Positions 1 to 64,000 of a DNA stretch of 64,000 bases are shown one piece after another. A program made the translations under genes and the position numbers. The first letter of the stretch is position 1. Every line of letters begins with the position of its first letter. Where the stretch lies: contig NZ_JAERQG010000002.1 in NCBI RefSeq assembly GCF_016734805.1, forward strand, positions 434,001 to 498,000. The letters run 5' to 3'. This DNA is from Marivirga atlantica. GTDB lineage: Bacteria; Bacteroidota; Bacteroidia; Cytophagales; Cyclobacteriaceae. A model generated the notes under the pieces. The model did not search any database and was not told the origin of the DNA. It saw nothing but the letters and a program-made list of their open reading frames with translations.

Positions 1-2900
1 GAATGCAGTCTTTTGAATATTCCAATGGCTTTGAAGAAGCGGCTTATTATGGAGATACACTTACAATATACGCTGAATTTCAAACTTACTTGAATGATGT
101 AGAAGATTTATCAATTACATTGAGTTCTGACAATCCATATGTGACATTGGTCGACAATGTATTGCAAATAGGGTCTGTTGCAAGAAATAACACTTTTGAT
201 AATAATTCAGTCCCTTTTAGAGTAATTCTTTCCGACAATTTACCAGAAAATGAGAAACTATATTTTAGGTTGAATTATGAAGGAGCTTTTTATGAGGACT
301 ACCAAAATTTTGTCATTTTCTCCAGTCCCAGAACGGAGATATTCAGTTTTGCAAATTGGAGGTTCGGCTTAAACTCTACCGGAGTTTTGGGCCGTAATAA
401 GCAATATCCCTTCAGCACTTTCTCGACAAATTACAACGGCTCAACTCTGGTAGGACATTCAGGAATCATTCTGGCTGCTTCTGCAGATAGTATCAGTAAA
501 AACACCTTAATAAACCCACTTGAGTTTGCTTTTGAGGAGGATTTTGAAAGCATGCAAAAACTAAAGCGCTTCGATGACATAACTGCAGATTTCGATGTAA
601 GAAGTACTTTTAAGGAACAAGCTACTTTGGATACCACTTTAGGTTTAGAAATAAGACAAAGGATTTTAGGCTGGGAGGCTTCTGGTGAGAATGAATTTAT
701 TTTGTTTGAATACGAGCTTGAAAATAGGGGAGATGTAAATTATGACAGTCTTTTCTTTGAGCTTTTTACAGAGTGGGCAGTAATTGATGACGATGCCAAT
801 ACACTTAAATACGATTCTGTAAATGAAATGGTGTATGCATATGACAATAATCAAAGCTTATATGGAGGCCTAGCCCTTATTGCGGATCAGGATTCTGTAT
901 TTTATCCTTTTGACCTGGATAATCTCAATGGCAATACTTCAGATTTAGCAAATGATACCTTAACCAATTCATTGATTTGGGAGTCTAGTATTAATGCATT
1001 TTCTGAAAAAGAGGCTGGTATTAATAATGAAGGAAACAGTGTAGGTTCTTTACTTGGTGTATTGTTGAAAGATTTCCAACCTGGACAAAGCCAAATGATA
1101 AACTTTGCACTTTTAGCTGCCAATGATTTAAGCCAATTGCAAAATGTGTTAAACACAGCTAAAGAAAAGTTGACCACAACTAAGCAAAACAGACCTTTTG
1201 GGGCTCAATTGTTTATATGCGAAAATGAAACACCATCATTTCAGACAGCAAGTACAGATTCGCTTCATATTTATTTGACGCCAACAGCTGATTCCGTTGC
1301 CTATAAAGGAAGAACTTTTGATGTTAGCCCTTTACAATCTGATTCCGTTTTCTATTATGAAGTAATTGATGGCCAGGGTTTTGCCTCAATAAGAAAGAGG
1401 TTAATTGTATCGGTTGTTAAACCTACTGCAAATTTTGAGGTAACATCAACTCCTTATTTAATCACACCAAATAGCAATACCCTAATCTCCTTTAATGACT
1501 CAAGTAAAGAAGCTGTTGAATGGAATTGGACTTTTAGCAACGGTTATCAATCCACTCAACAAAATCCGAGAATCCCCTTTAGTCAGGAGGGAACAATTGA
1601 TATACAATTGGTTGCTACCAATGCCATTGGTTGTACTGATACCATTATGAAGGGCATTGAAATTGCGTTTAGAGGAATTACACCTGATTTAGCAACCAAT
1701 CAGCTGGTTTGTAGTGGCAGTGATGTGGTTATTACTGATCCGGCTATCAGTGAAATCTCTGTCTATGAAGATGCCGAGGCTACTTCTTTAATCTACAGAG
1801 GAGCTACTTTTACCATAGAGAATATTCAAACTGACAGCACTTTTTACGTGCGAAATGAGCAGCAAACCTATCCTTCAGAGATGGTAAAGGTGGAATTAAC
1901 TATAGCAGAAATAAAAGCAGACTTTCAAGTATATGATGATTTATCAACGACTAATGCTGAAATGCGTGCTTTGGCAGTTAATAATAGCATAGCAACAGAC
2001 ATCACCTGGCTCGTACGTGGCGAAAATGTTGGTACTAGTGATTCTCTTTATTTCAACTTACAGGGTTTTACTTCAGGTGATTTGCAATTGGTGGCTGTAA
2101 ACGATTTTGGCTGTACCGATACTTTAACTTTTAATCAGACCCAAAGTGAGAGCCCTGTTTTTGATGATTATTTTCTCTGCCAGGGGCAATCTGTTACTTT
2201 TAAAGCTTCTAATACAAGTGCTTTGTACTTTTTTGCTGATGAGGCACTCAGTCAATTTTTAGGAAAGGGTAGTCAATTATTTATGACTGAAGTGGAAGCT
2301 TCTACCGAAATTTGGGCGGTTAATGTAGCCAACATAGTTCCTTCACAGGCAGTAAAAATACCTTTGCAAATATCTCACGTAGTGGCAAATTTTGAACTGC
2401 CATCGGATACTTTAAACCTTGCTTATGATGAAGCAATCAGTGTGACAGCGGATTCTTCTTCTGCCATTTCATGGAAATGGGATTTGGGTAATGGAGTGGA
2501 GAAAACGGGTAGAATAATTACTTTAGACTATCAGGAAGCAGGAATCTATTACCTGGTTTTAAGTGTGGAAGATTCACTAAAGTGTGTAGAAAGTATGGAG
2601 CGCAGAATCGTTGTTTATGATGACCCTGTTTTGGGTAACAGAGAGCAACTAAGGGAATATTTCACTTTATTTCCTAACCCTGCCAATCAGTTTATCCACT
2701 TAGAAGCTATCGATAATTTTAATTATGATAGTTATACCATTCTCAACATAGATGGCAAAGAAGTACTAAAAAAGGTAAATGATAAACCAAAGCAGCGTGC
2801 TGAAGTTATTTCGGTAAGTTCATTGCCGGAAGGAGTCTATTACTTGGTGATACATAAGAAAAAGCACAAGGCATCTTTCCTTTTCTTAATCAGAAGATAA
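1..2900 (+). CDS. Secreted PKD-domain protein with T9SS type A sorting domain (5' end outside window)
   Basis: The reading frame is open from the window edge; the ATG at 3 is probably internal because no signal peptide follows. What is visible is about 965 residues: a beta-rich N-terminal stretch, then three PKD-like modules (about 475-552, 638-712, 793-874; the first has WNWTFSNG, the third WKWDLGNG) separated by Ig-like segments, and a C-terminal T9SS type A sorting domain (about 885-965, with FPNPANQ and ending in basic residues). The protein is therefore exported by the type IX system and probably attached to the surface. The part before the PKD modules resembles regions that follow S8 peptidase domains in Bacteroidota secreted proteases, so a protease domain may lie upstream; this is inference. 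The cinA start lies two bases after the stop. Confidence 0.85.
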   Translation, partial: MQSFEYSNGFEEAAYYGDTLTIYAEFQTYLNDVEDLSITLSSDNPYVTLVDNVLQIGSVARNNTFDNNSVPFRVILSDNLPENEKLYFRLNYEGAFYEDYQNFVIFSSPRTEIFSFANWRFGLNSTGVLGRNKQYPFSTFSTNYNGSTLVGHSGIILAASADSISKNTLINPLEFAFEEDFESMQKLKRFDDITADFDVRSTFKEQATLDTTLGLEIRQRILGWEASGENEFILFEYELENRGDVNYDSLFFELFTEWAVIDDDANTLKYDSVNEMVYAYDNNQSLYGGLALIADQDSVFYPFDLDNLNGNTSDLANDTLTNSLIWESSINAFSEKEAGINNEGNSVGSLLGVLLKDFQPGQSQMINFALLAANDLSQLQNVLNTAKEKLTTTKQNRPFGAQLFICENETPSFQTASTDSLHIYLTPTADSVAYKGRTFDVSPLQSDSVFYYEVIDGQGFASIRKRLIVSVVKPTANFEVTSTPYLITPNSNTLISFNDSSKEAVEWNWTFSNGYQSTQQNPRIPFSQEGTIDIQLVATNAIGCTDTIMKGIEIAFRGITPDLATNQLVCSGSDVVITDPAISEISVYEDAEATSLIYRGATFTIENIQTDSTFYVRNEQQTYPSEMVKVELTIAEIKADFQVYDDLSTTNAEMRALAVNNSIATDITWLVRGENVGTSDSLYFNLQGFTSGDLQLVAVNDFGCTDTLTFNQTQSESPVFDDYFLCQGQSVTFKASNTSALYFFADEALSQFLGKGSQLFMTEVEASTEIWAVNVANIVPSQAVKIPLQISHVVANFELPSDTLNLAYDEAISVTADSSSAISWKWDLGNGVEKTGRIITLDYQEAGIYYLVLSVEDSLKCVESMERRIVVYDDPVLGNREQLREYFTLFPNPANQFIHLEAIDNFNYDSYTILNIDGKEVLKKVNDKPKQRAEVISVSSLPEGVYYLVIHKKKHKASFLFLIRR

Positions 2901-2902
2901 AC

Positions 2903-4153
2903 ATGAAGAATATATTTGCTGAACTTATTTCCATAGGGGATGAGATTTTGTACGGTCAAACTTTAGATACTAATTCACATTGGATAAGTGCTGAATTAGA
3001 TAAAATAGGAGTAAAAGTAAAACGCAAAGTAACCATAGCCGACACAGAAGAGGCTATTCTGGAAGCTTTTGAGGAGGCAGAGAAAAATGCTGATATTATT
3101 CTTATAACAGGCGGTCTGGGCCCTACCAAGGATGATCTGACTAAACCCTGTTTGGCAAAATATTTCGATTCAGAAATGTACCTGAATGAGGAAATCCTTC
3201 AAACACTGAAAGAACGATTTGCCAAGCGTGGAAGAACGCTTAACAAACTCAATAAGGGGCAGGCTGAGTTGCCTAAAAAATGTGAGGTTGTTTTTAATCA
3301 ATATGGAACAGCCCCGGGTATGTGGTTCAATAAAGGCAGAAAAGTATTTGTTTCCATGCCTGGTGTTCCGAAGGAGATGAAATATATGATGCAGGATACT
3401 GTACTTCCTAAATTGAAGGAGCAGTTCCAGATGCCTGTTATCATCCACCAAATGGTGAAAACCAGTGGAGTTCCAGAAAGTGAATTAGCGGAAAAGCTTG
3501 AAGACTGGGAGAATAACCTTCCCAAAGAAATTAAACTGGCTTATCTGCCTGGGCTTAAGCAAGTAAAACTGAGACTGACAGCTATCGGTGCTGATGAAAA
3601 TCGTTTAAAGAAACTGATCTCTGCAGAAGTTGAAAAGCTGGACGAGCTGATAGGTAAATATGTTTTCGCGACTGAGGATATCAATCACGCAGAAGCTGTT
3701 GGTGAACTGCTTAAATCTAAAGGATTAACAATAGCATGTGCTGAAAGTTGTACAGGAGGATATTTGTCAAAATTGATTACTGAAAATGCTGGTAGCTCAG
3801 CTTATTATCAGGGTACGGTTATTCCATATCATAACGAGTTAAAAATAAAAGTGCTTGGTGTGCAGCAAGAAACCATCGAAAAGTTTGGTGCTGTTAGCGA
3901 ACAAACTGTTATTGAAATGGCAGAAAATGTACGCCAATTGATGCATGCTGATATTGGAGTGGCTACAAGTGGTATAGCAGGACCTTCAGGTGGTACAGAA
4001 GAGAAGCCGGTAGGTACAGTTTGGGTAGCTTTGGCAGATGGTGAAAATACCCAAACTAAATTGTTCAATTTCCCTTTTGATAGAGAGGGTAATATTGATA
4101 TTACAGCTAATTCAGTATTAAATTTGGTTCGACAAACTTTAAGTGCAAAATAA
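2903..4153 (+). CDS. cinA: CinA-family protein (competence/damage-inducible protein, NMN amidohydrolase)
   Basis: 416 residues, the normal two-domain length. The N-terminal molybdopterin-binding-like domain shows GDEILYGQTLDTNSHW (about 12-27) and ITGGLGPTKDD (68-78). The C-terminal PncC domain has the nucleophile motif AESCTGG (280-286, Ser282) and the TSGIAGPSGG loop. In the family, the C-terminal domain deamidates nicotinamide mononucleotide in pyridine nucleotide salvage and the N-terminal domain is linked to ADP-ribose pyrophosphatase activity. The gene starts two bases after the secreted protein and is probably co-transcribed with it. Start is ATG. Confidence 0.95.
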   Translation: MKNIFAELISIGDEILYGQTLDTNSHWISAELDKIGVKVKRKVTIADTEEAILEAFEEAEKNADIILITGGLGPTKDDLTKPCLAKYFDSEMYLNEEILQTLKERFAKRGRTLNKLNKGQAELPKKCEVVFNQYGTAPGMWFNKGRKVFVSMPGVPKEMKYMMQDTVLPKLKEQFQMPVIIHQMVKTSGVPESELAEKLEDWENNLPKEIKLAYLPGLKQVKLRLTAIGADENRLKKLISAEVEKLDELIGKYVFATEDINHAEAVGELLKSKGLTIACAESCTGGYLSKLITENAGSSAYYQGTVIPYHNELKIKVLGVQQETIEKFGAVSEQTVIEMAENVRQLMHADIGVATSGIAGPSGGTEEKPVGTVWVALADGENTQTKLFNFPFDREGNIDITANSVLNLVRQTLSAK

Positions 4154-4183
4154 TTGAGAAAAAGGCGATAAATCGTAATTTTG
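4154..4183 (+). promoter_or_regulatory. Candidate promoter for the E2 gene
   Basis: TTG at 4154-4156, a 19-base spacer, then TAATTTTG at 4176-4183, matching the Bacteroidota -33 and TAnnTTTG -7 elements. It lies directly after the cinA stop and would give a leader of about 105 bases before the E2 start at 4298. Found by eye only. Confidence 0.45.
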
Positions 4184-4297
4184 TACAAATAATATTCGCA
4201 TTTACCATAGAAATATCTGTTGGTGAATGAGTAAAATTCAAGAGTGGAAAGCGCTACTTGTATCAATCTTATTTAAAAGCATATAAATTAAAAATAC

Positions 4298-5629
4298 ATG
4301 GCAACTGTAGAAATGGTTATGCCCAAAATGGGCGAAAGTATAATGGAGGCAACGGTACTGACCTGGCTCAAAAAAGAAGGCGATACCATAGAACAAGATG
4401 AATCTGTTTTAGAAGTAGCAACTGATAAAGTAGATACAGAAGTTCCTGCATTAGAAGGCGGTGTATTAAAACAAATATTAGCACAAGAGGGTGATATTGT
4501 AGCGGTTGGTAAGCCGATAGCCATCATCGAAACGGAAGGCGAAGCTTCTGGTGATAGCGCACCTAGTAATGATGCTCCTAAAGCTGAAGCTCAAAAGGAA
4601 GCTGCTCCTGCAGCAACGCAAAGCAGTAATGGTCAATCTACAAACGGTCATGAAATTCCTGCCCGATCTGATTCAGGTAGATTTTATTCTCCGCTAGTGA
4701 GAAATATCGCTAAAGAAGAGAATGTAAGCATGGACCAGCTTGAAAGCATTGATGGAAGCGGTAAAGATGGTAGAGTAACTAAAAAAGACATCTTAGCTTT
4801 TGTTGAAAATAAAGATAGTCAACCGGCTCAAACTACTCAGCAAACTTCTGCTGCTCCTGCCAGCACTCCTGCACCTGCGGCATCTCCTGCTCCTCAGGGT
4901 GTACCTGTTAGCATCAGCGCTGAAGATGAGATCATCGAGATGGACAGAATGCGTAAGATGATTGCCGGAAGAATGGTTGATTCTAAACGTATTTCTCCAC
5001 ATGTAACTTCTTTTGTGGAAGCTGATTTAACCAGTGTTGTGCAATGGAGAAACAAGCATAAAAATGCTTTTAAAGAGAAAGAAGGTGGTAACCTGACTTT
5101 CACTCCAATCTTTATAGAAGCTGTTGTAAAAGCCATCAAAGATTACCCAATGATCAACGTTCAGGTAGATGGTGATAGAATTATCAAGAAGAAGCGTATC
5201 AATATTGGTATGGCAGTAGCTTTACCATCAGGTAATTTGATTGTTCCTGTTATTAAAGATGCGGATCAACTAAATATCACAGGATTGGCTAACAAAGTAA
5301 ACGACTTAGCAAAAAGAGCCCGTGATAATAAATTAAAAGCAGAAGAGCTAGAAGGTGGAACATTCACTATCTCAAATGTTGGTTCTTTCGGTAATGTGAT
5401 GGGTACACCAATCATTATGCAGCCGCAAGTAGGTATCCTTGCTTTAGGCGCTATAGTGAAAAAGCCTGCAGTTTTAGAAACACCACAAGGTGATGTAATT
5501 GCTATTAGACACAAAATGTTCCTATCTCATTCTTATGATCACAGAGTGGTTGACGGCTCATTAGGAGGTATGGTGGTTCGCAGAGTGGCCGATTACCTTG
5601 AAAAATGGGATCCTAAAAGAGATTTATAA
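4298..5629 (+). CDS. Dihydrolipoamide acyltransferase, E2 of a 2-oxo acid dehydrogenase complex
   Basis: 443 residues with classic E2 architecture: one lipoyl domain (about 1-80, lipoylated Lys44 in ATDKVDTE), an Ala/Pro/Gln-rich linker, a peripheral subunit-binding domain (about 128-170, FYSPLVRNIAKEE), a second linker, and a catalytic core ending in SYDHRVVDG (His415, Asp419). It transfers the acyl group from lipoate to CoA in the cytoplasm. A single lipoyl domain and the absence of pyruvate-specific features fit a branched-chain or unspecified 2-oxo acid complex; substrate cannot be fixed from sequence. E1 and E3 genes are not adjacent. A strong terminator follows at 5651-5681. Confidence 0.93.
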   Translation: MATVEMVMPKMGESIMEATVLTWLKKEGDTIEQDESVLEVATDKVDTEVPALEGGVLKQILAQEGDIVAVGKPIAIIETEGEASGDSAPSNDAPKAEAQKEAAPAATQSSNGQSTNGHEIPARSDSGRFYSPLVRNIAKEENVSMDQLESIDGSGKDGRVTKKDILAFVENKDSQPAQTTQQTSAAPASTPAPAASPAPQGVPVSISAEDEIIEMDRMRKMIAGRMVDSKRISPHVTSFVEADLTSVVQWRNKHKNAFKEKEGGNLTFTPIFIEAVVKAIKDYPMINVQVDGDRIIKKKRINIGMAVALPSGNLIVPVIKDADQLNITGLANKVNDLAKRARDNKLKAEELEGGTFTISNVGSFGNVMGTPIIMQPQVGILALGAIVKKPAVLETPQGDVIAIRHKMFLSHSYDHRVVDGSLGGMVVRRVADYLEKWDPKRDL

Positions 5630-5650
5630 TTTTATATAGTTTACGGTTTT

Positions 5651-5681
5651 AAGAAGCGAGTCGAAAGACTCGCTTTTTTTA
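5651..5681 (+). terminator. Rho-independent terminator after the E2 gene
   Basis: Perfect 7-bp stem GCGAGTC (5656-5662), GAAA tetraloop, GACTCGC (5667-5673), followed by seven T. A-rich bases before the stem extend the pairing into the T tract. Confidence 0.93.
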
Positions 5682-5696
5682 TATCTTCAGGTTTTT

Positions 5697-5714
5697 GTTG
5701 GTGATAACACCAAC
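5697..5714. repeat. Palindromic REP-like hairpin
   Basis: Perfect 7-bp inverted repeat GTTGGTG (5697-5703), loop ATAA, CACCAAC (5708-5714), with no T tract, just upstream of a small ORF. With the palindromes at 5987-6001 and 6091-6252 it makes this gap unusually rich in short hairpin units. Whether it is repeated genome-wide cannot be seen here. Confidence 0.5.
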
Positions 5715-5738
5715 GAAAGGGAGAAAACATGTGAGCTT

Positions 5739-5966
5739 ATGTACGGTGTAATAATATTTATTTTTATCCTCTTGTTTAATATTTGTTCAATTATTGGATT
5801 ATTTCGCTATTGGGGTGGATTTAGATATTCGAGTGAAACAGAACAGGAATATCATGAATTTCTAAACGAATCTAAATCAAGAAAAATCCGAGTAAGACTA
5901 ATTTTTGTTCTTATTTTTGGTATTTACTTCCTATTTAAAGCTAGTGAAATTTCCTTCTTTAATTAG
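5739..5966 (+). CDS. Small two-helix membrane protein, hypothetical
   Basis: 75 residues. Two hydrophobic segments (about 3-22, and 52-68 containing LIFVLIFGIYFLF) flank a charged segment with ETEQEYHEFLNES. No family is recognised. The ORF lies inside a gap full of palindromic repeats, there is no good ribosome binding site at normal spacing, and it has no operon partner. The clean two-helix pattern argues for a real gene, the setting against. Confidence 0.45.
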   Translation: MYGVIIFIFILLFNICSIIGLFRYWGGFRYSSETEQEYHEFLNESKSRKIRVRLIFVLIFGIYFLFKASEISFFN

Positions 5967-5986
5967 TAATAACCCTCCCGCTGGCG

Positions 5987-6001
5987 CGAGCTTGTAGCTC
6001 G
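5987..6001. repeat. REP-like palindrome in a GC-rich patch
   Basis: CGAGCT (5987-5992), loop TGT, AGCTCG (5996-6001), set in a locally GC-rich patch (about 5973-6004) that stands out from the AT-rich surroundings. Such short GC-rich palindromes resemble REP elements mobilised by REP-associated tyrosine transposases in trans; no such transposase is present in this window. Confidence 0.5.
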
Positions 6002-6090
6002 TGACATTTTAAACTTACAATAGTTAACATTGAAAGCATTTGTTTTTAACGAGTCCTTTTTTGTTTTGGGCTAATGGAGCTAAAGGGCTA

Positions 6091-6150
6091 GATGCTTCCA
6101 GCATGACTGTGCCAACCCAGTGTGTTAGTTCAGTCATTCCGTAGGAATCT
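6091..6150. repeat. Intergenic repeat unit, copy 1
   Basis: Begins with GATGCTTCCAGCATGACT (6091-6108), identical to 6187-6204, and ends with GTCATTCCGTAGGAATCT (6133-6150), which carries the perfect palindrome ATTCC-GTA-GGAAT. The second half is a diverged match of 6235-6252. Confidence 0.65.
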
Positions 6151-6186
6151 TTGTACATATCTCAGCGATTATGTTACATCCAAATA

Positions 6187-6252
6187 GATGCTTCCAGCAT
6201 GACTATACCAACCAATAGTGTGGGTGTGGGTTCTGTCATCCCGGAGAGATCT
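6187..6252. repeat. Intergenic repeat unit, copy 2
   Basis: Direct repeat of the unit at 6091, 96 bases downstream. The first 18 bases are identical; the end (6235-6252) matches 14 of 18 bases of copy 1, and the palindrome is degraded. The middle has drifted and is slightly longer. Confidence 0.65.
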
Positions 6253-6409
6253 ATCAACATACTTCTGAAATTATAATTCAAAAGAAGTTTCTTAAATACC
6301 TCACATTACAAGATCATTTACAAAACCGTATTTCCTATGCTACTGTATGGCAATTCTAGTATTAAATATGGCTCTACAGTATTTTTTGCTAACAACTGTA
6401 AGCTATCCA

Positions 6410-6439
6410 TTGCCAAAAAGGAATAAACTAATATCTTTA
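6410..6439 (+). promoter_or_regulatory. Candidate promoter for the NSS transporter
   Basis: TTG at 6410-6412, a 19-base spacer, then TATCTTTA at 6432-6439 (TAnnTTTG with the last base changed). The predicted start site lies about 20 bases before the ATG at 6465. Confidence 0.45.
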
Positions 6440-6464
6440 CAGCCTTTTAAATTTTAAGTTAGAT

Positions 6465-7868
6465 ATGGCATCAAGAGGAGGATTCTCTAGTAAAATCGGT
6501 TTTATTTTAGCTGCAGCAGGTTCCGCTGTGGGTTTAGGAAATATATGGAAATTCCCATTTGAAGTGGGTGAAGGTGGTGGTGCTGCCTTTGTGTTCGTTT
6601 ACCTTATATTTTGTTTTATCCTGTGCTTTCCCGTAATGATTACGGAAATTGCGATGGGTAGAAAAACCTCAAAAAATCCGGTGGGAGCCTTCAACTCTTT
6701 AGGTTATAAAAAGTGGAATTTCATTGGTAAAATAGGCATTATTAGTGGTTTCCTCATATTATCTTTTTACAATGTAGTAGCTGGTTGGGCCTTTGGATAT
6801 TTTCTTGAAATGCTTAGCGGTAATTTTGATATTGGTAATCAGTTTGGTGATTACATCAAAGATGTTTACAAAGTAGGAGGGTACGCCATAGTATTTATGC
6901 TAACTACAGCCTTTATCGTATCAAAAGGTGTTTCTGGAGGTATAGAAAAAGCTTCGAAAATATTGATGCCTACACTTTTAATCATGATTATAGGCTTGGT
7001 GATTTATTCATTAACGCTTCCTCATGCATTGGAAGGTTTATCGTTTTATCTGGTTCCTGATTTCTCAAAGCTTACTACTAAGGTGATTGGTAGCGCAATG
7101 GGGCAGGCATTTTTCTCTTTGTCATTAGGAATGGGCGCTCTAATTACCTATGGATCATATGTGGGTAAAAAGGATAATATCGTTTCTTCAGCGGCTTTTA
7201 TCACTCTTACTGATGTCGGTATCGCAGTTATTGCAGGTATGATGATGTTCCCTCTAGTAGCTTACCTAACAGATGGTACTATGGAAGGAGCAGGACAAGG
7301 AGCAGGTTTAATATTCGCAGTATTACCGGGAGCATTTGAAACATTAGGCCCAGTACTTGGCGTAGTGATAGGGTCAGCTTTCTTCTTATTATTATCTTTT
7401 GCAGCCTTAACTTCTACAGTTTCTTTATTGGAAGTTCCGGTGGCTTATACGGTAGATGAATTGAACATGAAAAGAGGAAAGGCTGTATGGTTAGTAGCTG
7501 GAGTTATTTTCCTCATTGGTTTACCATCATTAGTAGGTAATGGCTACTCAGAATTCTTCTCTAATTTCATTACTTATTTTGGTGCTGAAAATCCTACTGA
7601 TTTCATGACGTTCATTGGCCATGTAGCAAATGATACCTTCCTGCCTTTAGGAGGATGTTTAATAGTAATATTTGCTGCTTATGTATGGAAAAAGGAGAAT
7701 CTTAGTGATGAAATTAGCAATGGATTTGATGGCTACAAAGGTTCATTTCTTGAGAAATACATCAATTTTGCTATTACCGTATTTTGTCCTATAGTTTTAG
7801 GAATCATGTTTATTACTACTGTACTGTCTAAGTTTTTTAACATTAATTTAGGTGAGTTGCTGTTTTAA
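6465..7868 (+). CDS. Sodium-dependent transporter, NSS/SNF family
   Basis: 467 residues, almost entirely hydrophobic helices, typical of bacterial LeuT-fold symporters. The N-terminus shows the family signature AAAGSAVGLGNIWKFPF (about 14-30, the Na+/substrate site of TM1) followed by the GEGGGAAF turn before TM2. Family members import amino acids or related amines with Na+ across the inner membrane; the substrate cannot be read from sequence. It is a single gene behind its own promoter and ends at a terminator shared with the convergent gldC operon. Confidence 0.93.
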   Translation: MASRGGFSSKIGFILAAAGSAVGLGNIWKFPFEVGEGGGAAFVFVYLIFCFILCFPVMITEIAMGRKTSKNPVGAFNSLGYKKWNFIGKIGIISGFLILSFYNVVAGWAFGYFLEMLSGNFDIGNQFGDYIKDVYKVGGYAIVFMLTTAFIVSKGVSGGIEKASKILMPTLLIMIIGLVIYSLTLPHALEGLSFYLVPDFSKLTTKVIGSAMGQAFFSLSLGMGALITYGSYVGKKDNIVSSAAFITLTDVGIAVIAGMMMFPLVAYLTDGTMEGAGQGAGLIFAVLPGAFETLGPVLGVVIGSAFFLLLSFAALTSTVSLLEVPVAYTVDELNMKRGKAVWLVAGVIFLIGLPSLVGNGYSEFFSNFITYFGAENPTDFMTFIGHVANDTFLPLGGCLIVIFAAYVWKKENLSDEISNGFDGYKGSFLEKYINFAITVFCPIVLGIMFITTVLSKFFNINLGELLF

Positions 7869-7887
7869 GTAAGTCACGCATAGACAT

Positions 7888-7921
7888 AAAAAAAGGAACT
7901 GATTTTTCAGTTCCTTTTTTG
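7888..7921. terminator. Bidirectional terminator between the transporter and gldC
   Basis: GGAACTGA (7895-7902), loop TTTT, TCAGTTCC (7907-7914), flanked by seven A on the left and six T on the right, so it can terminate both convergent transcripts. Confidence 0.93.
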
Positions 7922-7946
7922 TTTGGTATAAACTTGCCTGATAGAA

Positions 7947-8285
7947 CTATTTCTGCTCTCTCATCTCTCTTTCCACATGAGCAACCAGCTTATCACATAG
8001 GTCATTCATTTCCTGAGACATAAACTCATCTCCTGTAGCGTTAAGTACACTCTGAGCCATACCGCCTAAGCAATCTATATAAAAACGCTTCATTTCGTCA
8101 ACAGGCATGTCTTTAGTCCAAAGATCTATGCGCATTGAATTCTTCTCTATATGATCCCATAAAGAGATGCTTATACTTTTAGTTTCTTTTAATTCTTCGC
8201 TTGCATCAGTAGCGTTCCACTCAATTTTTTCAGGTACGCTATCCTTATCTAATTCAATCTCAAAATTGATTTTTGATTTCTTCAT
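7947..8285 (-). CDS. gldC: Gliding motility protein GldC
   Basis: 112 residues, the usual GldC length. The central motif RIDLWTKDMPVDEMK is the hallmark of the GldC family in gliding Bacteroidota. GldC is a small soluble protein that supports gliding and T9SS function; its biochemical role is not settled. No gldB neighbour is present; the gene is the last of a long minus-strand run, 20 bases after an M48 lipoprotease, and is followed by a terminator. Confidence 0.92.
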   Translation of the reverse strand: MKKSKINFEIELDKDSVPEKIEWNATDASEELKETKSISISLWDHIEKNSMRIDLWTKDMPVDEMKRFYIDCLGGMAQSVLNATGDEFMSQEMNDLCDKLVAHVEREMREQK

Positions 8286-8305
8286 TCTCTCTTCTATCTA
8301 TTCAA

Positions 8306-9118
8306 TTATTGTGGTAACATGTTTTTAAAATCCTCATAAGTAGTAGGATTTAAAGGTGTGGTAGAACAGCCAATTTCGTCTGCTTTTTTATTGATATCTT
8401 CTACACGGTTATCAGGACTAGGGTGGGTGCTTAAAAACTCTGGAGTTCCCCCAGCCTGTCCTTGATCAACAAGTTTCTGAAAGAAACCTGCAGTTCCATT
8501 ACAGGCGTATCTGGTTTCAGCTAGATATTCAACCGATCTGTCATCAGCTTCTGACTCAAACTCTCTTGAGAATGCAAGGCCAGAGGCTGTTCCAGCTATC
8601 TGTGCAGCAATAGTTTCTAGCTGTGAGGGATTTTCTCCAACTAGTAGAGACAGTAGAATTTGTAAACCATAAATCCTTTGAAGGTTTCTACTGGTATGTC
8701 TAAGATCTGCATGAGCAATTTCGTGACCAAGTACACCCATCAAGTCATCTTCCTGATCAAGGTATTTAATGAGTCCTGTGTATACATAGATATAACCACC
8801 AGGAGTAGCGAAAGCATTTAGAACAGAATCATCGGCAATTATTTTAAACTCCCATGCAAACTCATCTCTGTATTCAACTTCACCTGACTCTAGAATGGCA
8901 TCAACTAAATTACCAAAATAAGCATAGGCATCAGCATATTCCGAATCATCTAAGATAGGGTAGGTCGCAGGGTCACTTTCTATTTCATTTGATACTTGTT
9001 GCCCCAGTTCTAAATCTTGTTCTAATGAAAACGCAACAAAATTATCGTTCTTATCTCTACAAGACGAGATGGCTATTGTTAAAAATAGGCCTAGTATGTA
9101 GATACTAAATTTTCTCAT
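8306..9118 (-). CDS. M48-family metalloprotease, lipoprotein
   Basis: About 270 residues. A hydrophobic signal ends in a lipobox (AISSC, Cys20), so the protein is probably lipid-anchored in the envelope. The zinc site is GHEIAH (HEIAH at 132-136) with the downstream EFESEAD motif supplying the third ligand; this is the architecture of BepA/LoiP-like peptidases that assist or degrade outer membrane proteins. A longer frame begins at a TTG at 9124, but the ATG at 9118 lies just after the scoB stop and gives a better signal peptide, so I use it. Confidence 0.92.
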   Translation of the reverse strand: MRKFSIYILGLFLTIAISSCRDKNDNFVAFSLEQDLELGQQVSNEIESDPATYPILDDSEYADAYAYFGNLVDAILESGEVEYRDEFAWEFKIIADDSVLNAFATPGGYIYVYTGLIKYLDQEDDLMGVLGHEIAHADLRHTSRNLQRIYGLQILLSLLVGENPSQLETIAAQIAGTASGLAFSREFESEADDRSVEYLAETRYACNGTAGFFQKLVDQGQAGGTPEFLSTHPSPDNRVEDINKKADEIGCSTTPLNPTTYEDFKNMLPQ

Positions 9119-9120
9119 AA

Positions 9121-9783
9121 TCAATTAATTTTCATTTCAGGAACGTCACCATTCACAATAAGCTTGCCAGCAGTAGCTTCTTTAATTTCATCAACCGTAA
9201 CGCCTGGAGCTCTTTCTAATAATAAAAAACCTCCTTCTTCCTGAACTTCCAGAACTGCCAAATTAGTAACAATCTTTCTTACACAGTTTATACCTGTAAT
9301 AGGTAGCGAACACTCTTTCAGCAACTTAGAATCACCACTTCTACTGGTATGTTGCATGGCTACAATGATGTTTTTTGCTGATGCAACTAAATCCATAGCA
9401 CCGCCCATACCTTTTACCATTTTGCCCGGTATCTTCCAATTGGCAATATCACCATTTTCTGAAACCTCCATGGCACCTAAAATGGTTAAATCCACATGAC
9501 CACCTCTGATCATTCCGAAGCTCTCTGAGGAGTCAAACAGCACCGAGCCATCGCGCATAGTGATAGTTTGCTTACCTGCGTTGATAAGATCTGCATCTAC
9601 TTCTTCTTCAGTAGGGAAACGGCCAATACCTAACAAACCATTCTCTGACTGCAATACTACATTTAGCTCTTCAGGAATATAGTTGGCAACCAGTGTGGGG
9701 ATACCTATTCCTAAATTAATGTACATTCCATCTTGCACTTCCTGCGCTATTCTCTTAGCAATTCCAATTTTGTCTAAAGCCAT
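9121..9783 (-). CDS. scoB: 3-oxoacid CoA-transferase subunit B
   Basis: 220 residues. The motif QSENGLLG carries the catalytic glutamate (Glu47), which forms the CoA thioester intermediate; GKMVKGMGGAMDLV is another family signature. With ScoA it moves CoA from succinyl-CoA to acetoacetate (or a related 3-oxoacid) in ketone body and leucine catabolism. It starts two bases after scoA ends. Exact substrate is inferred from family. Confidence 0.93.
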   Translation of the reverse strand: MALDKIGIAKRIAQEVQDGMYINLGIGIPTLVANYIPEELNVVLQSENGLLGIGRFPTEEEVDADLINAGKQTITMRDGSVLFDSSESFGMIRGGHVDLTILGAMEVSENGDIANWKIPGKMVKGMGGAMDLVASAKNIIVAMQHTSRSGDSKLLKECSLPITGINCVRKIVTNLAVLEVQEEGGFLLLERAPGVTVDEIKEATAGKLIVNGDVPEMKIN

Positions 9784-9785
9784 AA

Positions 9786-10481
9786 TTATGAAGTTACAGT
9801 TCTTTGCTCAATTCTTTTCTCGTAATCAACTCCTTTGAATATTCTTTGTACATAAATACCCGGAGTATGTATTTCATTTGGGTCTAACTCACCAGCAGGT
9901 ACCAATTCTTCTACCTCTGCAATCGTGATTTTCCCCGCTGCGGCCATCATTGGATTGAAATTACGCGCTGTACCTTTAAAAATAAGATTACCAGCAGTAT
10001 CTCCTTTCCAGGCTTTCACCAGTGAAAAGTCAGCACGAAGCCAACTTTCTAACAAATACATTTTGCCATCAAATTCTCTGGTTTCTTTACCTTCGGCAAC
10101 CTCAGTACCGTAACCAGCAGGTGTGTAAAAGGCAGGAATACCTGCACCACCGGCTCTTACTCTCTCAGCAAGTGTACCTTGAGGGATAAGATCTACTTCA
10201 AGTTCTCCTGATAATAATTGTCTTTCAAACTCGGCATTTTCACCCACATAGGAAGAGATCATTTTTTTCACCTGATGTGTTTTTAACATCAAACCAATAC
10301 CAAAGTCGTCTACCCCGGCATTATTTGAAATACAGGTGAGGTTTTTTACTCCGGTTTTTAGCAAAGCTGAAATGGAATTTTCCGGAATTCCACATAAGCC
10401 AAATCCTCCTAGCATAAGCACAGCGCCACTAGGAATGTCTTTTACAGCTTCATCCGCATTTTTTACAACTTTATTAATCAT
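9786..10481 (-). CDS. scoA: 3-oxoacid CoA-transferase subunit A
   Basis: 231 residues with the CoA-binding glycine motif GGFGLCGIP (about 24-32), later the [21 protein letters not shown] region typical of subunit A, and a C-terminal metal-free Rossmann-like half. It forms a heterotetramer with ScoB. It lies 10 bases downstream of ribF in the same run, so it is likely co-transcribed with housekeeping genes. Confidence 0.93.
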
Positions 10482-10491
10482 TTTTATTGAC

Positions 10492-11424
10492 TTAATTAGT
10501 GTTTAATATCTTTTGGGCCTGTTGCTTATCTCTAGCTAATTGATCGGCAAGTGCCTCTTTTGAATCAAATTTTTGTTCCGCTCTAAGTCTTTCTACAAAC
10601 TGAATTTGCAATCTCTCATGGTAAATATCTTTGTTGAAATTGAAAATATTTACCTCCATTCGTTTCTCTTTACCATTAACTGTCGGCCGGCTACCGATGT
10701 TTAGCATACCTTGATACTGCGTGTCATGTAAATTCACTTGTACCGCATAAGTGCCGTCAGCAGGTATGAGCTTATAATTAGCATCAATAGCTATATTGGC
10801 GGTAGGATAACCTATTGTTCTACCAATTTTGTCTCCCTCTTGCACAACACCACTTAGTCTGTAATTTCGACCTAGAAAGGTGGCTGCTTCTTTTACGTCT
10901 CCTGATAAAAGTGCATTTCTTATTTTGGTAGAGCTTATACCTACATCATCAACATCTTGTCTTGAAATTTCTTCTACAGTAAAGCCATAGCGTGAAGCGT
11001 TCTTTTGTAGATATTCAAAACCACCTTCTCTATTTTTACCAAAGTGGTGATCATAGCCTATCACTAATTTCTGAGTACCCAAAGCCTTGATTAGTACCTC
11101 TTGAACAAATTTTTCAGAGCTCCAGGTGGAAAACTCCTTAGTAAATTCAATCTTTAAAAGATGGTCAAGGCCTATTTGCCTTAAGGTCTCTGCCTTTTCT
11201 TCGAAAGTAGAAAGTAACTTAAGCTTATCATCATCTGGCTTCAATACAAATCTTGGGTGTGGCCAAAATGTTACCAGGCAGGTCTCCCCATTATTCTTTC
11301 TTGATAATTCAATAATTCTCTTCAGAATTTCTTGATGACCTAAATGCACACCATCGAAGGTACCAATTGTTACCACGGCATTTTTGATGGGTTCTATAGA
11401 GGCGGTACCATTATGTATGATCAT
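10492..11424 (-). CDS. ribF: Bifunctional riboflavin kinase / FAD synthetase
   Basis: 310 residues. The N-terminal FAD synthetase domain has [10 protein letters not shown] (21-30) and the ISSTKIR motif; the C-terminal riboflavin kinase domain has [10 protein letters not shown] (201-210) with the Mg-ATP loop. It converts riboflavin to FMN and then FAD. The ATG overlaps the truB stop in an ATGA arrangement, implying translational coupling. No FMN riboswitch is visible upstream. Confidence 0.96.
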
Positions 11425-12110
11425 GTGCGTTCTACTTTATTAGCTTCTACAAATTGGGCTAAGTCAGATGCATCATTCACATCGAAATCTCCAATTTTAG
11501 TTCTTCTCAGGCTCGATAGATAGCCACCAACCTGCAATTTTTCACCAAAATCATTGGCTATACTTCTAATATAAGTACCTTTTGAGCATGAGATTCTGAA
11601 GTCTACTTCAGGAAGCTCAAAGCGCGTAATGTCAAAGGCTAATATTTCAATTTCTTTCGATTTAAGCTTGACCTCTTTTCCAGCTCTGGCTAATTCGTAC
11701 GCTCTTTTTCCTTCTTTTTTAACGGCAGAAAAGATCGGTGGTGTTTGCTGAATTACTCCTAAAAATGATTTTGCTACTTCTTCGCACGCTTCTTCATTGA
11801 TATGATCATAATCTTTAAAATCTTCTGGATCTGTTTCTAAATCGTATGATGGCGTGGTGGCTCCTAAAGTTATGGTGCCGGTATATTCTTTTAGCTGGGC
11901 TTGATAGCTTTCAATAGACTTAGTCTTTTTGCCGGTGCAAAGAATTAATAAGCCAGTAGCTAATGGATCTAAAGTGCCGGCATGACCAATCTTTTTTGCC
12001 TTTAAGGTATATTTCAATTTTTTAACCACATCAAAAGAAGTCCAATTCAGAGGTTTATCTATAAGGATAACCTGACCTTCCTGAACTGTATTTTCCGAGT
12101 TGATGATCAT
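11421..12110 (-). CDS. truB: tRNA pseudouridine(55) synthase
   Basis: 229 residues. HAGTLDPLATGLL contains the catalytic aspartate (Asp48); RISCSKGTYIRSIANDFG is the family's second signature. It makes pseudouridine 55 in the T loop of tRNAs. It is shorter than E. coli TruB because the C-terminal PUA region is small or absent, which is usual in Bacteroidota. It overlaps uppP and ribF by four bases on either side. Confidence 0.96.
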   Translation of the reverse strand: MIINSENTVQEGQVILIDKPLNWTSFDVVKKLKYTLKAKKIGHAGTLDPLATGLLILCTGKKTKSIESYQAQLKEYTGTITLGATTPSYDLETDPEDFKDYDHINEEACEEVAKSFLGVIQQTPPIFSAVKKEGKRAYELARAGKEVKLKSKEIEILAFDITRFELPEVDFRISCSKGTYIRSIANDFGEKLQVGGYLSSLRRTKIGDFDVNDASDLAQFVEANKVERT

Positions 12111-12904
12111 ATAAGCTGACTAATTATCGCTATTAACCCAACTATGCCACAATACATGGCAAAATAGATGAGCTTACCTTTTTTTACCAGGCTAATCATG
12201 AGTCTACATGCAACTAAGCCTGCAACAAACGCCATGAGAAAACCTACAATAAGAACGCTTCCGCTAACAGCTTGTTCAGCAACAGGTGCATCAAGGTAAT
12301 CCAGAAGCTTAAGAAAAGAAGCACCTAGGATTGGGACCAATACCATTAAAAATGAGAATCTGGCCGCTTTTTCTTTTTCAACGCCTAACAGTAGGGCAGT
12401 GGCAATAGTTGAACCTGATCTGGAAATACCAGGTAGTATGGCTATGGATTGAGCTATACCGATTATCAGAGCTTGAAGGTAGCCAACTTTTCCACCTTCT
12501 TTATTTCTTACTAAATAGGTAAAGGCCAGCAGTACAGCTGTTACTAAAAGCATGCTGCCTACCAATAACAGATTACCTGTAAAAAATTGTTCTATCTGCT
12601 TTTCGAATAACATCCCAATTACAAAAATAGGAATCATGGAGATGATAATCTTCAAGACAAACTCCACTGATTCATTCCATTGAAATTTGAAAAGGTCTGT
12701 TATAATTGCCCAGATATCTTTCCTGAAAATTATAATTGTTGATAAAGCAGTAGCTGCGTGTACTACTACTGAAAACAATAAGTTGTTGCTTGCCTGAACA
12801 TTGAGCAGTACATTACCAATTTCAAGATGACCACTACTACTTACAGGCAGAAACTCCGTTAAACCTTGAATAATCCCAAGGATTATAGCTTCAAGTAGAC
12901 CCAT
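12107..12904 (-). CDS. uppP: Undecaprenyl-diphosphatase (UppP/BacA)
   Basis: 265 residues with about eight membrane helices. Catalytic motifs are QGLTEFLPVSSSGH (Glu17 and the SSSGH at 22-26) and PGISRSGST (158-166). It dephosphorylates undecaprenyl pyrophosphate at the inner membrane, recycling the lipid carrier for peptidoglycan and surface polysaccharide, and gives bacitracin tolerance. It lies between DUF3098 (no gap) and truB (4-base overlap). Confidence 0.96.
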   Translation of the reverse strand: MGLLEAIILGIIQGLTEFLPVSSSGHLEIGNVLLNVQASNNLLFSVVVHAATALSTIIIFRKDIWAIITDLFKFQWNESVEFVLKIIISMIPIFVIGMLFEKQIEQFFTGNLLLVGSMLLVTAVLLAFTYLVRNKEGGKVGYLQALIIGIAQSIAILPGISRSGSTIATALLLGVEKEKAARFSFLMVLVPILGASFLKLLDYLDAPVAEQAVSGSVLIVGFLMAFVAGLVACRLMISLVKKGKLIYFAMYCGIVGLIAIISQLI

Positions 12905-13111
12905 TTATTTTTTTGGTTTAACCAGAATAGCGAATATTTCAACAATAAAACCAAGAACCACGATAATAGGACCAAGTGTAAGTCCTAAAAATCCGAAACC
13001 GTATTGTTCTTTATCAAGGGTCATAATAATAAAGCCAATTGCAAGAGTAATCATTCCTGCAATCATCAATCTATAGTTGTTTTTACCGAATGCTAGTTTG
13101 TTGTCTGACAT
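12905..13111 (-). CDS. DUF3098 membrane protein
   Basis: 68 residues with two predicted helices (MIAGMITLAIGFIIMTL and a second ending LVKPKK). It matches the small DUF3098 family found between ftsX and uppP in Bacteroidota. Function is unknown; its fixed place in this gene order suggests a link to cell division or envelope growth (inference). Confidence 0.85.
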   Translation of the reverse strand: MSDNKLAFGKNNYRLMIAGMITLAIGFIIMTLDKEQYGFGFLGLTLGPIIVVLGFIVEIFAILVKPKK

Positions 13112-13113
13112 AT

Positions 13114-14010
13114 TTAATAGAGTTCTTCTAATGACATGGCTAAGTACTTTTGTATAGCCCTAAATGTTCCAAAAATTGCAATAGTAATTCCTACAATTAC
13201 TAATGCCCCAAAGATAATATATAAGATATTGTCCTGCTCCAGCTGAGCTATTCCATCTATTTCTTGTGAAGCATAAAAGTATAATCCATAAAGACCACCA
13301 GATGCAATTAGACCTGCAATAATACCGTGAGCCGCTGATCTATAAAGAAATGGACTTCTGATAAAGCTATTTGTTGCGCCCACCAATTGCATGCTTCTGA
13401 TTAAAAACCTTTGAGAGAATAAAGCGAGTTTGATGGTATTATTGATAAGTATTATGATAACTATTAAAAGTATTGCTGCTACTGCCAACAATACAAGACT
13501 TATTTTAGTGATATTTTCGTTTATACTCTGGATCATATTTTCCACATAAACTACTTCAAAAATCCCTCCCGTTTTCTCTAAATTATTCTTAATGGCGAGC
13601 ATTTGCTCATTTGAATGATACTCCGGAGCTATTTTAATAGTGAAGGCATCCTTTAAAGGATTTTCACCCAAAAACTGCATAAAATCCTCACCTGTTTTGT
13701 CAATGAATTCTTTAGCGGCTTCCTCCTTTGGTATAAAGACCACGCTGGTATTATTTTCTGTTCTTAATGTGAATTCTTTTTCAGCCAATGATTTATTTAA
13801 TCTGGCAATTTCTGTATCAGATAGATTACCATTTAGGTAAACCTGCATTTCTACATTATTTCGAATAATACCGGTGAGTGAATTAGTAGCAGATAGGAGC
13901 AAGGCAAATAAGCCTAACACGAAGAGCGCCAGCGACATACTAAAAATGACACTAACGAATGGATAACTTCCAAGCTTCTTTTTCTTCCTATATTTCTTCT
14001 CTTTGCTCAT
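13114..14010 (-). CDS. ftsX: Cell division protein FtsX-like permease
   Basis: 298 residues: a basic cytoplasmic N-terminus (KKYRKKKKLGSY), TM1 at about 19-41, a large periplasmic domain (about 45-170), and three C-terminal helices, the FtsX layout. With the ATPase FtsE it forms an ABC-type complex that activates peptidoglycan hydrolases at the septum. ftsE is not adjacent, which is common in Bacteroidota. First gene of the nine-gene minus-strand run. Confidence 0.92.
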   Translation of the reverse strand: MSKEKKYRKKKKLGSYPFVSVIFSMSLALFVLGLFALLLSATNSLTGIIRNNVEMQVYLNGNLSDTEIARLNKSLAEKEFTLRTENNTSVVFIPKEEAAKEFIDKTGEDFMQFLGENPLKDAFTIKIAPEYHSNEQMLAIKNNLEKTGGIFEVVYVENMIQSINENITKISLVLLAVAAILLIVIIILINNTIKLALFSQRFLIRSMQLVGATNSFIRSPFLYRSAAHGIIAGLIASGGLYGLYFYASQEIDGIAQLEQDNILYIIFGALVIVGITIAIFGTFRAIQKYLAMSLEELY

Positions 14011-14103
14011 GCTGAGCTCAAAAATAGTAATTTAAATCACTGAAAAAAACTATGATTCCATGCTAACGACTCAATAATTAATTATTGCCAATTGCTTAAA
14101 AAC

Positions 14104-14139
14104 AAAAAAGGCTCACTTTTATGAAAGTGAGCCTTTTTT
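14104..14139 (-). terminator. Terminator after the sigma / anti-sigma pair
   Basis: Perfect 16-bp palindrome: arms 14104-14119 and 14124-14139, core GGCTCACTTT, loop TATG, with A6 and T6 at the two ends. It separates the 14153-15598 operon from the ftsX operon. Confidence 0.93.
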
Positions 14140-14152
14140 AAATGACAGAGAT

Positions 14153-15046
14153 TTACTCATTAATTATAAGCATAAGCTCTTTAGTAAGCATTTTATCATT
14201 AAGCTTTTTAAGTTGAGCCGTTTCAGTAACATTTTGTTCAATTACATAAGTGTTGTTCTTGTAACTCAAGAAAAGTTGTCTGTCCCCCTTATTGTTTAAT
14301 TCAACAATTTCATAAGGCTCTTGATCAAAATTGCCGTATAAGTAAAGTTTGTTGTTGAAATATCTGTAATGATATTTTTCTTCTATTACAGGTGCGAAAA
14401 TTTCTATTTCGGTATCTGTTGTTGTTTCTTTTAAAATAGCAAGAGTATTAAGCCTTTCAATTCCTTCAGATTGTTGTTGCTGGAACAAAGCATCATCTTC
14501 AAAAGATAGTAAAGATTGAGGCTTTACCTTGGCACTTTCTTTAGCATCTACTGCTTTAATTTCAGCATTTTCAACCACTACCGTTAAATCAGCATCTGAT
14601 TTCTTTCGTTCAAGTGGAGCAGGTTGCTCTTTACTAATTTGAGTCTCAATTGATTTGGCTTCTGAAATGTCCAGATTATCAATGGTCTTCCAGGTGACAG
14701 CATCTTGATATTTAAGATCAAGAGGTATGATTGAACTATAATGGTTAATATTCCAGTAAAGGAGACCTCCGATAAGTGACACGGCTATTAAAGAACCAGT
14801 AATCCATTTTACTGCTGCGGTGGAAGCTATACCTACCGGTGCGCTCACATCTATTGCAGAAAGCCTTTGTTTTAATTCTGCTTTTCTGGCGTCACCTAAG
14901 CCATTTACTATATTTTGTTGTAGATCGAATTCAGCCTTTAATAGAGGGTCTGTTTGAATTTTATTTTCAAGCATAACTCTCTCAGAAGGCCTTATAGTCC
15001 CATCAAAATACGCATCAATTAAGCGAAAGAAATTTATTTCACTCAT
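14153..15046 (-). CDS. Putative membrane anti-sigma factor
   Basis: 297 residues. A cytoplasmic N-terminal stretch (INFFRLIDAYFDGTIRPSERVMLENKI) resembles the short zinc-finger-less anti-sigma domain of Bacteroidota regulators; a single membrane helix follows at about 80-99 (WITGSLIAVSLIGGLLYW), then about 195 residues outside without a recognised domain. It begins six bases after the ECF sigma stop, which supports an anti-sigma role. The function is inferred from topology and context. Confidence 0.7.
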   Translation of the reverse strand: MSEINFFRLIDAYFDGTIRPSERVMLENKIQTDPLLKAEFDLQQNIVNGLGDARKAELKQRLSAIDVSAPVGIASTAAVKWITGSLIAVSLIGGLLYWNINHYSSIIPLDLKYQDAVTWKTIDNLDISEAKSIETQISKEQPAPLERKKSDADLTVVVENAEIKAVDAKESAKVKPQSLLSFEDDALFQQQQSEGIERLNTLAILKETTTDTEIEIFAPVIEEKYHYRYFNNKLYLYGNFDQEPYEIVELNNKGDRQLFLSYKNNTYVIEQNVTETAQLKKLNDKMLTKELMLIINE

Positions 15047-15052
15047 AATATT

Positions 15053-15598
15053 CTAGTCTAAAAAATCACTGGCAGTATATCTTGATCTAATCAAGCTGTC
15101 CAACTTTTTTTTACATTTGTATCTTTTTGTTTTAGCAGTATCGCTATTGGCAAGACCCATTTTTTCAGCAATTTTATCCATCGACAATCCATCGAAATAA
15201 TAGAGTGTTAACACCTCTTTACATGAATCACCTAAAAGGTCAATACAATCATGTACTATCTGGATCATCTCTTGTTGCTCAAGATTATTCTCTTCGCTAT
15301 CCTCATGGTCACTTTCTTCAAATTTTTTCTTACGTTCTAATTCCTTTCTCCACAGGTTTTGACAAACGCTGTATAGATAAGTACTAATTTTAGAAGTAAG
15401 CTCAAAATCCGGAGAAACAGCTTTCTGCCAGAAAACAATCAAAGCATCCTGAAAAATATCACGAGCCTCTTGCTCAGTGCCATTGTTTCGCAATACCAAA
15501 CCAATCATAGCCCTGTAATTCTTTTTATACAGGTAATCCAAAGCAGATTCATCACCGCTTTGTATCCTATTAAGAATTGATTGGTCGCTAACTTTCAT
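15053..15598 (-). CDS. ECF RNA polymerase sigma factor
   Basis: 181 residues with region 2 (ALDYLYKKNYRAMIGLVLRN ... ARDIFQDALIVFWQKA) and region 4 (LGDSCKEVLTLYYFDGLSMDKIAEKMG, a helix-turn-helix). It directs polymerase to a specific regulon, held in check by the membrane protein encoded next. It is first in its operon. An acidic linker between the two regions is somewhat long (EESDHEDSEENN). Confidence 0.93.
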   Translation of the reverse strand: MKVSDQSILNRIQSGDESALDYLYKKNYRAMIGLVLRNNGTEQEARDIFQDALIVFWQKAVSPDFELTSKISTYLYSVCQNLWRKELERKKKFEESDHEDSEENNLEQQEMIQIVHDCIDLLGDSCKEVLTLYYFDGLSMDKIAEKMGLANSDTAKTKRYKCKKKLDSLIRSRYTASDFLD

Positions 15599-15787
15599 TT
15601 ATTAATACGAGTTACATCAAAATAGTAACCCAAAGTTTACTTTGTTGTTAAAAATAGTGAAAAAATCGGACTTAAGTTCATTAAACTGTTTGACTGTAAG
15701 ATATTTAGTCTTTTTAAGCTAATTGAGTGTGTCTTACCTCATGCCTGCCAACCGCTGATTCTAGCGCTATTTGCGATGATCAATTTA

Positions 15788-16453
15788 TTATTTTGTGGGC
15801 TTGAGTAGCATTACTTTTTGGGTTGTAATAGCATAATGTTTGGTTAAGCTCGAGTCACCCTTTTGTATAACTAATCCTGTAAATCTGCCAAAAGCAGGAA
15901 GAATCATTTGCCGTTCTGTTTTGAAATAGCAAGGAAGTTTGAGGCTGGTTTTACCTTTTCCTTTTACACTGATTCCCGGGTGAATATGGCCTGATAAATT
16001 GAATTGGGGAGCTATAGCAACTAACTCTTCTTTAGCTAACGGATGATGGGAAAGCGTAAATGCCCCATAGTTAAATGGCTCATCAACTAGTTCAATAAGC
16101 TTTTTATTATAAAGTTCATCAGGAAGTATATCATGATTACCCCTTACCAGCGTGAATTGGATATCATTATATTTTAAAAGAAAATCTTCAAATAGTTGCC
16201 ACTCATTATTTAAGTCGCTGTGAAATAAGTCACCAAGAAAGAAAACTTTTTGCAGCTCGTATTTCAATATGATGGCTTCTAATCTATCAAGCTCATCATG
16301 AATTATATTTGAAGGAACCGGAATACCTGATTTACGAAAATGAGCAGACTTACCTAAATGTAAGTCTGCCATGAATGCGGTTTTAGTATTTAATTGAACG
16401 AGTGCTTTTTCAGGAGTTAGTAGAAAATCTTCTCCTTGTAACTGTATAATCAA
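15788..16453 (-). CDS. pdeM: Ligase-associated DNA damage response endonuclease PdeM
   Basis: 221 residues of calcineurin-like phosphoesterase. Metal ligands are visible in order: ADLHLG (Asp30, His32), LGDLFHSD (Asp75), RGNHD (Asn106, His107), SHHPL and SGHIHPG. PdeM travels with a DNA ligase and an Lhr-like helicase in a proposed DNA repair cassette. The only usable start is TTG at 16453, three bases after the DUF2147 stop; no ATG lies before the first metal motif. Confidence 0.9.
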   Translation of the reverse strand: MIIQLQGEDFLLTPEKALVQLNTKTAFMADLHLGKSAHFRKSGIPVPSNIIHDELDRLEAIILKYELQKVFFLGDLFHSDLNNEWQLFEDFLLKYNDIQFTLVRGNHDILPDELYNKKLIELVDEPFNYGAFTLSHHPLAKEELVAIAPQFNLSGHIHPGISVKGKGKTSLKLPCYFKTERQMILPAFGRFTGLVIQKGDSSLTKHYAITTQKVMLLKPTK

Positions 16454-16456
16454 ATA

Positions 16457-16882
16457 TTAGTCTGCTTTTAACCAGGTTTGAGTTCTGTAAAGAAAGGCTA
16501 TATAACCTCTTACTTTTAGTTCTTCACCATCTCTCCAAATTTCACAATCATAAATTTTTCCACTTTTAGGGTCTAGGATCGTACCATCTTCCCATTCATC
16601 ACCATCCTTCTCCATTTCTCTTATGATTTCCATGCCGATGATTTTCTTGTTTTTTCTATCATCTTCACATTCGTCACAAATAGGGTCTTGCTCTTCGTTA
16701 GGTGAGCGGAATAGTTTAACAATTTTGCCATAGGCTTTACCATCTTTTTCATAGATTTCAACTATGCTTTTGGCTTTACCGGTTTCATCATCAATGGTTT
16801 TCCATTTACCAAAAATGTTGTCTTGAGCTTTAACCCCAAAGGTAAAAGCAATAAGTAATGCTATTAATAATACTCTTTTCAT
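16457..16882 (-). CDS. DUF2147 secreted protein
   Basis: 141 residues: signal peptide (about 1-19, cleaved after KAQ), then the DUF2147 fold with FGKWKTIDDETGKAKSIVEI at the start and WEDGTILDPKSGKIYDC in the middle, ending LYRTQTWLKAD. Lipocalin-like small periplasmic protein of unknown function. Oddly it sits between two DNA repair genes, 67 bases after the helicase and three before pdeM. Confidence 0.9.
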   Translation of the reverse strand: MKRVLLIALLIAFTFGVKAQDNIFGKWKTIDDETGKAKSIVEIYEKDGKAYGKIVKLFRSPNEEQDPICDECEDDRKNKKIIGMEIIREMEKDGDEWEDGTILDPKSGKIYDCEIWRDGEELKVRGYIAFLYRTQTWLKAD

Positions 16883-16949
16883 ATTTTTTGTTTTAAATGC
16901 TAGTAAAGCAATGTTATCAAATATTTGGCCAATAAAACTATAAGATTTT

Positions 16950-19382
16950 TCACGATTTCTCTAATTGTGCCTGAATTTTTGCAACTCTTTCTTCCAGTGT
17001 TTCAGTAGAAAAAGTCTGTCTGTTAAGTCTATCAACCATAATTGGGAATGATAGTGGTGTTGGTTTGCTTATTTTTTTATAGACAATTTCTTGTCGGTTG
17101 ATGTTGTCAAGAGCTTTTAGTAATCTTTCTTGTTCCAGTTGCTGTTGAATAACTTCTCTGTGTGCTTGTTTTAGTAACAGGTTGTCAGGCTCGTACTCCT
17201 CAAAAACTCCGTACATAATACTCGCAGATGATTGCAGGTGTTTTTCTTTGATTGGCTTGCCGGGGAATCCTTTAAAAGTGAGGCCAGCAATTGCAGCAAT
17301 ATCTCTGAATTTCCTTTTTGACATTTCGGTTTCGTTTATTGCTTTGATCATGTCTTCTTCAAGATTATGAGCATTCAGTAAATCTAAGGAGAGCATTTCT
17401 TCGACATCGAAAGCTTCATCTGTTAACAACTCAAAACCATAATCATTCACTGCAATGTTAAAGGTAATGGGTTGAGAAATGCTGATTCGGTATGCTATTA
17501 AGCCAGCCAGCACTTCGTGAATAAATCTGCCTTCAAAAGGATAGAAGTAAATGTGAAATCCCTCTTTAGATATAAATGACTCTACTAATAACTGATTTCT
17601 TTTTGGTAATATAGAAAGTTGTTGTTGCCGTTTTAGCAGTGGTGTTATCGTTTCAATCTCGATATCTTCAATCTTTCCTTCGCTGAAATCTTCTAGCTTT
17701 TTGCGAATATGATAGGCGAGCTGTGATGATAGTGGCATTCTTCCTCCCATCCATTGAGGTACGAGGCTATTCTTCTTCTTGCTCTTTCTCACTTGTACGG
17801 TCATGTCTTTTAATCTGACAAACTCAAGGTTTCTGCCAGAAAACCAGAATGCATCACCTGGTTTAAGCTTGCTGATAAAATATTCTTCAATGGTGCCGAG
17901 GTAACCACCCTTAATGTATCGAACATTTAAGATTTGATCGCCTACTATGGTTCCAATAGAAAGCCTATGTCTCATGGCGATCTTTCTACTTGTCACTTTA
18001 AGTACACCATTTTCTTCTACAACTTTTTGATATTCGTCATAAGCCCCCAAGCTTTTTCCTCCAAATTGAATGAAGTTTATACACCAATCCCACTCATCAT
18101 CAGTCATATTTTTAAAACAAAAAGTAGACTTTACGAGTGGCTTTATTTCTTCTGGTTGAAGACCATCACTAACAGCTAAGGTTACCAAAAATTGAATGAG
18201 TACATCAAAGGCAAGCGTAATGGGAATTCTGGCTTCAAAATCTTTTTGGATTACCGCTTCTCTTAGAGCTGCACCTTCAATCAACTCTAAAGAGTGTGTG
18301 GGTAGAAAATAAATTTTACTTAAAGCTCCAGGCCTATGGCCACTTCTTCCGGCACGTTGGGCAAATCTTGAAACGCCTTTAGGGCCACCTACCTGAATGA
18401 TGGTATCAACTGGTCTGAAATCAACACCCAAATCGAGACTTGAGGTACATACCACTACTTTGATAGCACCAGAATGCAAGGCTTCTTCCACCCATATTCT
18501 AATTTGGTTATTGAGTGAACCATGATGCATAGCCATTGCACCTGCTAATTCCGGTGCTTTTTCCAGTATTTGTTGATACCAGATTTCTGTTTGCGACCGT
18601 GTGTTGGTAAATATTAAAGTTGTTTTGTTACTGTTGATGATAGGTAAAACCTTGTCAATGAGTTTAATACCTAAATGACCTGCCCATGGATATTTTTCCA
18701 CTTCATCTGGTAAAATGGATTCTATTTGTATAGACTTATCCATATTGGCAGTGACAAAAACACCTTCATTTTCTACTCCTAGCAGTACATCCTGAGCTTC
18801 TTCTAAATTTCCAATTGTGGCTGATATTCCCCAGACTTTTAATCTATTCTGAGCATATTCTTTTAGAACAGTTAATCCAAGTTCTACTTGTATGGCCCGT
18901 TTGCTTCCAAGTAATTCGTGCCATTCATCTACCACAAAAGCTTCAAGCTTACTAAAGTATTTGTGAGCATTCTTCTGGCTTAGTAATAGGTGAAGACTCT
19001 CGGGAGTTGTGATAAGTACATCAGGCGGGGAATTTTTCTGTTTTTGTCTGTCTTTGGTAGATGTATCACCAGTCCTCAAAGCGATCTCTAAGTCTAAATT
19101 GAAATCGTGAGTGGCGGCTTGCATGGCTTGCTGGATATCTTTAGCCAATGCTCTAAGAGGTAATATCCAGAGTAGTTTTAAGCCTTTATTAATTTTCTTC
19201 TTTCTCTCTTGCTCCATTAGGAAGGCTAAAAAAAGTGCGTAGGTTTTACCGCTTCCTGTAGGGGCGTTGAGCAGGCCTGATTTATTATTTAGGTAATGTT
19301 GCCAGGTTTCCTGTTGGAAGTCAAAGGCTTTCCAATTTTTTTGATTAAACCATTGCAGTGCTGGATCTATTACTTTAGCCAT
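16950..19382 (-). CDS. Ligase-associated DEXH-box helicase (Lhr-core type)
   Basis: 810 residues. Walker A is APTGSGKTYA (about 40-49), Walker B DEWH (152-155), and motif VI QRAGRSGHRPG is clear; an Lhr-type winged-helix and C-terminal region follow. Lhr-core proteins are 3'-5' DNA translocases/helicases linked to repair. The start overlaps the ligase stop by eight bases, so the two are translated together. The nuclease PdeM lies downstream after an inserted gene. Confidence 0.94.
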   Translation of the reverse strand: MAKVIDPALQWFNQKNWKAFDFQQETWQHYLNNKSGLLNAPTGSGKTYALFLAFLMEQERKKKINKGLKLLWILPLRALAKDIQQAMQAATHDFNLDLEIALRTGDTSTKDRQKQKNSPPDVLITTPESLHLLLSQKNAHKYFSKLEAFVVDEWHELLGSKRAIQVELGLTVLKEYAQNRLKVWGISATIGNLEEAQDVLLGVENEGVFVTANMDKSIQIESILPDEVEKYPWAGHLGIKLIDKVLPIINSNKTTLIFTNTRSQTEIWYQQILEKAPELAGAMAMHHGSLNNQIRIWVEEALHSGAIKVVVCTSSLDLGVDFRPVDTIIQVGGPKGVSRFAQRAGRSGHRPGALSKIYFLPTHSLELIEGAALREAVIQKDFEARIPITLAFDVLIQFLVTLAVSDGLQPEEIKPLVKSTFCFKNMTDDEWDWCINFIQFGGKSLGAYDEYQKVVEENGVLKVTSRKIAMRHRLSIGTIVGDQILNVRYIKGGYLGTIEEYFISKLKPGDAFWFSGRNLEFVRLKDMTVQVRKSKKKNSLVPQWMGGRMPLSSQLAYHIRKKLEDFSEGKIEDIEIETITPLLKRQQQLSILPKRNQLLVESFISKEGFHIYFYPFEGRFIHEVLAGLIAYRISISQPITFNIAVNDYGFELLTDEAFDVEEMLSLDLLNAHNLEEDMIKAINETEMSKRKFRDIAAIAGLTFKGFPGKPIKEKHLQSSASIMYGVFEEYEPDNLLLKQAHREVIQQQLEQERLLKALDNINRQEIVYKKISKPTPLSFPIMVDRLNRQTFSTETLEERVAKIQAQLEKS

Positions 19383-20973
19383 ACTTCTCTAATAATTCTT
19401 GAAGGTCTGAAAGTTTGTTGGCTTCTTGCATGGGTTTATCCTGTCTCCATCTGCTTATTCTCGGGAAACGCAAAGCTATACCTGATTTGTGTCTTTTAGA
19501 CTCTTGTATACCTTCAAATGCTATTTCAAAGACCAATTCTGGTTTTACAGTTCTTACAGGTCCAAATTTTTCTTTTGTATTTCGTTTTACGAAAGTATCT
19601 ACTTTTCTCATCTCGGCATCGGTTAATCCGGAATAGGCCTTCGCAAAAGGTACTAATTCATTATTATTCCAAATGCCAAATGTGTAATCTGAATATAAAT
19701 CGGCTCGTCTACCATGTCCTTTCTGTGCATAAATCATGACACCATCAATGGTGAGAGGAGCAATTTTCCACTTCCACCAATTTCCTCTTTTTCTACCTAC
19801 TTCATATGGTGAATCTTTCTTTTTAAGCATAAATCCTTCAGCCTTGCGGTTGCGAGATTCCTTTCTAAGAGCTTCAAGCTCATTCCATGTATTAAAAGCT
19901 ACAGGAGCAGAATAGTGAAGGTTATTATGGTCTGTTTCTTCTATTATTTTCTTAAGTTGATTATGTCGTTTTGTTAAAGAAATATTTCTGAAATCTTTTC
20001 TGTTCAGTTCCAGCAAATCATATGCTTTGAATATTATTGGCGCTTTATCAAGGATGTTTTTAGTTAGATTTTTTCTACCTATACGCGTTTGTAACAAGGC
20101 AAAGGGCAGGGGCTCATCATTCTTAAAGGGTAGAATCTCCCCATCTAATACTGTTCCCTGTGGTAACTGTTTAGCCATTTCTACAAGCTCTGGAAATTTC
20201 TCAGTTACTAATTCTTCACCTCTACTCCATATGGAAATTTCACCTTCTCTATTGATTAATTGCCCTCTAATACCATCCCATTTCCATTCTGCCTGCCAAT
20301 CCTTTGGTTGACCAAGTGCTTTTACTTCCTCATTTTCAATGGGGTGCGCTAAATAAAACGGGTATGGTTTGGCAAGGTCGTCTGATTTATCTTCCTCAAT
20401 TATTAATCTATTAAATGTGGTGGAGTCAGGAGTCCAATCGCCCATTAACCTATGAGCCAATATGGACTTGTCTATATCATAGGTTTCACTCAAAGCCCTT
20501 GTTACTAGGTTTTGTGAAACACCTAATCGCCATCCTCCTGTCATCAGTTTGGTGAAAACAAAGCACTCCTGCCTATTAAGTGAGCGGTAAATGTCTTTTA
20601 GTCGAGCTTCTTTTTCATCATTTTCTAATTCACCAATGGCTACAAGCTGATCTATGTAATAGGTTAATGATTTGTCTTTAGCAACTGTATTTAAATTGTC
20701 TGGCAGCAAAAGTGAAATGGTTTCAGCCACGTCACCTACTACTTGATAGGATTCTTGAAAAAGCCAATCAGGAATTCCAGCCCAATTGGTAACCCATTCT
20801 TTTAATAAGGTACTGTTTACTTTTCGCTTAGGTCTGCGGTGAGTGAATAACGCTAAAGCCCAAAGTTTATCGCTATCTCGAGCGGTTTGAAAATACTCCT
20901 TTAAGGCTTTTACCTTTAGATTGGTCTTATTGGTTTGATCAAGTGCTGTGATTAAAGCTGCAAAGTCTTTCAA
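19375..20973 (-). CDS. ATP-dependent DNA ligase of the ligase-associated repair cassette
   Basis: 532 residues: an N-terminal DNA-binding domain (about 1-200), the nucleotidyltransferase domain with EWKWDGIRG (adenylated Lys231) and downstream motifs SRGEELVT, DGEIL, EGFMLKKKDS and WWKWK, and an OB-fold. It seals nicks using ATP, unlike the NAD-dependent LigA. The start is TTG at 20973, chosen because MKDFAAL is the conserved beginning of the family. The gene upstream is a histidine kinase, not the usual exonuclease. Confidence 0.93.
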   Translation of the reverse strand: MKDFAALITALDQTNKTNLKVKALKEYFQTARDSDKLWALALFTHRRPKRKVNSTLLKEWVTNWAGIPDWLFQESYQVVGDVAETISLLLPDNLNTVAKDKSLTYYIDQLVAIGELENDEKEARLKDIYRSLNRQECFVFTKLMTGGWRLGVSQNLVTRALSETYDIDKSILAHRLMGDWTPDSTTFNRLIIEEDKSDDLAKPYPFYLAHPIENEEVKALGQPKDWQAEWKWDGIRGQLINREGEISIWSRGEELVTEKFPELVEMAKQLPQGTVLDGEILPFKNDEPLPFALLQTRIGRKNLTKNILDKAPIIFKAYDLLELNRKDFRNISLTKRHNQLKKIIEETDHNNLHYSAPVAFNTWNELEALRKESRNRKAEGFMLKKKDSPYEVGRKRGNWWKWKIAPLTIDGVMIYAQKGHGRRADLYSDYTFGIWNNNELVPFAKAYSGLTDAEMRKVDTFVKRNTKEKFGPVRTVKPELVFEIAFEGIQESKRHKSGIALRFPRISRWRQDKPMQEANKLSDLQELLEKYG

Positions 20974-21014
20974 GAGAATTTTTAGACCCTAACTTGTATG
21001 AAAAGTCTTTTGTT

Positions 21015-24000
21015 TTAGCCTGGTAATTTAATGTTAAATGTAGTATGCTTGAGATAGGTACTCTCAACCTGAATAGATCCTTTCATCTTTTCAACTGCTA
21101 TTTTTACAAGGTAGAGACCTAGACCGCTACCTTTTGATCTATCCGAAGCACGATAAAACATGTCGAAAATAGCGTCTAACAAATCACTTTTTATACCTAT
21201 GCCATTGTCCTTTATTTTGATGTTTATTTGTCCACCTTCCTTAGAAATGGAGACCTTTATTTGATGAGGCTCTTGTGCATCAGGATTTTTATAGATCAGA
21301 CTATTTTCAATTAGGTTAAATAGAACAGTGTAAAGTAACTGATGATCCGCATAAATAGGCTCATTTACTGTAGAGTTGAAAACGAACTCAGACTCCTCTG
21401 ATGAATATAAATAATTAAGCTTTAATTTTATTTCTTCTATAATTTCTTCTACAAGTAGCGGAACAATTTTAGGATGTTGATTGAATATTTCATGTACCTG
21501 GGTCAATTTGGACAGCAATAGATCCATGTCTTTTGAGGTATGTTCAATCATGTCTAGATACTGTATATTCTTAACAGAAGGCGTTTCAATTTTAGCAAGA
21601 CTAGCCAAGCCTAATATCCTACTTAGTGGTCCTTTTAAATCGTGTGAGGCTTTGTAAATGAATGTGTCGAGCTCTTTGTTAGTTTGCTTTAGTTTTTCCA
21701 GCGTCAACTTAATCTTAGCCGTCCGTTTTTCAACTTTCTTCTCTAGCTGTTTGTTGAGTTCTTCGAGAGTATCGTTAATTTGAAGCACTTCTTCCTGACT
21801 CTCTTCAAGTTCTCGATTTTTTAATTCTATTTGTTCACTTTGAAGTTTTAGCTCCTCAGTTTGCTCGGAGAGCTTCTTGTATTGAAGTTCAATTTCTTTT
21901 TTCTGCGATAATACTTCAAAAGTTCTGTCTGCAACCAATAGTTTCAGGTGTTTTCTATGTTTCCTTAACCTGTAATTATATAGCATCACAATTACCCAGA
22001 TACCTAGGAGACCTGCAACTATAAAGAAAATTTTAGCCCAAGTCGTAAGATACCATGGAGCTTCAATAATAAAAGTATAGGAAGTCGGTTTGCCTTCTGT
22101 TCCATACAAGTTCTTTGACTTAAGTTGGAAAATGTATTTACCGGGAGCGAGGTTGCTGTACTCTTTTTGGGTTCTTCTGTTCCAGTTTGACCAGCTTTCA
22201 TCAACTCCTTTTAAATAGTAGGAATAAGTGTTTTTTTCTTCATAAGTGTAGGCGCTGCTGGAAAATTCGAATTTAATATTATTGTTGGAATAGCTTAAAG
22301 TTGGGATGTAGGCATCGGGTTGATAATCTACAAAAGAGGGTGCACCGGTTTCATTCTCTACACTATAAAATCCATGAAAAATGATCGAATCACCAGTTGA
22401 AACTCTGTTCATGATTGTTTTGAACGGAAGGGTAAAGTCTACATCAATATTTTCATCATATTTATAAAGGCCTTTAGTTCCTGCTATCCATATAACACCA
22501 ACTTCATCAGGGTCAGGATATATGTGATTCACAATTTGATTAGGAAACCGTTGAAGTCCTTGGCTGTCATCCTCATATTTATTAGGTGCAAGGTGTTTTA
22601 GTTTTTTGATCACTTGTTCATTATAGCTGTTGGTAGTAGCGTACCATATGTTTTGTTGGTTGTCTACAGCAGCCTTTAGAATAGGTTTTTTAATATTCAG
22701 ATAAGGAACGGGGATAAAAAAATCTGTTGAGTCTTTATTAGGGTGAGGGTTTAACTGATAGAAGCCTTTAGAAGTGGCAAATACTGCCAAGTTATTTTCA
22801 AGCTTTATAATATCTATTTCGCTTGTCTTTGGGATTCCATGCTTTTCATTAAAGAACTCTAATGTCGCTGTATCTTGTTTTAAATTTATTTTGTAAAGTC
22901 CTTCCCATTTGATGGATAGCCAGGCTGTGGAATCATTTATGTATTTAACGGTATAAGGCGTTCCTATTTTAGTGTTATTTATTAACTTTGTTTTAAGATT
23001 CTTATCCAAGACGTAAACACCATTGTCCTCTGAAGGGATTATGGTTTTACCATTTTCATAAGAGTCTGTAGTCCAGGGATTGTTAATGTCGGTAACCTTT
23101 ACCGCTACTGAATCTTTGATTTGAAATAAACCTTGGTCAGGAGCTGCAGCCAAAAATATTGAGTCTAATACTCCAAGTCCAAAAACTCTTCCCTTTAGGT
23201 TATCAACTTTAACCCATTTATCATTTTTCTTTAGAAACATATCTTCCATACTAGATATATAAGTATTACCATTAGCTTTGATGACGCGGTTAATAAAAAG
23301 AGGGAGATTATTAGACGTATTCCAATGTTGCCATCTAGATATAATTTCACTTATGGCTATACCATTTTGCGTAGATATCCATAAATTATCCTGAGTATCC
23401 TTTGTAATACCGGCAGTAATATTTGAAATTAATCTATTAGATTCATTAAGGAAATAGTAGGTGCTATCTTCTTCAAGTATTAAAACACCTTCTTTTCTAG
23501 TACTAATTGCCAGGGTTGAGTCTATTTGTAATGCATTGTATGGGATGCTTTTCTTTATTTGGTTTCTTAATAACCGGTCTAGAAAAATATTTTTAATAGT
23601 TAATTGGGAGTCATTCAAGACGAATAACTCATAATCTGGATGGGAAAAGAAATATGACTTACCACCAAATGAAAAGGGGACAGCCAATAAGTATTCTGGT
23701 TTGAAAAGAGTGTCTTTTGTAAGTATTAATTTATCATTATATATGTATTTGATAGGTTCATTTACTTCTTTAACATAAATCTTGTTTTCAGAAACAAGAA
23801 TATTCTGATTATGCCTTGAGTAAGACTTTAATTCTTTTAAATTACCTTTATGATATATATAAAGAGCTTCTCTTGATAAAAAAACTATTGAATCATTTAA
23901 ACCTTGAATTCTTCTAATTCGTGTTTCAGCATTTGTCTCAATAAATTGAGTTTTAAGCTGACCTCTTAAGTTTGATTTGAAATAACCAAATGATTTGTTA

Positions 24001-24281
24001 GAAGCGAAATAAATTTGGTTTAAAGAAGTACAGAATAATCCATTAATGACCGAGTTTTGATTTATATTGAATGGTTCATAGTTTTTACCTGATTTCACAA
24101 TCAAACCTTCAATATTGCCTATAAATATTTTACCTGTTGATTCTTGCTGGAGATCAATATTTGATGGGGATAGATTTAATTGATCTGTACTGAGGTTTGT
24201 AGTAAAGGGTGCTTTAAACGACTGACTAAAACAACTGTTAATAATAAATAACGCTATTACTAAAGTTATAAATATCCGCAT
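21015..24281 (-). CDS. Sensor histidine kinase with periplasmic beta-propeller (two-component regulator propeller family)
   Basis: 1088 residues: signal peptide, about 600 residues of Reg_prop-type propeller repeats, a Y_Y_Y domain (about 650-745, SAYTYEEKNTYSYYLKG), one membrane helix (about 750-772), a long coiled coil (about 785-860), then DHp with SHDLKGPLSR (phospho-His near 880) and a HATPase domain (NLIENSLIY, KDNGIGI, GSGLGLYLV). There is no receiver or helix-turn-helix domain, so it is not a hybrid one-component regulator. It ends 41 bases before the ligase gene. The ligand is unknown. Confidence 0.93.
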   Translation of the reverse strand: MRIFITLVIALFIINSCFSQSFKAPFTTNLSTDQLNLSPSNIDLQQESTGKIFIGNIEGLIVKSGKNYEPFNINQNSVINGLFCTSLNQIYFASNKSFGYFKSNLRGQLKTQFIETNAETRIRRIQGLNDSIVFLSREALYIYHKGNLKELKSYSRHNQNILVSENKIYVKEVNEPIKYIYNDKLILTKDTLFKPEYLLAVPFSFGGKSYFFSHPDYELFVLNDSQLTIKNIFLDRLLRNQIKKSIPYNALQIDSTLAISTRKEGVLILEEDSTYYFLNESNRLISNITAGITKDTQDNLWISTQNGIAISEIISRWQHWNTSNNLPLFINRVIKANGNTYISSMEDMFLKKNDKWVKVDNLKGRVFGLGVLDSIFLAAAPDQGLFQIKDSVAVKVTDINNPWTTDSYENGKTIIPSEDNGVYVLDKNLKTKLINNTKIGTPYTVKYINDSTAWLSIKWEGLYKINLKQDTATLEFFNEKHGIPKTSEIDIIKLENNLAVFATSKGFYQLNPHPNKDSTDFFIPVPYLNIKKPILKAAVDNQQNIWYATTNSYNEQVIKKLKHLAPNKYEDDSQGLQRFPNQIVNHIYPDPDEVGVIWIAGTKGLYKYDENIDVDFTLPFKTIMNRVSTGDSIIFHGFYSVENETGAPSFVDYQPDAYIPTLSYSNNNIKFEFSSSAYTYEEKNTYSYYLKGVDESWSNWNRRTQKEYSNLAPGKYIFQLKSKNLYGTEGKPTSYTFIIEAPWYLTTWAKIFFIVAGLLGIWVIVMLYNYRLRKHRKHLKLLVADRTFEVLSQKKEIELQYKKLSEQTEELKLQSEQIELKNRELEESQEEVLQINDTLEELNKQLEKKVEKRTAKIKLTLEKLKQTNKELDTFIYKASHDLKGPLSRILGLASLAKIETPSVKNIQYLDMIEHTSKDMDLLLSKLTQVHEIFNQHPKIVPLLVEEIIEEIKLKLNYLYSSEESEFVFNSTVNEPIYADHQLLYTVLFNLIENSLIYKNPDAQEPHQIKVSISKEGGQINIKIKDNGIGIKSDLLDAIFDMFYRASDRSKGSGLGLYLVKIAVEKMKGSIQVESTYLKHTTFNIKLPG

Positions 24282-24411
24282 TGTATAAATCTCACTTACG
24301 TATTTGATAAACCCTTTTAAAGAATTTTAAATCGTAATCTAAGGATAAAATTGGTAGGATTTAACTCTTAGCTTGCAAAAAAATAAATCGAATACTTTGG
24401 GAAGAATAATA

Positions 24412-24439
24412 AAAAAAGAGACCCTAAGATCTCTTTTTT
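24412..24439 (-). terminator. Terminator overlapping the stop codon of the His-rich protein gene
   Basis: Arms AAAAAAGAGA (24412-24421) and TCTCTTTTTT (24430-24439) with an eight-base loop. The TAG stop at 24424-24426 lies in the loop, so transcription ends almost exactly with translation and the two-gene unit upstream is closed off from the kinase gene. Confidence 0.85.
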
Positions 24440-24939
24440 AATGTTTCTAAGTATGTTGGATTATATTTTGAAGGTAACTCTTCATACCATTTAACTACAG
24501 TTTCAGCTCCTAAATTATCATAAATGTAGGCTAGCTGTTTTTGATAGCGATCTTTCCAAGCTTTAATTTCTGCTGTAGGGTTTTCGCTAACTTTTTCCTG
24601 ATAGGCTAATTTAGCCTTTGTAGAGGTTGGCTCATGATGTATGAATTTTCTAAATTTCTCCATACAATATTTATGGTATGACCTAGTATGTAGAATAAAA
24701 TTATGCCACATCTCATCGATGATCGCCAAAGGCTTATCAATCGATAGTGAAAATTTTTCTTCTTCACTAGCTTTTGCAGCTAACCAGAGCCACTTTTTTG
24801 TTTCTTCAAAAATCGCTTCAGCCTCTGCTTCACTAACATTGTACCTGTTCATAAAGCCAGCAATAACATCAGAACTATTATCAAAATCCAAAGCTTCCTC
24901 TAAAGAACAAGTTCTGTTAACGGTTTCTGTTAAAAACAT
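24424..24939 (-). CDS. His-rich protein resembling glycine-rich-domain-containing-protein-like family; partner of a small peptide
   Basis: 171 residues, soluble, no signal peptide or membrane helix. A conserved-looking core holds IIDEMWHNFILHTRSYH (Asp75, His79, His84, His89) and then FIHHEP (His101, His102), a spacing that could bind a metal. This core resembles the N-terminal segment of the glycine-rich-domain-containing-protein-like (GRDP/DUF1399-like) family; the match is from memory and tentative. The gene starts 12 bases after a 41-residue Cys-containing peptide gene and shares its promoter and terminator. No enzymatic activity can be assigned. Confidence 0.7.
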   Translation of the reverse strand: MFLTETVNRTCSLEEALDFDNSSDVIAGFMNRYNVSEAEAEAIFEETKKWLWLAAKASEEEKFSLSIDKPLAIIDEMWHNFILHTRSYHKYCMEKFRKFIHHEPTSTKAKLAYQEKVSENPTAEIKAWKDRYQKQLAYIYDNLGAETVVKWYEELPSKYNPTYLETLKKRS

Positions 24940-24951
24940 AGCTTTAAAGCT

Positions 24952-25077
24952 TTATGCTGTACATACTGGCATACAAACTGGTGCCTGATTTGGCTGTGCT
25001 TTTTTAGTTAATCTGTCGATTAATTCTTCTTTTGAAAGTTTAACCTCTTGTGCTCCCTTTGATGTAATGTTGTTCAT
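24952..25077 (-). CDS. 41-residue Cys-x-x-x-Cys peptide, candidate RiPP-type precursor
   Basis: Found by reading the minus strand upstream of the His-rich gene: ATG at 25077, TAA ending at 24952. It has a polar, helix-prone N-terminal part containing KLSKEELIDRLTKKA and a short C-terminal tail QPNQAPVCMPVCTA with two cysteines spaced four apart and several prolines. That leader-plus-Cys-tail layout is typical of ribosomally made, modified peptides. A full-consensus Bacteroidota promoter lies 38 bases upstream and the next gene starts 12 bases downstream, which argues strongly that the gene is expressed. There is no signal peptide and no recognised modification enzyme or exporter nearby, so a plain small protein is also possible. 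Confidence 0.65.
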   Translation of the reverse strand: MNNITSKGAQEVKLSKEELIDRLTKKAQPNQAPVCMPVCTA

Positions 25078-25114
25078 TTTAAGTTAATTTTATTGGTTTG
25101 TGTTGTTTCGGGTG

Positions 25115-25145
25115 CAAAAGTAGCTATCACTTTTTTAAATACAAA
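25115..25145 (-). promoter_or_regulatory. Promoter of the peptide / His-rich protein operon
   Basis: On the minus strand: TTTG (25145-25142), a 19-base spacer, TACTTTTG (25122-25115). Both elements match the Bacteroidota -33/-7 consensus exactly at the preferred spacing. The predicted start site is about 30 bases before the peptide ATG at 25077. Confidence 0.65.
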
Positions 25146-25437
25146 TAAGTTGTTGAAAATCAGTTTTTTATGATATTTATTTTGATTTATTTAATTCTGA
25201 TATTTTTAATTTTGGCAAAATTAAAACAGATAGATATTAAATTATACATGTAATTATTTCTGCTGAATTGAAAAATACAGAACTGTATATTTTTTTTGAA
25301 AAATAACTTCAATCTTTGATTAGTTATAAAAGGATTATTTCAAGATTTGAACTTGGCCTAAATAAAATAATATGTATAAAAAAGGGCAGTCATCCTGTGA
25401 TGCTGCCCTTTATTTTGATGGTTCTTTAAGATAGTAG
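25146..25437. other. AT-rich intergenic region with palindrome and terminator
   Basis: No convincing gene. It contains a perfect 10-bp inverted repeat TTTTAATTTT (25204-25213), GGC, AAAATTAAAA (25217-25226), which includes TAATTTTG on both strands; a small hairpin with a T8 tract at 25276-25297; and the terminator of the 25438 gene at 25377-25412. Confidence 0.6.
25377..25412 (-). terminator. Terminator after the HAMP-GAF-PAS gene
   Basis: GGGCAG (25384-25389), one-base bulge, CATC, loop CTGT, GATG, CTGCCC (25403-25408); on the minus strand a T6 tract follows. Confidence 0.88.
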
Positions 25438-27369
25438 TTAAGGCAACTCTAATGCCATACACATAATTTTTTTCATTTGCTGGTTTTCGTCTACAATAGG
25501 CATATAGTCAAAATAAGCTTCAAATGTAGTCCCATCCTTTCTGGATATTTTATCGATCTTCTTAAATGATTCGTTTGCCTGAAGTGCTGGAAGTACTTTT
25601 TCCGGTAAATCAGTGATGAAATTACTATCAAGTAAACTGAACTGTTTATTTATGAGGTCGTCACTTGTGAATTTGGTTTTACTTTCAGCCACCGGATTGG
25701 CAGAAGTAATCGATCCGTCTTGCTCCATTTCAAAAATCATTGCTGATTGAGAAATAGCATTTTTGAATGCACCAATTTCACGCCCTTGTCGTTCCATTTC
25801 TTCTTGAGTAGCTTCTAGCTCTTCGGCATTCTGCCTCATTTCTTCTTCCTGAGCCTGTAGCTGTTCAGCCTTCATTTGTGACTCCTCTAACAGGCTCTTT
25901 GTTTCTAAGGAAACTTGAAGACCTTGAATAGTTGAGGCTATACTTTCACCTACTTTTTCAATAAACTCAATGTGATATGGCTCAAAAGGCTTAAAAGAAG
26001 CGAGTTCTATTATACCAAATATTTCATCATTTAGCTTCATTGGGCTGATCAATAAATGAGTAGGAGGTGCTTCTCCTAAACCGGAACGAATTGAAATATA
26101 TTCCTCCGGAATCTCAGAAAGATATATGTGATCTCTTTCTAAGTAAGCTTGCCCAACTAATCCCTGACCTGGTGCTAATTCTTTCTCAACATATTTCTGT
26201 CTCTGATAGGCGTAAGCGCCCTTTAGCACTAACTTAATATTTCTTTCGTCTTGGTTATCAACGATAAAAATAGAACCTTGATTAGAATTGGTATAATTTA
26301 CAAGCTCGCTTATCAATTTAGCTGAAAGGTCTTCAATATTATCATTGTTTTTCCTGAGGATATCGCCAAACTTAGCTACTCCTTCATTAAACCAAACACG
26401 CCTTTTATCTTGCTCAGCAACATTTTGTAGTTTGGTTCTCATTTCAGCCAATGATTCACCTAAGTGTCCCTGATTTTCAAAAACAGTAATTTCAGTATCA
26501 AACTGACCTTTGCCTACTTCTTCAGCAAAGTGTGTTATTCCCTTTAAGTTTCTTACTAATTCGTTTAGTGCTTTGATGATAGAGTTCAATTCGTCTTGAG
26601 AGTGAGGCAATTCTTCCGGTAAATTACCTTCCGACATTTCACGAATTTTGACTTTAAGGTATTTAATTCTGCGAAGTACTGTTTGTATGATGAAAAGTGC
26701 AATCAGGGTACTAACGATCAATGAAATAATGAATTCAACACCCAGAATGTAGGGTATCCGGTCTTTTGTTGCCTCTATTTCTGCTAGTACTTGGGCTTCA
26801 AGTTGGTTGAGTTTGTCTTTTAAACTAGTGGAAAGGAATGTGAGATGAATGATGTCATTAATCGTCTCTTCACTATTTAACACTTCAGTAGACTGTTGCT
26901 CAAGAGCTTCTTGCTGTGTAGCTCTGATCTTTGGTAGGTGTTCTGTAAGTTTGGTTACATAAAGAATAACCTCATCATTACCGAGTTTTTGAGTTAAGCT
27001 GTCTAACTCATCCAGTTTGGCATTTATATCTTTATTCCATCTTTTTTCGATATCCTTCGGAAAGAAATCGTCTTGTGTAGAAATATATCTAAAGGTCAAT
27101 ATGGTGGTCAAATCAACTAGTTGCTGAATTTCTGCAGATCTGGTAGCACTATTCTTATTTAAGGCTATTAGATTCCGACTTTTTTTAAGTTGATTTTTCC
27201 AAATGAAGTGACTGCTAAGAAGCATAATAATGGCAAAAAAACCAATCAAAAGGAAGCCGATAGTTATTCTTCCTTGTAACGTCTTGAAATCGGCTCTGAT
27301 GTATCTATGAATTTTTCTTCTATTAAATTCTTTGTTAGTACCTGTAGCTTGCTGCTCTTTCTTGCTCAT
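25438..27369 (-). CDS. Membrane sensor with HAMP, GAF and PAS domains, no output domain
   Basis: 643 residues: basic N-terminus, TM1 (about 34-57), an extracytoplasmic helical sensing region (about 58-205, four-helix-bundle style), TM2 (about 208-232), HAMP, a GAF domain (about 335-490, with APGQGLVGQAY), a Gln/Glu-rich coiled coil (about 495-535), and a PAS/PAC domain to the end. There is no histidine kinase, cyclase, phosphatase or methyl-accepting domain, so the output must be passed to another protein. It is a single gene with its own terminator. Confidence 0.85.
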   Translation of the reverse strand: MSKKEQQATGTNKEFNRRKIHRYIRADFKTLQGRITIGFLLIGFFAIIMLLSSHFIWKNQLKKSRNLIALNKNSATRSAEIQQLVDLTTILTFRYISTQDDFFPKDIEKRWNKDINAKLDELDSLTQKLGNDEVILYVTKLTEHLPKIRATQQEALEQQSTEVLNSEETINDIIHLTFLSTSLKDKLNQLEAQVLAEIEATKDRIPYILGVEFIISLIVSTLIALFIIQTVLRRIKYLKVKIREMSEGNLPEELPHSQDELNSIIKALNELVRNLKGITHFAEEVGKGQFDTEITVFENQGHLGESLAEMRTKLQNVAEQDKRRVWFNEGVAKFGDILRKNNDNIEDLSAKLISELVNYTNSNQGSIFIVDNQDERNIKLVLKGAYAYQRQKYVEKELAPGQGLVGQAYLERDHIYLSEIPEEYISIRSGLGEAPPTHLLISPMKLNDEIFGIIELASFKPFEPYHIEFIEKVGESIASTIQGLQVSLETKSLLEESQMKAEQLQAQEEEMRQNAEELEATQEEMERQGREIGAFKNAISQSAMIFEMEQDGSITSANPVAESKTKFTSDDLINKQFSLLDSNFITDLPEKVLPALQANESFKKIDKISRKDGTTFEAYFDYMPIVDENQQMKKIMCMALELP

Positions 27370-27453
27370 AAAGAATGTTTAAAACAAATAGGATTTGTAA
27401 ATATTAGACTTCTTTTAAAAATAAGATAATACCTATGAAAATACAATAAAAAT

Positions 27454-27493
27454 AAAAAAGGCTGATTCCTATTAGTCGGAATCAGCCTTTAAG
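27454..27493 (-). terminator. Terminator after the membrane pyrophosphatase gene
   Basis: GGCTGATTCC (27460-27469), eight-base loop, GGAATCAGCC (27478-27487); six A on the left give a T6 tract on the minus strand. Confidence 0.92.
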
Positions 27494-27515
27494 TTTTAAT
27501 AAACTTTTTCGAGTT

Positions 27516-29732
27516 TTAAAACTGAGCTGTTTTTTCAGTTTCTGAATTTGGTTTTACAATCTCAACTTCAGCTTTATCTTCTTTCGAAGCCTGAGCTGAA
27601 TGATCAATAGTTGTAATATGAGGTGCAATTACTAAGGCAACAATGGACATTAACTTGATTAAAATGTTCATTGAAGGTCCTGAAGTATCTTTGAAAGGGT
27701 CACCAACAGTATCACCAGTTACTGAGGCTTTATGTGCATCAGATCCTTTGTATTCCATTTTACCATTGATTTCAACACCTTTCTCAAATGATTTTTTTGC
27801 ATTATCCCATGCACCACCAGCATTGTTTTGGAAGATACCCATCAAAACACCTGAAACAGTAACACCTGCTAGTAATCCACCTAAAATTTCTGCTGAAGAG
27901 GTATCTTCAAACACTCCTTTAAAACCAAAGCCAACTGCAATAGGAACTATTAAAGCGATGGCGCCTGGTAAAATCATCTCCCTAATAGAGGCTTTTGTAG
28001 AGATATCTACACATTTCTCATACTCAGGCTGAGTAGTACCTTCCATAATACCAGGAAGTTCCTTGAATTGTCTTCTTACTTCTTCAACCATATCCATCGC
28101 AGCTCTACCTACAGCAGCAATAGCGAGTGATGAGAAGATAAATGGAATCATTCCACCAATGAATAAAGCAGCTAAAACAGGTGCTTTATAAATATCAATT
28201 GAGTCAATTCCAGAAAGCCCTACAAATGCTGCAAATAAAGCAAGTGCAGTTAAGGCTGCAGAAGCTATGGCAAATCCTTTTCCTGTTGCTGCAGTTGTAT
28301 TACCAACAGCGTCCAAATTATCTGTTCTACCTCTTACTTCTTCTGGTAAACCGCTCATTTCGGCAATACCACCGGCATTATCAGCTATTGGTCCGAAAGC
28401 ATCAATTGCTAATTGCATGGCCGTAGTAGCCATCATACCTGCTGCAGCAATTGCCACTCCATATAGGCCAGCAAAAGTGTAAGATACTACGATACCTGCA
28501 GCTAGAACTAAAATAGGCAAAACAGTTGACTGCATACCAACGGCTAATCCGCCAATTATATTAGTTGCGGCACCTGTGCTAGATTGTTTAACTATTGAAA
28601 GAACAGGTTTTTTACCCATAGCAGTATAGTATTCTGTTATGATACTCATGAGTGCTCCCACAATTAAACCTGTGAAGATAGCCCAGAATACATCCATCGC
28701 TGAAAACTCATAACCTCTTATTGATAGTGTTTCTGGTAGCATCCAGGTAACAAGAAAATAGGAAGCGGCTATTGTTAAGATAATGGATGACCAGTTACCT
28801 AAGTTTAGTGCTTTTTGTACACTGTCAGTTTCTTTGCTTATTCTTACAAAGAAAGTTCCTATAATAGAGAATACTAATCCTAAACCAGCTATAATCATCG
28901 GAAGTAGGATTGGAGCTATTCCACCAAATTCATCGGCAGAAGAAATTTCCCTACCTAAAACCATAGTAGCCAATATTGTTGCTACATAAGATCCGAATAA
29001 ATCAGCACCCATACCTGCAACATCTCCTACATTGTCACCAACATTATCTGCAATCGTAGCAGGGTTTCTTGGATCATCTTCCGGAATCCCAGCTTCAACT
29101 TTACCAACAAGGTCGGCTCCAACATCGGCAGCTTTTGTATAAATACCACCACCAACTCGAGCAAATAGCGCAATTGACTCAGCACCTAAAGAGAAACCAG
29201 CTAAAACTTCTAGCGCTTTTTCCATGGCAACACCATTAACATCACCACCGGTTTGAAGCACATAGAGGTTATAAAAGAAAATGAATAATGAACCTAAACC
29301 GAATACAGCAAGACCAGCCACGCCAAGTCCCATAACAGTGCCGCCCGAAAATGAGACACTTAATGCCTTCTTTAAGCTTGTTTTCGCAGCTTCAGTAGTT
29401 CTTACATTGGCCTTGGTAGCTATGTTCATTCCTATCCATCCTGCAAATGCAGAAAATACGGCTCCTATTAAGAATGAGATAGAGATTGTCCATGAAGAAG
29501 TTTCTACCAAAGTACCTGAATAGGCTAATAACAATCCTGCTATGATAGCAAAATAAGTCATCACCTTCCATTCTGCTCGAAGAAATGCCATGGCTCCTTT
29601 TGCAATAAAACCAGCTAATTCCTGCATTCTTTCGTCACCAGCAGCTTGTTTACTTACCCATGAAGATTTAATAGCCATTACGATAAGGCCTACAATACCA
29701 AGGATAGGTATTGTCCAAATAATATTACTCAT
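27516..29732 (-). CDS. hppA: Membrane-bound ion-translocating pyrophosphatase
   Basis: 738 residues with about 16 membrane helices. The catalytic loop [19 protein letters not shown] followed by [23 protein letters not shown] (about 195-235) is unmistakable, and a second acidic loop with DNAGGIAEM is present. It couples hydrolysis of pyrophosphate to pumping H+ and/or Na+ across the inner membrane. The motif [10 protein letters not shown] (near residue 477) has Ala where K+-independent enzymes carry Lys, so this is probably the K+-dependent type. Whether it pumps Na+ cannot be settled by eye. The charged C-terminal tail is lineage-specific. Confidence 0.96.
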
Positions 29733-29758
29733 AATTCTTACAATTTTTCAAAACCCTG

Positions 29759-29766
29759 CAAATATA
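29759..29766 (-). promoter_or_regulatory. Candidate -7 element for hppA
   Basis: TATATTTG on the minus strand (29766-29759) fits TAnnTTTG, 27 bases before the ATG. No good -33 element is seen, so support is partial. Confidence 0.35.
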
Positions 29767-29924
29767 GGAGTATGAATATTAAATGGAAATGAAATATGGT
29801 TAAAGATGATTATTCTGCTAAAGTCATTTACAAAAGATTGCTTTTGTAAATTTTTATATTGCCAATGAAATATAAAATAATGACTGATTGTAAATAAGCT
29901 TTTTTCATCTGGCAAAGTTTTATC

Positions 29925-29932
29925 TATTTTTG
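29925..29932 (+). promoter_or_regulatory. Candidate -7 element for hisB
   Basis: TATTTTTG fits TAnnTTTG exactly and lies 18 bases before the hisB ATG at 29951, predicting a very short leader. No clear -33 element is seen. Confidence 0.35.
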
Positions 29933-29950
29933 ATTTCAATTTAACAGCAG

Positions 29951-31048
29951 ATGAAGAAAAGAATACTTTTTATTGATAGAGATGGCACTATTATACACGA
30001 ACCACCAACTGATTATCAGGTTGATTCACTGGAAAAGCTGGAATTTCTTCCTTATGCCATAAGTGCACTACAGTTTGTTGTGCAAAATAGTGACTATCAT
30101 TTAGTTATGGTTACTAATCAAGATGGTTTAGGTACTGATTCTTTTCCTGAAGATACTTTCTGGCCAGCACAAAATAAAATGCTTAAGCAGTTAGAAATTG
30201 AAGGAGTTAAATTTGATGAAATCATTATTGATAAAACCTTTGAGCATGAGGGTAAGAATACACGAAAACCAGGAATAGGTCTTTTAAAACACTTTCTTTC
30301 TGAAGAATATGACTTAGAAAATAGCTACGTTATTGGTGATAGAAAAACCGATGTGCAGCTAGCAGAGAATCTTGGTGCTCAATCAATCTTTATAGGAGAA
30401 GATTATGAAAAGGCTACTCTTTCGTCAAAAGATTGGCGTGAAATAGCCAGATATTTAGTGTTACCGGCAAGAGAGGCTTCAATAAACAGGAAGACTAATG
30501 AAACGGATATTTCGATTGCTTTGAACTTGGATGGCCAGGGTAGGGCAGAAGTTGATACTGGTCTTAAGTTTTTTGATCATATGCTTGATCAGTTGGGTAA
30601 ACATGGAGGTTTAGATCTATCCATTACTGTAAAAGGAGATTTGGAAGTAGATGAGCATCACACAATAGAAGATACGGCTCTTGCGCTAGGAGAAGCTTTT
30701 AAGAAAGCTTTAGGTAACAAGAAAGGTGTTTACCGCTATGGATTTTTATTACCTATGGATGATTCTTTAGCTCAGGTGGCTATAGATTTTGGAGGAAGAC
30801 CGTGGATCAATTGGAATGCCGAGTTTAAAAGAGAAAAAGTGGGAGATATGCCAACTGAAATGTTTTTTCACTTCTTTAAATCATTTAGTGATGCTGCTCA
30901 ATGTAATCTTGATATTAAAGTAGAGGGTGATAATGAGCATCACAAAATTGAAGCTATTTTTAAAGGTTGGGCAAGAGCTATTAAGATGGCGGTTAAGCGA
31001 GACGAAAGTCGTCTTCAGGATTTACCATCAACAAAAGGCACTTTATAA
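29951..31048 (+). CDS. hisB: Bifunctional histidinol-phosphatase / imidazoleglycerol-phosphate dehydratase
   Basis: 365 residues. The N-terminal HAD phosphatase has FIDRDGTI (Asp9, Asp11) and the GDRKTDV motif; the C-terminal dehydratase has [19 protein letters not shown], the metal motif DEHHTIED and a second site DNEHHKIEA. It carries out steps 6 and 8 of histidine synthesis. The Cys-rich Zn loop of the E. coli phosphatase domain is missing; the equivalent stretch reads [15 protein letters not shown]. No other his gene is nearby. Confidence 0.96.
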
Positions 31049-31051
31049 AAG

Positions 31052-31076
31052 GAAAGGACTTCTAGTAAGTCCTTTC
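31052..31076. terminator. Hairpin between convergent hisB and head-GIN genes
   Basis: GAAAGGACTT (31052-31061), loop CTAGT, AAGTCCTTTC (31067-31076), a perfect 10-bp stem overlapping the stop codon of the minus-strand gene. T tracts on either side are short, so termination may be weak. Confidence 0.6.
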
Positions 31077-31787
31077 AATACTACCACTACCATAAATTTT
31101 CTTACTTAATTCTTTTGTAGCTCCTTTTACATCTATACTCCCACTGCCATAAATGGTAGCATCTAGTTTATCTGTTACATTAATATTGGCTGATGAAGAG
31201 CCATAACTTAATACTTCGGCAGAACTTACCTCAAAGTCATAGGCTTCTACATCACCTGAGCCTGATAAATCCAGTCTTAAATTATTGGCATAACCTGAAA
31301 GCTTCAAACGACCTGGCCCTGCAACCTTGGCATCCACAGTTTTGCCTTTTATATCAGCTTCTAACGAACCTGATCCGGCAACCAGAAGTTTTAGATCATC
31401 GGCCGCGATGGAGTTTTCTGTAATTATCTTGCCTGTTCCGTTAACACTAAGTGCTTTAACATCTTTTATAGACACATATACTTTAAGAGTAGGTAGTATT
31501 TTTATATCATCTATCTGACGTAGCACACTTTTATCGTTACTTTCCTCTTTATTGATATTAATGTGTAACACGCCTTCCTTAACTACAAATTCTGAAATTT
31601 CATAAATTTCTTTTACCGCCTCTACCTTAACCTCCACCTTGTTTGACTGCTTCACATATACAGTATATTTAGAGTTACAGCTAATACTATGGAAATCAAC
31701 AATATTAAGGTTATGACTATTTACTTGGGCAGTCAATTGAAAAATAACTGCGAAAATGAACAATAAACTAAGCGTTAATTTTTTCAT
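31062..31787 (-). CDS. Secreted head-GIN domain protein (DUF2807)
   Basis: 241 residues: signal peptide (about 1-20, ends TAQ), then a single putative auto-transporter adhesin head-GIN domain (DUF2807) with the repeating VNGTGKI, VAGSGSLEAD, LSGSGDVEAY, IYGSGSIDVKG rungs of a right-handed beta-helix. Probably periplasmic or surface associated; biochemical function unknown. A second GIN-like tail occurs on the PspC protein at 54876-57341. Confidence 0.88.
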   Translation of the reverse strand: MKKLTLSLLFIFAVIFQLTAQVNSHNLNIVDFHSISCNSKYTVYVKQSNKVEVKVEAVKEIYEISEFVVKEGVLHININKEESNDKSVLRQIDDIKILPTLKVYVSIKDVKALSVNGTGKIITENSIAADDLKLLVAGSGSLEADIKGKTVDAKVAGPGRLKLSGYANNLRLDLSGSGDVEAYDFEVSSAEVLSYGSSSANINVTDKLDATIYGSGSIDVKGATKELSKKIYGSGSIERTY

Positions 31788-31975
31788 ATGAGTTGTGTTT
31801 TTGATAAGATGAATCTATTAAATAATTCGATGAATGAATAATGTAACTGCTTAAGGCCAAGTAAGTTTTTACCTTTAATCGATTCTTTTTATTGTTTATA
31901 CCCTAATTTATTATAAAAAAATTGCTATTTATGTGGGGCTAACATAACCAAAAAACTCAACCATATTAATAATTC

Positions 31976-34153
31976 ATGAGTCATCCACACTTACTTACCC
32001 AAACAAGAAAAGCATTAGATGTTGAATTAAAAGTTAAAGAAGGCGAAATACCTCAGGATTTATCTGGATTTGTTTTTATAAACTCAGGTGCTGGTACTGT
32101 AAATTCCGGAGGTTTGCCTTATCCAAAAACGCTACCTAATGGGGAGTCTAACAAAGAATTTGGTAGTCCTGTAATAAATGGGGATGGATACATGTACCGG
32201 TTTGATTTAACTGATGCAGGTAAGGTAAAGCTTAAAACAAGTATTTTAAAAACGCCTTGTTATTATGCTGATCGTGCTTCTAGTCCTGAATTGAGTGGTG
32301 CTGATAATCCCTGGGCAGATATAGCATTTAAAAACAAAGGAATTGCCCGGATGTCTAATAAATTAGGAACAAGAAACCAGCTTAATACCGCCATTACGCC
32401 CTTCAGACGGCCAGGTGATAAGCAAAGTAGGTTATTGGCTACTTTTGACGCTGGCAGGCCTTTTGAATTTGATCCTGATTCATTAAAACTAATCACACCG
32501 ATTGGTGAAAATAAGTTTTGGAGAGCTGGAACACCTCCATTCTTGACTAATCCTTTCCCGATGGTGCTAACAAGTGCTCATCCGGTTTATGACCCCGAGA
32601 CTCAAGAGGTTTTTAGTGTAAACTTTACTAAAACAACAAAAGCCTTATTGAGTGCTACAGAGATTTTCCATTTAATTTTTGATGAAGAAGCCGATATTGA
32701 AAGACGATTAGAAGAGCGTATTGAAGAGTGGAAGGAACTCGAAAGTAAAGAGCAGGTAGTTCAGGAGGTGAATGATTTCTTTTATACACATAAGGCAGCA
32801 CCTAAAAAGAACGGTTTCTGGGCATGGCTGAAAAGAATTTACTGGAATTTAATTGGTAGTAAGTTTTCTAATGAGAATGCGGTTTATTTGGTAAAATGGA
32901 AGGGAGAGAAAACACCGGAAACTTTCAAAATTGTTAATGAAGATGGTTCGGCCATAGAAATTGAGCATAATATGCATCAAATTGGCTTTAGTAAAGATTA
33001 CGTCTTACTAGCTGATACAAACTTCAAGTTTACACTTGATGTGATGCAAAATAATCCTTTTCCTAATAATCAAAAGATTGATGAGTTTCTAAGAGACTTG
33101 TTGGATGGTGAGCAAAATGATTATTCATCCTTATATATTATCCATAGAAAGGATTTGGTTGACCCTAAAAAGGAAGTAAAAGCCCATAAAGTCGTACTAC
33201 CGGTTGAAACCGTTCACTTTTCTGCTAATTATGATAATCCTGATGGTGTTTTAACAGTGCATACTGCTCATAACTGTAGTGCATGTCCTGCTGAGTGGAT
33301 CAGATATTACGATACCCGAAAATGTGATGATCAACCTATTGACCTCCAGAAAGTCGGTTTAATAGCTGTCGGTGAAATGGATATTAGTAAGATTGGTAAA
33401 GTGATTATTGATGTTCCTAATAGAGACGTTTGGGAAAATAAATCTAAATTTCTTCATTTAACTGGTGATTTGGATCATCCTACCGATCCAGGCCCACATA
33501 CCTGGGCTATAGGTTTGTATACGTATCGTGACATGTTATCTCCTGATAAGAATGTTGGGGAAATAAAACACATCTTCTGGCAGGCATATGGTTTGCAAGA
33601 TGATATGCTTACAAATTTCATGTATAACCTTTATAAAGATCCGAAGAGAAACCGTACTTATCAGGCAGAACAAATCTTAGAGTTCACGAGTAAGGGAGCA
33701 CCATTTATTTTACAAACTGTTGATACCGATTCGATGAATGTGACAGATCACTACTCTTTTCCGAAAGATACCTATATGTGGTCATTACAATTCGTGCCGT
33801 CTCGAAATGAGAATAGTGATATTCCAGAATCTCTTAATGGATATGTTTTAACTACAGTAATAGGTAAGGATAATTCTGATAATCATACAGATAGTTATTT
33901 TTCCGAGATATGGCTTTTTGATGCTAATAATTTGAAAAAAGGGCCCGTAGTAAAGCTAGAGCATGAAGAGCTACAATTTGCTTTCACTATACATTCAGTA
34001 TGGGTAGCTGAGGCTCAGGAAGTTGATGAGCCTCCATATAAATTAGATATTAGGAAAGATTATAATGAACAAATAAAACACATCAGAAGAAGGCGGATAC
34101 GTAGAAAAGTGCAATCATTAATGAATCAGCATGTTTATCCACACTTTCGATAA
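31976..34153 (+). CDS. Carotenoid oxygenase family protein
   Basis: 725 residues. Four histidines that would hold the non-haem iron are visible: AHPVYD (His202), EHNMHQIGF (His331 or 334), VHFSANY (His414) and TIHSVW (His673). Family members cleave double bonds of carotenoids or stilbenes with O2. The protein is about 200 residues longer than classical members; extra sequence includes an acidic helical stretch at about 240-300 (EERIEEWKELESKEQ and the Trp-rich FWAWLKRIYW). The C-terminus is unusually basic (HIRRRRIRRK). No signal peptide; single gene. Confidence 0.88.
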   Translation: MSHPHLLTQTRKALDVELKVKEGEIPQDLSGFVFINSGAGTVNSGGLPYPKTLPNGESNKEFGSPVINGDGYMYRFDLTDAGKVKLKTSILKTPCYYADRASSPELSGADNPWADIAFKNKGIARMSNKLGTRNQLNTAITPFRRPGDKQSRLLATFDAGRPFEFDPDSLKLITPIGENKFWRAGTPPFLTNPFPMVLTSAHPVYDPETQEVFSVNFTKTTKALLSATEIFHLIFDEEADIERRLEERIEEWKELESKEQVVQEVNDFFYTHKAAPKKNGFWAWLKRIYWNLIGSKFSNENAVYLVKWKGEKTPETFKIVNEDGSAIEIEHNMHQIGFSKDYVLLADTNFKFTLDVMQNNPFPNNQKIDEFLRDLLDGEQNDYSSLYIIHRKDLVDPKKEVKAHKVVLPVETVHFSANYDNPDGVLTVHTAHNCSACPAEWIRYYDTRKCDDQPIDLQKVGLIAVGEMDISKIGKVIIDVPNRDVWENKSKFLHLTGDLDHPTDPGPHTWAIGLYTYRDMLSPDKNVGEIKHIFWQAYGLQDDMLTNFMYNLYKDPKRNRTYQAEQILEFTSKGAPFILQTVDTDSMNVTDHYSFPKDTYMWSLQFVPSRNENSDIPESLNGYVLTTVIGKDNSDNHTDSYFSEIWLFDANNLKKGPVVKLEHEELQFAFTIHSVWVAEAQEVDEPPYKLDIRKDYNEQIKHIRRRRIRRKVQSLMNQHVYPHFR

Positions 34154-34215
34154 AAAGTTTTTAAAAGCCTTTAAATGATTAGAAATTTGTACAGATTTTA
34201 GTAATCTTGGATTAA

Positions 34216-35739
34216 ATGAAGTTAAACCTCACTGATAGTTTCGGAATAAACCTTGTTGATGCCTGGAAGCAGGAGTATATAAGAATTGGCTCTATTTATG
34301 CCAAGTGGGGGGCTTTATTGGTTATATTTTTATTTCCATTAAGTGTTATTCCCGAATTACCAGTTCCAAAACCAAATATCAATATTTGGTATTTATTTCG
34401 ATTTGGGCCATCCGTTATAATGGCGGTTGTATTCTTAATACATCAAAAATTCAAATTTAGTCACGAACTACTTTTTGAAATAATTGCCTTCTGTCTATTC
34501 ACTTCAGGTGCTTATATGGTAGATTGTAGTGACTGGATGGGTTATATCATTTCAGTTTCTACTATATTTTTTACAAGTGCTGTTCTTGTAATCCTCAGGC
34601 CTTTTTACTTCATCATTAATTTTATTTTTGTAATGGCCATCCAAGTCATGGTGCATTCATACTTCTGCGATGCTTCAGTAGCTGATTATTTTTTAATGAG
34701 AGGTGTTAACATCCTCATAGTAATCGGAGTCGCTTGCTTTTCGATTGCCGCATTTAGGTATTATATTCTAAAGAATAACTTTATGCATCGTGTAGCCTTG
34801 CAGGAGGCACACTTTGAGCTACAAGAAAGAAATCAAAGCTTAATAAAAGCACAACAGGATTTGAGGTTTAAGAGTAATCAAATATCTGAGCAGAATGAGG
34901 AGCTTCAAATGCAAAAGGAGGAAATTCAGTCGCAGCGTGATGCTATGGAGCAGCAGAAGGATTACATTGAACGCCAGAATCGGGATATTATAGGTAGTAT
35001 AAGATATGCTAAGAGGATACAGAATGCTATGCTACCTAGCGAAAAATATTTTAAATCTATCCTTCCTAATTCTTTCATTTACTATGTACCTAGAGATATT
35101 GTTTCTGGGGACTTTTATTATGCTGCTGAAGTAAATGGTAAGAAAGTGATTGCTGCGGTTGATTGCACAGGACATGGTGTGCCTGGAGCTTTCATGTCCT
35201 TAATAGGAGAAACCAACCTTAATGAAATTGTAATAGGTAATCAAATAACATCACCAGAGTATATTTTAGAAGCCTTACATGAAGGAGTATACAATATGTT
35301 GCGCCAATCGGAAAGTGAAAATCAAGATGGTATGGATGTGGCTCTGGTTGTTATTGATGAAGAAAACCAGCAGATTGAATTTGCCGGAGCTAAAAGTCCT
35401 TTAGTAACCATTGATGTCAATGGAAAACTTAATGTTTACAAGGGTGATAAAGTAACGATAGGTGGCCAACGCGAAGACGGGAATTTGTTATCTTTTAAAA
35501 AGCAATCTGTACCTTTCCAAAAAGGTATGCATTATTACCTGTTCTCTGATGGATACGCGGATCAATTTGGCGGAACTAAGGATAAGAAGTTTATGCTTAG
35601 TAGCTTTAAACAGCTACTTGTAGAAGTCAGTAAGCTGCCTATCATTGAACAATATAATGTTTTGGACCGGTCATTTATACAATGGAAAAATGGTTTTGCT
35701 CAAACAGATGATGTAATGGTAATAGGTTTTAAGCTTTAA
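34216..35739 (+). CDS. Membrane SpoIIE-type serine/threonine phosphatase
   Basis: 507 residues: six or so N-terminal membrane helices (about 30-190), a coiled coil (about 195-255, rich in Glu and Gln), and a PP2C/SpoIIE catalytic domain beginning IGSIRYAKRIQNAML with the metal motifs VSGDFYY and AVDCTGHGVPGAFMSL, then DGMDVALVV and FSDGYADQFGG. Such proteins dephosphorylate anti-sigma-factor antagonists in partner-switching pathways. No antagonist, anti-sigma kinase or sigma gene lies nearby, so the target is elsewhere. Confidence 0.92.
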   Translation: MKLNLTDSFGINLVDAWKQEYIRIGSIYAKWGALLVIFLFPLSVIPELPVPKPNINIWYLFRFGPSVIMAVVFLIHQKFKFSHELLFEIIAFCLFTSGAYMVDCSDWMGYIISVSTIFFTSAVLVILRPFYFIINFIFVMAIQVMVHSYFCDASVADYFLMRGVNILIVIGVACFSIAAFRYYILKNNFMHRVALQEAHFELQERNQSLIKAQQDLRFKSNQISEQNEELQMQKEEIQSQRDAMEQQKDYIERQNRDIIGSIRYAKRIQNAMLPSEKYFKSILPNSFIYYVPRDIVSGDFYYAAEVNGKKVIAAVDCTGHGVPGAFMSLIGETNLNEIVIGNQITSPEYILEALHEGVYNMLRQSESENQDGMDVALVVIDEENQQIEFAGAKSPLVTIDVNGKLNVYKGDKVTIGGQREDGNLLSFKKQSVPFQKGMHYYLFSDGYADQFGGTKDKKFMLSSFKQLLVEVSKLPIIEQYNVLDRSFIQWKNGFAQTDDVMVIGFKL

Positions 35740-35789
35740 TCGTCAATCTATTATTATTTAAAGAAGCAAATTGCTACTTTTAATCCATT

Positions 35790-36284
35790 ATGGAAGACTA
35801 TAAATTTCTCATTTATATTGTAGGCTTTATTCTTTATTCGCTCTTTAAAGCGTTTAACAAAAAGAATAAACCTGTCACAAGAAAGAAAAGGCCATCATCG
35901 AATCAAGATGAACAGTCTAGCCCTAAAACATTTGAAGAGATACTTGCAGAGCTAAGTGGGGAAAATAAAGAAGCAGGTAAAAGTGTGTTAGAAGAAACCG
36001 ATAGGATAGAAACAGAAGAGCGCCCTTTAGATCAGGAAATTAGCCGAGCTGAATATGAAAATGCTGATAGTACATTAAAGGAGCTTTATGAAAAAGGAGA
36101 AAAACTAAAGACCCTTAATGAACTTGTTGATATAGAGAAAATGGAAACGAAAAGTCGCTTTTCAGCTTATAGTCAAGCTTCGTCTGATAATTCTTTAGCG
36201 GCAGAGATACGCGAAGATTTTGAAAATCCTGATACTGTTAAAAAGGCTTTTATTTACTCAGAGATATTTAATAGGAAATATTAA
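35790..36284 (+). CDS. Membrane-anchored acidic hypothetical protein
   Basis: 164 residues: one N-terminal membrane helix (about 6-20), a basic patch (KAFNKKNKPVTRKKR), then a long charged, mostly disordered or helical acidic region with TFEEILAEL and a C-terminal AFIYSEIFNRKY. The C-terminal motif is reminiscent of conserved Cytophagales hypotheticals. It ends overlapping the convergent next gene by 17 bases. Function unknown. Confidence 0.75.
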   Translation: MEDYKFLIYIVGFILYSLFKAFNKKNKPVTRKKRPSSNQDEQSSPKTFEEILAELSGENKEAGKSVLEETDRIETEERPLDQEISRAEYENADSTLKELYEKGEKLKTLNELVDIEKMETKSRFSAYSQASSDNSLAAEIREDFENPDTVKKAFIYSEIFNRKY

Positions 36285-36723
36285 CCTTATCTAATTTATA
36301 AGTTTTCACCTCCCATTTGTTACCGTTTCTTTCTAACTGTGCCTCAAGTCTAACATTCTTCTTTTCCTCATATAATAGAGCCGCATTTTGAATTTTCAAC
36401 TCTAAAAAGGCCTCTTTTTCTGTTAGGTTAAATTCTGTTAGATGCAGAAATACAGTTAATGCTTTATCTGTTTTGGCATCTTCATTAGCAATTAGAAGAG
36501 GGATTTGATTGATCTTATGTTCTTTGGCTAACTCAATTTCTTTGCTCTTTAAAAGCAGTACCTGACGATCACTGCTTGAACTAAATCTGGGAGCTTTAGA
36601 GAAAAACGATTCAACTTCATCTAGCTCAAGAACCTTTTGCAAAGCATCATCGGCTAAATTCTTTTTACTATCTAAAGTGATGTTGAAAAGAAATGTTGTG
36701 AGTAGTAATAGCCTGATTATCAT
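36268..36723 (-). CDS. Secreted hypothetical protein
   Basis: 151 residues. An N-terminal hydrophobic stretch (MIIRLLLLTTFLFNITL) could be a signal peptide. The rest alternates short strands (VFLHLTEFNL, AFLELKIQNAALLYEEK, VRLEAQLERNGNKWEVKTYKL), compatible with a small beta-sandwich or NTF2-like fold. No family recognised. Convergent with and slightly overlapping the preceding gene. Confidence 0.65.
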   Translation of the reverse strand: MIIRLLLLTTFLFNITLDSKKNLADDALQKVLELDEVESFFSKAPRFSSSSDRQVLLLKSKEIELAKEHKINQIPLLIANEDAKTDKALTVFLHLTEFNLTEKEAFLELKIQNAALLYEEKKNVRLEAQLERNGNKWEVKTYKLDKVNISY

Positions 36724-36893
36724 AAAATTAAAATTTCAAATAATATAGATAATTTTTTAATTAGATGTAAATGTAGGCTAATTTATTCTTTTAATCTGTC
36801 TGGTTATTCGACTAATATTCGAATCTAATCGTTTGTAGCATCTATTTAAAGGAATACTGAGTATGTAAGCTTTAATTAACTAGCTTTCAGCAT

Positions 36894-37259
36894 TTATTCA
36901 CTTTTCTTTTCATTCAGTAGCTTCATCAATTCATCTATTTCATGAGTGCTTAAGTCTTCTTCTTTTGCAAAGAACGAGGCCATTTTACTAAAGGATCCAT
37001 CAAAGTAGCCTGTAATAAGTTCTTTTAAGCTCTGCTTTTTATAATCCTCTTGTTTTAACAAAGGGAAATAGGTGAAAGTCTTGCCTGATCCTTCATGATC
37101 TACAATTCCTTTCTTTTCAAGTATTCTAATGATTGTGCTTACGGTATTGTATGCAGGTTTTGGTTCTGGTAATTCTGAAAGAACTTCACGAACAGTAGCT
37201 TTTTTCAAGCTCCACAGTTTTCGCATGATTTGTTCTTCAGCTTTTGTTAATTGTGACAC
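36894..37259 (-). CDS. BlaI/MecI/CopY-family repressor
   Basis: 121 residues with a winged helix (LTKAEEQIMRKLWSLKKATVREVLSEL, then YNTVSTIIRILEKKGIVDHEGSGKTFTYFPL) and a C-terminal dimerisation helix region, as in BlaI and MecI. These bind TACA/TGTA dyads and are cleaved by a BlaR1/M56 protease. The start codon is GTG. No M56 sensor or beta-lactamase gene is adjacent; instead an antiporter lies upstream, 45 bases away on the same strand. Confidence 0.92.
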   Translation of the reverse strand: MSQLTKAEEQIMRKLWSLKKATVREVLSELPEPKPAYNTVSTIIRILEKKGIVDHEGSGKTFTYFPLLKQEDYKKQSLKELITGYFDGSFSKMASFFAKEEDLSTHEIDELMKLLNEKKSE

Positions 37260-37304
37260 GGGTATTTTTATTTTTAACTTTTGGTAGTGTTTTCAACAAT
37301 TTAG

Positions 37305-39137
37305 CTAGTTGGAAACCTCATCCATACTATAGTTTTTATTTTTCAGAAAAATTAAACGATCATCTTTGTTTACCTCATGAGGATAGCCAGAAATAATATG
37401 TAACTTTTTATCAGCATCAATAATAAATAGCGGTATTATTGTTTTCCCTTTTTCTTCAATGAATTCTTCATATTCAGCTTCTCCATAGAATTTGACTTCA
37501 GAAATATCCTCATTGCTACGCATAAGCTGATTGAGGCTTAAATAATCTAACCTGGATTTGAAGAGCACATTTTTCGGTAATGGGATATTTTCATTTTCAG
37601 CCTCTTCTTTACTTACAAGTCTGTAGGTGTTTTGTTCTCCAAGCTCAGAATCGAACCAGTTCATAGCCAATGTATTAAGGCCTGAGTTGCTGGTTACGGC
37701 CATCAATTTACCAATTTGAGATAGGTCCACTTCCTCAAAAATTTCTTCAGAAAGCACATTACCTTCATAAACAGGTAGGTTAAGCTTGCGAGCTTCTTTT
37801 ACATTATGTTTGGCTGTATCAGCCAGAAGCACATAGAATCCTTCTTTTTTTAGAAAACTAGCCAATTTTTTAGATAGCTCGTTGGCTCCTACAAATAGTA
37901 CACCCTGAGGCTCCTTTCTTAATACACCTAAAAGTTTACCAATCCATTTAGCACTTGTGCCTTGTATAACTACAGTTCCCACAATTACTAAGAATACCAA
38001 TGGTAGCAGTAATTCGGCATCTGATCTTATCTCTGCTGAATTAGTTGTTGAATTTATCAAATCAAGAGAAAATAGAGAAGCAACAGCGGCTGCTACTATT
38101 CCTCGAGGACCAATCCAGGCAATAAACAAGGTTTCTCGCCATCTCAAATTTGAACCTACTGAGCTTAACCAAACACCTAAAGGTCTTATGATAAAAATAA
38201 CTACGGCAAATAATAAAAGGCTTCTTGTACCAAGCTTTTCTATCTGAACAATTTCTATTCTGGATGACAGCAGAATGAATAATAAGGTTACTAGAATAAG
38301 ACTTATATCTTCCTTAAAGGAGAGTATTTTTTTGAAATCATCGAGTTTTAGATTGGCCAATACAATACCCATAATGGTTGCTGCTAAAAGACCGGCTTCT
38401 TTTTGAAGGATATCAGCAACGGTAAATACTAATATTACCATGCCTAAAGTGAAGACATTTTTTAAGTAATCAGGGATTTTATTTTTACCGATTAAATACC
38501 ATATAAACACAGCACCAATTCCACCAATAAAGAATCCTATTGAAATGGTGATGAAGAAGTCTTTGAGAGCTTCAACGGTGTAGTAATTACCATCTGATGA
38601 GCTTTTGATAAATTCATAAACTAATACAGCAATTAAGGCACCGAGAGGATCGATTAAAATACCTTCCCATTTAAGGATGGTGTTTATTTTTGCGTTGGGT
38701 TTAACATTTCTTAAAATTGGGAGCACAACCGTTGGCCCACTTACAATTATGAGTGCACCAAATAATAAAGCTATAGAAACACTAAGGTCAAGTATTAAGT
38801 AAGCTGCTAGTCCACCTCCAATAAAAGTGATAAGCACACCTATAATTAATAAATTCCTAACAGTTGAAGCTACCGTTTTTACTTCTTTAAGGTTAAGGGT
38901 TAAGCCTCCTTCAAATAGTATTACACCAACTGATAGTGAAACAAAGCTGAACAACAAATCTCCCGAAAAGATTTGATCACCATCAAGCAACTTACTGCCA
39001 TCAGGCGTGAAAAAGGTTGAAATAGGTCCTATTAACAAGCCTATAATAATTAGAGGTAAAATGGCAGGTTGCTTGATTTTCCATGCAAGCCACTGTGCAA
39101 CTACTCCTAATACTAAAATGCCCGCTAGTTCTAACAT
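37305..39137 (-). CDS. CPA-type cation:proton antiporter with TrkA-N/RCK-like domain
   Basis: 610 residues: 12-13 membrane helices (about 1-395) of the Na+/H+ exchanger fold, including VSGPTVVLPIL and WIGPRGIVAAAVASL, followed by a cytoplasmic Rossmann-type TrkA-N domain (about 405-520, VLFVGANELSKKLASFL) and a small C-terminal domain. It exchanges Na+ or K+ for H+ and the soluble domain may sense nucleotides. It may be co-transcribed with the BlaI-like repressor that follows. Confidence 0.93.
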   Translation of the reverse strand: MLELAGILVLGVVAQWLAWKIKQPAILPLIIIGLLIGPISTFFTPDGSKLLDGDQIFSGDLLFSFVSLSVGVILFEGGLTLNLKEVKTVASTVRNLLIIGVLITFIGGGLAAYLILDLSVSIALLFGALIIVSGPTVVLPILRNVKPNAKINTILKWEGILIDPLGALIAVLVYEFIKSSSDGNYYTVEALKDFFITISIGFFIGGIGAVFIWYLIGKNKIPDYLKNVFTLGMVILVFTVADILQKEAGLLAATIMGIVLANLKLDDFKKILSFKEDISLILVTLLFILLSSRIEIVQIEKLGTRSLLLFAVVIFIIRPLGVWLSSVGSNLRWRETLFIAWIGPRGIVAAAVASLFSLDLINSTTNSAEIRSDAELLLPLVFLVIVGTVVIQGTSAKWIGKLLGVLRKEPQGVLFVGANELSKKLASFLKKEGFYVLLADTAKHNVKEARKLNLPVYEGNVLSEEIFEEVDLSQIGKLMAVTSNSGLNTLAMNWFDSELGEQNTYRLVSKEEAENENIPLPKNVLFKSRLDYLSLNQLMRSNEDISEVKFYGEAEYEEFIEEKGKTIIPLFIIDADKKLHIISGYPHEVNKDDRLIFLKNKNYSMDEVSN

Positions 39138-39503
39138 TCTTATTGATTTTTGTAAAAAGTAAATCCTAAAATAAGTAAAATTCTGTAACTATTGATTATT
39201 GTTTTGAAATCAAAGTAGGAGAACTGAATCAATAAGAATGTATAAGGAGGCTAATTGTTATATAGTATTTTAAAAAGAAACATATCTTAAAATTAGTTTT
39301 CCTCTGATTACTTGACAAAATAGAAATCTGTAAAAGTACTTTATTCGTAGATAATTATGGTTTTGGATAAACTATTATAGATATTTTGCTATTTTTCGAT
39401 AAGATGTAAGGTTTATTAGCTTATTATTTACGGCTTGGGTAAGATTTATTTTACCTTTACGGATTAAGCTATTATTTAGCCTTTGTTAATTATATAAAAT
39501 ATT
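39138..39503. other. AT-rich divergent intergenic region
   Basis: 366 bases between the antiporter and the large secreted protein, transcribed away from each other, so it should hold two promoters. TACCTTTA at 39452-39459 resembles a -7 element for the plus-strand gene but the -33 match is poorly spaced. I see no gene or repeat in it. Confidence 0.5.
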
Positions 39504-42500
39504 ATGAAGAAGGGGAGCATTCTCATTTTTTTACTTTTTATTTTAACTAGTAATCTAAAAGCAGCAACTTTTTTTGCTGTTGCAAACGGTGATTGGGGTA
39601 ATCCTAATACGTGGGCTTCTAGTCCTGGTGGTACTCCGGGTGCAGGAATACCTGGTTCGGGGGATGTAGCGATAACTAGTGGGTTTCAAATTGGTTTAAA
39701 TCCAATAGATGGGGATATAATTGTGGATCGACTGACTGTAACCAATTCAGTGGCCAATTCAATTTATTACAATGACCCTTTTTTTACCTTTATTCCGGTC
39801 AGCCTTACAATTAATTTAAGTCTTTCAAGCACAGGTAGTCCTTCAGCTCAAATAATAGAGAATACGCCAAATCTTTCTGTAATAATTGCTGGAACTGGGT
39901 CTGCTGTTATAAACAACTGGTCATCAGCGTCACCTTTTAATAATTTGACTTTCGATACTGGAGGCTCTACGACAATTAATTCTAATATTGCGGTTGATGG
40001 AGGAGATTTAACAATTGCCAGTGGAACAAATTTAACTTTAGGAGCATCAAATATATTTTCAAACCCAAATGCAAATTCTAATTTAGTAGTAGAAAGTGGA
40101 GCAACTTTAACAGTTAATGGAGCAATAAATGGAGATGGTTCTAATAGCTCTCGGTTTGGTAATGTTACAATTAATGGTACAGTCAGTACTGGTGTTTCTG
40201 GTTATATAAATTCTGTTGATTTTGACTTAAGCAGTTCGGGTTTATTTAACGTTAATTTTAACGGCTCAAATCAAACACAAGGATGGTGGTATCAATCTAC
40301 TTTCCCAACAGGGTCTTTTAATATAGATGCCGCTTCAACTGTCAATTACAGAGCAAGTGCTGATCAAGTAGTAGGAGCTACTACCTATGGAAATTTAACT
40401 TTAAGCTCTCCGGCATCATCATCTATTAAAACTTTACAGTCTGGAAATACATTTGTTGTTTCGGGAGCATTCAGGATTAATTCAGCCAATGTAACTTTCA
40501 ACTCTTCGTCAAACAGTAATCCTATAAGTTTATCAGGAAGCTACGTGAATAATGGTACTTGGAATGCTACACAGTTAGTTATATTTAACGGCACAAGTGC
40601 CCAATCTATAAATGGTAATAATTTAACAACTTTCGGAGCTGGTTTAAGGGTAAGTAATACGTTAGGTCTGAGCTTAAGCAATATTGGAGTTGACATTAAT
40701 GGTGAGTTAGATGTTGATCCGAGCTGTTCATTCGATCCAAGTGATCAAGATATTAATGTTTCTGGCAATATGAGGATCGATGGCACTTTGATTGCAGGTA
40801 GTGATCCAGGAATATTCGAATTTGATGGTATAACAGAATTTCTTGGATCTGGATCTAGAGAGTTTAGGAATTTGACTGTGACAAATACGTTAACAGCTCC
40901 GAATCCTGTTTCTGGTGATTTAAATATTTCTGGCGTATTTATTAATAATGGTACTTTTAATAATAATAGCGGTATTGTTAATATGACAGGAACTGGCACA
41001 AGAAGCATTGGTGGTTCTAGTGCACTTTCATTGTTCAATTTAAATGTAAGTGGAGGTACTGTAAATGTTAATAACGCCTCAGTAGCTGTTGAAGACGGAA
41101 TTACTGTTGATGCTAATACAATATTAGATTTAGATGGTAGTGGCTCAGGTCAAGTGATCTTAATTTCTACATCTAGTAAAGATGCTTATATAGGCCAAAT
41201 TCCAGGTACCTCTTCACTAACAGGAGAATTAACTGTTCAAAGAGCGCTATATGCCACGGATGCTGGTGATAATGCTTATCATGTGATCGGTTTCCCGATG
41301 ACTGGGGTAACAGTTTCTGACGTTCAAGCTGAGATGCCTATTACGGGTACATTTACAGGTAGAAGTACTGGTACTGGTTTTGACAATAATCCATCACTTT
41401 ATGCATATAACGAATCAGCTGGTGCTGGTTTAAATCTCAATGAACGTTATGTGGCATTTCCAAACTCGAACAACTCAGAATCATTTAGTGTAGGAGAAGG
41501 ATATTACTTATATACGTATCCAGGAATAATTCCAGTGACCATTGATGGTTCCGGTTCAGTATTTTCAGGGGACTTTTCAAGATCACTTTCCTTTACAGGA
41601 ACTGACCCTGATGCAGGTTGGCATATAGTGGCAAATCCTTATCCAGCCCCATCTGATTGGCAAAATTGGGGAAAGACTGATATTGAAGGGTCTACTGCTT
41701 ATGTCTATAACTCAAATAATGGGAACTTCATAGCGTATGATGCTAGTAGCGAACAATTAATTCCTCAGGGACAAGGCTTTTGGGTAAGAGCAACAAGTGG
41801 TTCAGCTGAAGTTACTGCTAGTGAATCGACAAAAGTGGTAGGTACTACTCCAACCTTTTATAGAGAAGAATCTCTTGAGAGATTTGAAATAATTTTGAAG
41901 ACTCCAAATTATGATGATATTTCAATAGTTCATTTTACAGAAGGTGCAACAGATAATTATGAGCCAGCTTTTGATGCAACGCGTTTGTTAAATACTTATG
42001 AAACAATCTCTACGCTGTCTAATGATGGAAAGTCTTTGAAGGTAAATAGAATGGCGGCTATAAATTCATCTGACAGCTGCAGAAGATCTTTATTTATTGA
42101 TTTAGAACAATTAAAAGTTGGAGTGAATTATCAAATTGACTTTAACGGATTAGCAAATATTGAAGAATATCAGTTTGAGCTTATTGATCACAAAACGGGA
42201 AACTCTCAGTTCATTGATGATGAAAGCTTGGTTAGTTTTGAAATTGAGGATTCAGGTGAAACCGCAAATAAAGATAGATTTGAGTTAGTTTTTGTAAAAA
42301 ATGCACCTACTTCCTTCAATATTTCGGATGTAACTAGCTGTTTTGACGAATCAATTAATATTGATTTACCAACTTTAGAGAATAATACAAATTATTATGT
42401 TTTCAACGAATCAGGTCAATTAGTTGAGTCATTTGATTCAGGACAAACGGAATTAAGCTTATTAGCTGATGAATTAAATGAAGGTTTAAACCAATACACT

Positions 42501-43820
42501 CTTAAAGCTTCTAATGCTCTTTGTGATACTGTTGAAATTGATTCATTTACTGTTGAAGTATCTTCCCCAATTGATAAGAGTAGAGCTGTTTCTGGATCAA
42601 ATATTTGTTATAGTGCAGATAATGCAGATTATTCTATAAATACGCAGAATGGTATTAGTTATTACCTAATTCAAGGTTCCGACACCATAGATACAGTTAA
42701 TGGCAATGGAGAAATGTTTGAAGGGCGACTAAATGTTAACTTATTACAATCAGGAGATAATAGTATTGATGTTTTGGCTGTTCAAGAAAACTGTAATGCT
42801 GTGTATTTGGATCAAACGGTTGACATTTTTTATGATACTTTCCAAATAGATGAATCTATTTCAATAAAAGGGAGTGAGAGCTGTGATATCACTGCTGCAA
42901 ATATATCATTACGTACACAAGCTCAAGTTTCATACTTATTCAAAATAGGTAGTGTTGAAATTCAAACAGTTCAGGGAAATGGTGGTGAGTTAGTTGTTTC
43001 TTTGCCTGATTCATTATTAGACATAGGAGAAAACAAGATTGAAATAATTGCTAAATATGGAGATTGTCAGAGTTTTAATTATCAGCCAATTAGCGTAATG
43101 GTCCATGAGCAAATGACGATCAATGGAGTAGATGATATCAGTATCTGTAAAGGTGAAGAGATAGTGTTAGATGTACAATATAACGTATCCGCAGCGTCAT
43201 TCGAGTTGAGTAATGAAAATCAGACAATTTTAACAAGCACAAATGGGCTTATGGAGTTTGTTCCTGAAGTAAGTGGTACATATTCTGTTAATGCAGTTTC
43301 GGAGAATGGTTGTATTTCAAATGAGCTGACCTTTAATGTTACCTTAGACTCAATAAATAAACCTGAGGTTATTGTTTCTGATAACATTCTGGAAGCCTCG
43401 ATAAATGCAGAAGCCTATCAATGGTTCAAAGATGATGTTTTGCTGGAAGGTGAAACATCCAAAATCTTAATAGTAGAAAATTCGGGAGAATACAAAGTTG
43501 AGGTCTTTAGTAAGTTATGTAGTCATGTGAGTGACGCAATTACATTTGATGAAAGTGTCTTGTCTGTTAATAAAGAACTAAGTAATAAATTATCAATCTA
43601 TCCGAATCCGGTAGAAAATAATATGACGGTAGATTTCGAGGATAGTGAAATTGATTCTATGGAAATTACTATATTTGATCTTTCAGGGAAGTTTATTTCA
43701 TCTAACAAAAAGTTAAGCAATCACTCTGAGTTAGATATGAGTTATTTAGAATCAGGAATATATTTAATTGAAATTGCCACAAAAAAAGGTGTAGTAACCA
43801 AGCGAATTGTGAAGCAATAG
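39504..43820 (+). CDS. Large secreted beta-helix/Ig-like protein with T9SS type A sorting domain
   Basis: 1438 residues: signal peptide (about 1-20), a start typical of Bacteroidota surface proteins (GDWGNPNTWASSPGG), a Ser/Asn/Thr-rich beta-helix-like region to about 560, a globular segment (VQRALYATDAGDNAYHVIGFPMTG, about 573-860), then at least three tandem beta modules of about 90 residues beginning near 945, 1033 and 1125, each with cysteines and a Q/NGNGE turn, and the T9SS sorting domain (about 1365-1438, IYPNPVENN, ending KRIVKQ). Likely a surface adhesin; no catalytic motif is seen. A 65-residue protein follows after nine bases. Confidence 0.9.
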   Translation: MKKGSILIFLLFILTSNLKAATFFAVANGDWGNPNTWASSPGGTPGAGIPGSGDVAITSGFQIGLNPIDGDIIVDRLTVTNSVANSIYYNDPFFTFIPVSLTINLSLSSTGSPSAQIIENTPNLSVIIAGTGSAVINNWSSASPFNNLTFDTGGSTTINSNIAVDGGDLTIASGTNLTLGASNIFSNPNANSNLVVESGATLTVNGAINGDGSNSSRFGNVTINGTVSTGVSGYINSVDFDLSSSGLFNVNFNGSNQTQGWWYQSTFPTGSFNIDAASTVNYRASADQVVGATTYGNLTLSSPASSSIKTLQSGNTFVVSGAFRINSANVTFNSSSNSNPISLSGSYVNNGTWNATQLVIFNGTSAQSINGNNLTTFGAGLRVSNTLGLSLSNIGVDINGELDVDPSCSFDPSDQDINVSGNMRIDGTLIAGSDPGIFEFDGITEFLGSGSREFRNLTVTNTLTAPNPVSGDLNISGVFINNGTFNNNSGIVNMTGTGTRSIGGSSALSLFNLNVSGGTVNVNNASVAVEDGITVDANTILDLDGSGSGQVILISTSSKDAYIGQIPGTSSLTGELTVQRALYATDAGDNAYHVIGFPMTGVTVSDVQAEMPITGTFTGRSTGTGFDNNPSLYAYNESAGAGLNLNERYVAFPNSNNSESFSVGEGYYLYTYPGIIPVTIDGSGSVFSGDFSRSLSFTGTDPDAGWHIVANPYPAPSDWQNWGKTDIEGSTAYVYNSNNGNFIAYDASSEQLIPQGQGFWVRATSGSAEVTASESTKVVGTTPTFYREESLERFEIILKTPNYDDISIVHFTEGATDNYEPAFDATRLLNTYETISTLSNDGKSLKVNRMAAINSSDSCRRSLFIDLEQLKVGVNYQIDFNGLANIEEYQFELIDHKTGNSQFIDDESLVSFEIEDSGETANKDRFELVFVKNAPTSFNISDVTSCFDESINIDLPTLENNTNYYVFNESGQLVESFDSGQTELSLLADELNEGLNQYTLKASNALCDTVEIDSFTVEVSSPIDKSRAVSGSNICYSADNADYSINTQNGISYYLIQGSDTIDTVNGNGEMFEGRLNVNLLQSGDNSIDVLAVQENCNAVYLDQTVDIFYDTFQIDESISIKGSESCDITAANISLRTQAQVSYLFKIGSVEIQTVQGNGGELVVSLPDSLLDIGENKIEIIAKYGDCQSFNYQPISVMVHEQMTINGVDDISICKGEEIVLDVQYNVSAASFELSNENQTILTSTNGLMEFVPEVSGTYSVNAVSENGCISNELTFNVTLDSINKPEVIVSDNILEASINAEAYQWFKDDVLLEGETSKILIVENSGEYKVEVFSKLCSHVSDAITFDESVLSVNKELSNKLSIYPNPVENNMTVDFEDSEIDSMEITIFDLSGKFISSNKKLSNHSELDMSYLESGIYLIEIATKKGVVTKRIVKQ

Positions 43821-43829
43821 TTAAGAACA

Positions 43830-44027
43830 ATGAATAGGATACTAATAAATATAATTTTAGGATATTTAATAACATTAGTCGTTAATATATCAGTAGCTAG
43901 TGCTCAACCTGGTCCACCGGATCCACCAGATGATAATCCGGTTCCTATTACCGGAATAGAGTATTTAATTGCTGCAGGTGCTGCATTTGGTGCGAAGAAG
44001 ATTTATGATAAAAAGAAATCTAAATAA
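43830..44027 (+). CDS. Short proline-rich protein with PID-CTERM-like tail
   Basis: 65 residues: signal peptide (about 1-25, ends ASAQ), a Pro/Asp-rich linker PGPPDPPDDNPVP, a hydrophobic segment GIEYLIAAGAAFGAKK and a basic end KKKSK. This tripartite tail resembles the PID-CTERM sorting-like families of Bacteroidota (Pro-Ile-Asp then hydrophobic helix then Lys/Arg), here with PIT instead of PID. It starts nine bases after the secreted giant and ends just before a terminator, so the two are one operon. Function unknown; assignment from memory. Confidence 0.75.
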   Translation: MNRILINIILGYLITLVVNISVASAQPGPPDPPDDNPVPITGIEYLIAAGAAFGAKKIYDKKKSK

Positions 44028-44051
44028 TTTAGATATAGAAGTGTAAGAATT

Positions 44052-44077
44052 AAAAAGCCAGCTATTGCTGGCTTTTG
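44052..44077. terminator. Bidirectional terminator
   Basis: GCCAGC (44057-44062), loop TATT, GCTGGC (44067-44072), with A5 on the left and T4 on the right. It lies between the convergent 65-residue protein gene and the 44081-45313 gene. Confidence 0.88.
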
Positions 44078-44080
44078 TGT

Positions 44081-45313
44081 TTAATAGAAAAAGAGGTAGC
44101 TAATAAGTATTGCCGCTACAATTCCTGTTAAATCAGCAATTAACCCACAGCTAACTGCATAACGTGTGTTTTTCACTCCAACAGCTCCAAAGTAAACAGC
44201 CAATACATAAAAAGTAGTTTCTGTGGAGCCTTGCATTACGCTTACTACTCTACCAACAAATGAATCTACACCATAATTTTCCATTGCTTCAAGCATTAGC
44301 CCACGAGCTCCACTACCACTTAGCGGTTTCATTGTGGCAGTGGGAATAGCTGGTACAAAATCAGCGTTAACACCCATTTGTACAAAAAGCCATGCCATTC
44401 CATCTTCAACCAAATCTAAGGCACCACTAGCCCTGAACACACCTATGGCAACTAGCATGGCTACTAAATAAGGTATGATCATAATGGCATAATTGAAGCC
44501 CTCTTTAGCACCGTCAATAAATGTCTCATATACATTTACTTTTCTTCGGAAAGCCATAATGATGAATGATACTATTACTCCAAAAATAATGAAGTTGGCA
44601 ATTGCCGATGATATGGTACCAATCTCTGATTGACTAAGTGTAGTAAAGTACCAAATAACAAAAGCTATAAAACCACTTACCAAGCCTAAAGAGATTAATA
44701 TTTGCTTATTAAAGAAGTTGATTTTCTGAACGATACCAACAGCCAGAAGGCCAGCCAGCGTAGAGAAAAAAGTTGTTAGCAAAATAGGTATGAAAATATC
44801 TGCGGGATTAGCAGCACCCATTTGTGCCCTATAAACCATAATACTAATAGGAATAATTGTTAGGCCAGATGTGTTGAGTACTAAAAACATAATCTGAGCA
44901 TTGCTAGCCCTATTTTTATCGGGGTTCAGTTCCTGAAGCCCGTGCATAGCTTTTATTCCTAATGGAGTAGCCGCATTATCAAGCCCAAGCATATTAGCAG
45001 ATATATTCATCAACATAGCACCCATGGCAGGATGATTCTTGGGTATTTCCGGAAAAAGTCTTGAAAATAAGGGAGAAGTAACCCTGGAAAGTAAGCCAAC
45101 CATTCCACCTTTTTCGCCAACTTTCATAATACCTAACCATAATGTCATTACTCCGGTAAGTCCTAGTGATATCTCAAATCCAGTTTTTGCCATTTCAAAA
45201 GTGGCATTGGTCATTGCCGGGAATATTTCCATATCACCCATGAAAATCCATTTGACTAAACCAAAGACGAAAGCAATTACGAAGAATGCTACCCAGATGT
45301 AATTCAAAACCAT
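44081..45313 (-). CDS. Nucleoside-recognition domain membrane protein (SpmA-SpmB fusion type)
   Basis: 410 residues, about ten membrane helices, with two Gate/nucleoside-recognition domains in tandem, equivalent to SpmA (about 1-200, with GLDNAATPLGIKAM) fused to SpmB (about 230-410, with GSGARGLMLEAM). In Bacillus SpmA and SpmB act in spore core dehydration; in non-spore-formers the role is unknown, probably transport. Single gene. Confidence 0.9.
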   Translation of the reverse strand: MVLNYIWVAFFVIAFVFGLVKWIFMGDMEIFPAMTNATFEMAKTGFEISLGLTGVMTLWLGIMKVGEKGGMVGLLSRVTSPLFSRLFPEIPKNHPAMGAMLMNISANMLGLDNAATPLGIKAMHGLQELNPDKNRASNAQIMFLVLNTSGLTIIPISIMVYRAQMGAANPADIFIPILLTTFFSTLAGLLAVGIVQKINFFNKQILISLGLVSGFIAFVIWYFTTLSQSEIGTISSAIANFIIFGVIVSFIIMAFRRKVNVYETFIDGAKEGFNYAIMIIPYLVAMLVAIGVFRASGALDLVEDGMAWLFVQMGVNADFVPAIPTATMKPLSGSGARGLMLEAMENYGVDSFVGRVVSVMQGSTETTFYVLAVYFGAVGVKNTRYAVSCGLIADLTGIVAAILISYLFFY

Positions 45314-45392
45314 AAGCGCAAATAAGAGAGAATAAAAATATAAATCAAAATTTAAAGTCCGTACGATTACTCCTTCCTAAAGGCTAAACGAT

Positions 45393-45716
45393 TTATTCAT
45401 TTTCGAATTGAAAATTAGTATAGGCATTTTGAAGTTCTCTTAATGCATGATGATCCCCCTGTGCTTTTGCGACTTCTATTCCCTTAGTATAAATTGCTTC
45501 AGCTTTATTGATGTCGAACTCTTCTGCATAAAGCGCTGCGGCATGGTAATATGTACCAACATAATCCGGATGCTCTGCTAACAACATATCAAAATAATGT
45601 TTTGATTTTTGCTTGTTGTCTTCTTTATATTCTGTTGCCAGCGCATAGATCAAGAAAGGATCGTCAGGAGTTTCTTCTAAAAACTTGAGAAGTTGTTGTA
45701 TTCTCGCTTCATTCAT
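45393..45716 (-). CDS. Small TPR protein
   Basis: 107 residues, soluble, with about two and a half tetratricopeptide repeats (PFLIYALATEYKEDNKQKSKHYFDMLL, GTYYHAAALYAEEFDINKAEAIYTKGI). It probably acts as a protein-binding adaptor. The frame can be extended one codon to a TTG; the ATG at 45716 is chosen. Confidence 0.85.
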   Translation of the reverse strand: MNEARIQQLLKFLEETPDDPFLIYALATEYKEDNKQKSKHYFDMLLAEHPDYVGTYYHAAALYAEEFDINKAEAIYTKGIEVAKAQGDHHALRELQNAYTNFQFENE

Positions 45717-45802
45717 CAATTAATACAAATTTGAATGGTGGAACAAATTTTTATTTTTTTCAATATTACTTAACTTCGAGCCCTAATTCTAGTTAACTAT
45801 CA

Positions 45803-45874
45803 AAGGTTAGTTAAATATGGCTAACCTTCTAGCTTAAAATTAATTGTTTTTAATAATGCTCTAAAAAATAGAGC
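45803..45874 (+). promoter_or_regulatory. Two inverted repeats upstream of etfB
   Basis: AAGGTTAG (45803-45810), ten-base loop, CTAACCTT (45821-45828); then GCTCTA (45858-45863), AAAAA, TAGAGC (45869-45874). Both are perfect. The second ends 30 bases before the etfB start and could fold in the leader RNA; the first could be an operator. No T tract follows, so they are not ordinary terminators. Confidence 0.4.
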
Positions 45875-45903
45875 GTAAATCTATAATATAACTTTTAAAA
45901 TAT

Positions 45904-46641
45904 ATGAAAATATTAGTTTGTATTACACACGTACCTGATACTACGGCTAAAATTTCTTTCACGGATAATGATACAAAATTTGACGCAAATGGTGTTCAAT
46001 TTATCATTGGTCCTTACGATGATTATGCTTTAGCAAGAGCAGTAGAGTTAAAAGAAGCCAGTGGCGGAAGTGTAACTGTTCTTAATGTAGGAACAGCTGA
46101 AACAGAACCAACTATCAGAAAGGCATTGGCTATAGGAGCTGATGATGCCATTAGAATTAATGCAGAGCCAACTGATTCTATGTTTGTTGCACAGCAAATT
46201 GCTAATCATGCAAAAGACGGTGGTTATGATTTAATCATGATGGGAAGAGAATCTATTGATTTTAATGGTGGCATGGTGCACGGTATGGTAGGTGAATTAC
46301 TTGGTATGCCTGCAATATCACCTGTAATGCAACTTGATATCGAAGGTGAAACAGCTAAGTTAGCTCGCGAGATTGAAGGTGGTAAAGAATACTTAGAATT
46401 ATCACTTCCATTTGTTGCCGGATGTCAGGAACCAATTGCTGAATGGAAAATCCCTAACATGAGAGGAATTATGTCGGCAAGAAGTAAAAAGCTAGAGGTG
46501 ATAGAACCTACCGATGCCACAGAAGCTGCAACCTTAGAGAAATATGAGATGCCTCCTGCAAAAGGTGAGGTGAAAATGATTGATGCTGATAATGTTGAAG
46601 AGCTTGTTCAGTTATTGAAGAATGAAGCCAAAGTATTATAA
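45904..46641 (+). CDS. etfB: Electron transfer flavoprotein subunit beta
   Basis: 245 residues. The start KILVCITHVPDT and the AMP-binding stretch DLIMMGRESIDFNGGMVHGMVGELLGMP are characteristic. With EtfA it carries electrons from acyl-CoA dehydrogenases to the quinone pool. etfA follows after a 53-base gap in the same direction. Two inverted repeats precede the gene. Confidence 0.96.
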   Translation: MKILVCITHVPDTTAKISFTDNDTKFDANGVQFIIGPYDDYALARAVELKEASGGSVTVLNVGTAETEPTIRKALAIGADDAIRINAEPTDSMFVAQQIANHAKDGGYDLIMMGRESIDFNGGMVHGMVGELLGMPAISPVMQLDIEGETAKLAREIEGGKEYLELSLPFVAGCQEPIAEWKIPNMRGIMSARSKKLEVIEPTDATEAATLEKYEMPPAKGEVKMIDADNVEELVQLLKNEAKVL

Positions 46642-46694
46642 GTAACATTCTTATTTCGATCACATATTTATAATTCAACTTTAAAAAAATTAAA

Positions 46695-47651
46695 ATGGCA
46701 ATATTAGTATTTATAGAACACGCAGAAGGCGTGGTAAAAAAATCTTCTTTAGAAGCTGTTTCTTACGCAGCTGCAATGGGTGATGAGGTTATCGGACTTG
46801 CTGTTGGAAGTATTGATGAGGGTGCTTTAAAAGCAGCCGGAAATGCTGGAGCTTCTAAAGTTTTACACGTAACCGATGAGAAATTAGAAAAAGGAATTAT
46901 ACAGGCGTATGCGCAGGTAATAAACCAGGCAATGGAAAGCACTGGAGCTGAGATTTTAGTGTTGGCTAAATCATCTTTGGGTGATCCTGTAGCAGCTAGG
47001 GTAGCAGCCAAGCAAGGAGCAGGCTTTGTTTCTAATGTAAGTGATTTACCTGATACTTCAAATGGCTTCAAAGTAAAGAGAAGTATTTATACAGGGAAAG
47101 CTTTTGCTAACGTAGAAATCAAAACAGATAAAAAGATATTAGGTCTAAAGAAGAACGCAGTTGAGCTTAAAACTGATGGAAGTGAAGCTACGGTTGAGAA
47201 ATTTGATGTATTATTATCTGATGATTCCTTCAAAGTAACAATTACATCTCAAGACAAGGCAACGGGTGAAATTCTTCTTCCTGAAGCAGAACTAGTAGTT
47301 TCTGGAGGTAGAGGAATGAAAGGACCAGAAAACTGGGGAATGATAGAAGAGCTTGCTAAAACTCTTGGTGCAGCTACAGGTTGCTCTAAGCCAGTATCTG
47401 ATATGGGATGGAGACCTCACCATGAGCACGTAGGACAGACAGGAGTTAAGGTTTCTCCTCAGTTATATGTTGCAATAGGTATTTCTGGTGCTATTCAGCA
47501 TTTAGCAGGTGTAAACTCTTCTAAAAATATAGTGGTAATTAATAAGGATCCTGAAGCACCTTTCTTCGCAGCTGCCGATTACGGTATAGTTGGAGATGCT
47601 TTTGAAGTAGTACCAAAATTAACTGAGGCGCTTAAAGCCGCTCAAAATTAA
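46695..47651 (+). CDS. etfA: Electron transfer flavoprotein subunit alpha
   Basis: 318 residues. The C-terminal FAD-binding domain is clear: VSGGRGMKGPENWGMIEELA, SKPVSDMGWRPHHEHVGQTG, and GISGAIQHLAGVNSSKNIVVINKDPEAPFF. Forms the ETF heterodimer with EtfB in fatty acid and branched-chain amino acid oxidation. A nuclease gene follows 11 bases downstream. Confidence 0.97.
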   Translation: MAILVFIEHAEGVVKKSSLEAVSYAAAMGDEVIGLAVGSIDEGALKAAGNAGASKVLHVTDEKLEKGIIQAYAQVINQAMESTGAEILVLAKSSLGDPVAARVAAKQGAGFVSNVSDLPDTSNGFKVKRSIYTGKAFANVEIKTDKKILGLKKNAVELKTDGSEATVEKFDVLLSDDSFKVTITSQDKATGEILLPEAELVVSGGRGMKGPENWGMIEELAKTLGAATGCSKPVSDMGWRPHHEHVGQTGVKVSPQLYVAIGISGAIQHLAGVNSSKNIVVINKDPEAPFFAAADYGIVGDAFEVVPKLTEALKAAQN

Positions 47652-47662
47652 TTTTTGTATTT

Positions 47663-48274
47663 GTGGAAAAACTTAAACTTGAAATATTAGGACTTTCATC
47701 GAGTCAATCGCAATCAGGTTCCTTTGCTCTAGTTTTGGGGCAGTCTGAGGGTAACAGAAGACTACCTATTATAATAGGTATGTTTGAGGCGCAGGCTATT
47801 GCTATCGAGATTGAGAAAATTGTTCCTAATAGGCCTATGACGCATGATTTGTTTAAATCATTTGCTCATGGCTTTAATTTCACGGTTAAAGAAATCATCA
47901 TATCCGATCTTAAGGAAGGTGTATTTTATGCCAAAATTGTGTGCGATAATGGCGTGGACACCATAGAGGTTGATTCTCGTCCTTCGGATGCTATAGCTAT
48001 TGGTATAAGGTTCGATGCACCAATATACACTTATGAGAAGATTATGTCAGAAGCTGGAATAGTATTATCTGATGATTCACCGGAAGGCGATATTTCTGAG
48101 CTTAAAAAGCCAATCGCCAGAAGTGAAGAATCTAGTGACAAAGGCACTGACAAAAATGAACAGTTAAAAAACATGTCTATGGATAAATTAAATGACATGC
48201 TTGATAAGACTCTGAAAGATGAGGATTATGAATTGGCTGCTAAAATCAGGGATGAAATTAACCGTAGAAATTAA
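47663..48274 (+). CDS. Bifunctional nuclease (DUF151) with C-terminal UVR motif
   Basis: 203 residues: BFN/DUF151 domain (about 1-130, with LPIIIGMFEAQAIAIEIE and SRPSDAIAIGIRFDAPI), a charged linker, then a UVR (UvrB/UvrC-like) helical hairpin (LNDMLDKTLKDEDYELAAKIRDEINRR). Family members show RNase/DNase activity in plants and archaea; the bacterial role is uncertain. The start codon is GTG, 11 bases after etfA. Confidence 0.92.
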   Translation: MEKLKLEILGLSSSQSQSGSFALVLGQSEGNRRLPIIIGMFEAQAIAIEIEKIVPNRPMTHDLFKSFAHGFNFTVKEIIISDLKEGVFYAKIVCDNGVDTIEVDSRPSDAIAIGIRFDAPIYTYEKIMSEAGIVLSDDSPEGDISELKKPIARSEESSDKGTDKNEQLKNMSMDKLNDMLDKTLKDEDYELAAKIRDEINRRN

Positions 48275-48293
48275 GAGTTAAAATTTTGCCTTA

Positions 48294-48330
48294 AGGCTGG
48301 TTTTGATTATTTCAAAATCAGCCTTTTTTT
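48294..48330 (+). terminator. Terminator after the etfBA-nuclease operon
   Basis: GGCTGGTTTTGA (48295-48306) pairs with TCAAAATCAGCC (48312-48323) with one mismatch, loop of five bases, then T7. Confidence 0.9.
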
Positions 48331-48394
48331 ATTTCTCAACAAAAGTATTTTAGAAATCATAGTCTTTTAAATAAGGCTTCTTCAAAGAATATAC

Positions 48395-48402
48395 TAAATT
48401 TG
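48395..48402 (+). promoter_or_regulatory. Candidate -7 element for the tRNA nucleotidyltransferase gene
   Basis: TAAATTTG matches TAnnTTTG exactly, 40 bases before the ATG at 48442. A convincing -33 element is not seen. Confidence 0.35.
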
Positions 48403-48441
48403 ACATCTCTTAAGTAAAGCCTTGAGTCAGTTCCATAAATA

Positions 48442-49860
48442 ATGAATTTCCGATCAGTTCTTGATAGTTCGCCCATTTTTGAGAAAGTAAAATCTACCGC
48501 TGCTAAGTTAGGCGTTGAAACTTATGTGGTGGGAGGCTTTGTGCGTGACTTAATCTTAAAAAGACCTTCCAAAGACATTGACTTTGTTTGTGTTGGAAGT
48601 GGCATAGAACTAGCCAAATCGGTGGCAAGTGCTATACACGCAGAAAAGAAAATTCAGGTATTTAAGAATTTCGGGACTGCAAGTATTCAATATAAGTCAT
48701 ATGATCTTGAGTTTGTTGGTGCAAGAAAAGAGTCCTATCAGCGTGACAGCCGCAAACCCATAGTTGAAGACGGTACTCTGGCTGATGACCAAAACAGAAG
48801 GGATTTTACAATTAATGCATTAGCTATAAGCTTAAATGAGGAGACCTATGGAGATTTAGTTGATCCTTTCGATGGAGTTAAAGATCTAAAAAGGAAGACC
48901 ATTAGAACACCTCTTGATCCGGATGTGACCTTTTCTGATGATCCCCTAAGGATGATGAGAGCGGTACGTTTTGCTTCTCAACTCAAATTCGATATTGAAC
49001 CAGATACCTTTGATAGTATTATCAAAAATGCTGATAGACTTCAAATTATTTCTCAGGAACGTATAACTGATGAATTCAATAAAATTATTTCATCAGATAC
49101 ACCTTCTTATGGTTTTAAGTTGCTGTACCATGCTAATTTGTTGGATAAATTCTTTCCTGAATTTCAAAATCTACTGGGTGTTGATGAAAAGAATGGTTTA
49201 AAACATAAAGACAATTTCTATCACACACTTCAGGTTCTGGATAATACCGCTAAATATGGTGGTGATTTATGGTTGAGATGGGCCGCTATATTGCATGATA
49301 TTGCTAAACCAGCAACAAAACGCTTTCATCCTAAACAAGGGTGGACATTTCATGGGCATGAGGACAAAGGAGCTCGTATGGTTCCGAAAATTTTCAAGCG
49401 ATTTAAATTACCCATGAACGAGAAAATGAAGTATGTACAGAAATTGGTTTTACTTCATTTAAGGCCTATTCCTCTTGTAAGGGACAATATTACTGATACA
49501 GCTGTTAGGAGGTTGTTGTTCGATGCGGGTGATGATATTGAGGATTTAATGACGCTTTGCAGAGCTGATGTTACTTCAAAAAATCCTAACAAAGTTCAGA
49601 AGTATTTAAAGAACTTTGATATAGTTGAGCAGAAAATGAAAGAGGTGGAGGCTAAAGACCATGTTCGTAACTTCCAACCACCTATAAAAGGTGAGGAAAT
49701 TATGGATACCTTTGAGCTTCCTCCAGGCAGAGAGGTAGGAATAATCAAGAATGACATAAAAGAGGCCATATTAGATGGCGTGATTCAAAATAATTATAAA
49801 GAGGCACATGCCTATATGCTGACCCTCGGTGAAAAACTTAATTTAAAAAGTGTGAAATGA
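48442..49860 (+). CDS. tRNA nucleotidyltransferase / poly(A) polymerase with HD domain
   Basis: 472 residues. The nucleotidyltransferase head has [11 protein letters not shown] and the metal motif [19 protein letters not shown] and [15 protein letters not shown] follow, as in class II CCA enzymes. A C-terminal HD domain is visible ([22 protein letters not shown]). It adds or repairs the 3' CCA of tRNAs in the cytoplasm. The stop overlaps the start of the next gene (ATGA). Confidence 0.94.
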
Positions 49861-50546
49861 AGAATTTATTAAGAGTATCAGTTTTAGTACTGGGTTTATT
49901 TTTATTGAATAGTAATGTCAATGCACAAGACGCTAAGTCAGAATCAATTGATAGAGCCAAAATAAAGTATAGAATGGCTCTTCAGTTTAATGACTATGCT
50001 CAGGCTAAAAGTGCTATTTATGATCTAATGGTACTTGAGCCAACTAACCATTCATACCTCGATTCGCTAGCTTTTATGTATTTCGAGTTTAGACAATATG
50101 CTTCAGCAGCATTGACTAGTAAGGAAGCGCTAAAATACAACTCCCAAAATCAGGTGCTTTTACAAGTTGCTGCTCAAAGTTTTGATCAATTAGGTGCTAT
50201 CGATCAGTCATTAAAAATGTATCAACGTTTGTATAACTTATCTGATGATGCATTTGTGTTATTCGAGATTGCTAATCAACAGTATGAATTAAAAAATTAT
50301 GATGAAGCCATGATAAATACAGAACTTCTTTTAGGTAAGTCTGTCGTTAATAATAACATGGTAGTCGTTAAAAATGCAGAGAATAAAGAAATTCAGGTGC
50401 CGTTTAAAGCAGTGGTATACAATTTGCAAGGTTTAATAGCAAGAGCTCAGGGTAATGAGGAGAGTGCAAAAAAATATTTCAATAGTGCACTTGAATTAGC
50501 TCCTGATTATGCTTTAGTTAAAGAAAATTTGAATACATCAAAGTAA
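49857..50546 (+). CDS. Periplasmic TPR protein
   Basis: 229 residues: signal peptide (about 1-24, ends NVNAQ), then TPR repeats (including [43 protein letters not shown], and [25 protein letters not shown]). Probably a protein-interaction scaffold in the envelope. Its start overlaps the nucleotidyltransferase stop by four bases, so it is translationally coupled to a cytoplasmic tRNA enzyme, which is functionally unexpected. Confidence 0.87.
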
Positions 50547-50593
50547 TTATTTTCTTTACATGTTTAGTTTCAAACTAATTAACAACTAATAGA

Positions 50594-51457
50594 ATGATGA
50601 GATTACTATTTAGAGCGGCAATTTTAGTACTGATTATCGGTACTTCTGCTACAGGACAAAACTTATCTGGTGATAATTTCGCTACCGCTAATCAAGCTAA
50701 AAAAGCAACGGTTACTTTTGCTTATGTTGAAACACCGGGCTTCGTTTATAAAGATGCTAGTGGTAAGTTAACAGGTATATGTGTTGATATCATGGACGAT
50801 TTCTTGACTTACGTGAAATCAACTTATGGTATTAATGTTAATGCCAGATTTGTTGGTAATGGAAGCAGTTTCCGTGCCATGTATAATGGGGTTAAAAATG
50901 GCTCTAAAGGTGTTTTCGGTTTAGGAAATATTACTATGACCGAAGCTAGAAAATCTGAGATCAAGTTTAGTCCGGCATTTATAAAGAACTTTGCAATTCT
51001 GGTAACACACAATAGTGTTCCTACACTAAACTCAAAGTCAGAAATACCTCAAAAGTTTAATGGTTTTACAGCTTACACCGCTAAAGGAACATTAAATGAG
51101 AAAAGAATTAATGCAATTAAGGATCAGTACTACCCAGGTTTAAAAATAGAGTACGTTAACTCAAGTCCTGAAGTACTTGATAAAATACTTGCAGATAAGC
51201 AGTCATTCTCATTTCTGGATTTAGCCTTTTATTTTGATGCTGTAAAGGATAGAGACCCTATTAAAAGGCACCAGGTAGGAGATGAAGGTTCTGAAGAGTT
51301 TGCCTTCATTATGCCTTTATCAAGTGATTGGCAACCGATAATGGATGAGTTTTTTGCAGCAAACGGTGGGTATAAGAATACTACTGAATACAAAAAAATA
51401 TTGGTTAATCATTTAGGTTTAAGTGCAGTGAAATTACTGGATACTACCTCTGAATGA
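50594..51457 (+). CDS. Orphan solute-binding protein (SBP_bac_3 family)
   Basis: 287 residues: signal peptide (about 1-22, ends TGQ) without lipobox, then the two-lobe periplasmic amino-acid-binding fold (VETPGFVYKDASGKLTGICVDIMDDF; GLGNITMTEARKSEIKFSPAFI). No ABC permease or ATPase is nearby, so it may act as a sensor or scavenger rather than a transporter subunit. The start is the first of two adjacent ATG codons. Confidence 0.88.
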   Translation: MMRLLFRAAILVLIIGTSATGQNLSGDNFATANQAKKATVTFAYVETPGFVYKDASGKLTGICVDIMDDFLTYVKSTYGINVNARFVGNGSSFRAMYNGVKNGSKGVFGLGNITMTEARKSEIKFSPAFIKNFAILVTHNSVPTLNSKSEIPQKFNGFTAYTAKGTLNEKRINAIKDQYYPGLKIEYVNSSPEVLDKILADKQSFSFLDLAFYFDAVKDRDPIKRHQVGDEGSEEFAFIMPLSSDWQPIMDEFFAANGGYKNTTEYKKILVNHLGLSAVKLLDTTSE

Positions 51458-51478
51458 TCTCATTAAGTCATTAAAGAG

Positions 51479-51508
51479 ATGCGCACATTATGGTGCGCAT
51501 TTTTTTTG
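51479..51508 (+). terminator. Terminator after the solute-binding protein gene
   Basis: ATGCGCAC (51479-51486), six-base loop, GTGCGCAT (51493-51500), followed by a T8 run. Confidence 0.93.
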
Positions 51509-51539
51509 TCTTAGCTTTTACAATTCTTAATTTACTAAT

Positions 51540-52049
51540 ATGGAAGACAATAAAGACATCAAATACTGGGAAAGGTTTTTTCAGTCATTACAAATGACAT
51601 ACTACAGTTTACTTGCTGCTCCATTATTTCTATTTGCGATTGCCTTTCTTAGGGCTGAAAATGGGAATAACAAAATAGTAAATCTTGGACTGGACGAAGA
51701 AACATACTTAGTTGTTTCCGTATCAGTTGTGTCAGTTGTAATTGCGCTCATACTGTTGTTATACATCAGGCAAAAGTATAAGTTGATAGCCCGCATAGAA
51801 GAAATAAGACCTAAAATGAATGCGTACAGACAAGCTACTATGACGAAGTATATTGTTTTATGTGTGTTACAGTTGATAGTTGTTATAGCTTATGCAGCTA
51901 CTTATCATAATGGGCTGATGGGGCTTTTTACAGGTTTATTACTTTATGCTTCCTTCTTTAGGCCTGAGCTACAGACGGCAAAACGTTCATTAAGAATGAG
52001 TGAAAAGACATTTAGGCAAATTGATTATAAGACTAATATTTTACCGTAG
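51540..52049 (+). CDS. Four-helix membrane protein, hypothetical
   Basis: 169 residues: soluble N-terminus, then four membrane helices (about 21-38, 57-76, 100-117 and 123-137), and a short basic tail. No family recognised. Isolated between two terminators. The regular helix pattern and a clear ATG support a real gene. Confidence 0.75.
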   Translation: MEDNKDIKYWERFFQSLQMTYYSLLAAPLFLFAIAFLRAENGNNKIVNLGLDEETYLVVSVSVVSVVIALILLLYIRQKYKLIARIEEIRPKMNAYRQATMTKYIVLCVLQLIVVIAYAATYHNGLMGLFTGLLLYASFFRPELQTAKRSLRMSEKTFRQIDYKTNILP

Positions 52050-52054
52050 TCAAT

Positions 52055-52084
52055 AAAAAAGGGAAGCATTTGCTTCCCTTTTTT
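52055..52084. terminator. Bidirectional terminator
   Basis: Perfect 14-bp palindrome: A6 then GGGAAGCA (52061-52068), two-base centre TT, TGCTTCCC then T6. It serves the convergent genes on both sides. Confidence 0.94.
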
Positions 52085-52102
52085 ATGTTGGTTTGATATG
52101 TA

Positions 52103-53404
52103 TTAGAAAATTAATCCGAATGAGACTGCATTTAACTCAGGGCCTCTATTCTCAATATAAAGTGAGTTAAGATCATAAGTAGCGAATAAGTCTACACCTT
52201 TCCAGCCTATTTGAGCTTTGACTCCATAGCGTACACTGTTTAGGTGGAAATTATTTTTGTCAACATCTTTTCCATCATCCTCATATTTAAATTTTGACTT
52301 ACTTCCAATTCTATAACCTCCGTATACTCCAGCTCCAAATCTGAAGGCAGAATTTTTCTTGCCAAGTTTAAACATAGGCACTACTGCCGCATTTAAGTAA
52401 GTAATATTCAATTTGCTTCTGGTGGCACTTAAGTCTGCGCTTCGGTCTACAAATTCTACTTCTTCAGCACCTTTTACAATTTGGTATTTCGAATCAGCCA
52501 GAGCAAAGTTATACCACTGTAAACCAAACTGGAATAGCGATTTAAAGTAAGGCGAAAACTCTACTTCATGTACTGAATTTAAACCGTAAGTCCATGAGGT
52601 AATTGGATCAAGACTATACACTGCGTTATCGTTATCCGGTAGTTGATTATCTGAATTTAGATAGTTGTTTAAGCCAATCATAAATTCAAAGTCGTGATTG
52701 TAATCAATACCTTTTTTCTTGTCATCTCGGGTTACGCTGCTTTCTTTATTAAAGGCTTCAGAATAATCGTCATCATTACTTAGCCAGTTGTATGAGTCAT
52801 CATTTGCATCAAAAACTTTGCCTATTACAAAAGGTGCATCTGCATCTGCTGAGTAATCCCTTATAAAACCTACCCCTGATTCAGGTATATTTGTTACGGA
52901 TAGGTTTCCAGAAAAACCATCGTTGCAGTCAACCTCCATACTGATAGCGTCTATTTTACCATCAACAATTTGTAAATTGGTGTATTTAACGTTTATACCC
53001 TCTTCTTCAGCGTCTTCTTTAAAAGCCTCTAGTTGCTTTCTAGTGGTGTTTTCAAAGATTCTCACAGTAAAACTATCATTACTTTTATTGCTTAAGGCAG
53101 AGAGGTAATAATAGTCGCCATTTGCTTTAAGGTTGTAACTTTTATTAGAACCATGTACTACAACAGCATCTTCACCAATTTTATCCTTATTTTTTTCTAT
53201 TCCTGATATGATTTTACTCAGGTCCATTGATTTTACATCAGCCTTATTGCTAATATTCTTAAGTATTAAGAAAACCATTTCACCATCTTGCTTGATTACT
53301 TTTAAAGTATCAGACTGCCAGTTTTTGGCTTGTGCCGACTGGCCAATTAACATACATAATGCTAAAGCGAGTATTGTACTTATCTTTTTCATCTTTTTGT
53401 TCAT
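52103..53404 (-). CDS. Outer-membrane beta-barrel-like protein, hypothetical
   Basis: 433 residues: signal peptide (about 1-26, ends AQA), an extracytoplasmic N-terminal domain rich in Lys and Asn, then amphipathic beta strands in the second half (VHEVEFSPYFKSLFQFGLQWYNFAL, SAFRFGAGVYGGYRIG, VDLFATYDLNSLYI) and a C-terminal aromatic residue (GLIF), as in outer-membrane barrels. It is last in a sigma / anti-sigma / outer-membrane protein unit, six bases after the middle gene. No family recognised. Confidence 0.78.
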   Translation of the reverse strand: MNKKMKKISTILALALCMLIGQSAQAKNWQSDTLKVIKQDGEMVFLILKNISNKADVKSMDLSKIISGIEKNKDKIGEDAVVVHGSNKSYNLKANGDYYYLSALSNKSNDSFTVRIFENTTRKQLEAFKEDAEEEGINVKYTNLQIVDGKIDAISMEVDCNDGFSGNLSVTNIPESGVGFIRDYSADADAPFVIGKVFDANDDSYNWLSNDDDYSEAFNKESSVTRDDKKKGIDYNHDFEFMIGLNNYLNSDNQLPDNDNAVYSLDPITSWTYGLNSVHEVEFSPYFKSLFQFGLQWYNFALADSKYQIVKGAEEVEFVDRSADLSATRSKLNITYLNAAVVPMFKLGKKNSAFRFGAGVYGGYRIGSKSKFKYEDDGKDVDKNNFHLNSVRYGVKAQIGWKGVDLFATYDLNSLYIENRGPELNAVSFGLIF

Positions 53405-53410
53405 TTAGAA

Positions 53411-54094
53411 TTAATTAACACGCTTCTTTTCAAATTGAAGAGCTGAAGCGAAAAGCTCATTTTTTGCAGATCTTAAATCTGCTAAAGAAATCTCACTGGC
53501 CAGTGATTTTAATTTGTTTGTCTTTTGTTTGAACTCATTAAATTTATCACCTTCCACAGGCTTGTAGTTCATTTCTACTACAATCTCAGATTCTATTTTT
53601 CTGAAATCTGGCTGAAAATTATCATCAATAACAGCGAAAAGTGTTGTTGATTTTGCTTCCAGTTTTTTGAAGGTAATGTTATTGGTAGCCAACATTATTT
53701 CGTTTTTATTGGGCACCATATTTTTCAAGGTTGTTGTATTCGGTTGTGTGTTAACCTTTGCTGATTGCTTTGTTTTATTATCAACAGTTTCTGTTTTTGT
53801 GGCAGGTATCAGAAGCTGATTATCAGTATTTTGTGCCATGTTTAAGCTGTTGTTTAACTCAATTGGCTGTACAGCTACTGCTTTCTCTGTATTTCCGGAT
53901 TGATAAGATGTATAGCCTATACCTAAAGTAAATAGTAGGGCTACACTAGCTGCCGCATACCACACTAAAGGTTTTTTATTTTTTTTATTATTACCGAGCT
54001 GAGCTTGTAACTGAGCCCAGGCATCAGCTGAAACCTGTTCACTATGTCGGTCAAGCTTATTCTTAAATAGGGTATCTAATTTATTTGATTCCAT
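53411..54094 (-). CDS. Putative membrane anti-sigma factor
   Basis: 227 residues: a cytoplasmic N-terminal segment (LDTLFKNKLDRHSEQVSADAWAQL), one membrane helix (about 43-61, VWYAAASVALLFTLGIGYT), then a Thr/Asn/Lys-rich periplasmic tail. The motif SADAWAQLQAQLG before the helix occurs in small anti-sigma-type regulators. It overlaps the ECF sigma gene by 14 bases, which supports partnership. Function inferred from topology and context. Confidence 0.7.
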   Translation of the reverse strand: MESNKLDTLFKNKLDRHSEQVSADAWAQLQAQLGNNKKNKKPLVWYAAASVALLFTLGIGYTSYQSGNTEKAVAVQPIELNNSLNMAQNTDNQLLIPATKTETVDNKTKQSAKVNTQPNTTTLKNMVPNKNEIMLATNNITFKKLEAKSTTLFAVIDDNFQPDFRKIESEIVVEMNYKPVEGDKFNEFKQKTNKLKSLASEISLADLRSAKNELFASALQFEKKRVN

Positions 54095-54659
54095 GGCTAA
54101 GCTGTATATTTTGTTCCATTTCAGCCAGTCTTTTTTGAAGCAATGTTCTCGCTCTACTTAACTGCGATTTGGAAGTGTTTTCACTAATTTCTAATTGTTC
54201 TCCTATTTCCTTATGTGAGTAGCCTTCAATGGCATAGAGGTTGAAAACCGTTCTATAACCTACAGGCAGCTCACTAATAAGTTTTAATAAATCATTGGCT
54301 TCAAGGTGGTCTTCAAGTCTTTCAAAGTTTGGATTATCATATGCCTCTTCAATGTCAATACTTAAAGCCATATTTTTGTTTCTCCTCAAATACATTAATG
54401 ACTCATTCACCATTATCCTTTTCATCCAGCCTTCAAAATTTCCTTCACCACTATATTGATCAATGCGTTCAAAAATTTTAACGAAGGCTGTAACCATTGT
54501 TCCTTCTGCCTCAAGTCTATCTTTTATATACCTGCAGCAAATGCTAAGCATTCTTCCGGAGTATTTGTCAAATAGTGCTTTTTGTGCACTTGCCTTCTGA
54601 CGTTTACACCCGGCAATTAAGCTTTCTTCGGTGGTGGATTTTTGGATAAACACTTTCAT
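54081..54659 (-). CDS. ECF RNA polymerase sigma factor
   Basis: 192 residues. Region 2 reads AQKALFDKYSGRMLSICCRYIKD ... GNFEGWMKRIMVNESLMYLRR, and region 4 has LPVGYRTVFNLYAIEGYSHKEIGEQLEISENTSKSQLSRAR, a helix-turn-helix. The frame extends nine codons to a GTG at 54686, but the ATG at 54659 gives the usual N-terminus. First gene of the trio; it likely controls its own operon, as is common for ECF factors. Confidence 0.92.
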   Translation of the reverse strand: MKVFIQKSTTEESLIAGCKRQKASAQKALFDKYSGRMLSICCRYIKDRLEAEGTMVTAFVKIFERIDQYSGEGNFEGWMKRIMVNESLMYLRRNKNMALSIDIEEAYDNPNFERLEDHLEANDLLKLISELPVGYRTVFNLYAIEGYSHKEIGEQLEISENTSKSQLSRARTLLQKRLAEMEQNIQLSHGIK

Positions 54660-54824
54660 TTTTATGGTTACATAAGGAAGATGCACGAGCTATTGAAAGC
54701 GTTGCGTCAGTATTTAAGATTTTTTAAATATTATTGAATCTATTTTTATAAAGATAGTTAAATGTCAGAAAAACAGCTGTTTAGGTAATTTTTAAGTTTG
54801 TATGGAAAACCAAAAATTTGGCAA

Positions 54825-54855
54825 TAAAAAAGCACCAGCTTAAAGACTGGTGCTC
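54825..54855 (-). terminator. Terminator after the PspC-GIN gene
   Basis: AGCACCAG (54831-54838), eight-base loop, CTGGTGCT (54847-54854); on the minus strand a T5 tract follows. Confidence 0.88.
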
Positions 54856-54875
54856 AAAAATAGTTTATTTAGGTT

Positions 54876-57341
54876 TTAATCCCTGCTTACTCTTCCACCG
54901 CTGCCACTGTTTGCATTAACATTTGCGTTCCCTTTATATCTTACTCTTCCTGCACTTGAAGCGTCTGCATTAAGTGTTCTAACAGGATTTACTTCAATAC
55001 GGGCTGCGCTGGAAGCATCAGCATCGATGGTATTGCTACTAAGTTCAAATGCTCTTATAGAAGCGGAACTACTTGCTTTTGCTTCAAGCTTTTCTGCACT
55101 ACCTTTTAAATATGCACTTGCCGCACTGGAAGCATCTACATCGAGGTTCTTATACCTTCCTTCTGCATAAACTTTTGCGGCAGAGCTTATATCTATGTCA
55201 AAAGATTCTTCTTCAAAACCAAATAGGTGAACAGTTGCAGCCGAAGAAGCACTTATCACATCTATATTTGGCATTGTTATTACTGCTTTGATTTTATGGT
55301 TATCACCATCCCAGAAACCGTTATGCTCTTGATACATTTTTAATGTGCTTCCTGATTGTTCTAGTCCAAGATTTTCAAAATCATCCTCTTCGCTGTATAT
55401 AGTGATTGAATAGTTACTTCCTTCACTTACTTCAACAAAAATGCCTGTAGTTATATTTAACTTGCTAAAGTTACTATTACTGTATCTTCTTATATAAGCA
55501 TCATCAATTGAAAATGGAGCTTTATAGAAATCGCCATTATAGCTATAGTCATTATTTAGTGCATTATCATTAGAATTTGGCTTATCAAAGGCATTTTCTT
55601 CACATGTCAAACACTCTAGCCCCTCTTCTGTAAATACCCAGGTGTTATTTGGTATCTGATAAGCAGAATATCCATTTCTATAAATAGTGTTTCTTAAAAT
55701 ATCCCTCAGCGAGTTATCCATTTCAAATTTCTGGTTAAAAGGGATGTAAAGGTTCATTTCAAGATCCTGTGCTCTAAAAATGGCATTTTCTTTGAATCTC
55801 AAGTCAGAATCGAATACTAATATTGAATCATCTTTCTGGATTACTTCATGCATAATCATTCCAGCATTTTCAATTGCGTTTTCCCTTGAAAATCCTCTTG
55901 CGTCAAAATTTTGCTCAAGTTTTATAGTATTGCCATCGTATCCAAAAATTGTTAGGGATGGCTCATCATAATCGTCATAGCCTATTTGTCTTACATCAAG
56001 CACCAATGTTTCTTTGCCATTAAGGTTAAATTCTGTTGTTTCAGTCAATACTCCTTTTTTGTTAAAATTCATGGCAGTGTTAAAAATCATGAACCCCGCA
56101 ACTATTAACGAAACTATATAGAGACCCAATAATGAGAAACCGAATGTTTTATTAAGTACCCATTTTTTTGCTAATACACTAATCCCAGCTATTGTAATGA
56201 ATACAGCAGGAATTACCAATAGTAAAAACATAACGATATTCTGCTCGACACTTACTGTATTAGCGAATATGTGTAAAGGAGCATCTAGCTCTCTCATAAA
56301 TCTTTCAGGTATCAACCATCCTTCGTTGAATAGTACAAGGCTAAATGCGCTAGTTGCAAATGACAGACCCAGCACTATAAATACAAGACCAACTATTACT
56401 CTTATTATATCAACCACTACGTTTAGAATAGGACCTAGTACTTTGGCAAGACCTGTTAATATGATCGCAATTAATCTGAATGGAAATAGTAAAATCTTTG
56501 CCCAAACGCTTTCTTCACCATCTTTATCTTTAAAATTAGATTTTATGCTTTTCTCAATATTTGATAAAGTAATAGGAGTACCCTCCATTTGCATTTTTTC
56601 TGTTAAAGAGTTGGCTTTAGGTGTAATTAACCATAAAACCAGATAGATGAAGAAACCCGCAAATCCAGGGATAAGTAGTAATACAAATAGTAATCTTATT
56701 ATGGCTACTTCAACACCAAGGTAGATTGCCAGACCTTTAGCAACACCAGCTATTACAACTCCATCTTTTCCTCTATATAGCTTCTTAACCTTTTCTGTTT
56801 CCGGTAAAAATGGATCGGCAGGCAGGAAAATCCAGCTAAGAATGTAGGCAACCACCACGATTAGGCCAACACCATTCCAGAAAGTAAGAGCTCCCAGAAG
56901 TATTAAAACTAACCTGATCCAAAGTACATCTACCTTAAAATAATGTGCTAAGCCAGCAGCTACACCGCCAATTATTTTGCGCTTAGTATCCCTGAATAAT
57001 TTTTTTGAACCTTCCGTTTCGTAAAATTCTTTCTCTTCTGTTGTATATTCCTCTTGACCCGGCTCGCTTTCCTTTTCTGCCTTCTTAAAGTCTTCTATAC
57101 TACCTAATGTAGCAATTAGGGCTTCAACGTCTTCCAGGTTGATAACTTGTTTGTCGTCTTTAAGCTTACTTAAAAAGATCTCGGCTATTCTATTTTCAAT
57201 ATCTGTTATGATTTCCTGACTTTCTTGAAAATCAGCGAAATAGCTATTAATTGTATCGAGGTAATTCTTTAGCTTTTCATAGCCATCTTCTTCAACATGA
57301 AAAATGATGCCTCCTATATTTATACTTACGTTCTTCTTCAT
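54876..57341 (-). CDS. PspC-domain envelope-stress protein with head-GIN-like C-terminus
   Basis: 821 residues: a soluble N-terminal helical region (about 1-105), two PspC domains in tandem (about 113-178 with KIIGGVAAGLAHYF; 186-244 with VIAGVAKGLAIYL), further membrane helices to about 425, and an extracytoplasmic part ending in a GIN/DUF2807-like beta-helix (about 640-815) with repeated SSAA rungs (ISASSAATVHL, DISSAAKVYAEG, DASSAASAYLKG). PspC proteins sense membrane damage; the GIN tail may bind the wall. The product lies 55 bases downstream of a PadR repressor gene, which probably controls it. Confidence 0.85.
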   Translation of the reverse strand: MKKNVSINIGGIIFHVEEDGYEKLKNYLDTINSYFADFQESQEIITDIENRIAEIFLSKLKDDKQVINLEDVEALIATLGSIEDFKKAEKESEPGQEEYTTEEKEFYETEGSKKLFRDTKRKIIGGVAAGLAHYFKVDVLWIRLVLILLGALTFWNGVGLIVVVAYILSWIFLPADPFLPETEKVKKLYRGKDGVVIAGVAKGLAIYLGVEVAIIRLLFVLLLIPGFAGFFIYLVLWLITPKANSLTEKMQMEGTPITLSNIEKSIKSNFKDKDGEESVWAKILLFPFRLIAIILTGLAKVLGPILNVVVDIIRVIVGLVFIVLGLSFATSAFSLVLFNEGWLIPERFMRELDAPLHIFANTVSVEQNIVMFLLLVIPAVFITIAGISVLAKKWVLNKTFGFSLLGLYIVSLIVAGFMIFNTAMNFNKKGVLTETTEFNLNGKETLVLDVRQIGYDDYDEPSLTIFGYDGNTIKLEQNFDARGFSRENAIENAGMIMHEVIQKDDSILVFDSDLRFKENAIFRAQDLEMNLYIPFNQKFEMDNSLRDILRNTIYRNGYSAYQIPNNTWVFTEEGLECLTCEENAFDKPNSNDNALNNDYSYNGDFYKAPFSIDDAYIRRYSNSNFSKLNITTGIFVEVSEGSNYSITIYSEEDDFENLGLEQSGSTLKMYQEHNGFWDGDNHKIKAVITMPNIDVISASSAATVHLFGFEEESFDIDISSAAKVYAEGRYKNLDVDASSAASAYLKGSAEKLEAKASSSASIRAFELSSNTIDADASSAARIEVNPVRTLNADASSAGRVRYKGNANVNANSGSGGRVSRD

Positions 57342-57396
57342 TGCTTTAAAATTAAGTTTTTTGAATGAATGCTGCCATTAATTAGCAGATGTGTCT

Positions 57397-57759
57397 TTAT
57401 TTTTCTTGGTTTGTTTCAGGTTTATCGTTTACAGACTTTGCTTCAAATGCTTTTGTAGTATTGAGCAGAGCATGTAATTCATCAGCTAATAGATTGGCTG
57501 TTTGCTTACCTTCATCCGTTAATTGATAGTGTTTTTTCGGTAAGCCACTTTCTGAATTCACCCATTCATATGTAAGAAGTCCCTCATGTTTAAATTTGAG
57601 CAGAAGTGGATATATGATCCCTTCAACAGCCAATAGATTGGCTTGTTGTAACTCCTCAATTAAATCAGATGCATAAACCTCTCCTCGAAGTAGTATCTGC
57701 ATCACACAATATTCGAGAATTCCTTTTCTCATTTGTGATTTTATTTGTTCTGCTATCAT
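57397..57759 (-). CDS. PadR-family transcriptional regulator
   Basis: 120 residues: winged helix (KGILEYCVMQILLRGEVYASDLIEEL ... VEGIIYPLLLKFKHEGLLTYEWVNSESGLPKKHYQLTDEG) and a C-terminal helix, standard for PadR. Such repressors often control an adjacent membrane protein in response to ligands or membrane stress; here the adjacent gene is the PspC-GIN protein. No operator can be named with confidence. Confidence 0.92.
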   Translation of the reverse strand: MIAEQIKSQMRKGILEYCVMQILLRGEVYASDLIEELQQANLLAVEGIIYPLLLKFKHEGLLTYEWVNSESGLPKKHYQLTDEGKQTANLLADELHALLNTTKAFEAKSVNDKPETNQEK

Positions 57760-58085
57760 AGAATTTAAATTAAATACAACCTTGGTGTTGCCACCGTTCT
57801 CATCATTGCTTCTATGCCAAGATGTGTACCAAGTCTTTTTACCGATTTTTTAAAATGAATTTTTTCAAGCGTAATACCCATTTGAAGCCTCTATTGCATG
57901 ATTTATTTATAAGATGAAGGTGTTGGCCTTGTGGAAATGGAATGATGAGGTGTTCGTAATTGCCAAGCATAAGGATGAAAATTGTACGCCTACGTACACA
58001 ATTGAAATTAATTATGCATGCTGTTGGTTTATTTATGATTATGCATTCTCTAAAATCAATAGATATTTATTAGTTTTAATTCAGG
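57760..58085. other. Divergent intergenic region between padR and porV2
   Basis: 326 bases transcribed away from on both sides. It contains the perfect inverted repeat TGTACG-CCTA-CGTACA (57983-57998) and two copies of ATTATGCAT. No convincing gene is seen; an open frame from 57914 overlaps porV2 in another frame and looks spurious. Confidence 0.5.
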
Positions 58086-59177
58086 ATGAAAATCAAAGTT
58101 CAACATATTTTAATTTGCTTTATCACAGTGCTCGGTGGTATCAATTCTACCAGGGCTCAGGTGAGCAAACCCAAATATGCCAATGAGTTCTTAGCCATTG
58201 GGGTAGGTGCTCGAGGATTAGCAATGGGTAATGCAGTGGTTGCTACAACAGTTGATGCTTCTGCCACTTATTGGAATCCGGCTAATTTGGTAAGGGTTAA
58301 AGCAGATAATAATCTTACCATACAACATGCGGAGTACTTTGCTGGAATTGCTGCTTATGATTATGTGGGTTATGCTACTCCAATAGATGAAAAAGGAGTA
58401 ATGGGCATCTCATTTATTCGATTTGGTGTTGACGACATACCGGATACAAGGTATTTGTATGATGCCAATGGAGCTATTAACTATGATAATATAAGGTTCT
58501 TTTCAGCGGCAGATTATGCTTTTCAATTTTCTTATGCTCGTCCGCTGAGCTTGCTAGAAGGACTGAACTTTGGTGCAAATGCTAAAGTGGTGCATCGGTC
58601 GGTTGGTAAATTTGCCAATGCCTGGGGTTTTGGGCTAGATGCAGCCTTAGCCTACCAATTGAATAATTTTGATTTTGCCTTAGTCGGTAAAGATATATTT
58701 GGAACTTTCACTACCTGGTATCATAATACCAGCCTTATAGAGGATGTTTATTTACAAACGGGAAACGAAATTCCGGAGAACACTACTGAGATGACACTGC
58801 CTCGTCTAGTTCTTGGTGCAGCTTATACCCAACAATTACCTTATAACTTATCTATATTAGGTGAGATTAATCTGGAAACTACATTTGATGGGCCTAGAAA
58901 TACTTATATATCAGAAGATATGTATTCGATTGATCCAAAATTCGGTATTGAAATAGCCTACAAGAACTTAGCTTTTTTAAGGTTTGGAGGTAATAATTTA
59001 CAGAAGATAAGGAATTTTAACGGGAGCGAGCGTTGGAATGGACAATCCAATATTGGCATGGGATTTAAGTACAAAATACTACAGATAGATTATGCCTATA
59101 CTGATTTAGGAGATGCTTCCGAATCTCTTTACTCTCATATTTTTACCATCATACTTAATTGGGATGCTAAAGAATAG
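58086..59177 (+). CDS. porV2: Type IX sorting system outer-membrane protein PorV2 (PorV/PorQ family)
   Basis: 363 residues: signal peptide (about 1-24), then a 14-strand barrel-like protein with the PorV/PorQ opening FLAIGVGARGLAMGNAVVATTVDASATYWNPANLV (aromatic turn YWNPA), and a C-terminal strand SHIFTIILNW. PorV proteins shuttle T9SS cargo to the sortase PorU on the outer membrane. This paralogue (PorV2) is found directly before porU2 in Cytophagales. Its stop lies inside the porU2 start region; the two genes overlap by 14 bases. The name rests on family and context. Confidence 0.85.
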   Translation: MKIKVQHILICFITVLGGINSTRAQVSKPKYANEFLAIGVGARGLAMGNAVVATTVDASATYWNPANLVRVKADNNLTIQHAEYFAGIAAYDYVGYATPIDEKGVMGISFIRFGVDDIPDTRYLYDANGAINYDNIRFFSAADYAFQFSYARPLSLLEGLNFGANAKVVHRSVGKFANAWGFGLDAALAYQLNNFDFALVGKDIFGTFTTWYHNTSLIEDVYLQTGNEIPENTTEMTLPRLVLGAAYTQQLPYNLSILGEINLETTFDGPRNTYISEDMYSIDPKFGIEIAYKNLAFLRFGGNNLQKIRNFNGSERWNGQSNIGMGFKYKILQIDYAYTDLGDASESLYSHIFTIILNWDAKE

Positions 59178-62100
59178 ATTATTTTACTTCATTTTTATCA
59201 TCACCCCACTGTTTTCATTAAAAGCCCAATATGGAAACGAGTGGATCAATTTCAATCAGACTTATTACAAAATTGAAGTTGCACAGGAAGGTGTTTATCA
59301 ACTAGACTTCAATTCGCTTAATGCTGCTCAAATTAACTTAAACAGTATTGATGCCCGTACATTTAAAATGTATCATCGGGGAGAGGAAATTGCACTCAAT
59401 GTTACCGGTCAAAGTGATGGAAGGATAAACCAAGGTGATGTGATACAGTTTTTAGGCAAACCAAACGATGGAGAAAGTGATACACCGCTTTATGTAGAGC
59501 CTGACGCGCAGCCTCATACATACTACAATCTTTTTAATGATACCACATCCTATTTTTTAACATGGTCGTTAGATGGCAGTTTTGGTAAACGCATGGAGCG
59601 AATCAACCCTATTAGTAATAGCGGTGGTTTACCAATTCAGAGTTCTTATTTAAAAACTGTTAGAAATCTTTATGTAGGGGCGGATGTAGCAGGCAGTACT
59701 TACCCACCAGCTAATGAAGTACTAAAATCTGCTTTTGATTATGGTGAAGGATGGACCGGAGGTTTTTTCATTGGAGAAAGAAATATAGTGCTTAACAATA
59801 TAAGTAAGCAAGTTAGAACCGATGATAATCTCAATTTTGAAATACTGGTTCAAGGAAGGAATAACTTGCTTCATGAGGTAGAAGTATTTGTTGGACCAAA
59901 TTCGACAAATCTTAGAAGCATAGGGAACACAAACTTTCAAAAGTTTGAATTTGATAGAATTAGTGCGGAGCTTGACTGGTCGGATATTAACTCCAATGGT
60001 GACTTATATGTTAGAATAGTTAGCAGTGCCAGCGGCAACGATCGCGTTTCAGTTTCTTTTCTTCAATTGACTTATAATAAGTCTTTTGATATGAACAATG
60101 AGCTAAATAGCAGACTTGAATTAATAGGTAATTCCCAGGGTTCAGTCTATACTGAGTTTACTAACACAAATAGTACCGCTAGATTATTTAGAATAGATAA
60201 TTTTAATGACCCTCAGATTCTGGAAACTAATCGTATAGGAAGCACTATTTCTACTGTTGTTCAAAATGCAGCTAATAATGTTCCAATTTATGTGCAGAAT
60301 CAAAGTACAATTTCAGCCAATCTAAAAAAGGTCAGTTTTAGAAACCTCAATAGTGCTAATCCTGATTACATCATCATTAGCAATAAACTTTTAGACCGAC
60401 CATTTGGTGAGTATAATAACCCTGTTAAGGCTTACAGTTCTTACCGAGCTACCATGGCAGGAGGAGGTTATGATACTTTGACAGTGTTTATGGATCAGCT
60501 TTTTAACCAATTTAATTATGGAGAAACTTCGCCTTTAGCCATTTACAGATTTAGTAGGTTTTTAGTAGAAAATACCAAGGCGGAATATGTCTTTTTAATT
60601 GGAAAGGGGTTGAACTGGTTTCATAAACCCTACCGAGTAATTAATGATACTACTGGTTACCGCGAGTATGTACCAAGTGCAGGTTATCCTGGGGCAGATA
60701 ATCTTTATGGCTATAATATTCTAGAAAATAATCGACCTACTTTGGCTTACGGAAGATTAAATGCTCATTCACCTGAAATAGTAGCTAATTATTTGGATAA
60801 GATAATAGAAATGGAGACTCAACCGATTGATAATTTGAGAAGAAAGGCTTTTCTCCACTTATCTGGTGGTTTAAGTGAGAATGAAATTAACGAGTTTAGT
60901 GGATATATTGATGATTTCTCAAGTTTTGCAAGAGCTCCATATATAGGTGGTAGTGCCGAGGAAATAACCAAAGAAAGTACTCAAGTTATCGAAAGTTTAA
61001 ACGTATCAGAACAAGTTAATCAAGGAGTGAATATGATTACTTTCTTCGGTCATTCTGAAACAAGTTCTTCTGATATCGATATTGGGTTCGTAAGTAACGA
61101 TGATTTAGGGTACCAAAATCAAGGGAAGTATCCATTGATATACATTAATGGTTGCAATGCCGGCTCCATATATCAAATTGAAAGAAATGCTATAACTTTT
61201 GGAGAAGATTGGGTAAATACTCCGAACAAAGGTGCATTACATGTAATGGCTCATACTGCCTTAGGCTTACAAAACGAGCTAAAAAGGTATTCAGATATTT
61301 TTTATGCCAAGGCTTTTGGTGACTCAGCTCTTATTGATGAACCAATTGGTAAAGTACATTTAGAAACTTCTAAAGCTTATTTGGAGGTTTTTGGTAATAA
61401 TCCTGCTGAATTATTTATAGCCCAGGCACAGCAATTTAACTTAATGGGAGATCCTGGTTATAGGCTTTTTCCTACAAATCAACCTGATTTTGAAATAACC
61501 AATAATGCTATTGACCTAGTTTCTTTAAATGGACTGCCAATTGATGCAACAACGGCAGAATTTGCTTTTGATCTCATTATAAAGAATTATGGTATTACAA
61601 CAGATGATTCATTAGCAATAACTGTAAACAGAAGGCTTCCTGACAACTCTCTAATTCCACTTGATACCCAATACTATGACTCACCTTATAATCAGGACAC
61701 TATTAGGTTTTTTGTAGAAAATACCTCTTTAGGTCAATTCGGAGAAAGTACTTTTGAGTTTCAGCTAGATCCTTTAGATAGCATTTCAGAAATGAGAGAG
61801 GACAATAATATGGCTAGTTTTAACTACTTCTTTAGTCTGGGAACTACATTAAACTTATATCCTTATCCATTTTCTATTGTTAATGAAGCCGATGTTACTT
61901 TAACTGCTCAGTCTATTGATTTGCTTTCAAAAGAACGTAATTATTTATTTGAAATTGACACTACACCAACCTTCGATTCTCCTTTCTTAAAGCAAGAAAC
62001 AGTTACTGCTAAAGTTATTGCTAAGTGGAGTACTTCTTTATTGAATAATAGCAATCAGTCATACTATTGGCGAAGTAAGTTTGCTGCTATTGAGGAAGGA

Positions 62101-64000
62101 GAGGTCGATCAATGGAGCACTTCAAGTTTTATATTTAATTCAGCATTAGAAAAAGGTTGGGCGCAAAATAAAACTGATCAGTTTAATGCCGGTGAGGTTA
62201 GTGGCTTGGTCATAGAGAATTCAGATTGGTCATATGAAGAAAATACTATTGATCTTAATGTGATTAGTCCAGCTGATTCAGGAGCTCAAAGAATGAGTAT
62301 CAGGATTAATTCAGAGGAATTTTCACCATATGGTTTTGCGGTAGACCAATGCGCACCTCAGGCCGTACACTTAGTAGCTTTTGATCAATTCTCAGGTGAG
62401 CCGTATAGAATTCTTAATAATGGAGGTTTTGATAGGACCGATCCGTTTTCATGTGGAAGAAGTCCGCAGGTTATTAACGAAATACCCAACAGCCAGTTAA
62501 ATAACCCGACTACTTATTTTCAGAGTTATTATGATCAATTGCCTGCAGGCGATTATGTGTTGATGCTCTCTTTTGATAGTGCGGCATGGAATGTTTTAAG
62601 AGCTAATAATCGGGAAGAAGTACTAGACCTGGGTGCTAGCTCTGCTGTTTTTGATAATATTGAAAACGGGAACCCTTATATTTTATTTGGAAGAAAGGGA
62701 ATAGGAGAGGGACAGGGAATTGAATCATATTCTTTTGATCAACCTGATAATGATCCCAGTAAGCAATTAACAATAAGTTTGAATCAAACAATTGATATTA
62801 GTTTTCAATCAGGCTCCGTTACTTCTACGGTAGTTGGGCCGGCAAGAAGCTGGAAAAGTGTAGATGCTAATTTTGATGGTGTTGAAGCAAGTGATGATAT
62901 AAGAGTAGATGTTTTTGGAATTGATACACTCAATAATCAAACCCTTTTATTTTCCGATGTGAGTTTACCTGCTTCAATTGAAAGTGTAGATGCTTCTATA
63001 TATCCTCAATTAAGATTAAGAACTGTTTTGACTGATAGTGTTGAACTAACACCTCCAAGATTGGTACAATGGCAAGTGACTTACGAGGAATTGCCAGATG
63101 CTGTTCTATTATTAAACGATGAGGTACCTACCACCCAACCTGTTTTAGCAGAGGGAGAAGATTATGAGCGTACTTATTCAGCAGTTAATGTTACACCGAA
63201 TAGTTTTACCGATAGTATTACCTACAGTCAACGAATTTTTAACCAAACTACCAGAACTGAAGAAATAAACAATTTTAAACTTAAAGCTTTAGAGGCTGAA
63301 GAAACCGTTAATTTTTCAGTAGGTATTAATACTCGTGGGAAAGTAGGGGTAAATAATGCTGCGGTTATTTTAAATAGTAATAATCAAAGTTCGGAGTATA
63401 GATCAGTTAATAATCAAATAAGTCTTAACGATTTAATTGATGTTAAAAGAGATTCACTACCACCATTTATTGATGTTACTTTCGATGGAATTAATATTCT
63501 GGATGGAGATATTGTTTCACCATCACCAATCATAAAGATGGTGTTAAAAGATGAGAACGATTTTATTCTTAGAACAGACACCAGCGGCCTTTCACTCAGC
63601 ATAGAACAGCAATGTGAGAGCTGTCAGCGTCAACCTATTTATTTTTCAAATCCACGGGTTTCCTTTGAAGCCGCTACTGATGAAAGACCTTTTACAGTTA
63701 CTTATAATCCGGAAAAATTTGATGATGGAACCTATACTTTGAGGGCATCAGCGGAAGATGCAAGTGGTAATAGTGCCGGAGAAGAGCCTTTTCAGGTGAG
63801 CTTTGAGGTGGTTAATGCTTCAACTATTACTAATTTTTATCCTTATCCTAATCCATTTTCAACACAGACTAGATTTGTATTTACCTTAACTGGTTCTGAA
63901 ATTCCTAATGAAATCAAAATTCAGATTTTAACAGTAAGCGGAAGAGTAGTTAGAGAAATACTTCAAGATGAAATTGGTATGATTCATATAGGTAATAATA
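59164..64000 (+). CDS. porU2: Type IX sorting system sortase PorU2, gingipain-like C25 peptidase (3' end outside window)
   Basis: At least 1612 residues, open at the window edge. Signal peptide (about 1-22, ends LKAQ), an N-terminal propeptide-like region, then a C25 (gingipain) cysteine peptidase domain with catalytic His630 in TFFGHS and Cys664 in YINGCNAG. The rest is Ig/CARDB-like beta domains and, near the end, a FlgD-like sorting domain with YPYPNPF (from residue 1560). PorU-type sortases cut off the C-terminal signal of T9SS cargo and attach it to the surface. It overlaps porV2 by 14 bases, implying coupled expression. Confidence 0.9.
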   Translation, partial: MLKNRLFYFIFIITPLFSLKAQYGNEWINFNQTYYKIEVAQEGVYQLDFNSLNAAQINLNSIDARTFKMYHRGEEIALNVTGQSDGRINQGDVIQFLGKPNDGESDTPLYVEPDAQPHTYYNLFNDTTSYFLTWSLDGSFGKRMERINPISNSGGLPIQSSYLKTVRNLYVGADVAGSTYPPANEVLKSAFDYGEGWTGGFFIGERNIVLNNISKQVRTDDNLNFEILVQGRNNLLHEVEVFVGPNSTNLRSIGNTNFQKFEFDRISAELDWSDINSNGDLYVRIVSSASGNDRVSVSFLQLTYNKSFDMNNELNSRLELIGNSQGSVYTEFTNTNSTARLFRIDNFNDPQILETNRIGSTISTVVQNAANNVPIYVQNQSTISANLKKVSFRNLNSANPDYIIISNKLLDRPFGEYNNPVKAYSSYRATMAGGGYDTLTVFMDQLFNQFNYGETSPLAIYRFSRFLVENTKAEYVFLIGKGLNWFHKPYRVINDTTGYREYVPSAGYPGADNLYGYNILENNRPTLAYGRLNAHSPEIVANYLDKIIEMETQPIDNLRRKAFLHLSGGLSENEINEFSGYIDDFSSFARAPYIGGSAEEITKESTQVIESLNVSEQVNQGVNMITFFGHSETSSSDIDIGFVSNDDLGYQNQGKYPLIYINGCNAGSIYQIERNAITFGEDWVNTPNKGALHVMAHTALGLQNELKRYSDIFYAKAFGDSALIDEPIGKVHLETSKAYLEVFGNNPAELFIAQAQQFNLMGDPGYRLFPTNQPDFEITNNAIDLVSLNGLPIDATTAEFAFDLIIKNYGITTDDSLAITVNRRLPDNSLIPLDTQYYDSPYNQDTIRFFVENTSLGQFGESTFEFQLDPLDSISEMREDNNMASFNYFFSLGTTLNLYPYPFSIVNEADVTLTAQSIDLLSKERNYLFEIDTTPTFDSPFLKQETVTAKVIAKWSTSLLNNSNQSYYWRSKFAAIEEGEVDQWSTSSFIFNSALEKGWAQNKTDQFNAGEVSGLVIENSDWSYEENTIDLNVISPADSGAQRMSIRINSEEFSPYGFAVDQCAPQAVHLVAFDQFSGEPYRILNNGGFDRTDPFSCGRSPQVINEIPNSQLNNPTTYFQSYYDQLPAGDYVLMLSFDSAAWNVLRANNREEVLDLGASSAVFDNIENGNPYILFGRKGIGEGQGIESYSFDQPDNDPSKQLTISLNQTIDISFQSGSVTSTVVGPARSWKSVDANFDGVEASDDIRVDVFGIDTLNNQTLLFSDVSLPASIESVDASIYPQLRLRTVLTDSVELTPPRLVQWQVTYEELPDAVLLLNDEVPTTQPVLAEGEDYERTYSAVNVTPNSFTDSITYSQRIFNQTTRTEEINNFKLKALEAEETVNFSVGINTRGKVGVNNAAVILNSNNQSSEYRSVNNQISLNDLIDVKRDSLPPFIDVTFDGINILDGDIVSPSPIIKMVLKDENDFILRTDTSGLSLSIEQQCESCQRQPIYFSNPRVSFEAATDERPFTVTYNPEKFDDGTYTLRASAEDASGNSAGEEPFQVSFEVVNASTITNFYPYPNPFSTQTRFVFTLTGSEIPNEIKIQILTVSGRVVREILQDEIGMIHIGNN

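Follow-up and report, generated by a model that had tools for sequence, protein, structure and literature searches.

In the 64-kb stretch of Marivirga atlantica DNA analysed here (hereafter the window), a gene for a 41-residue peptide with a Cys-bearing tail directly precedes a gene for a 171-residue protein, and this pair is real and conserved. The protein counts as a distant member of the GRDP-like (PF07173/DUF1399) group, whose domain occurs from bacteria to plants and giant viruses and is without known activity. That this domain goes together with a Cys-rich tail, either in trans (as a separate peptide) or in cis (as a fusion), is well supported in Bacteroidota and can be observed in some other phyla. 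Neither gene of the pair is named by any family model.

Both genes lie on the minus strand, 12 nt apart, the peptide gene first and the protein gene second. The features of the operon are:

25145 to 25115, minus strand: promoter-like string TTTG-N19-TACTTTTG, 37 nt before the peptide start codon
25077 to 24952, minus strand: peptide gene, 41 aa, MNNITSKGAQEVKLSKEELIDRLTKKAQPNQAPVCMPVCTA (ORF and translation)
25006 to 25032, minus strand: leader motif KEELIDRLT (K-x-x-L-I-x-x-L) of the peptide, present in most of the peptides compared
24961 to 24975, minus strand: Cys-x-x-x-Cys tail (C35, C39) of the peptide, read from its sequence; the spacing differs among relatives
24939 to 24424, minus strand: gene for the 171-aa, mainly helical GRDP-like protein (ORF, alignment, model with pLDDT 92.9, fold searches)
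24628 to 24717, minus strand: signature D75-x2-W78-H79 ... T85-x2-Y88 ... H102-x-P104 of that protein (alignment of 12 divergent members), a candidate metal site
24439 to 24412, minus strand: intrinsic-terminator-like hairpin (12 pairs and a T-run) overlapping the stop codon of the 171-aa gene

The original prediction had described a 41-codon Cys-tailed gene, a 12-base gap and a 171-residue gene, and the open reading frames confirm all three, with the strand being minus. The peptide consists of a leader and a C-terminal C-x3-C, ending in CMPVCTA. A terminator over the stop of the larger gene had also been claimed and is indeed there, the hairpin pattern being found once against 0.5 expected. 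The claim of a full-consensus promoter stands only in part: the string is present at a suitable distance and is, as we take it, the Bacteroidota-type promoter consensus, but although it is the sole match in the window, 0.83 matches are expected by chance, so it is its position alone that speaks for a promoter. The protein gene is single-copy in the genome. Past the terminator, on the same strand (window 21015-24281), lies a gene for a 1088-aa protein with a sensor-kinase-like C-terminus, as judged by eye, and no tie between it and the pair was found. Large sensor proteins cluster near 13 loci of the family and are taken as a common paralogous family; because of the many paralogues, the synteny of the flanking kinase across the family is uninformative.

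It could be argued that the peptide is a chance small ORF upstream of an unrelated gene, and some control genes do have such an ORF. A scan of genome contigs gave 38 homologous loci from Bacteroidota, Gammaproteobacteria, Cyanobacteria and Oligoflexales, of which 37 are testable; L039, where fewer than 250 nt separate the gene start from the end of the contig, was dropped from both counts that follow. Under the upstream rule (an ATG ORF of 25-120 aa whose stop lies within 150 nt upstream, with at least 2 Cys in its last 30 residues), 30 of the 37 loci have a Cys-tailed small ORF, compared with 24 of 349 other genes of these loci (Fisher p 2e-23). When the leader motif is also demanded, and the peptide is allowed within 250 nt upstream or with its start within 200 nt downstream, the count is 31/37 against 6/345 control genes (p 1e-33). 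Three of these 31 loci, L020, L027 and L028, owe their place to downstream peptides, starting 20, 174 and 53 nt downstream, which were found after the motif had been written; a narrower control for downstream peptides, with a 150-nt window, gave 1 of at most 300, the matched control being the 6/345 above. Further, in pairs of peptides from related species dN/dS is 0.15-0.60 in nine of ten pairs, two of the ten pairs resting on three changes each and the tenth being saturated, and the peptide genes thus look to be under purifying selection. Given also that the pairing recurs as a fusion (see below), we regard chance as refuted for the family as a whole.

The pairing had been predicted to hold across genera, a check set in advance, and it does so in several phyla together with a shared leader motif. 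It had also been said that homologues without an upstream peptide would count against it; most have one, while beside the protein genes of L012 and L037 no peptide was found, L037 having only about 0.3 kb upstream. The remaining misses are of several kinds. L017, a miss by the 150-nt rule, has its peptide 193 nt upstream. L029 has longer Cys-tailed ORFs of the GG type 244 and 588 nt upstream. L018, L023 and L025 fail the motif test, with a Cys peptide present and the motif absent by the regular expression used; together with L012, L029 and L037 they are the misses of that test. In L038 the likely peptide has 64 aa and lies 61 nt upstream, a different small ORF having been taken in the 30/37 count. 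In a later sample, both new A1-type loci have a peptide with the motif, and one of these peptides duplicates that of L036.

The motif itself, K-x-x-[LIVF]-[ILV]-x-x-[L-type]-[L-type], was written after the peptides had been seen, and it occurs in 29 of 31 peptides across groups; in 500 shuffles of the leaders the mean is 1.83 peptides with the motif and the largest number 8. This set omits L025, L036 and L038 as near-copies, as well as loci for which no peptide was known by then, and some of its peptides were shortened to an inner ATG. The motif is present again in peptides found later, i.e. the downstream ones of L020, L027 and L028 and that of L151. In Shewanella and its kin it runs into a GG or GA site, which is not the case in the window's clade, and a reading of the window peptide finds neither GG nor GA before the core. 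Such sites occur in Gammaproteobacterial, some cyanobacterial and some Flavobacteriales relatives. The cores are variable: the window has C-x3-C, some close relatives have C-x2-C or C-x5-C, the TonB clade has HCSNCGHC and Shewanella a repeated C-x3-C. Hence the expectation of an exactly conserved C-x3-C spacing fails as a universal rule, since related operons have C-x2-C, C-x5-C or multi-Cys tails. What is found is nevertheless the arrangement by which a RiPP precursor is recognised, a shared leader and a variable core beside a conserved partner. The peptides of L013 and L029 match the RiPP_CCRG-2 and mersacidin-family models just below the cut-offs. Tandem, similar Cys-rich peptides with GG or GA leaders lie 5' of Shewanella GRDP-like genes (L021:7475-7954, L026:7426-7938, L031:7300-7820).

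In a 33-row alignment of the protein F29, D75, M77, W78, F81, Y88, C92, P104 and G144 are invariant, and H79, H101 and H102 are kept at 90% or more; among divergent members D75, W78, H79, T85, Y88, H102 and P104 are identical in 12 of 12 aligned. Its AlphaFold2 model (pLDDT 92.9, pTM 0.88) is mainly helical. In this model D75 and H79 are one turn apart on helix 69-83, while H101 and H102 lie in the loop after helix 85-95, an arrangement that would suit a metal site. The pattern D-x3-H-x4-H-x4-H ... HH reported earlier is present in so far as D75-x3-H79 and HH at 101-102 are concerned; as a whole it is loose, and the invariant columns differ from it.

Direct searches place this protein nowhere. 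Up to an E value of 1, Pfam gives two matches at chance level (E 0.064 and 0.35) and NCBIfam nothing; a direct match to PF07173 is absent both for the window protein (E up to 1) and for 33 A1 members (E up to 0.1), and the 33 A1 proteins scanned have no Pfam or NCBIfam match beyond chance. Among PDB sequences no related chain was found (one match, E 0.34). A fold search of the PDB with the model likewise gave no match (best E 2.7), and an enzymatic precedent is therefore lacking. The relationship emerges through intermediates. The A1 profile finds L063, one of the distant members in the window's order, at E 6.3e-9, and L063 in turn matches PF07173 at E 3.1e-5, with 25.1 bits against a cut-off of 22.7, other distant members coming close. 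In a Foldseek search of BFVD the three best matches are giant-virus proteins (probability 1.00, E 0.004 to 0.04), the best of which (E 4e-3, probability 1.00) is named 'Glycine-rich domain-containing protein-like'. The resemblance to GRDP-like proteins, suggested in the original prediction, is thus real but remote. A PF07173 search across the phylum matches in just 2 of 296 genomes, so Pfam is unusable for counting the group.

The strongest finding of the analysis is that in distant members the tail is usually part of the protein. These were collected with the A1 profile in the window's order, except for L070 and L071 (from the PF07173 search) and L072 (from a class-wide search), and the search profile excludes tails. 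If a tail is defined as at least 3 Cys within the last 30 residues, 22 of the 26 members with a recognisable frame (from 29 loci) carry one fused to their own C-terminus, compared with 2 of 448 other genes of the regions retrieved. The remaining four have a Cys-rich tail in the next gene of at least 100 aa, which is seen in 9/465 control genes; the same rule at 40 aa or more is too loose (77/465 controls), and at 100 aa all four still pass. L064, L065 and L070, with no central frame recognised, were left out of this count, and L041-L043 (A1-type or partial) are outside it. The result is repeated in a later sample of 400 genomes from a different order, where 28 genomes gave a match and 26 of these were new: the tail is fused in 21 of 25 recognisable new members, two A1-type members have an upstream peptide, and two, L153 and L154, have neither tail nor peptide by the rules used. 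From this sample L165 was left out for want of a recognised frame, and L094 and L095 as being L033 and L036 again. Since many of the distant members belong to the same genera, the tail counts are not independent. Split two-gene versions of the fused membrane type also occur (L129:7486-9096, L130:7033-8508, L131:7850-9130), and in these the GRDP-like gene overlaps a second gene, for a protein with a Cys/Gly tail at its C-terminus.

Plasmid matches carry eleven organism names, of which six were examined. The members of E. coli, Rhizobium and Paenibacillus have fused Cys-rich tails, that of Aureibacter has an upstream peptide, and those of Rhodococcus and Vibrio have no Cys-rich tail and no peptide that we could see. 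On the E. coli plasmid pEC16II (L103:3605-6830) a GRDP-like protein with the fused tail SVCGCSGKGCGAGCSCNSR is encoded together with an ABC transporter and a JmjC_2 cupin oxygenase, whose genes it precedes. This gene is found in 36 of 5426 genomes at 40 places, all of them on plasmids, which among the 15 places listed are mostly of about 7.9 kb. The gene group on these small mobilisable plasmids is a possible peptide cluster. Plasmids pHUSEC41-3 and pEC16II are named in PMC5831011 and PMC9282650, where the available text contains no analysis of the GRDP-like gene.

In a tree of 46 rows the window protein is one of 12 Bacteroidota proteins that together form a starred clade (100/99). Eleven of them are labelled as the bare two-gene form; the twelfth is L012, which belongs to the window's own clade yet has no detectable peptide. 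One group (99/96) holds the rows with the TonB/ABC label, although L151 and L152 received this label from their peptides alone and the other tree labels rest partly on resemblance. With the exception of the E. coli plasmid form, which stands elsewhere on a long branch, the Gammaproteobacterial rows form one group (12 rows, 100/99). The family is patchy: it was found in 2 of 345 genomes of the window's class (E 1e-20), in 1 of 247 of the Shewanella order and in 2 of 246 of the order of L024, each of these three counts including the genome used as centre, further in 4/241 genomes of the window's order (E below 1e-18) and in 4/400 of the order of L036 (E below 1e-50). Among viral contigs 70 stretches fit a pattern and none is a relative, and phage records gave one weak match, in Klebsiella phage 05F01 (E 7e-4).

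The genes, their pairing in trans and in cis, the motif, the invariant residues and the exporter context of relatives are all observed; binding, catalysis, a metal, the product and its role belong to the interpretation. We propose a split RiPP-like system of minimal size: a Cys-rich tail, supplied in trans or in cis, would be recognised and matured (or loaded with metal) by the GRDP-like domain. We hold this view with belief and doubt in equal measure. The peptide would be the precursor, with a short and probably helical leader (K-x-x-L-I-x-x-L-L) followed by a short Cys-bearing core. Recognition of the leader and action on the Cys residues would fall to the 171-aa domain, which would most likely be a small maturation factor dependent on metal; D75 and H79, on one helix, may form its metal site together with H101/H102 in the loop that follows. 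In the fused relatives the domain would act on its own Cys-rich tail, in a borosin-like architecture, and being fused to the tail it would not need a separate leader. That distant relatives so often own a Cys-rich tail is the reason to suggest that the family works on such tails. The broader idea, that GRDP-like/DUF1399 proteins are a new metal-dependent enzyme class modifying Cys/Gly-rich tails in cis or in trans, with the window operon as its smallest two-gene form, is more tentative, and we are inclined to doubt it somewhat more than to believe it.

The neighbouring genes bear on this proposal in several ways. A large transporter and an HlyD-like gene lie near the pair in L017, L021, L023, L026, L029, L030, L031, L034 and L039, according to blast clustering and reading, the HlyD match having been checked for L021 alone. 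All six transporters scanned by Pfam (L017, L021, L029, L030, L034, L039) have Peptidase_C39 and ABC domains, while the transporter of L035 is without the C39 domain. Eight of ten Gammaproteobacterial loci have a transporter beside them, L020 and L027 being the exceptions. The original note had seen no exporter near the window pair, and this is borne out: there is no C39 on the contig, and no exporter or leader protease of another type was seen by eye among the ORFs at positions 20-30 kb of the window. A Peptidase_C39 search of the window's whole genome has two matches, neither of which lies on the window's contig; one of the two is in a 730-aa frame. Together with the lack of a GG site in the window peptide, the lack of a C39 exporter on the contig counts against a RiPP reading of this operon. 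In Pseudoalteromonas phenolica, where the C39 exporter is present, genes for a LanC-like protein and for the N-terminal part of a lantibiotic dehydratase (Lant_dehydr_N, cut by the locus end) were also found, at a distance of a few kb from the GRDP-like gene (L039:6467-8572).

The GG leaders, tandem peptide copies and C39 exporters of Shewanella and Alteromonas relatives would be at home in a bacteriocin system, with the peptide as toxin and the GRDP-like protein as its immunity protein. We consider this very improbable. In the great majority of distant members (the 22 of 26 above) and in the E. coli plasmid form, domain and Cys tail are parts of one protein, and a toxin and its immunity protein are not known to be fused in this way. 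Moreover, the domain is present twice in each of the Shewanella loci L021, L023 and L026.

The main rival to maturation is escort or metal loading. In that case the GRDP-like protein would be a non-catalytic escort or metal chaperone that either keeps the tail in its reduced state or supplies it with a metal such as Cu, Zn or Fe; the product, peptide or tail, would then bind metal itself. Indeed the association of protein and Cys tail fits an escort or metal-holding role equally well, tails such as HCSNCGHC resemble metal ligands, and in the HCSNCGHC clade the loci encode a TonB-dependent receptor and a DUF4374 protein, together with ABC genes. In gut Bacteroides, proteins with DUF4374 bind xenosiderophores, according to the available text of PMC13142918. 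On the other hand, no metal genes were identified in the Gammaproteobacterial loci or near the window pair, where the ORFs at positions 20-30 kb were inspected by eye, and Ser/Gly/Cys tails of TIGR04222 proteins are discussed as substrates of modification in the accessible part of PMC12452194. In our opinion escort or metal loading is a serious explanation, yet an unlikely one.

In the loci of the HCSNCGHC type a protein which we call 'MSIFPKR' adjoins the GRDP-like gene (L022, L032, L033, L036, L104, L132). It has about 300 aa and lies between the GRDP-like gene and the TonB receptor:

L032:1519-2427: 'MSIFPKR' protein
L033:8457-9353: 'MSIFPKR' protein
L104:8474-9406: 'MSIFPKR' protein

It has no Pfam match in L032 and L104, which were scanned, and is followed by a TonB-receptor-like gene, identified by Pfam in L032, by annotation in L104 and by clustering or resemblance in the rest. 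DUF4374 was recognised by Pfam in L022, by annotation in L104 and by clustering in L032, L033 and L036, and ABC genes follow. As a candidate leader-binding RRE the 'MSIFPKR' protein is unsupported, its model (pLDDT 73) resembling complement/alpha-2-macroglobulin-type and RbmA beta domains with poor superposition.

Like an RRE, the GRDP-like protein could do no more than bind the leader on behalf of a modifying enzyme encoded elsewhere. The leader motif common to the peptides is in keeping with this, and so are the 2OG-type oxygenases beside four members: L014 (two TauD), the E. coli plasmid form (JmjC_2), L128 (TauD) and L105 (2OG-FeII_Oxy_2). However, the fused members have no separate leader to be bound, clustering of neighbours gave no recurring enzyme family apart from transporters, and the model is mainly helical with no winged helix. 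An MNIO (PF05114) as the common modifier is rejected for the window's genome, which has none; MNIO is absent from 34 of 44 genomes searched, the window's included, and in the other 10 it is encoded either on a different contig or at a distance of 3 Mb (one MNIO search left out the genome of L029). The pair thus lacks the enzyme expected of an MNIO-modified RiPP of the bufferin or TIGR04222 type. We therefore judge a mere leader-binding role to be quite improbable. Beside the window pair no transporter, TonB/DUF4374 or 2OG-type oxygenase genes were seen.

Irrespective of whether the protein matures or only escorts its partner, a long-uncharacterised domain gains a concrete partner, Cys-rich tails. 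In the open-access literature searched, the GRDP-like domain has so far figured mainly in plant papers; AtGRDP2, which combines DUF1399 with a glycine-rich region, is called 'of unknown function' in the available text of PMC4299439. If the domain does modify the tails, it would be a new RiPP enzyme class, and one that would escape searches with family models, given that the 33 proteins scanned have no match above chance level in Pfam or NCBIfam. Proteins with Ser/Gly/Cys tails in genomes that lack MNIO enzymes would then find a possible explanation as well. Owing to its small size, the two-gene form lends itself to direct expression and testing.

How does the pair compare with known systems? 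The Ser/Gly/Cys tails of TIGR04222 proteins are proposed MNIO substrates in the accessible part of PMC12452194, in whose main text, as far as available, GRDP, PF07173 and 'glycine-rich' do not occur. L045 and L048 are similar in that their GRDP-like domain is followed by a TIGR04222-like membrane part and then by a Ser/Gly/Cys tail, their TIGR04222 matches being weak (E 1.7e-4 and 7e-4; 21 and 19 bits against a cut-off of 43). However, their genomes and that of the window are without MNIO, and the window peptide is a free peptide of 41 aa. The window protein is no TIGR04222 member: with 171 aa it has no Ser/Gly/Cys tail, is mainly helical and lacks an NCBIfam match.

Double-glycine RiPPs and bacteriocins are close to the relatives from Shewanella, Alteromonas, Teredinibacter and Tolypothrix, which have a GG or GG-like leader, a Cys-rich core and a C39 exporter. 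They differ from the window peptide, which is without GG, and also from the relatives in that the latter, L039 excepted, show no LanB/LanM, YcaO or radical SAM by eye, part of the neighbours having been scanned. No literature link of the GRDP-like domain to RiPPs or Cys tails was found in open-access sources, which is weak evidence of absence. Borosins, in which a methyltransferase is fused to its own C-terminal core (available text of PMC7878506), share the cis architecture of the E. coli plasmid form and of other fused members; the E. coli protein has no methyltransferase domain by Pfam, and the relation is one of architecture only.

Finally, the GRDP proteins (PF07173/DUF1399), known from plants (GRDP1/2) and giant viruses, are connected to the window protein by its top structural match in BFVD and by the signature D-x2-W-H ... 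Y ... H-x-P, which is presumably present in the plant proteins as well. They differ from it in that the window protein is without a Gly-rich region and has its tail in a gene of its own.
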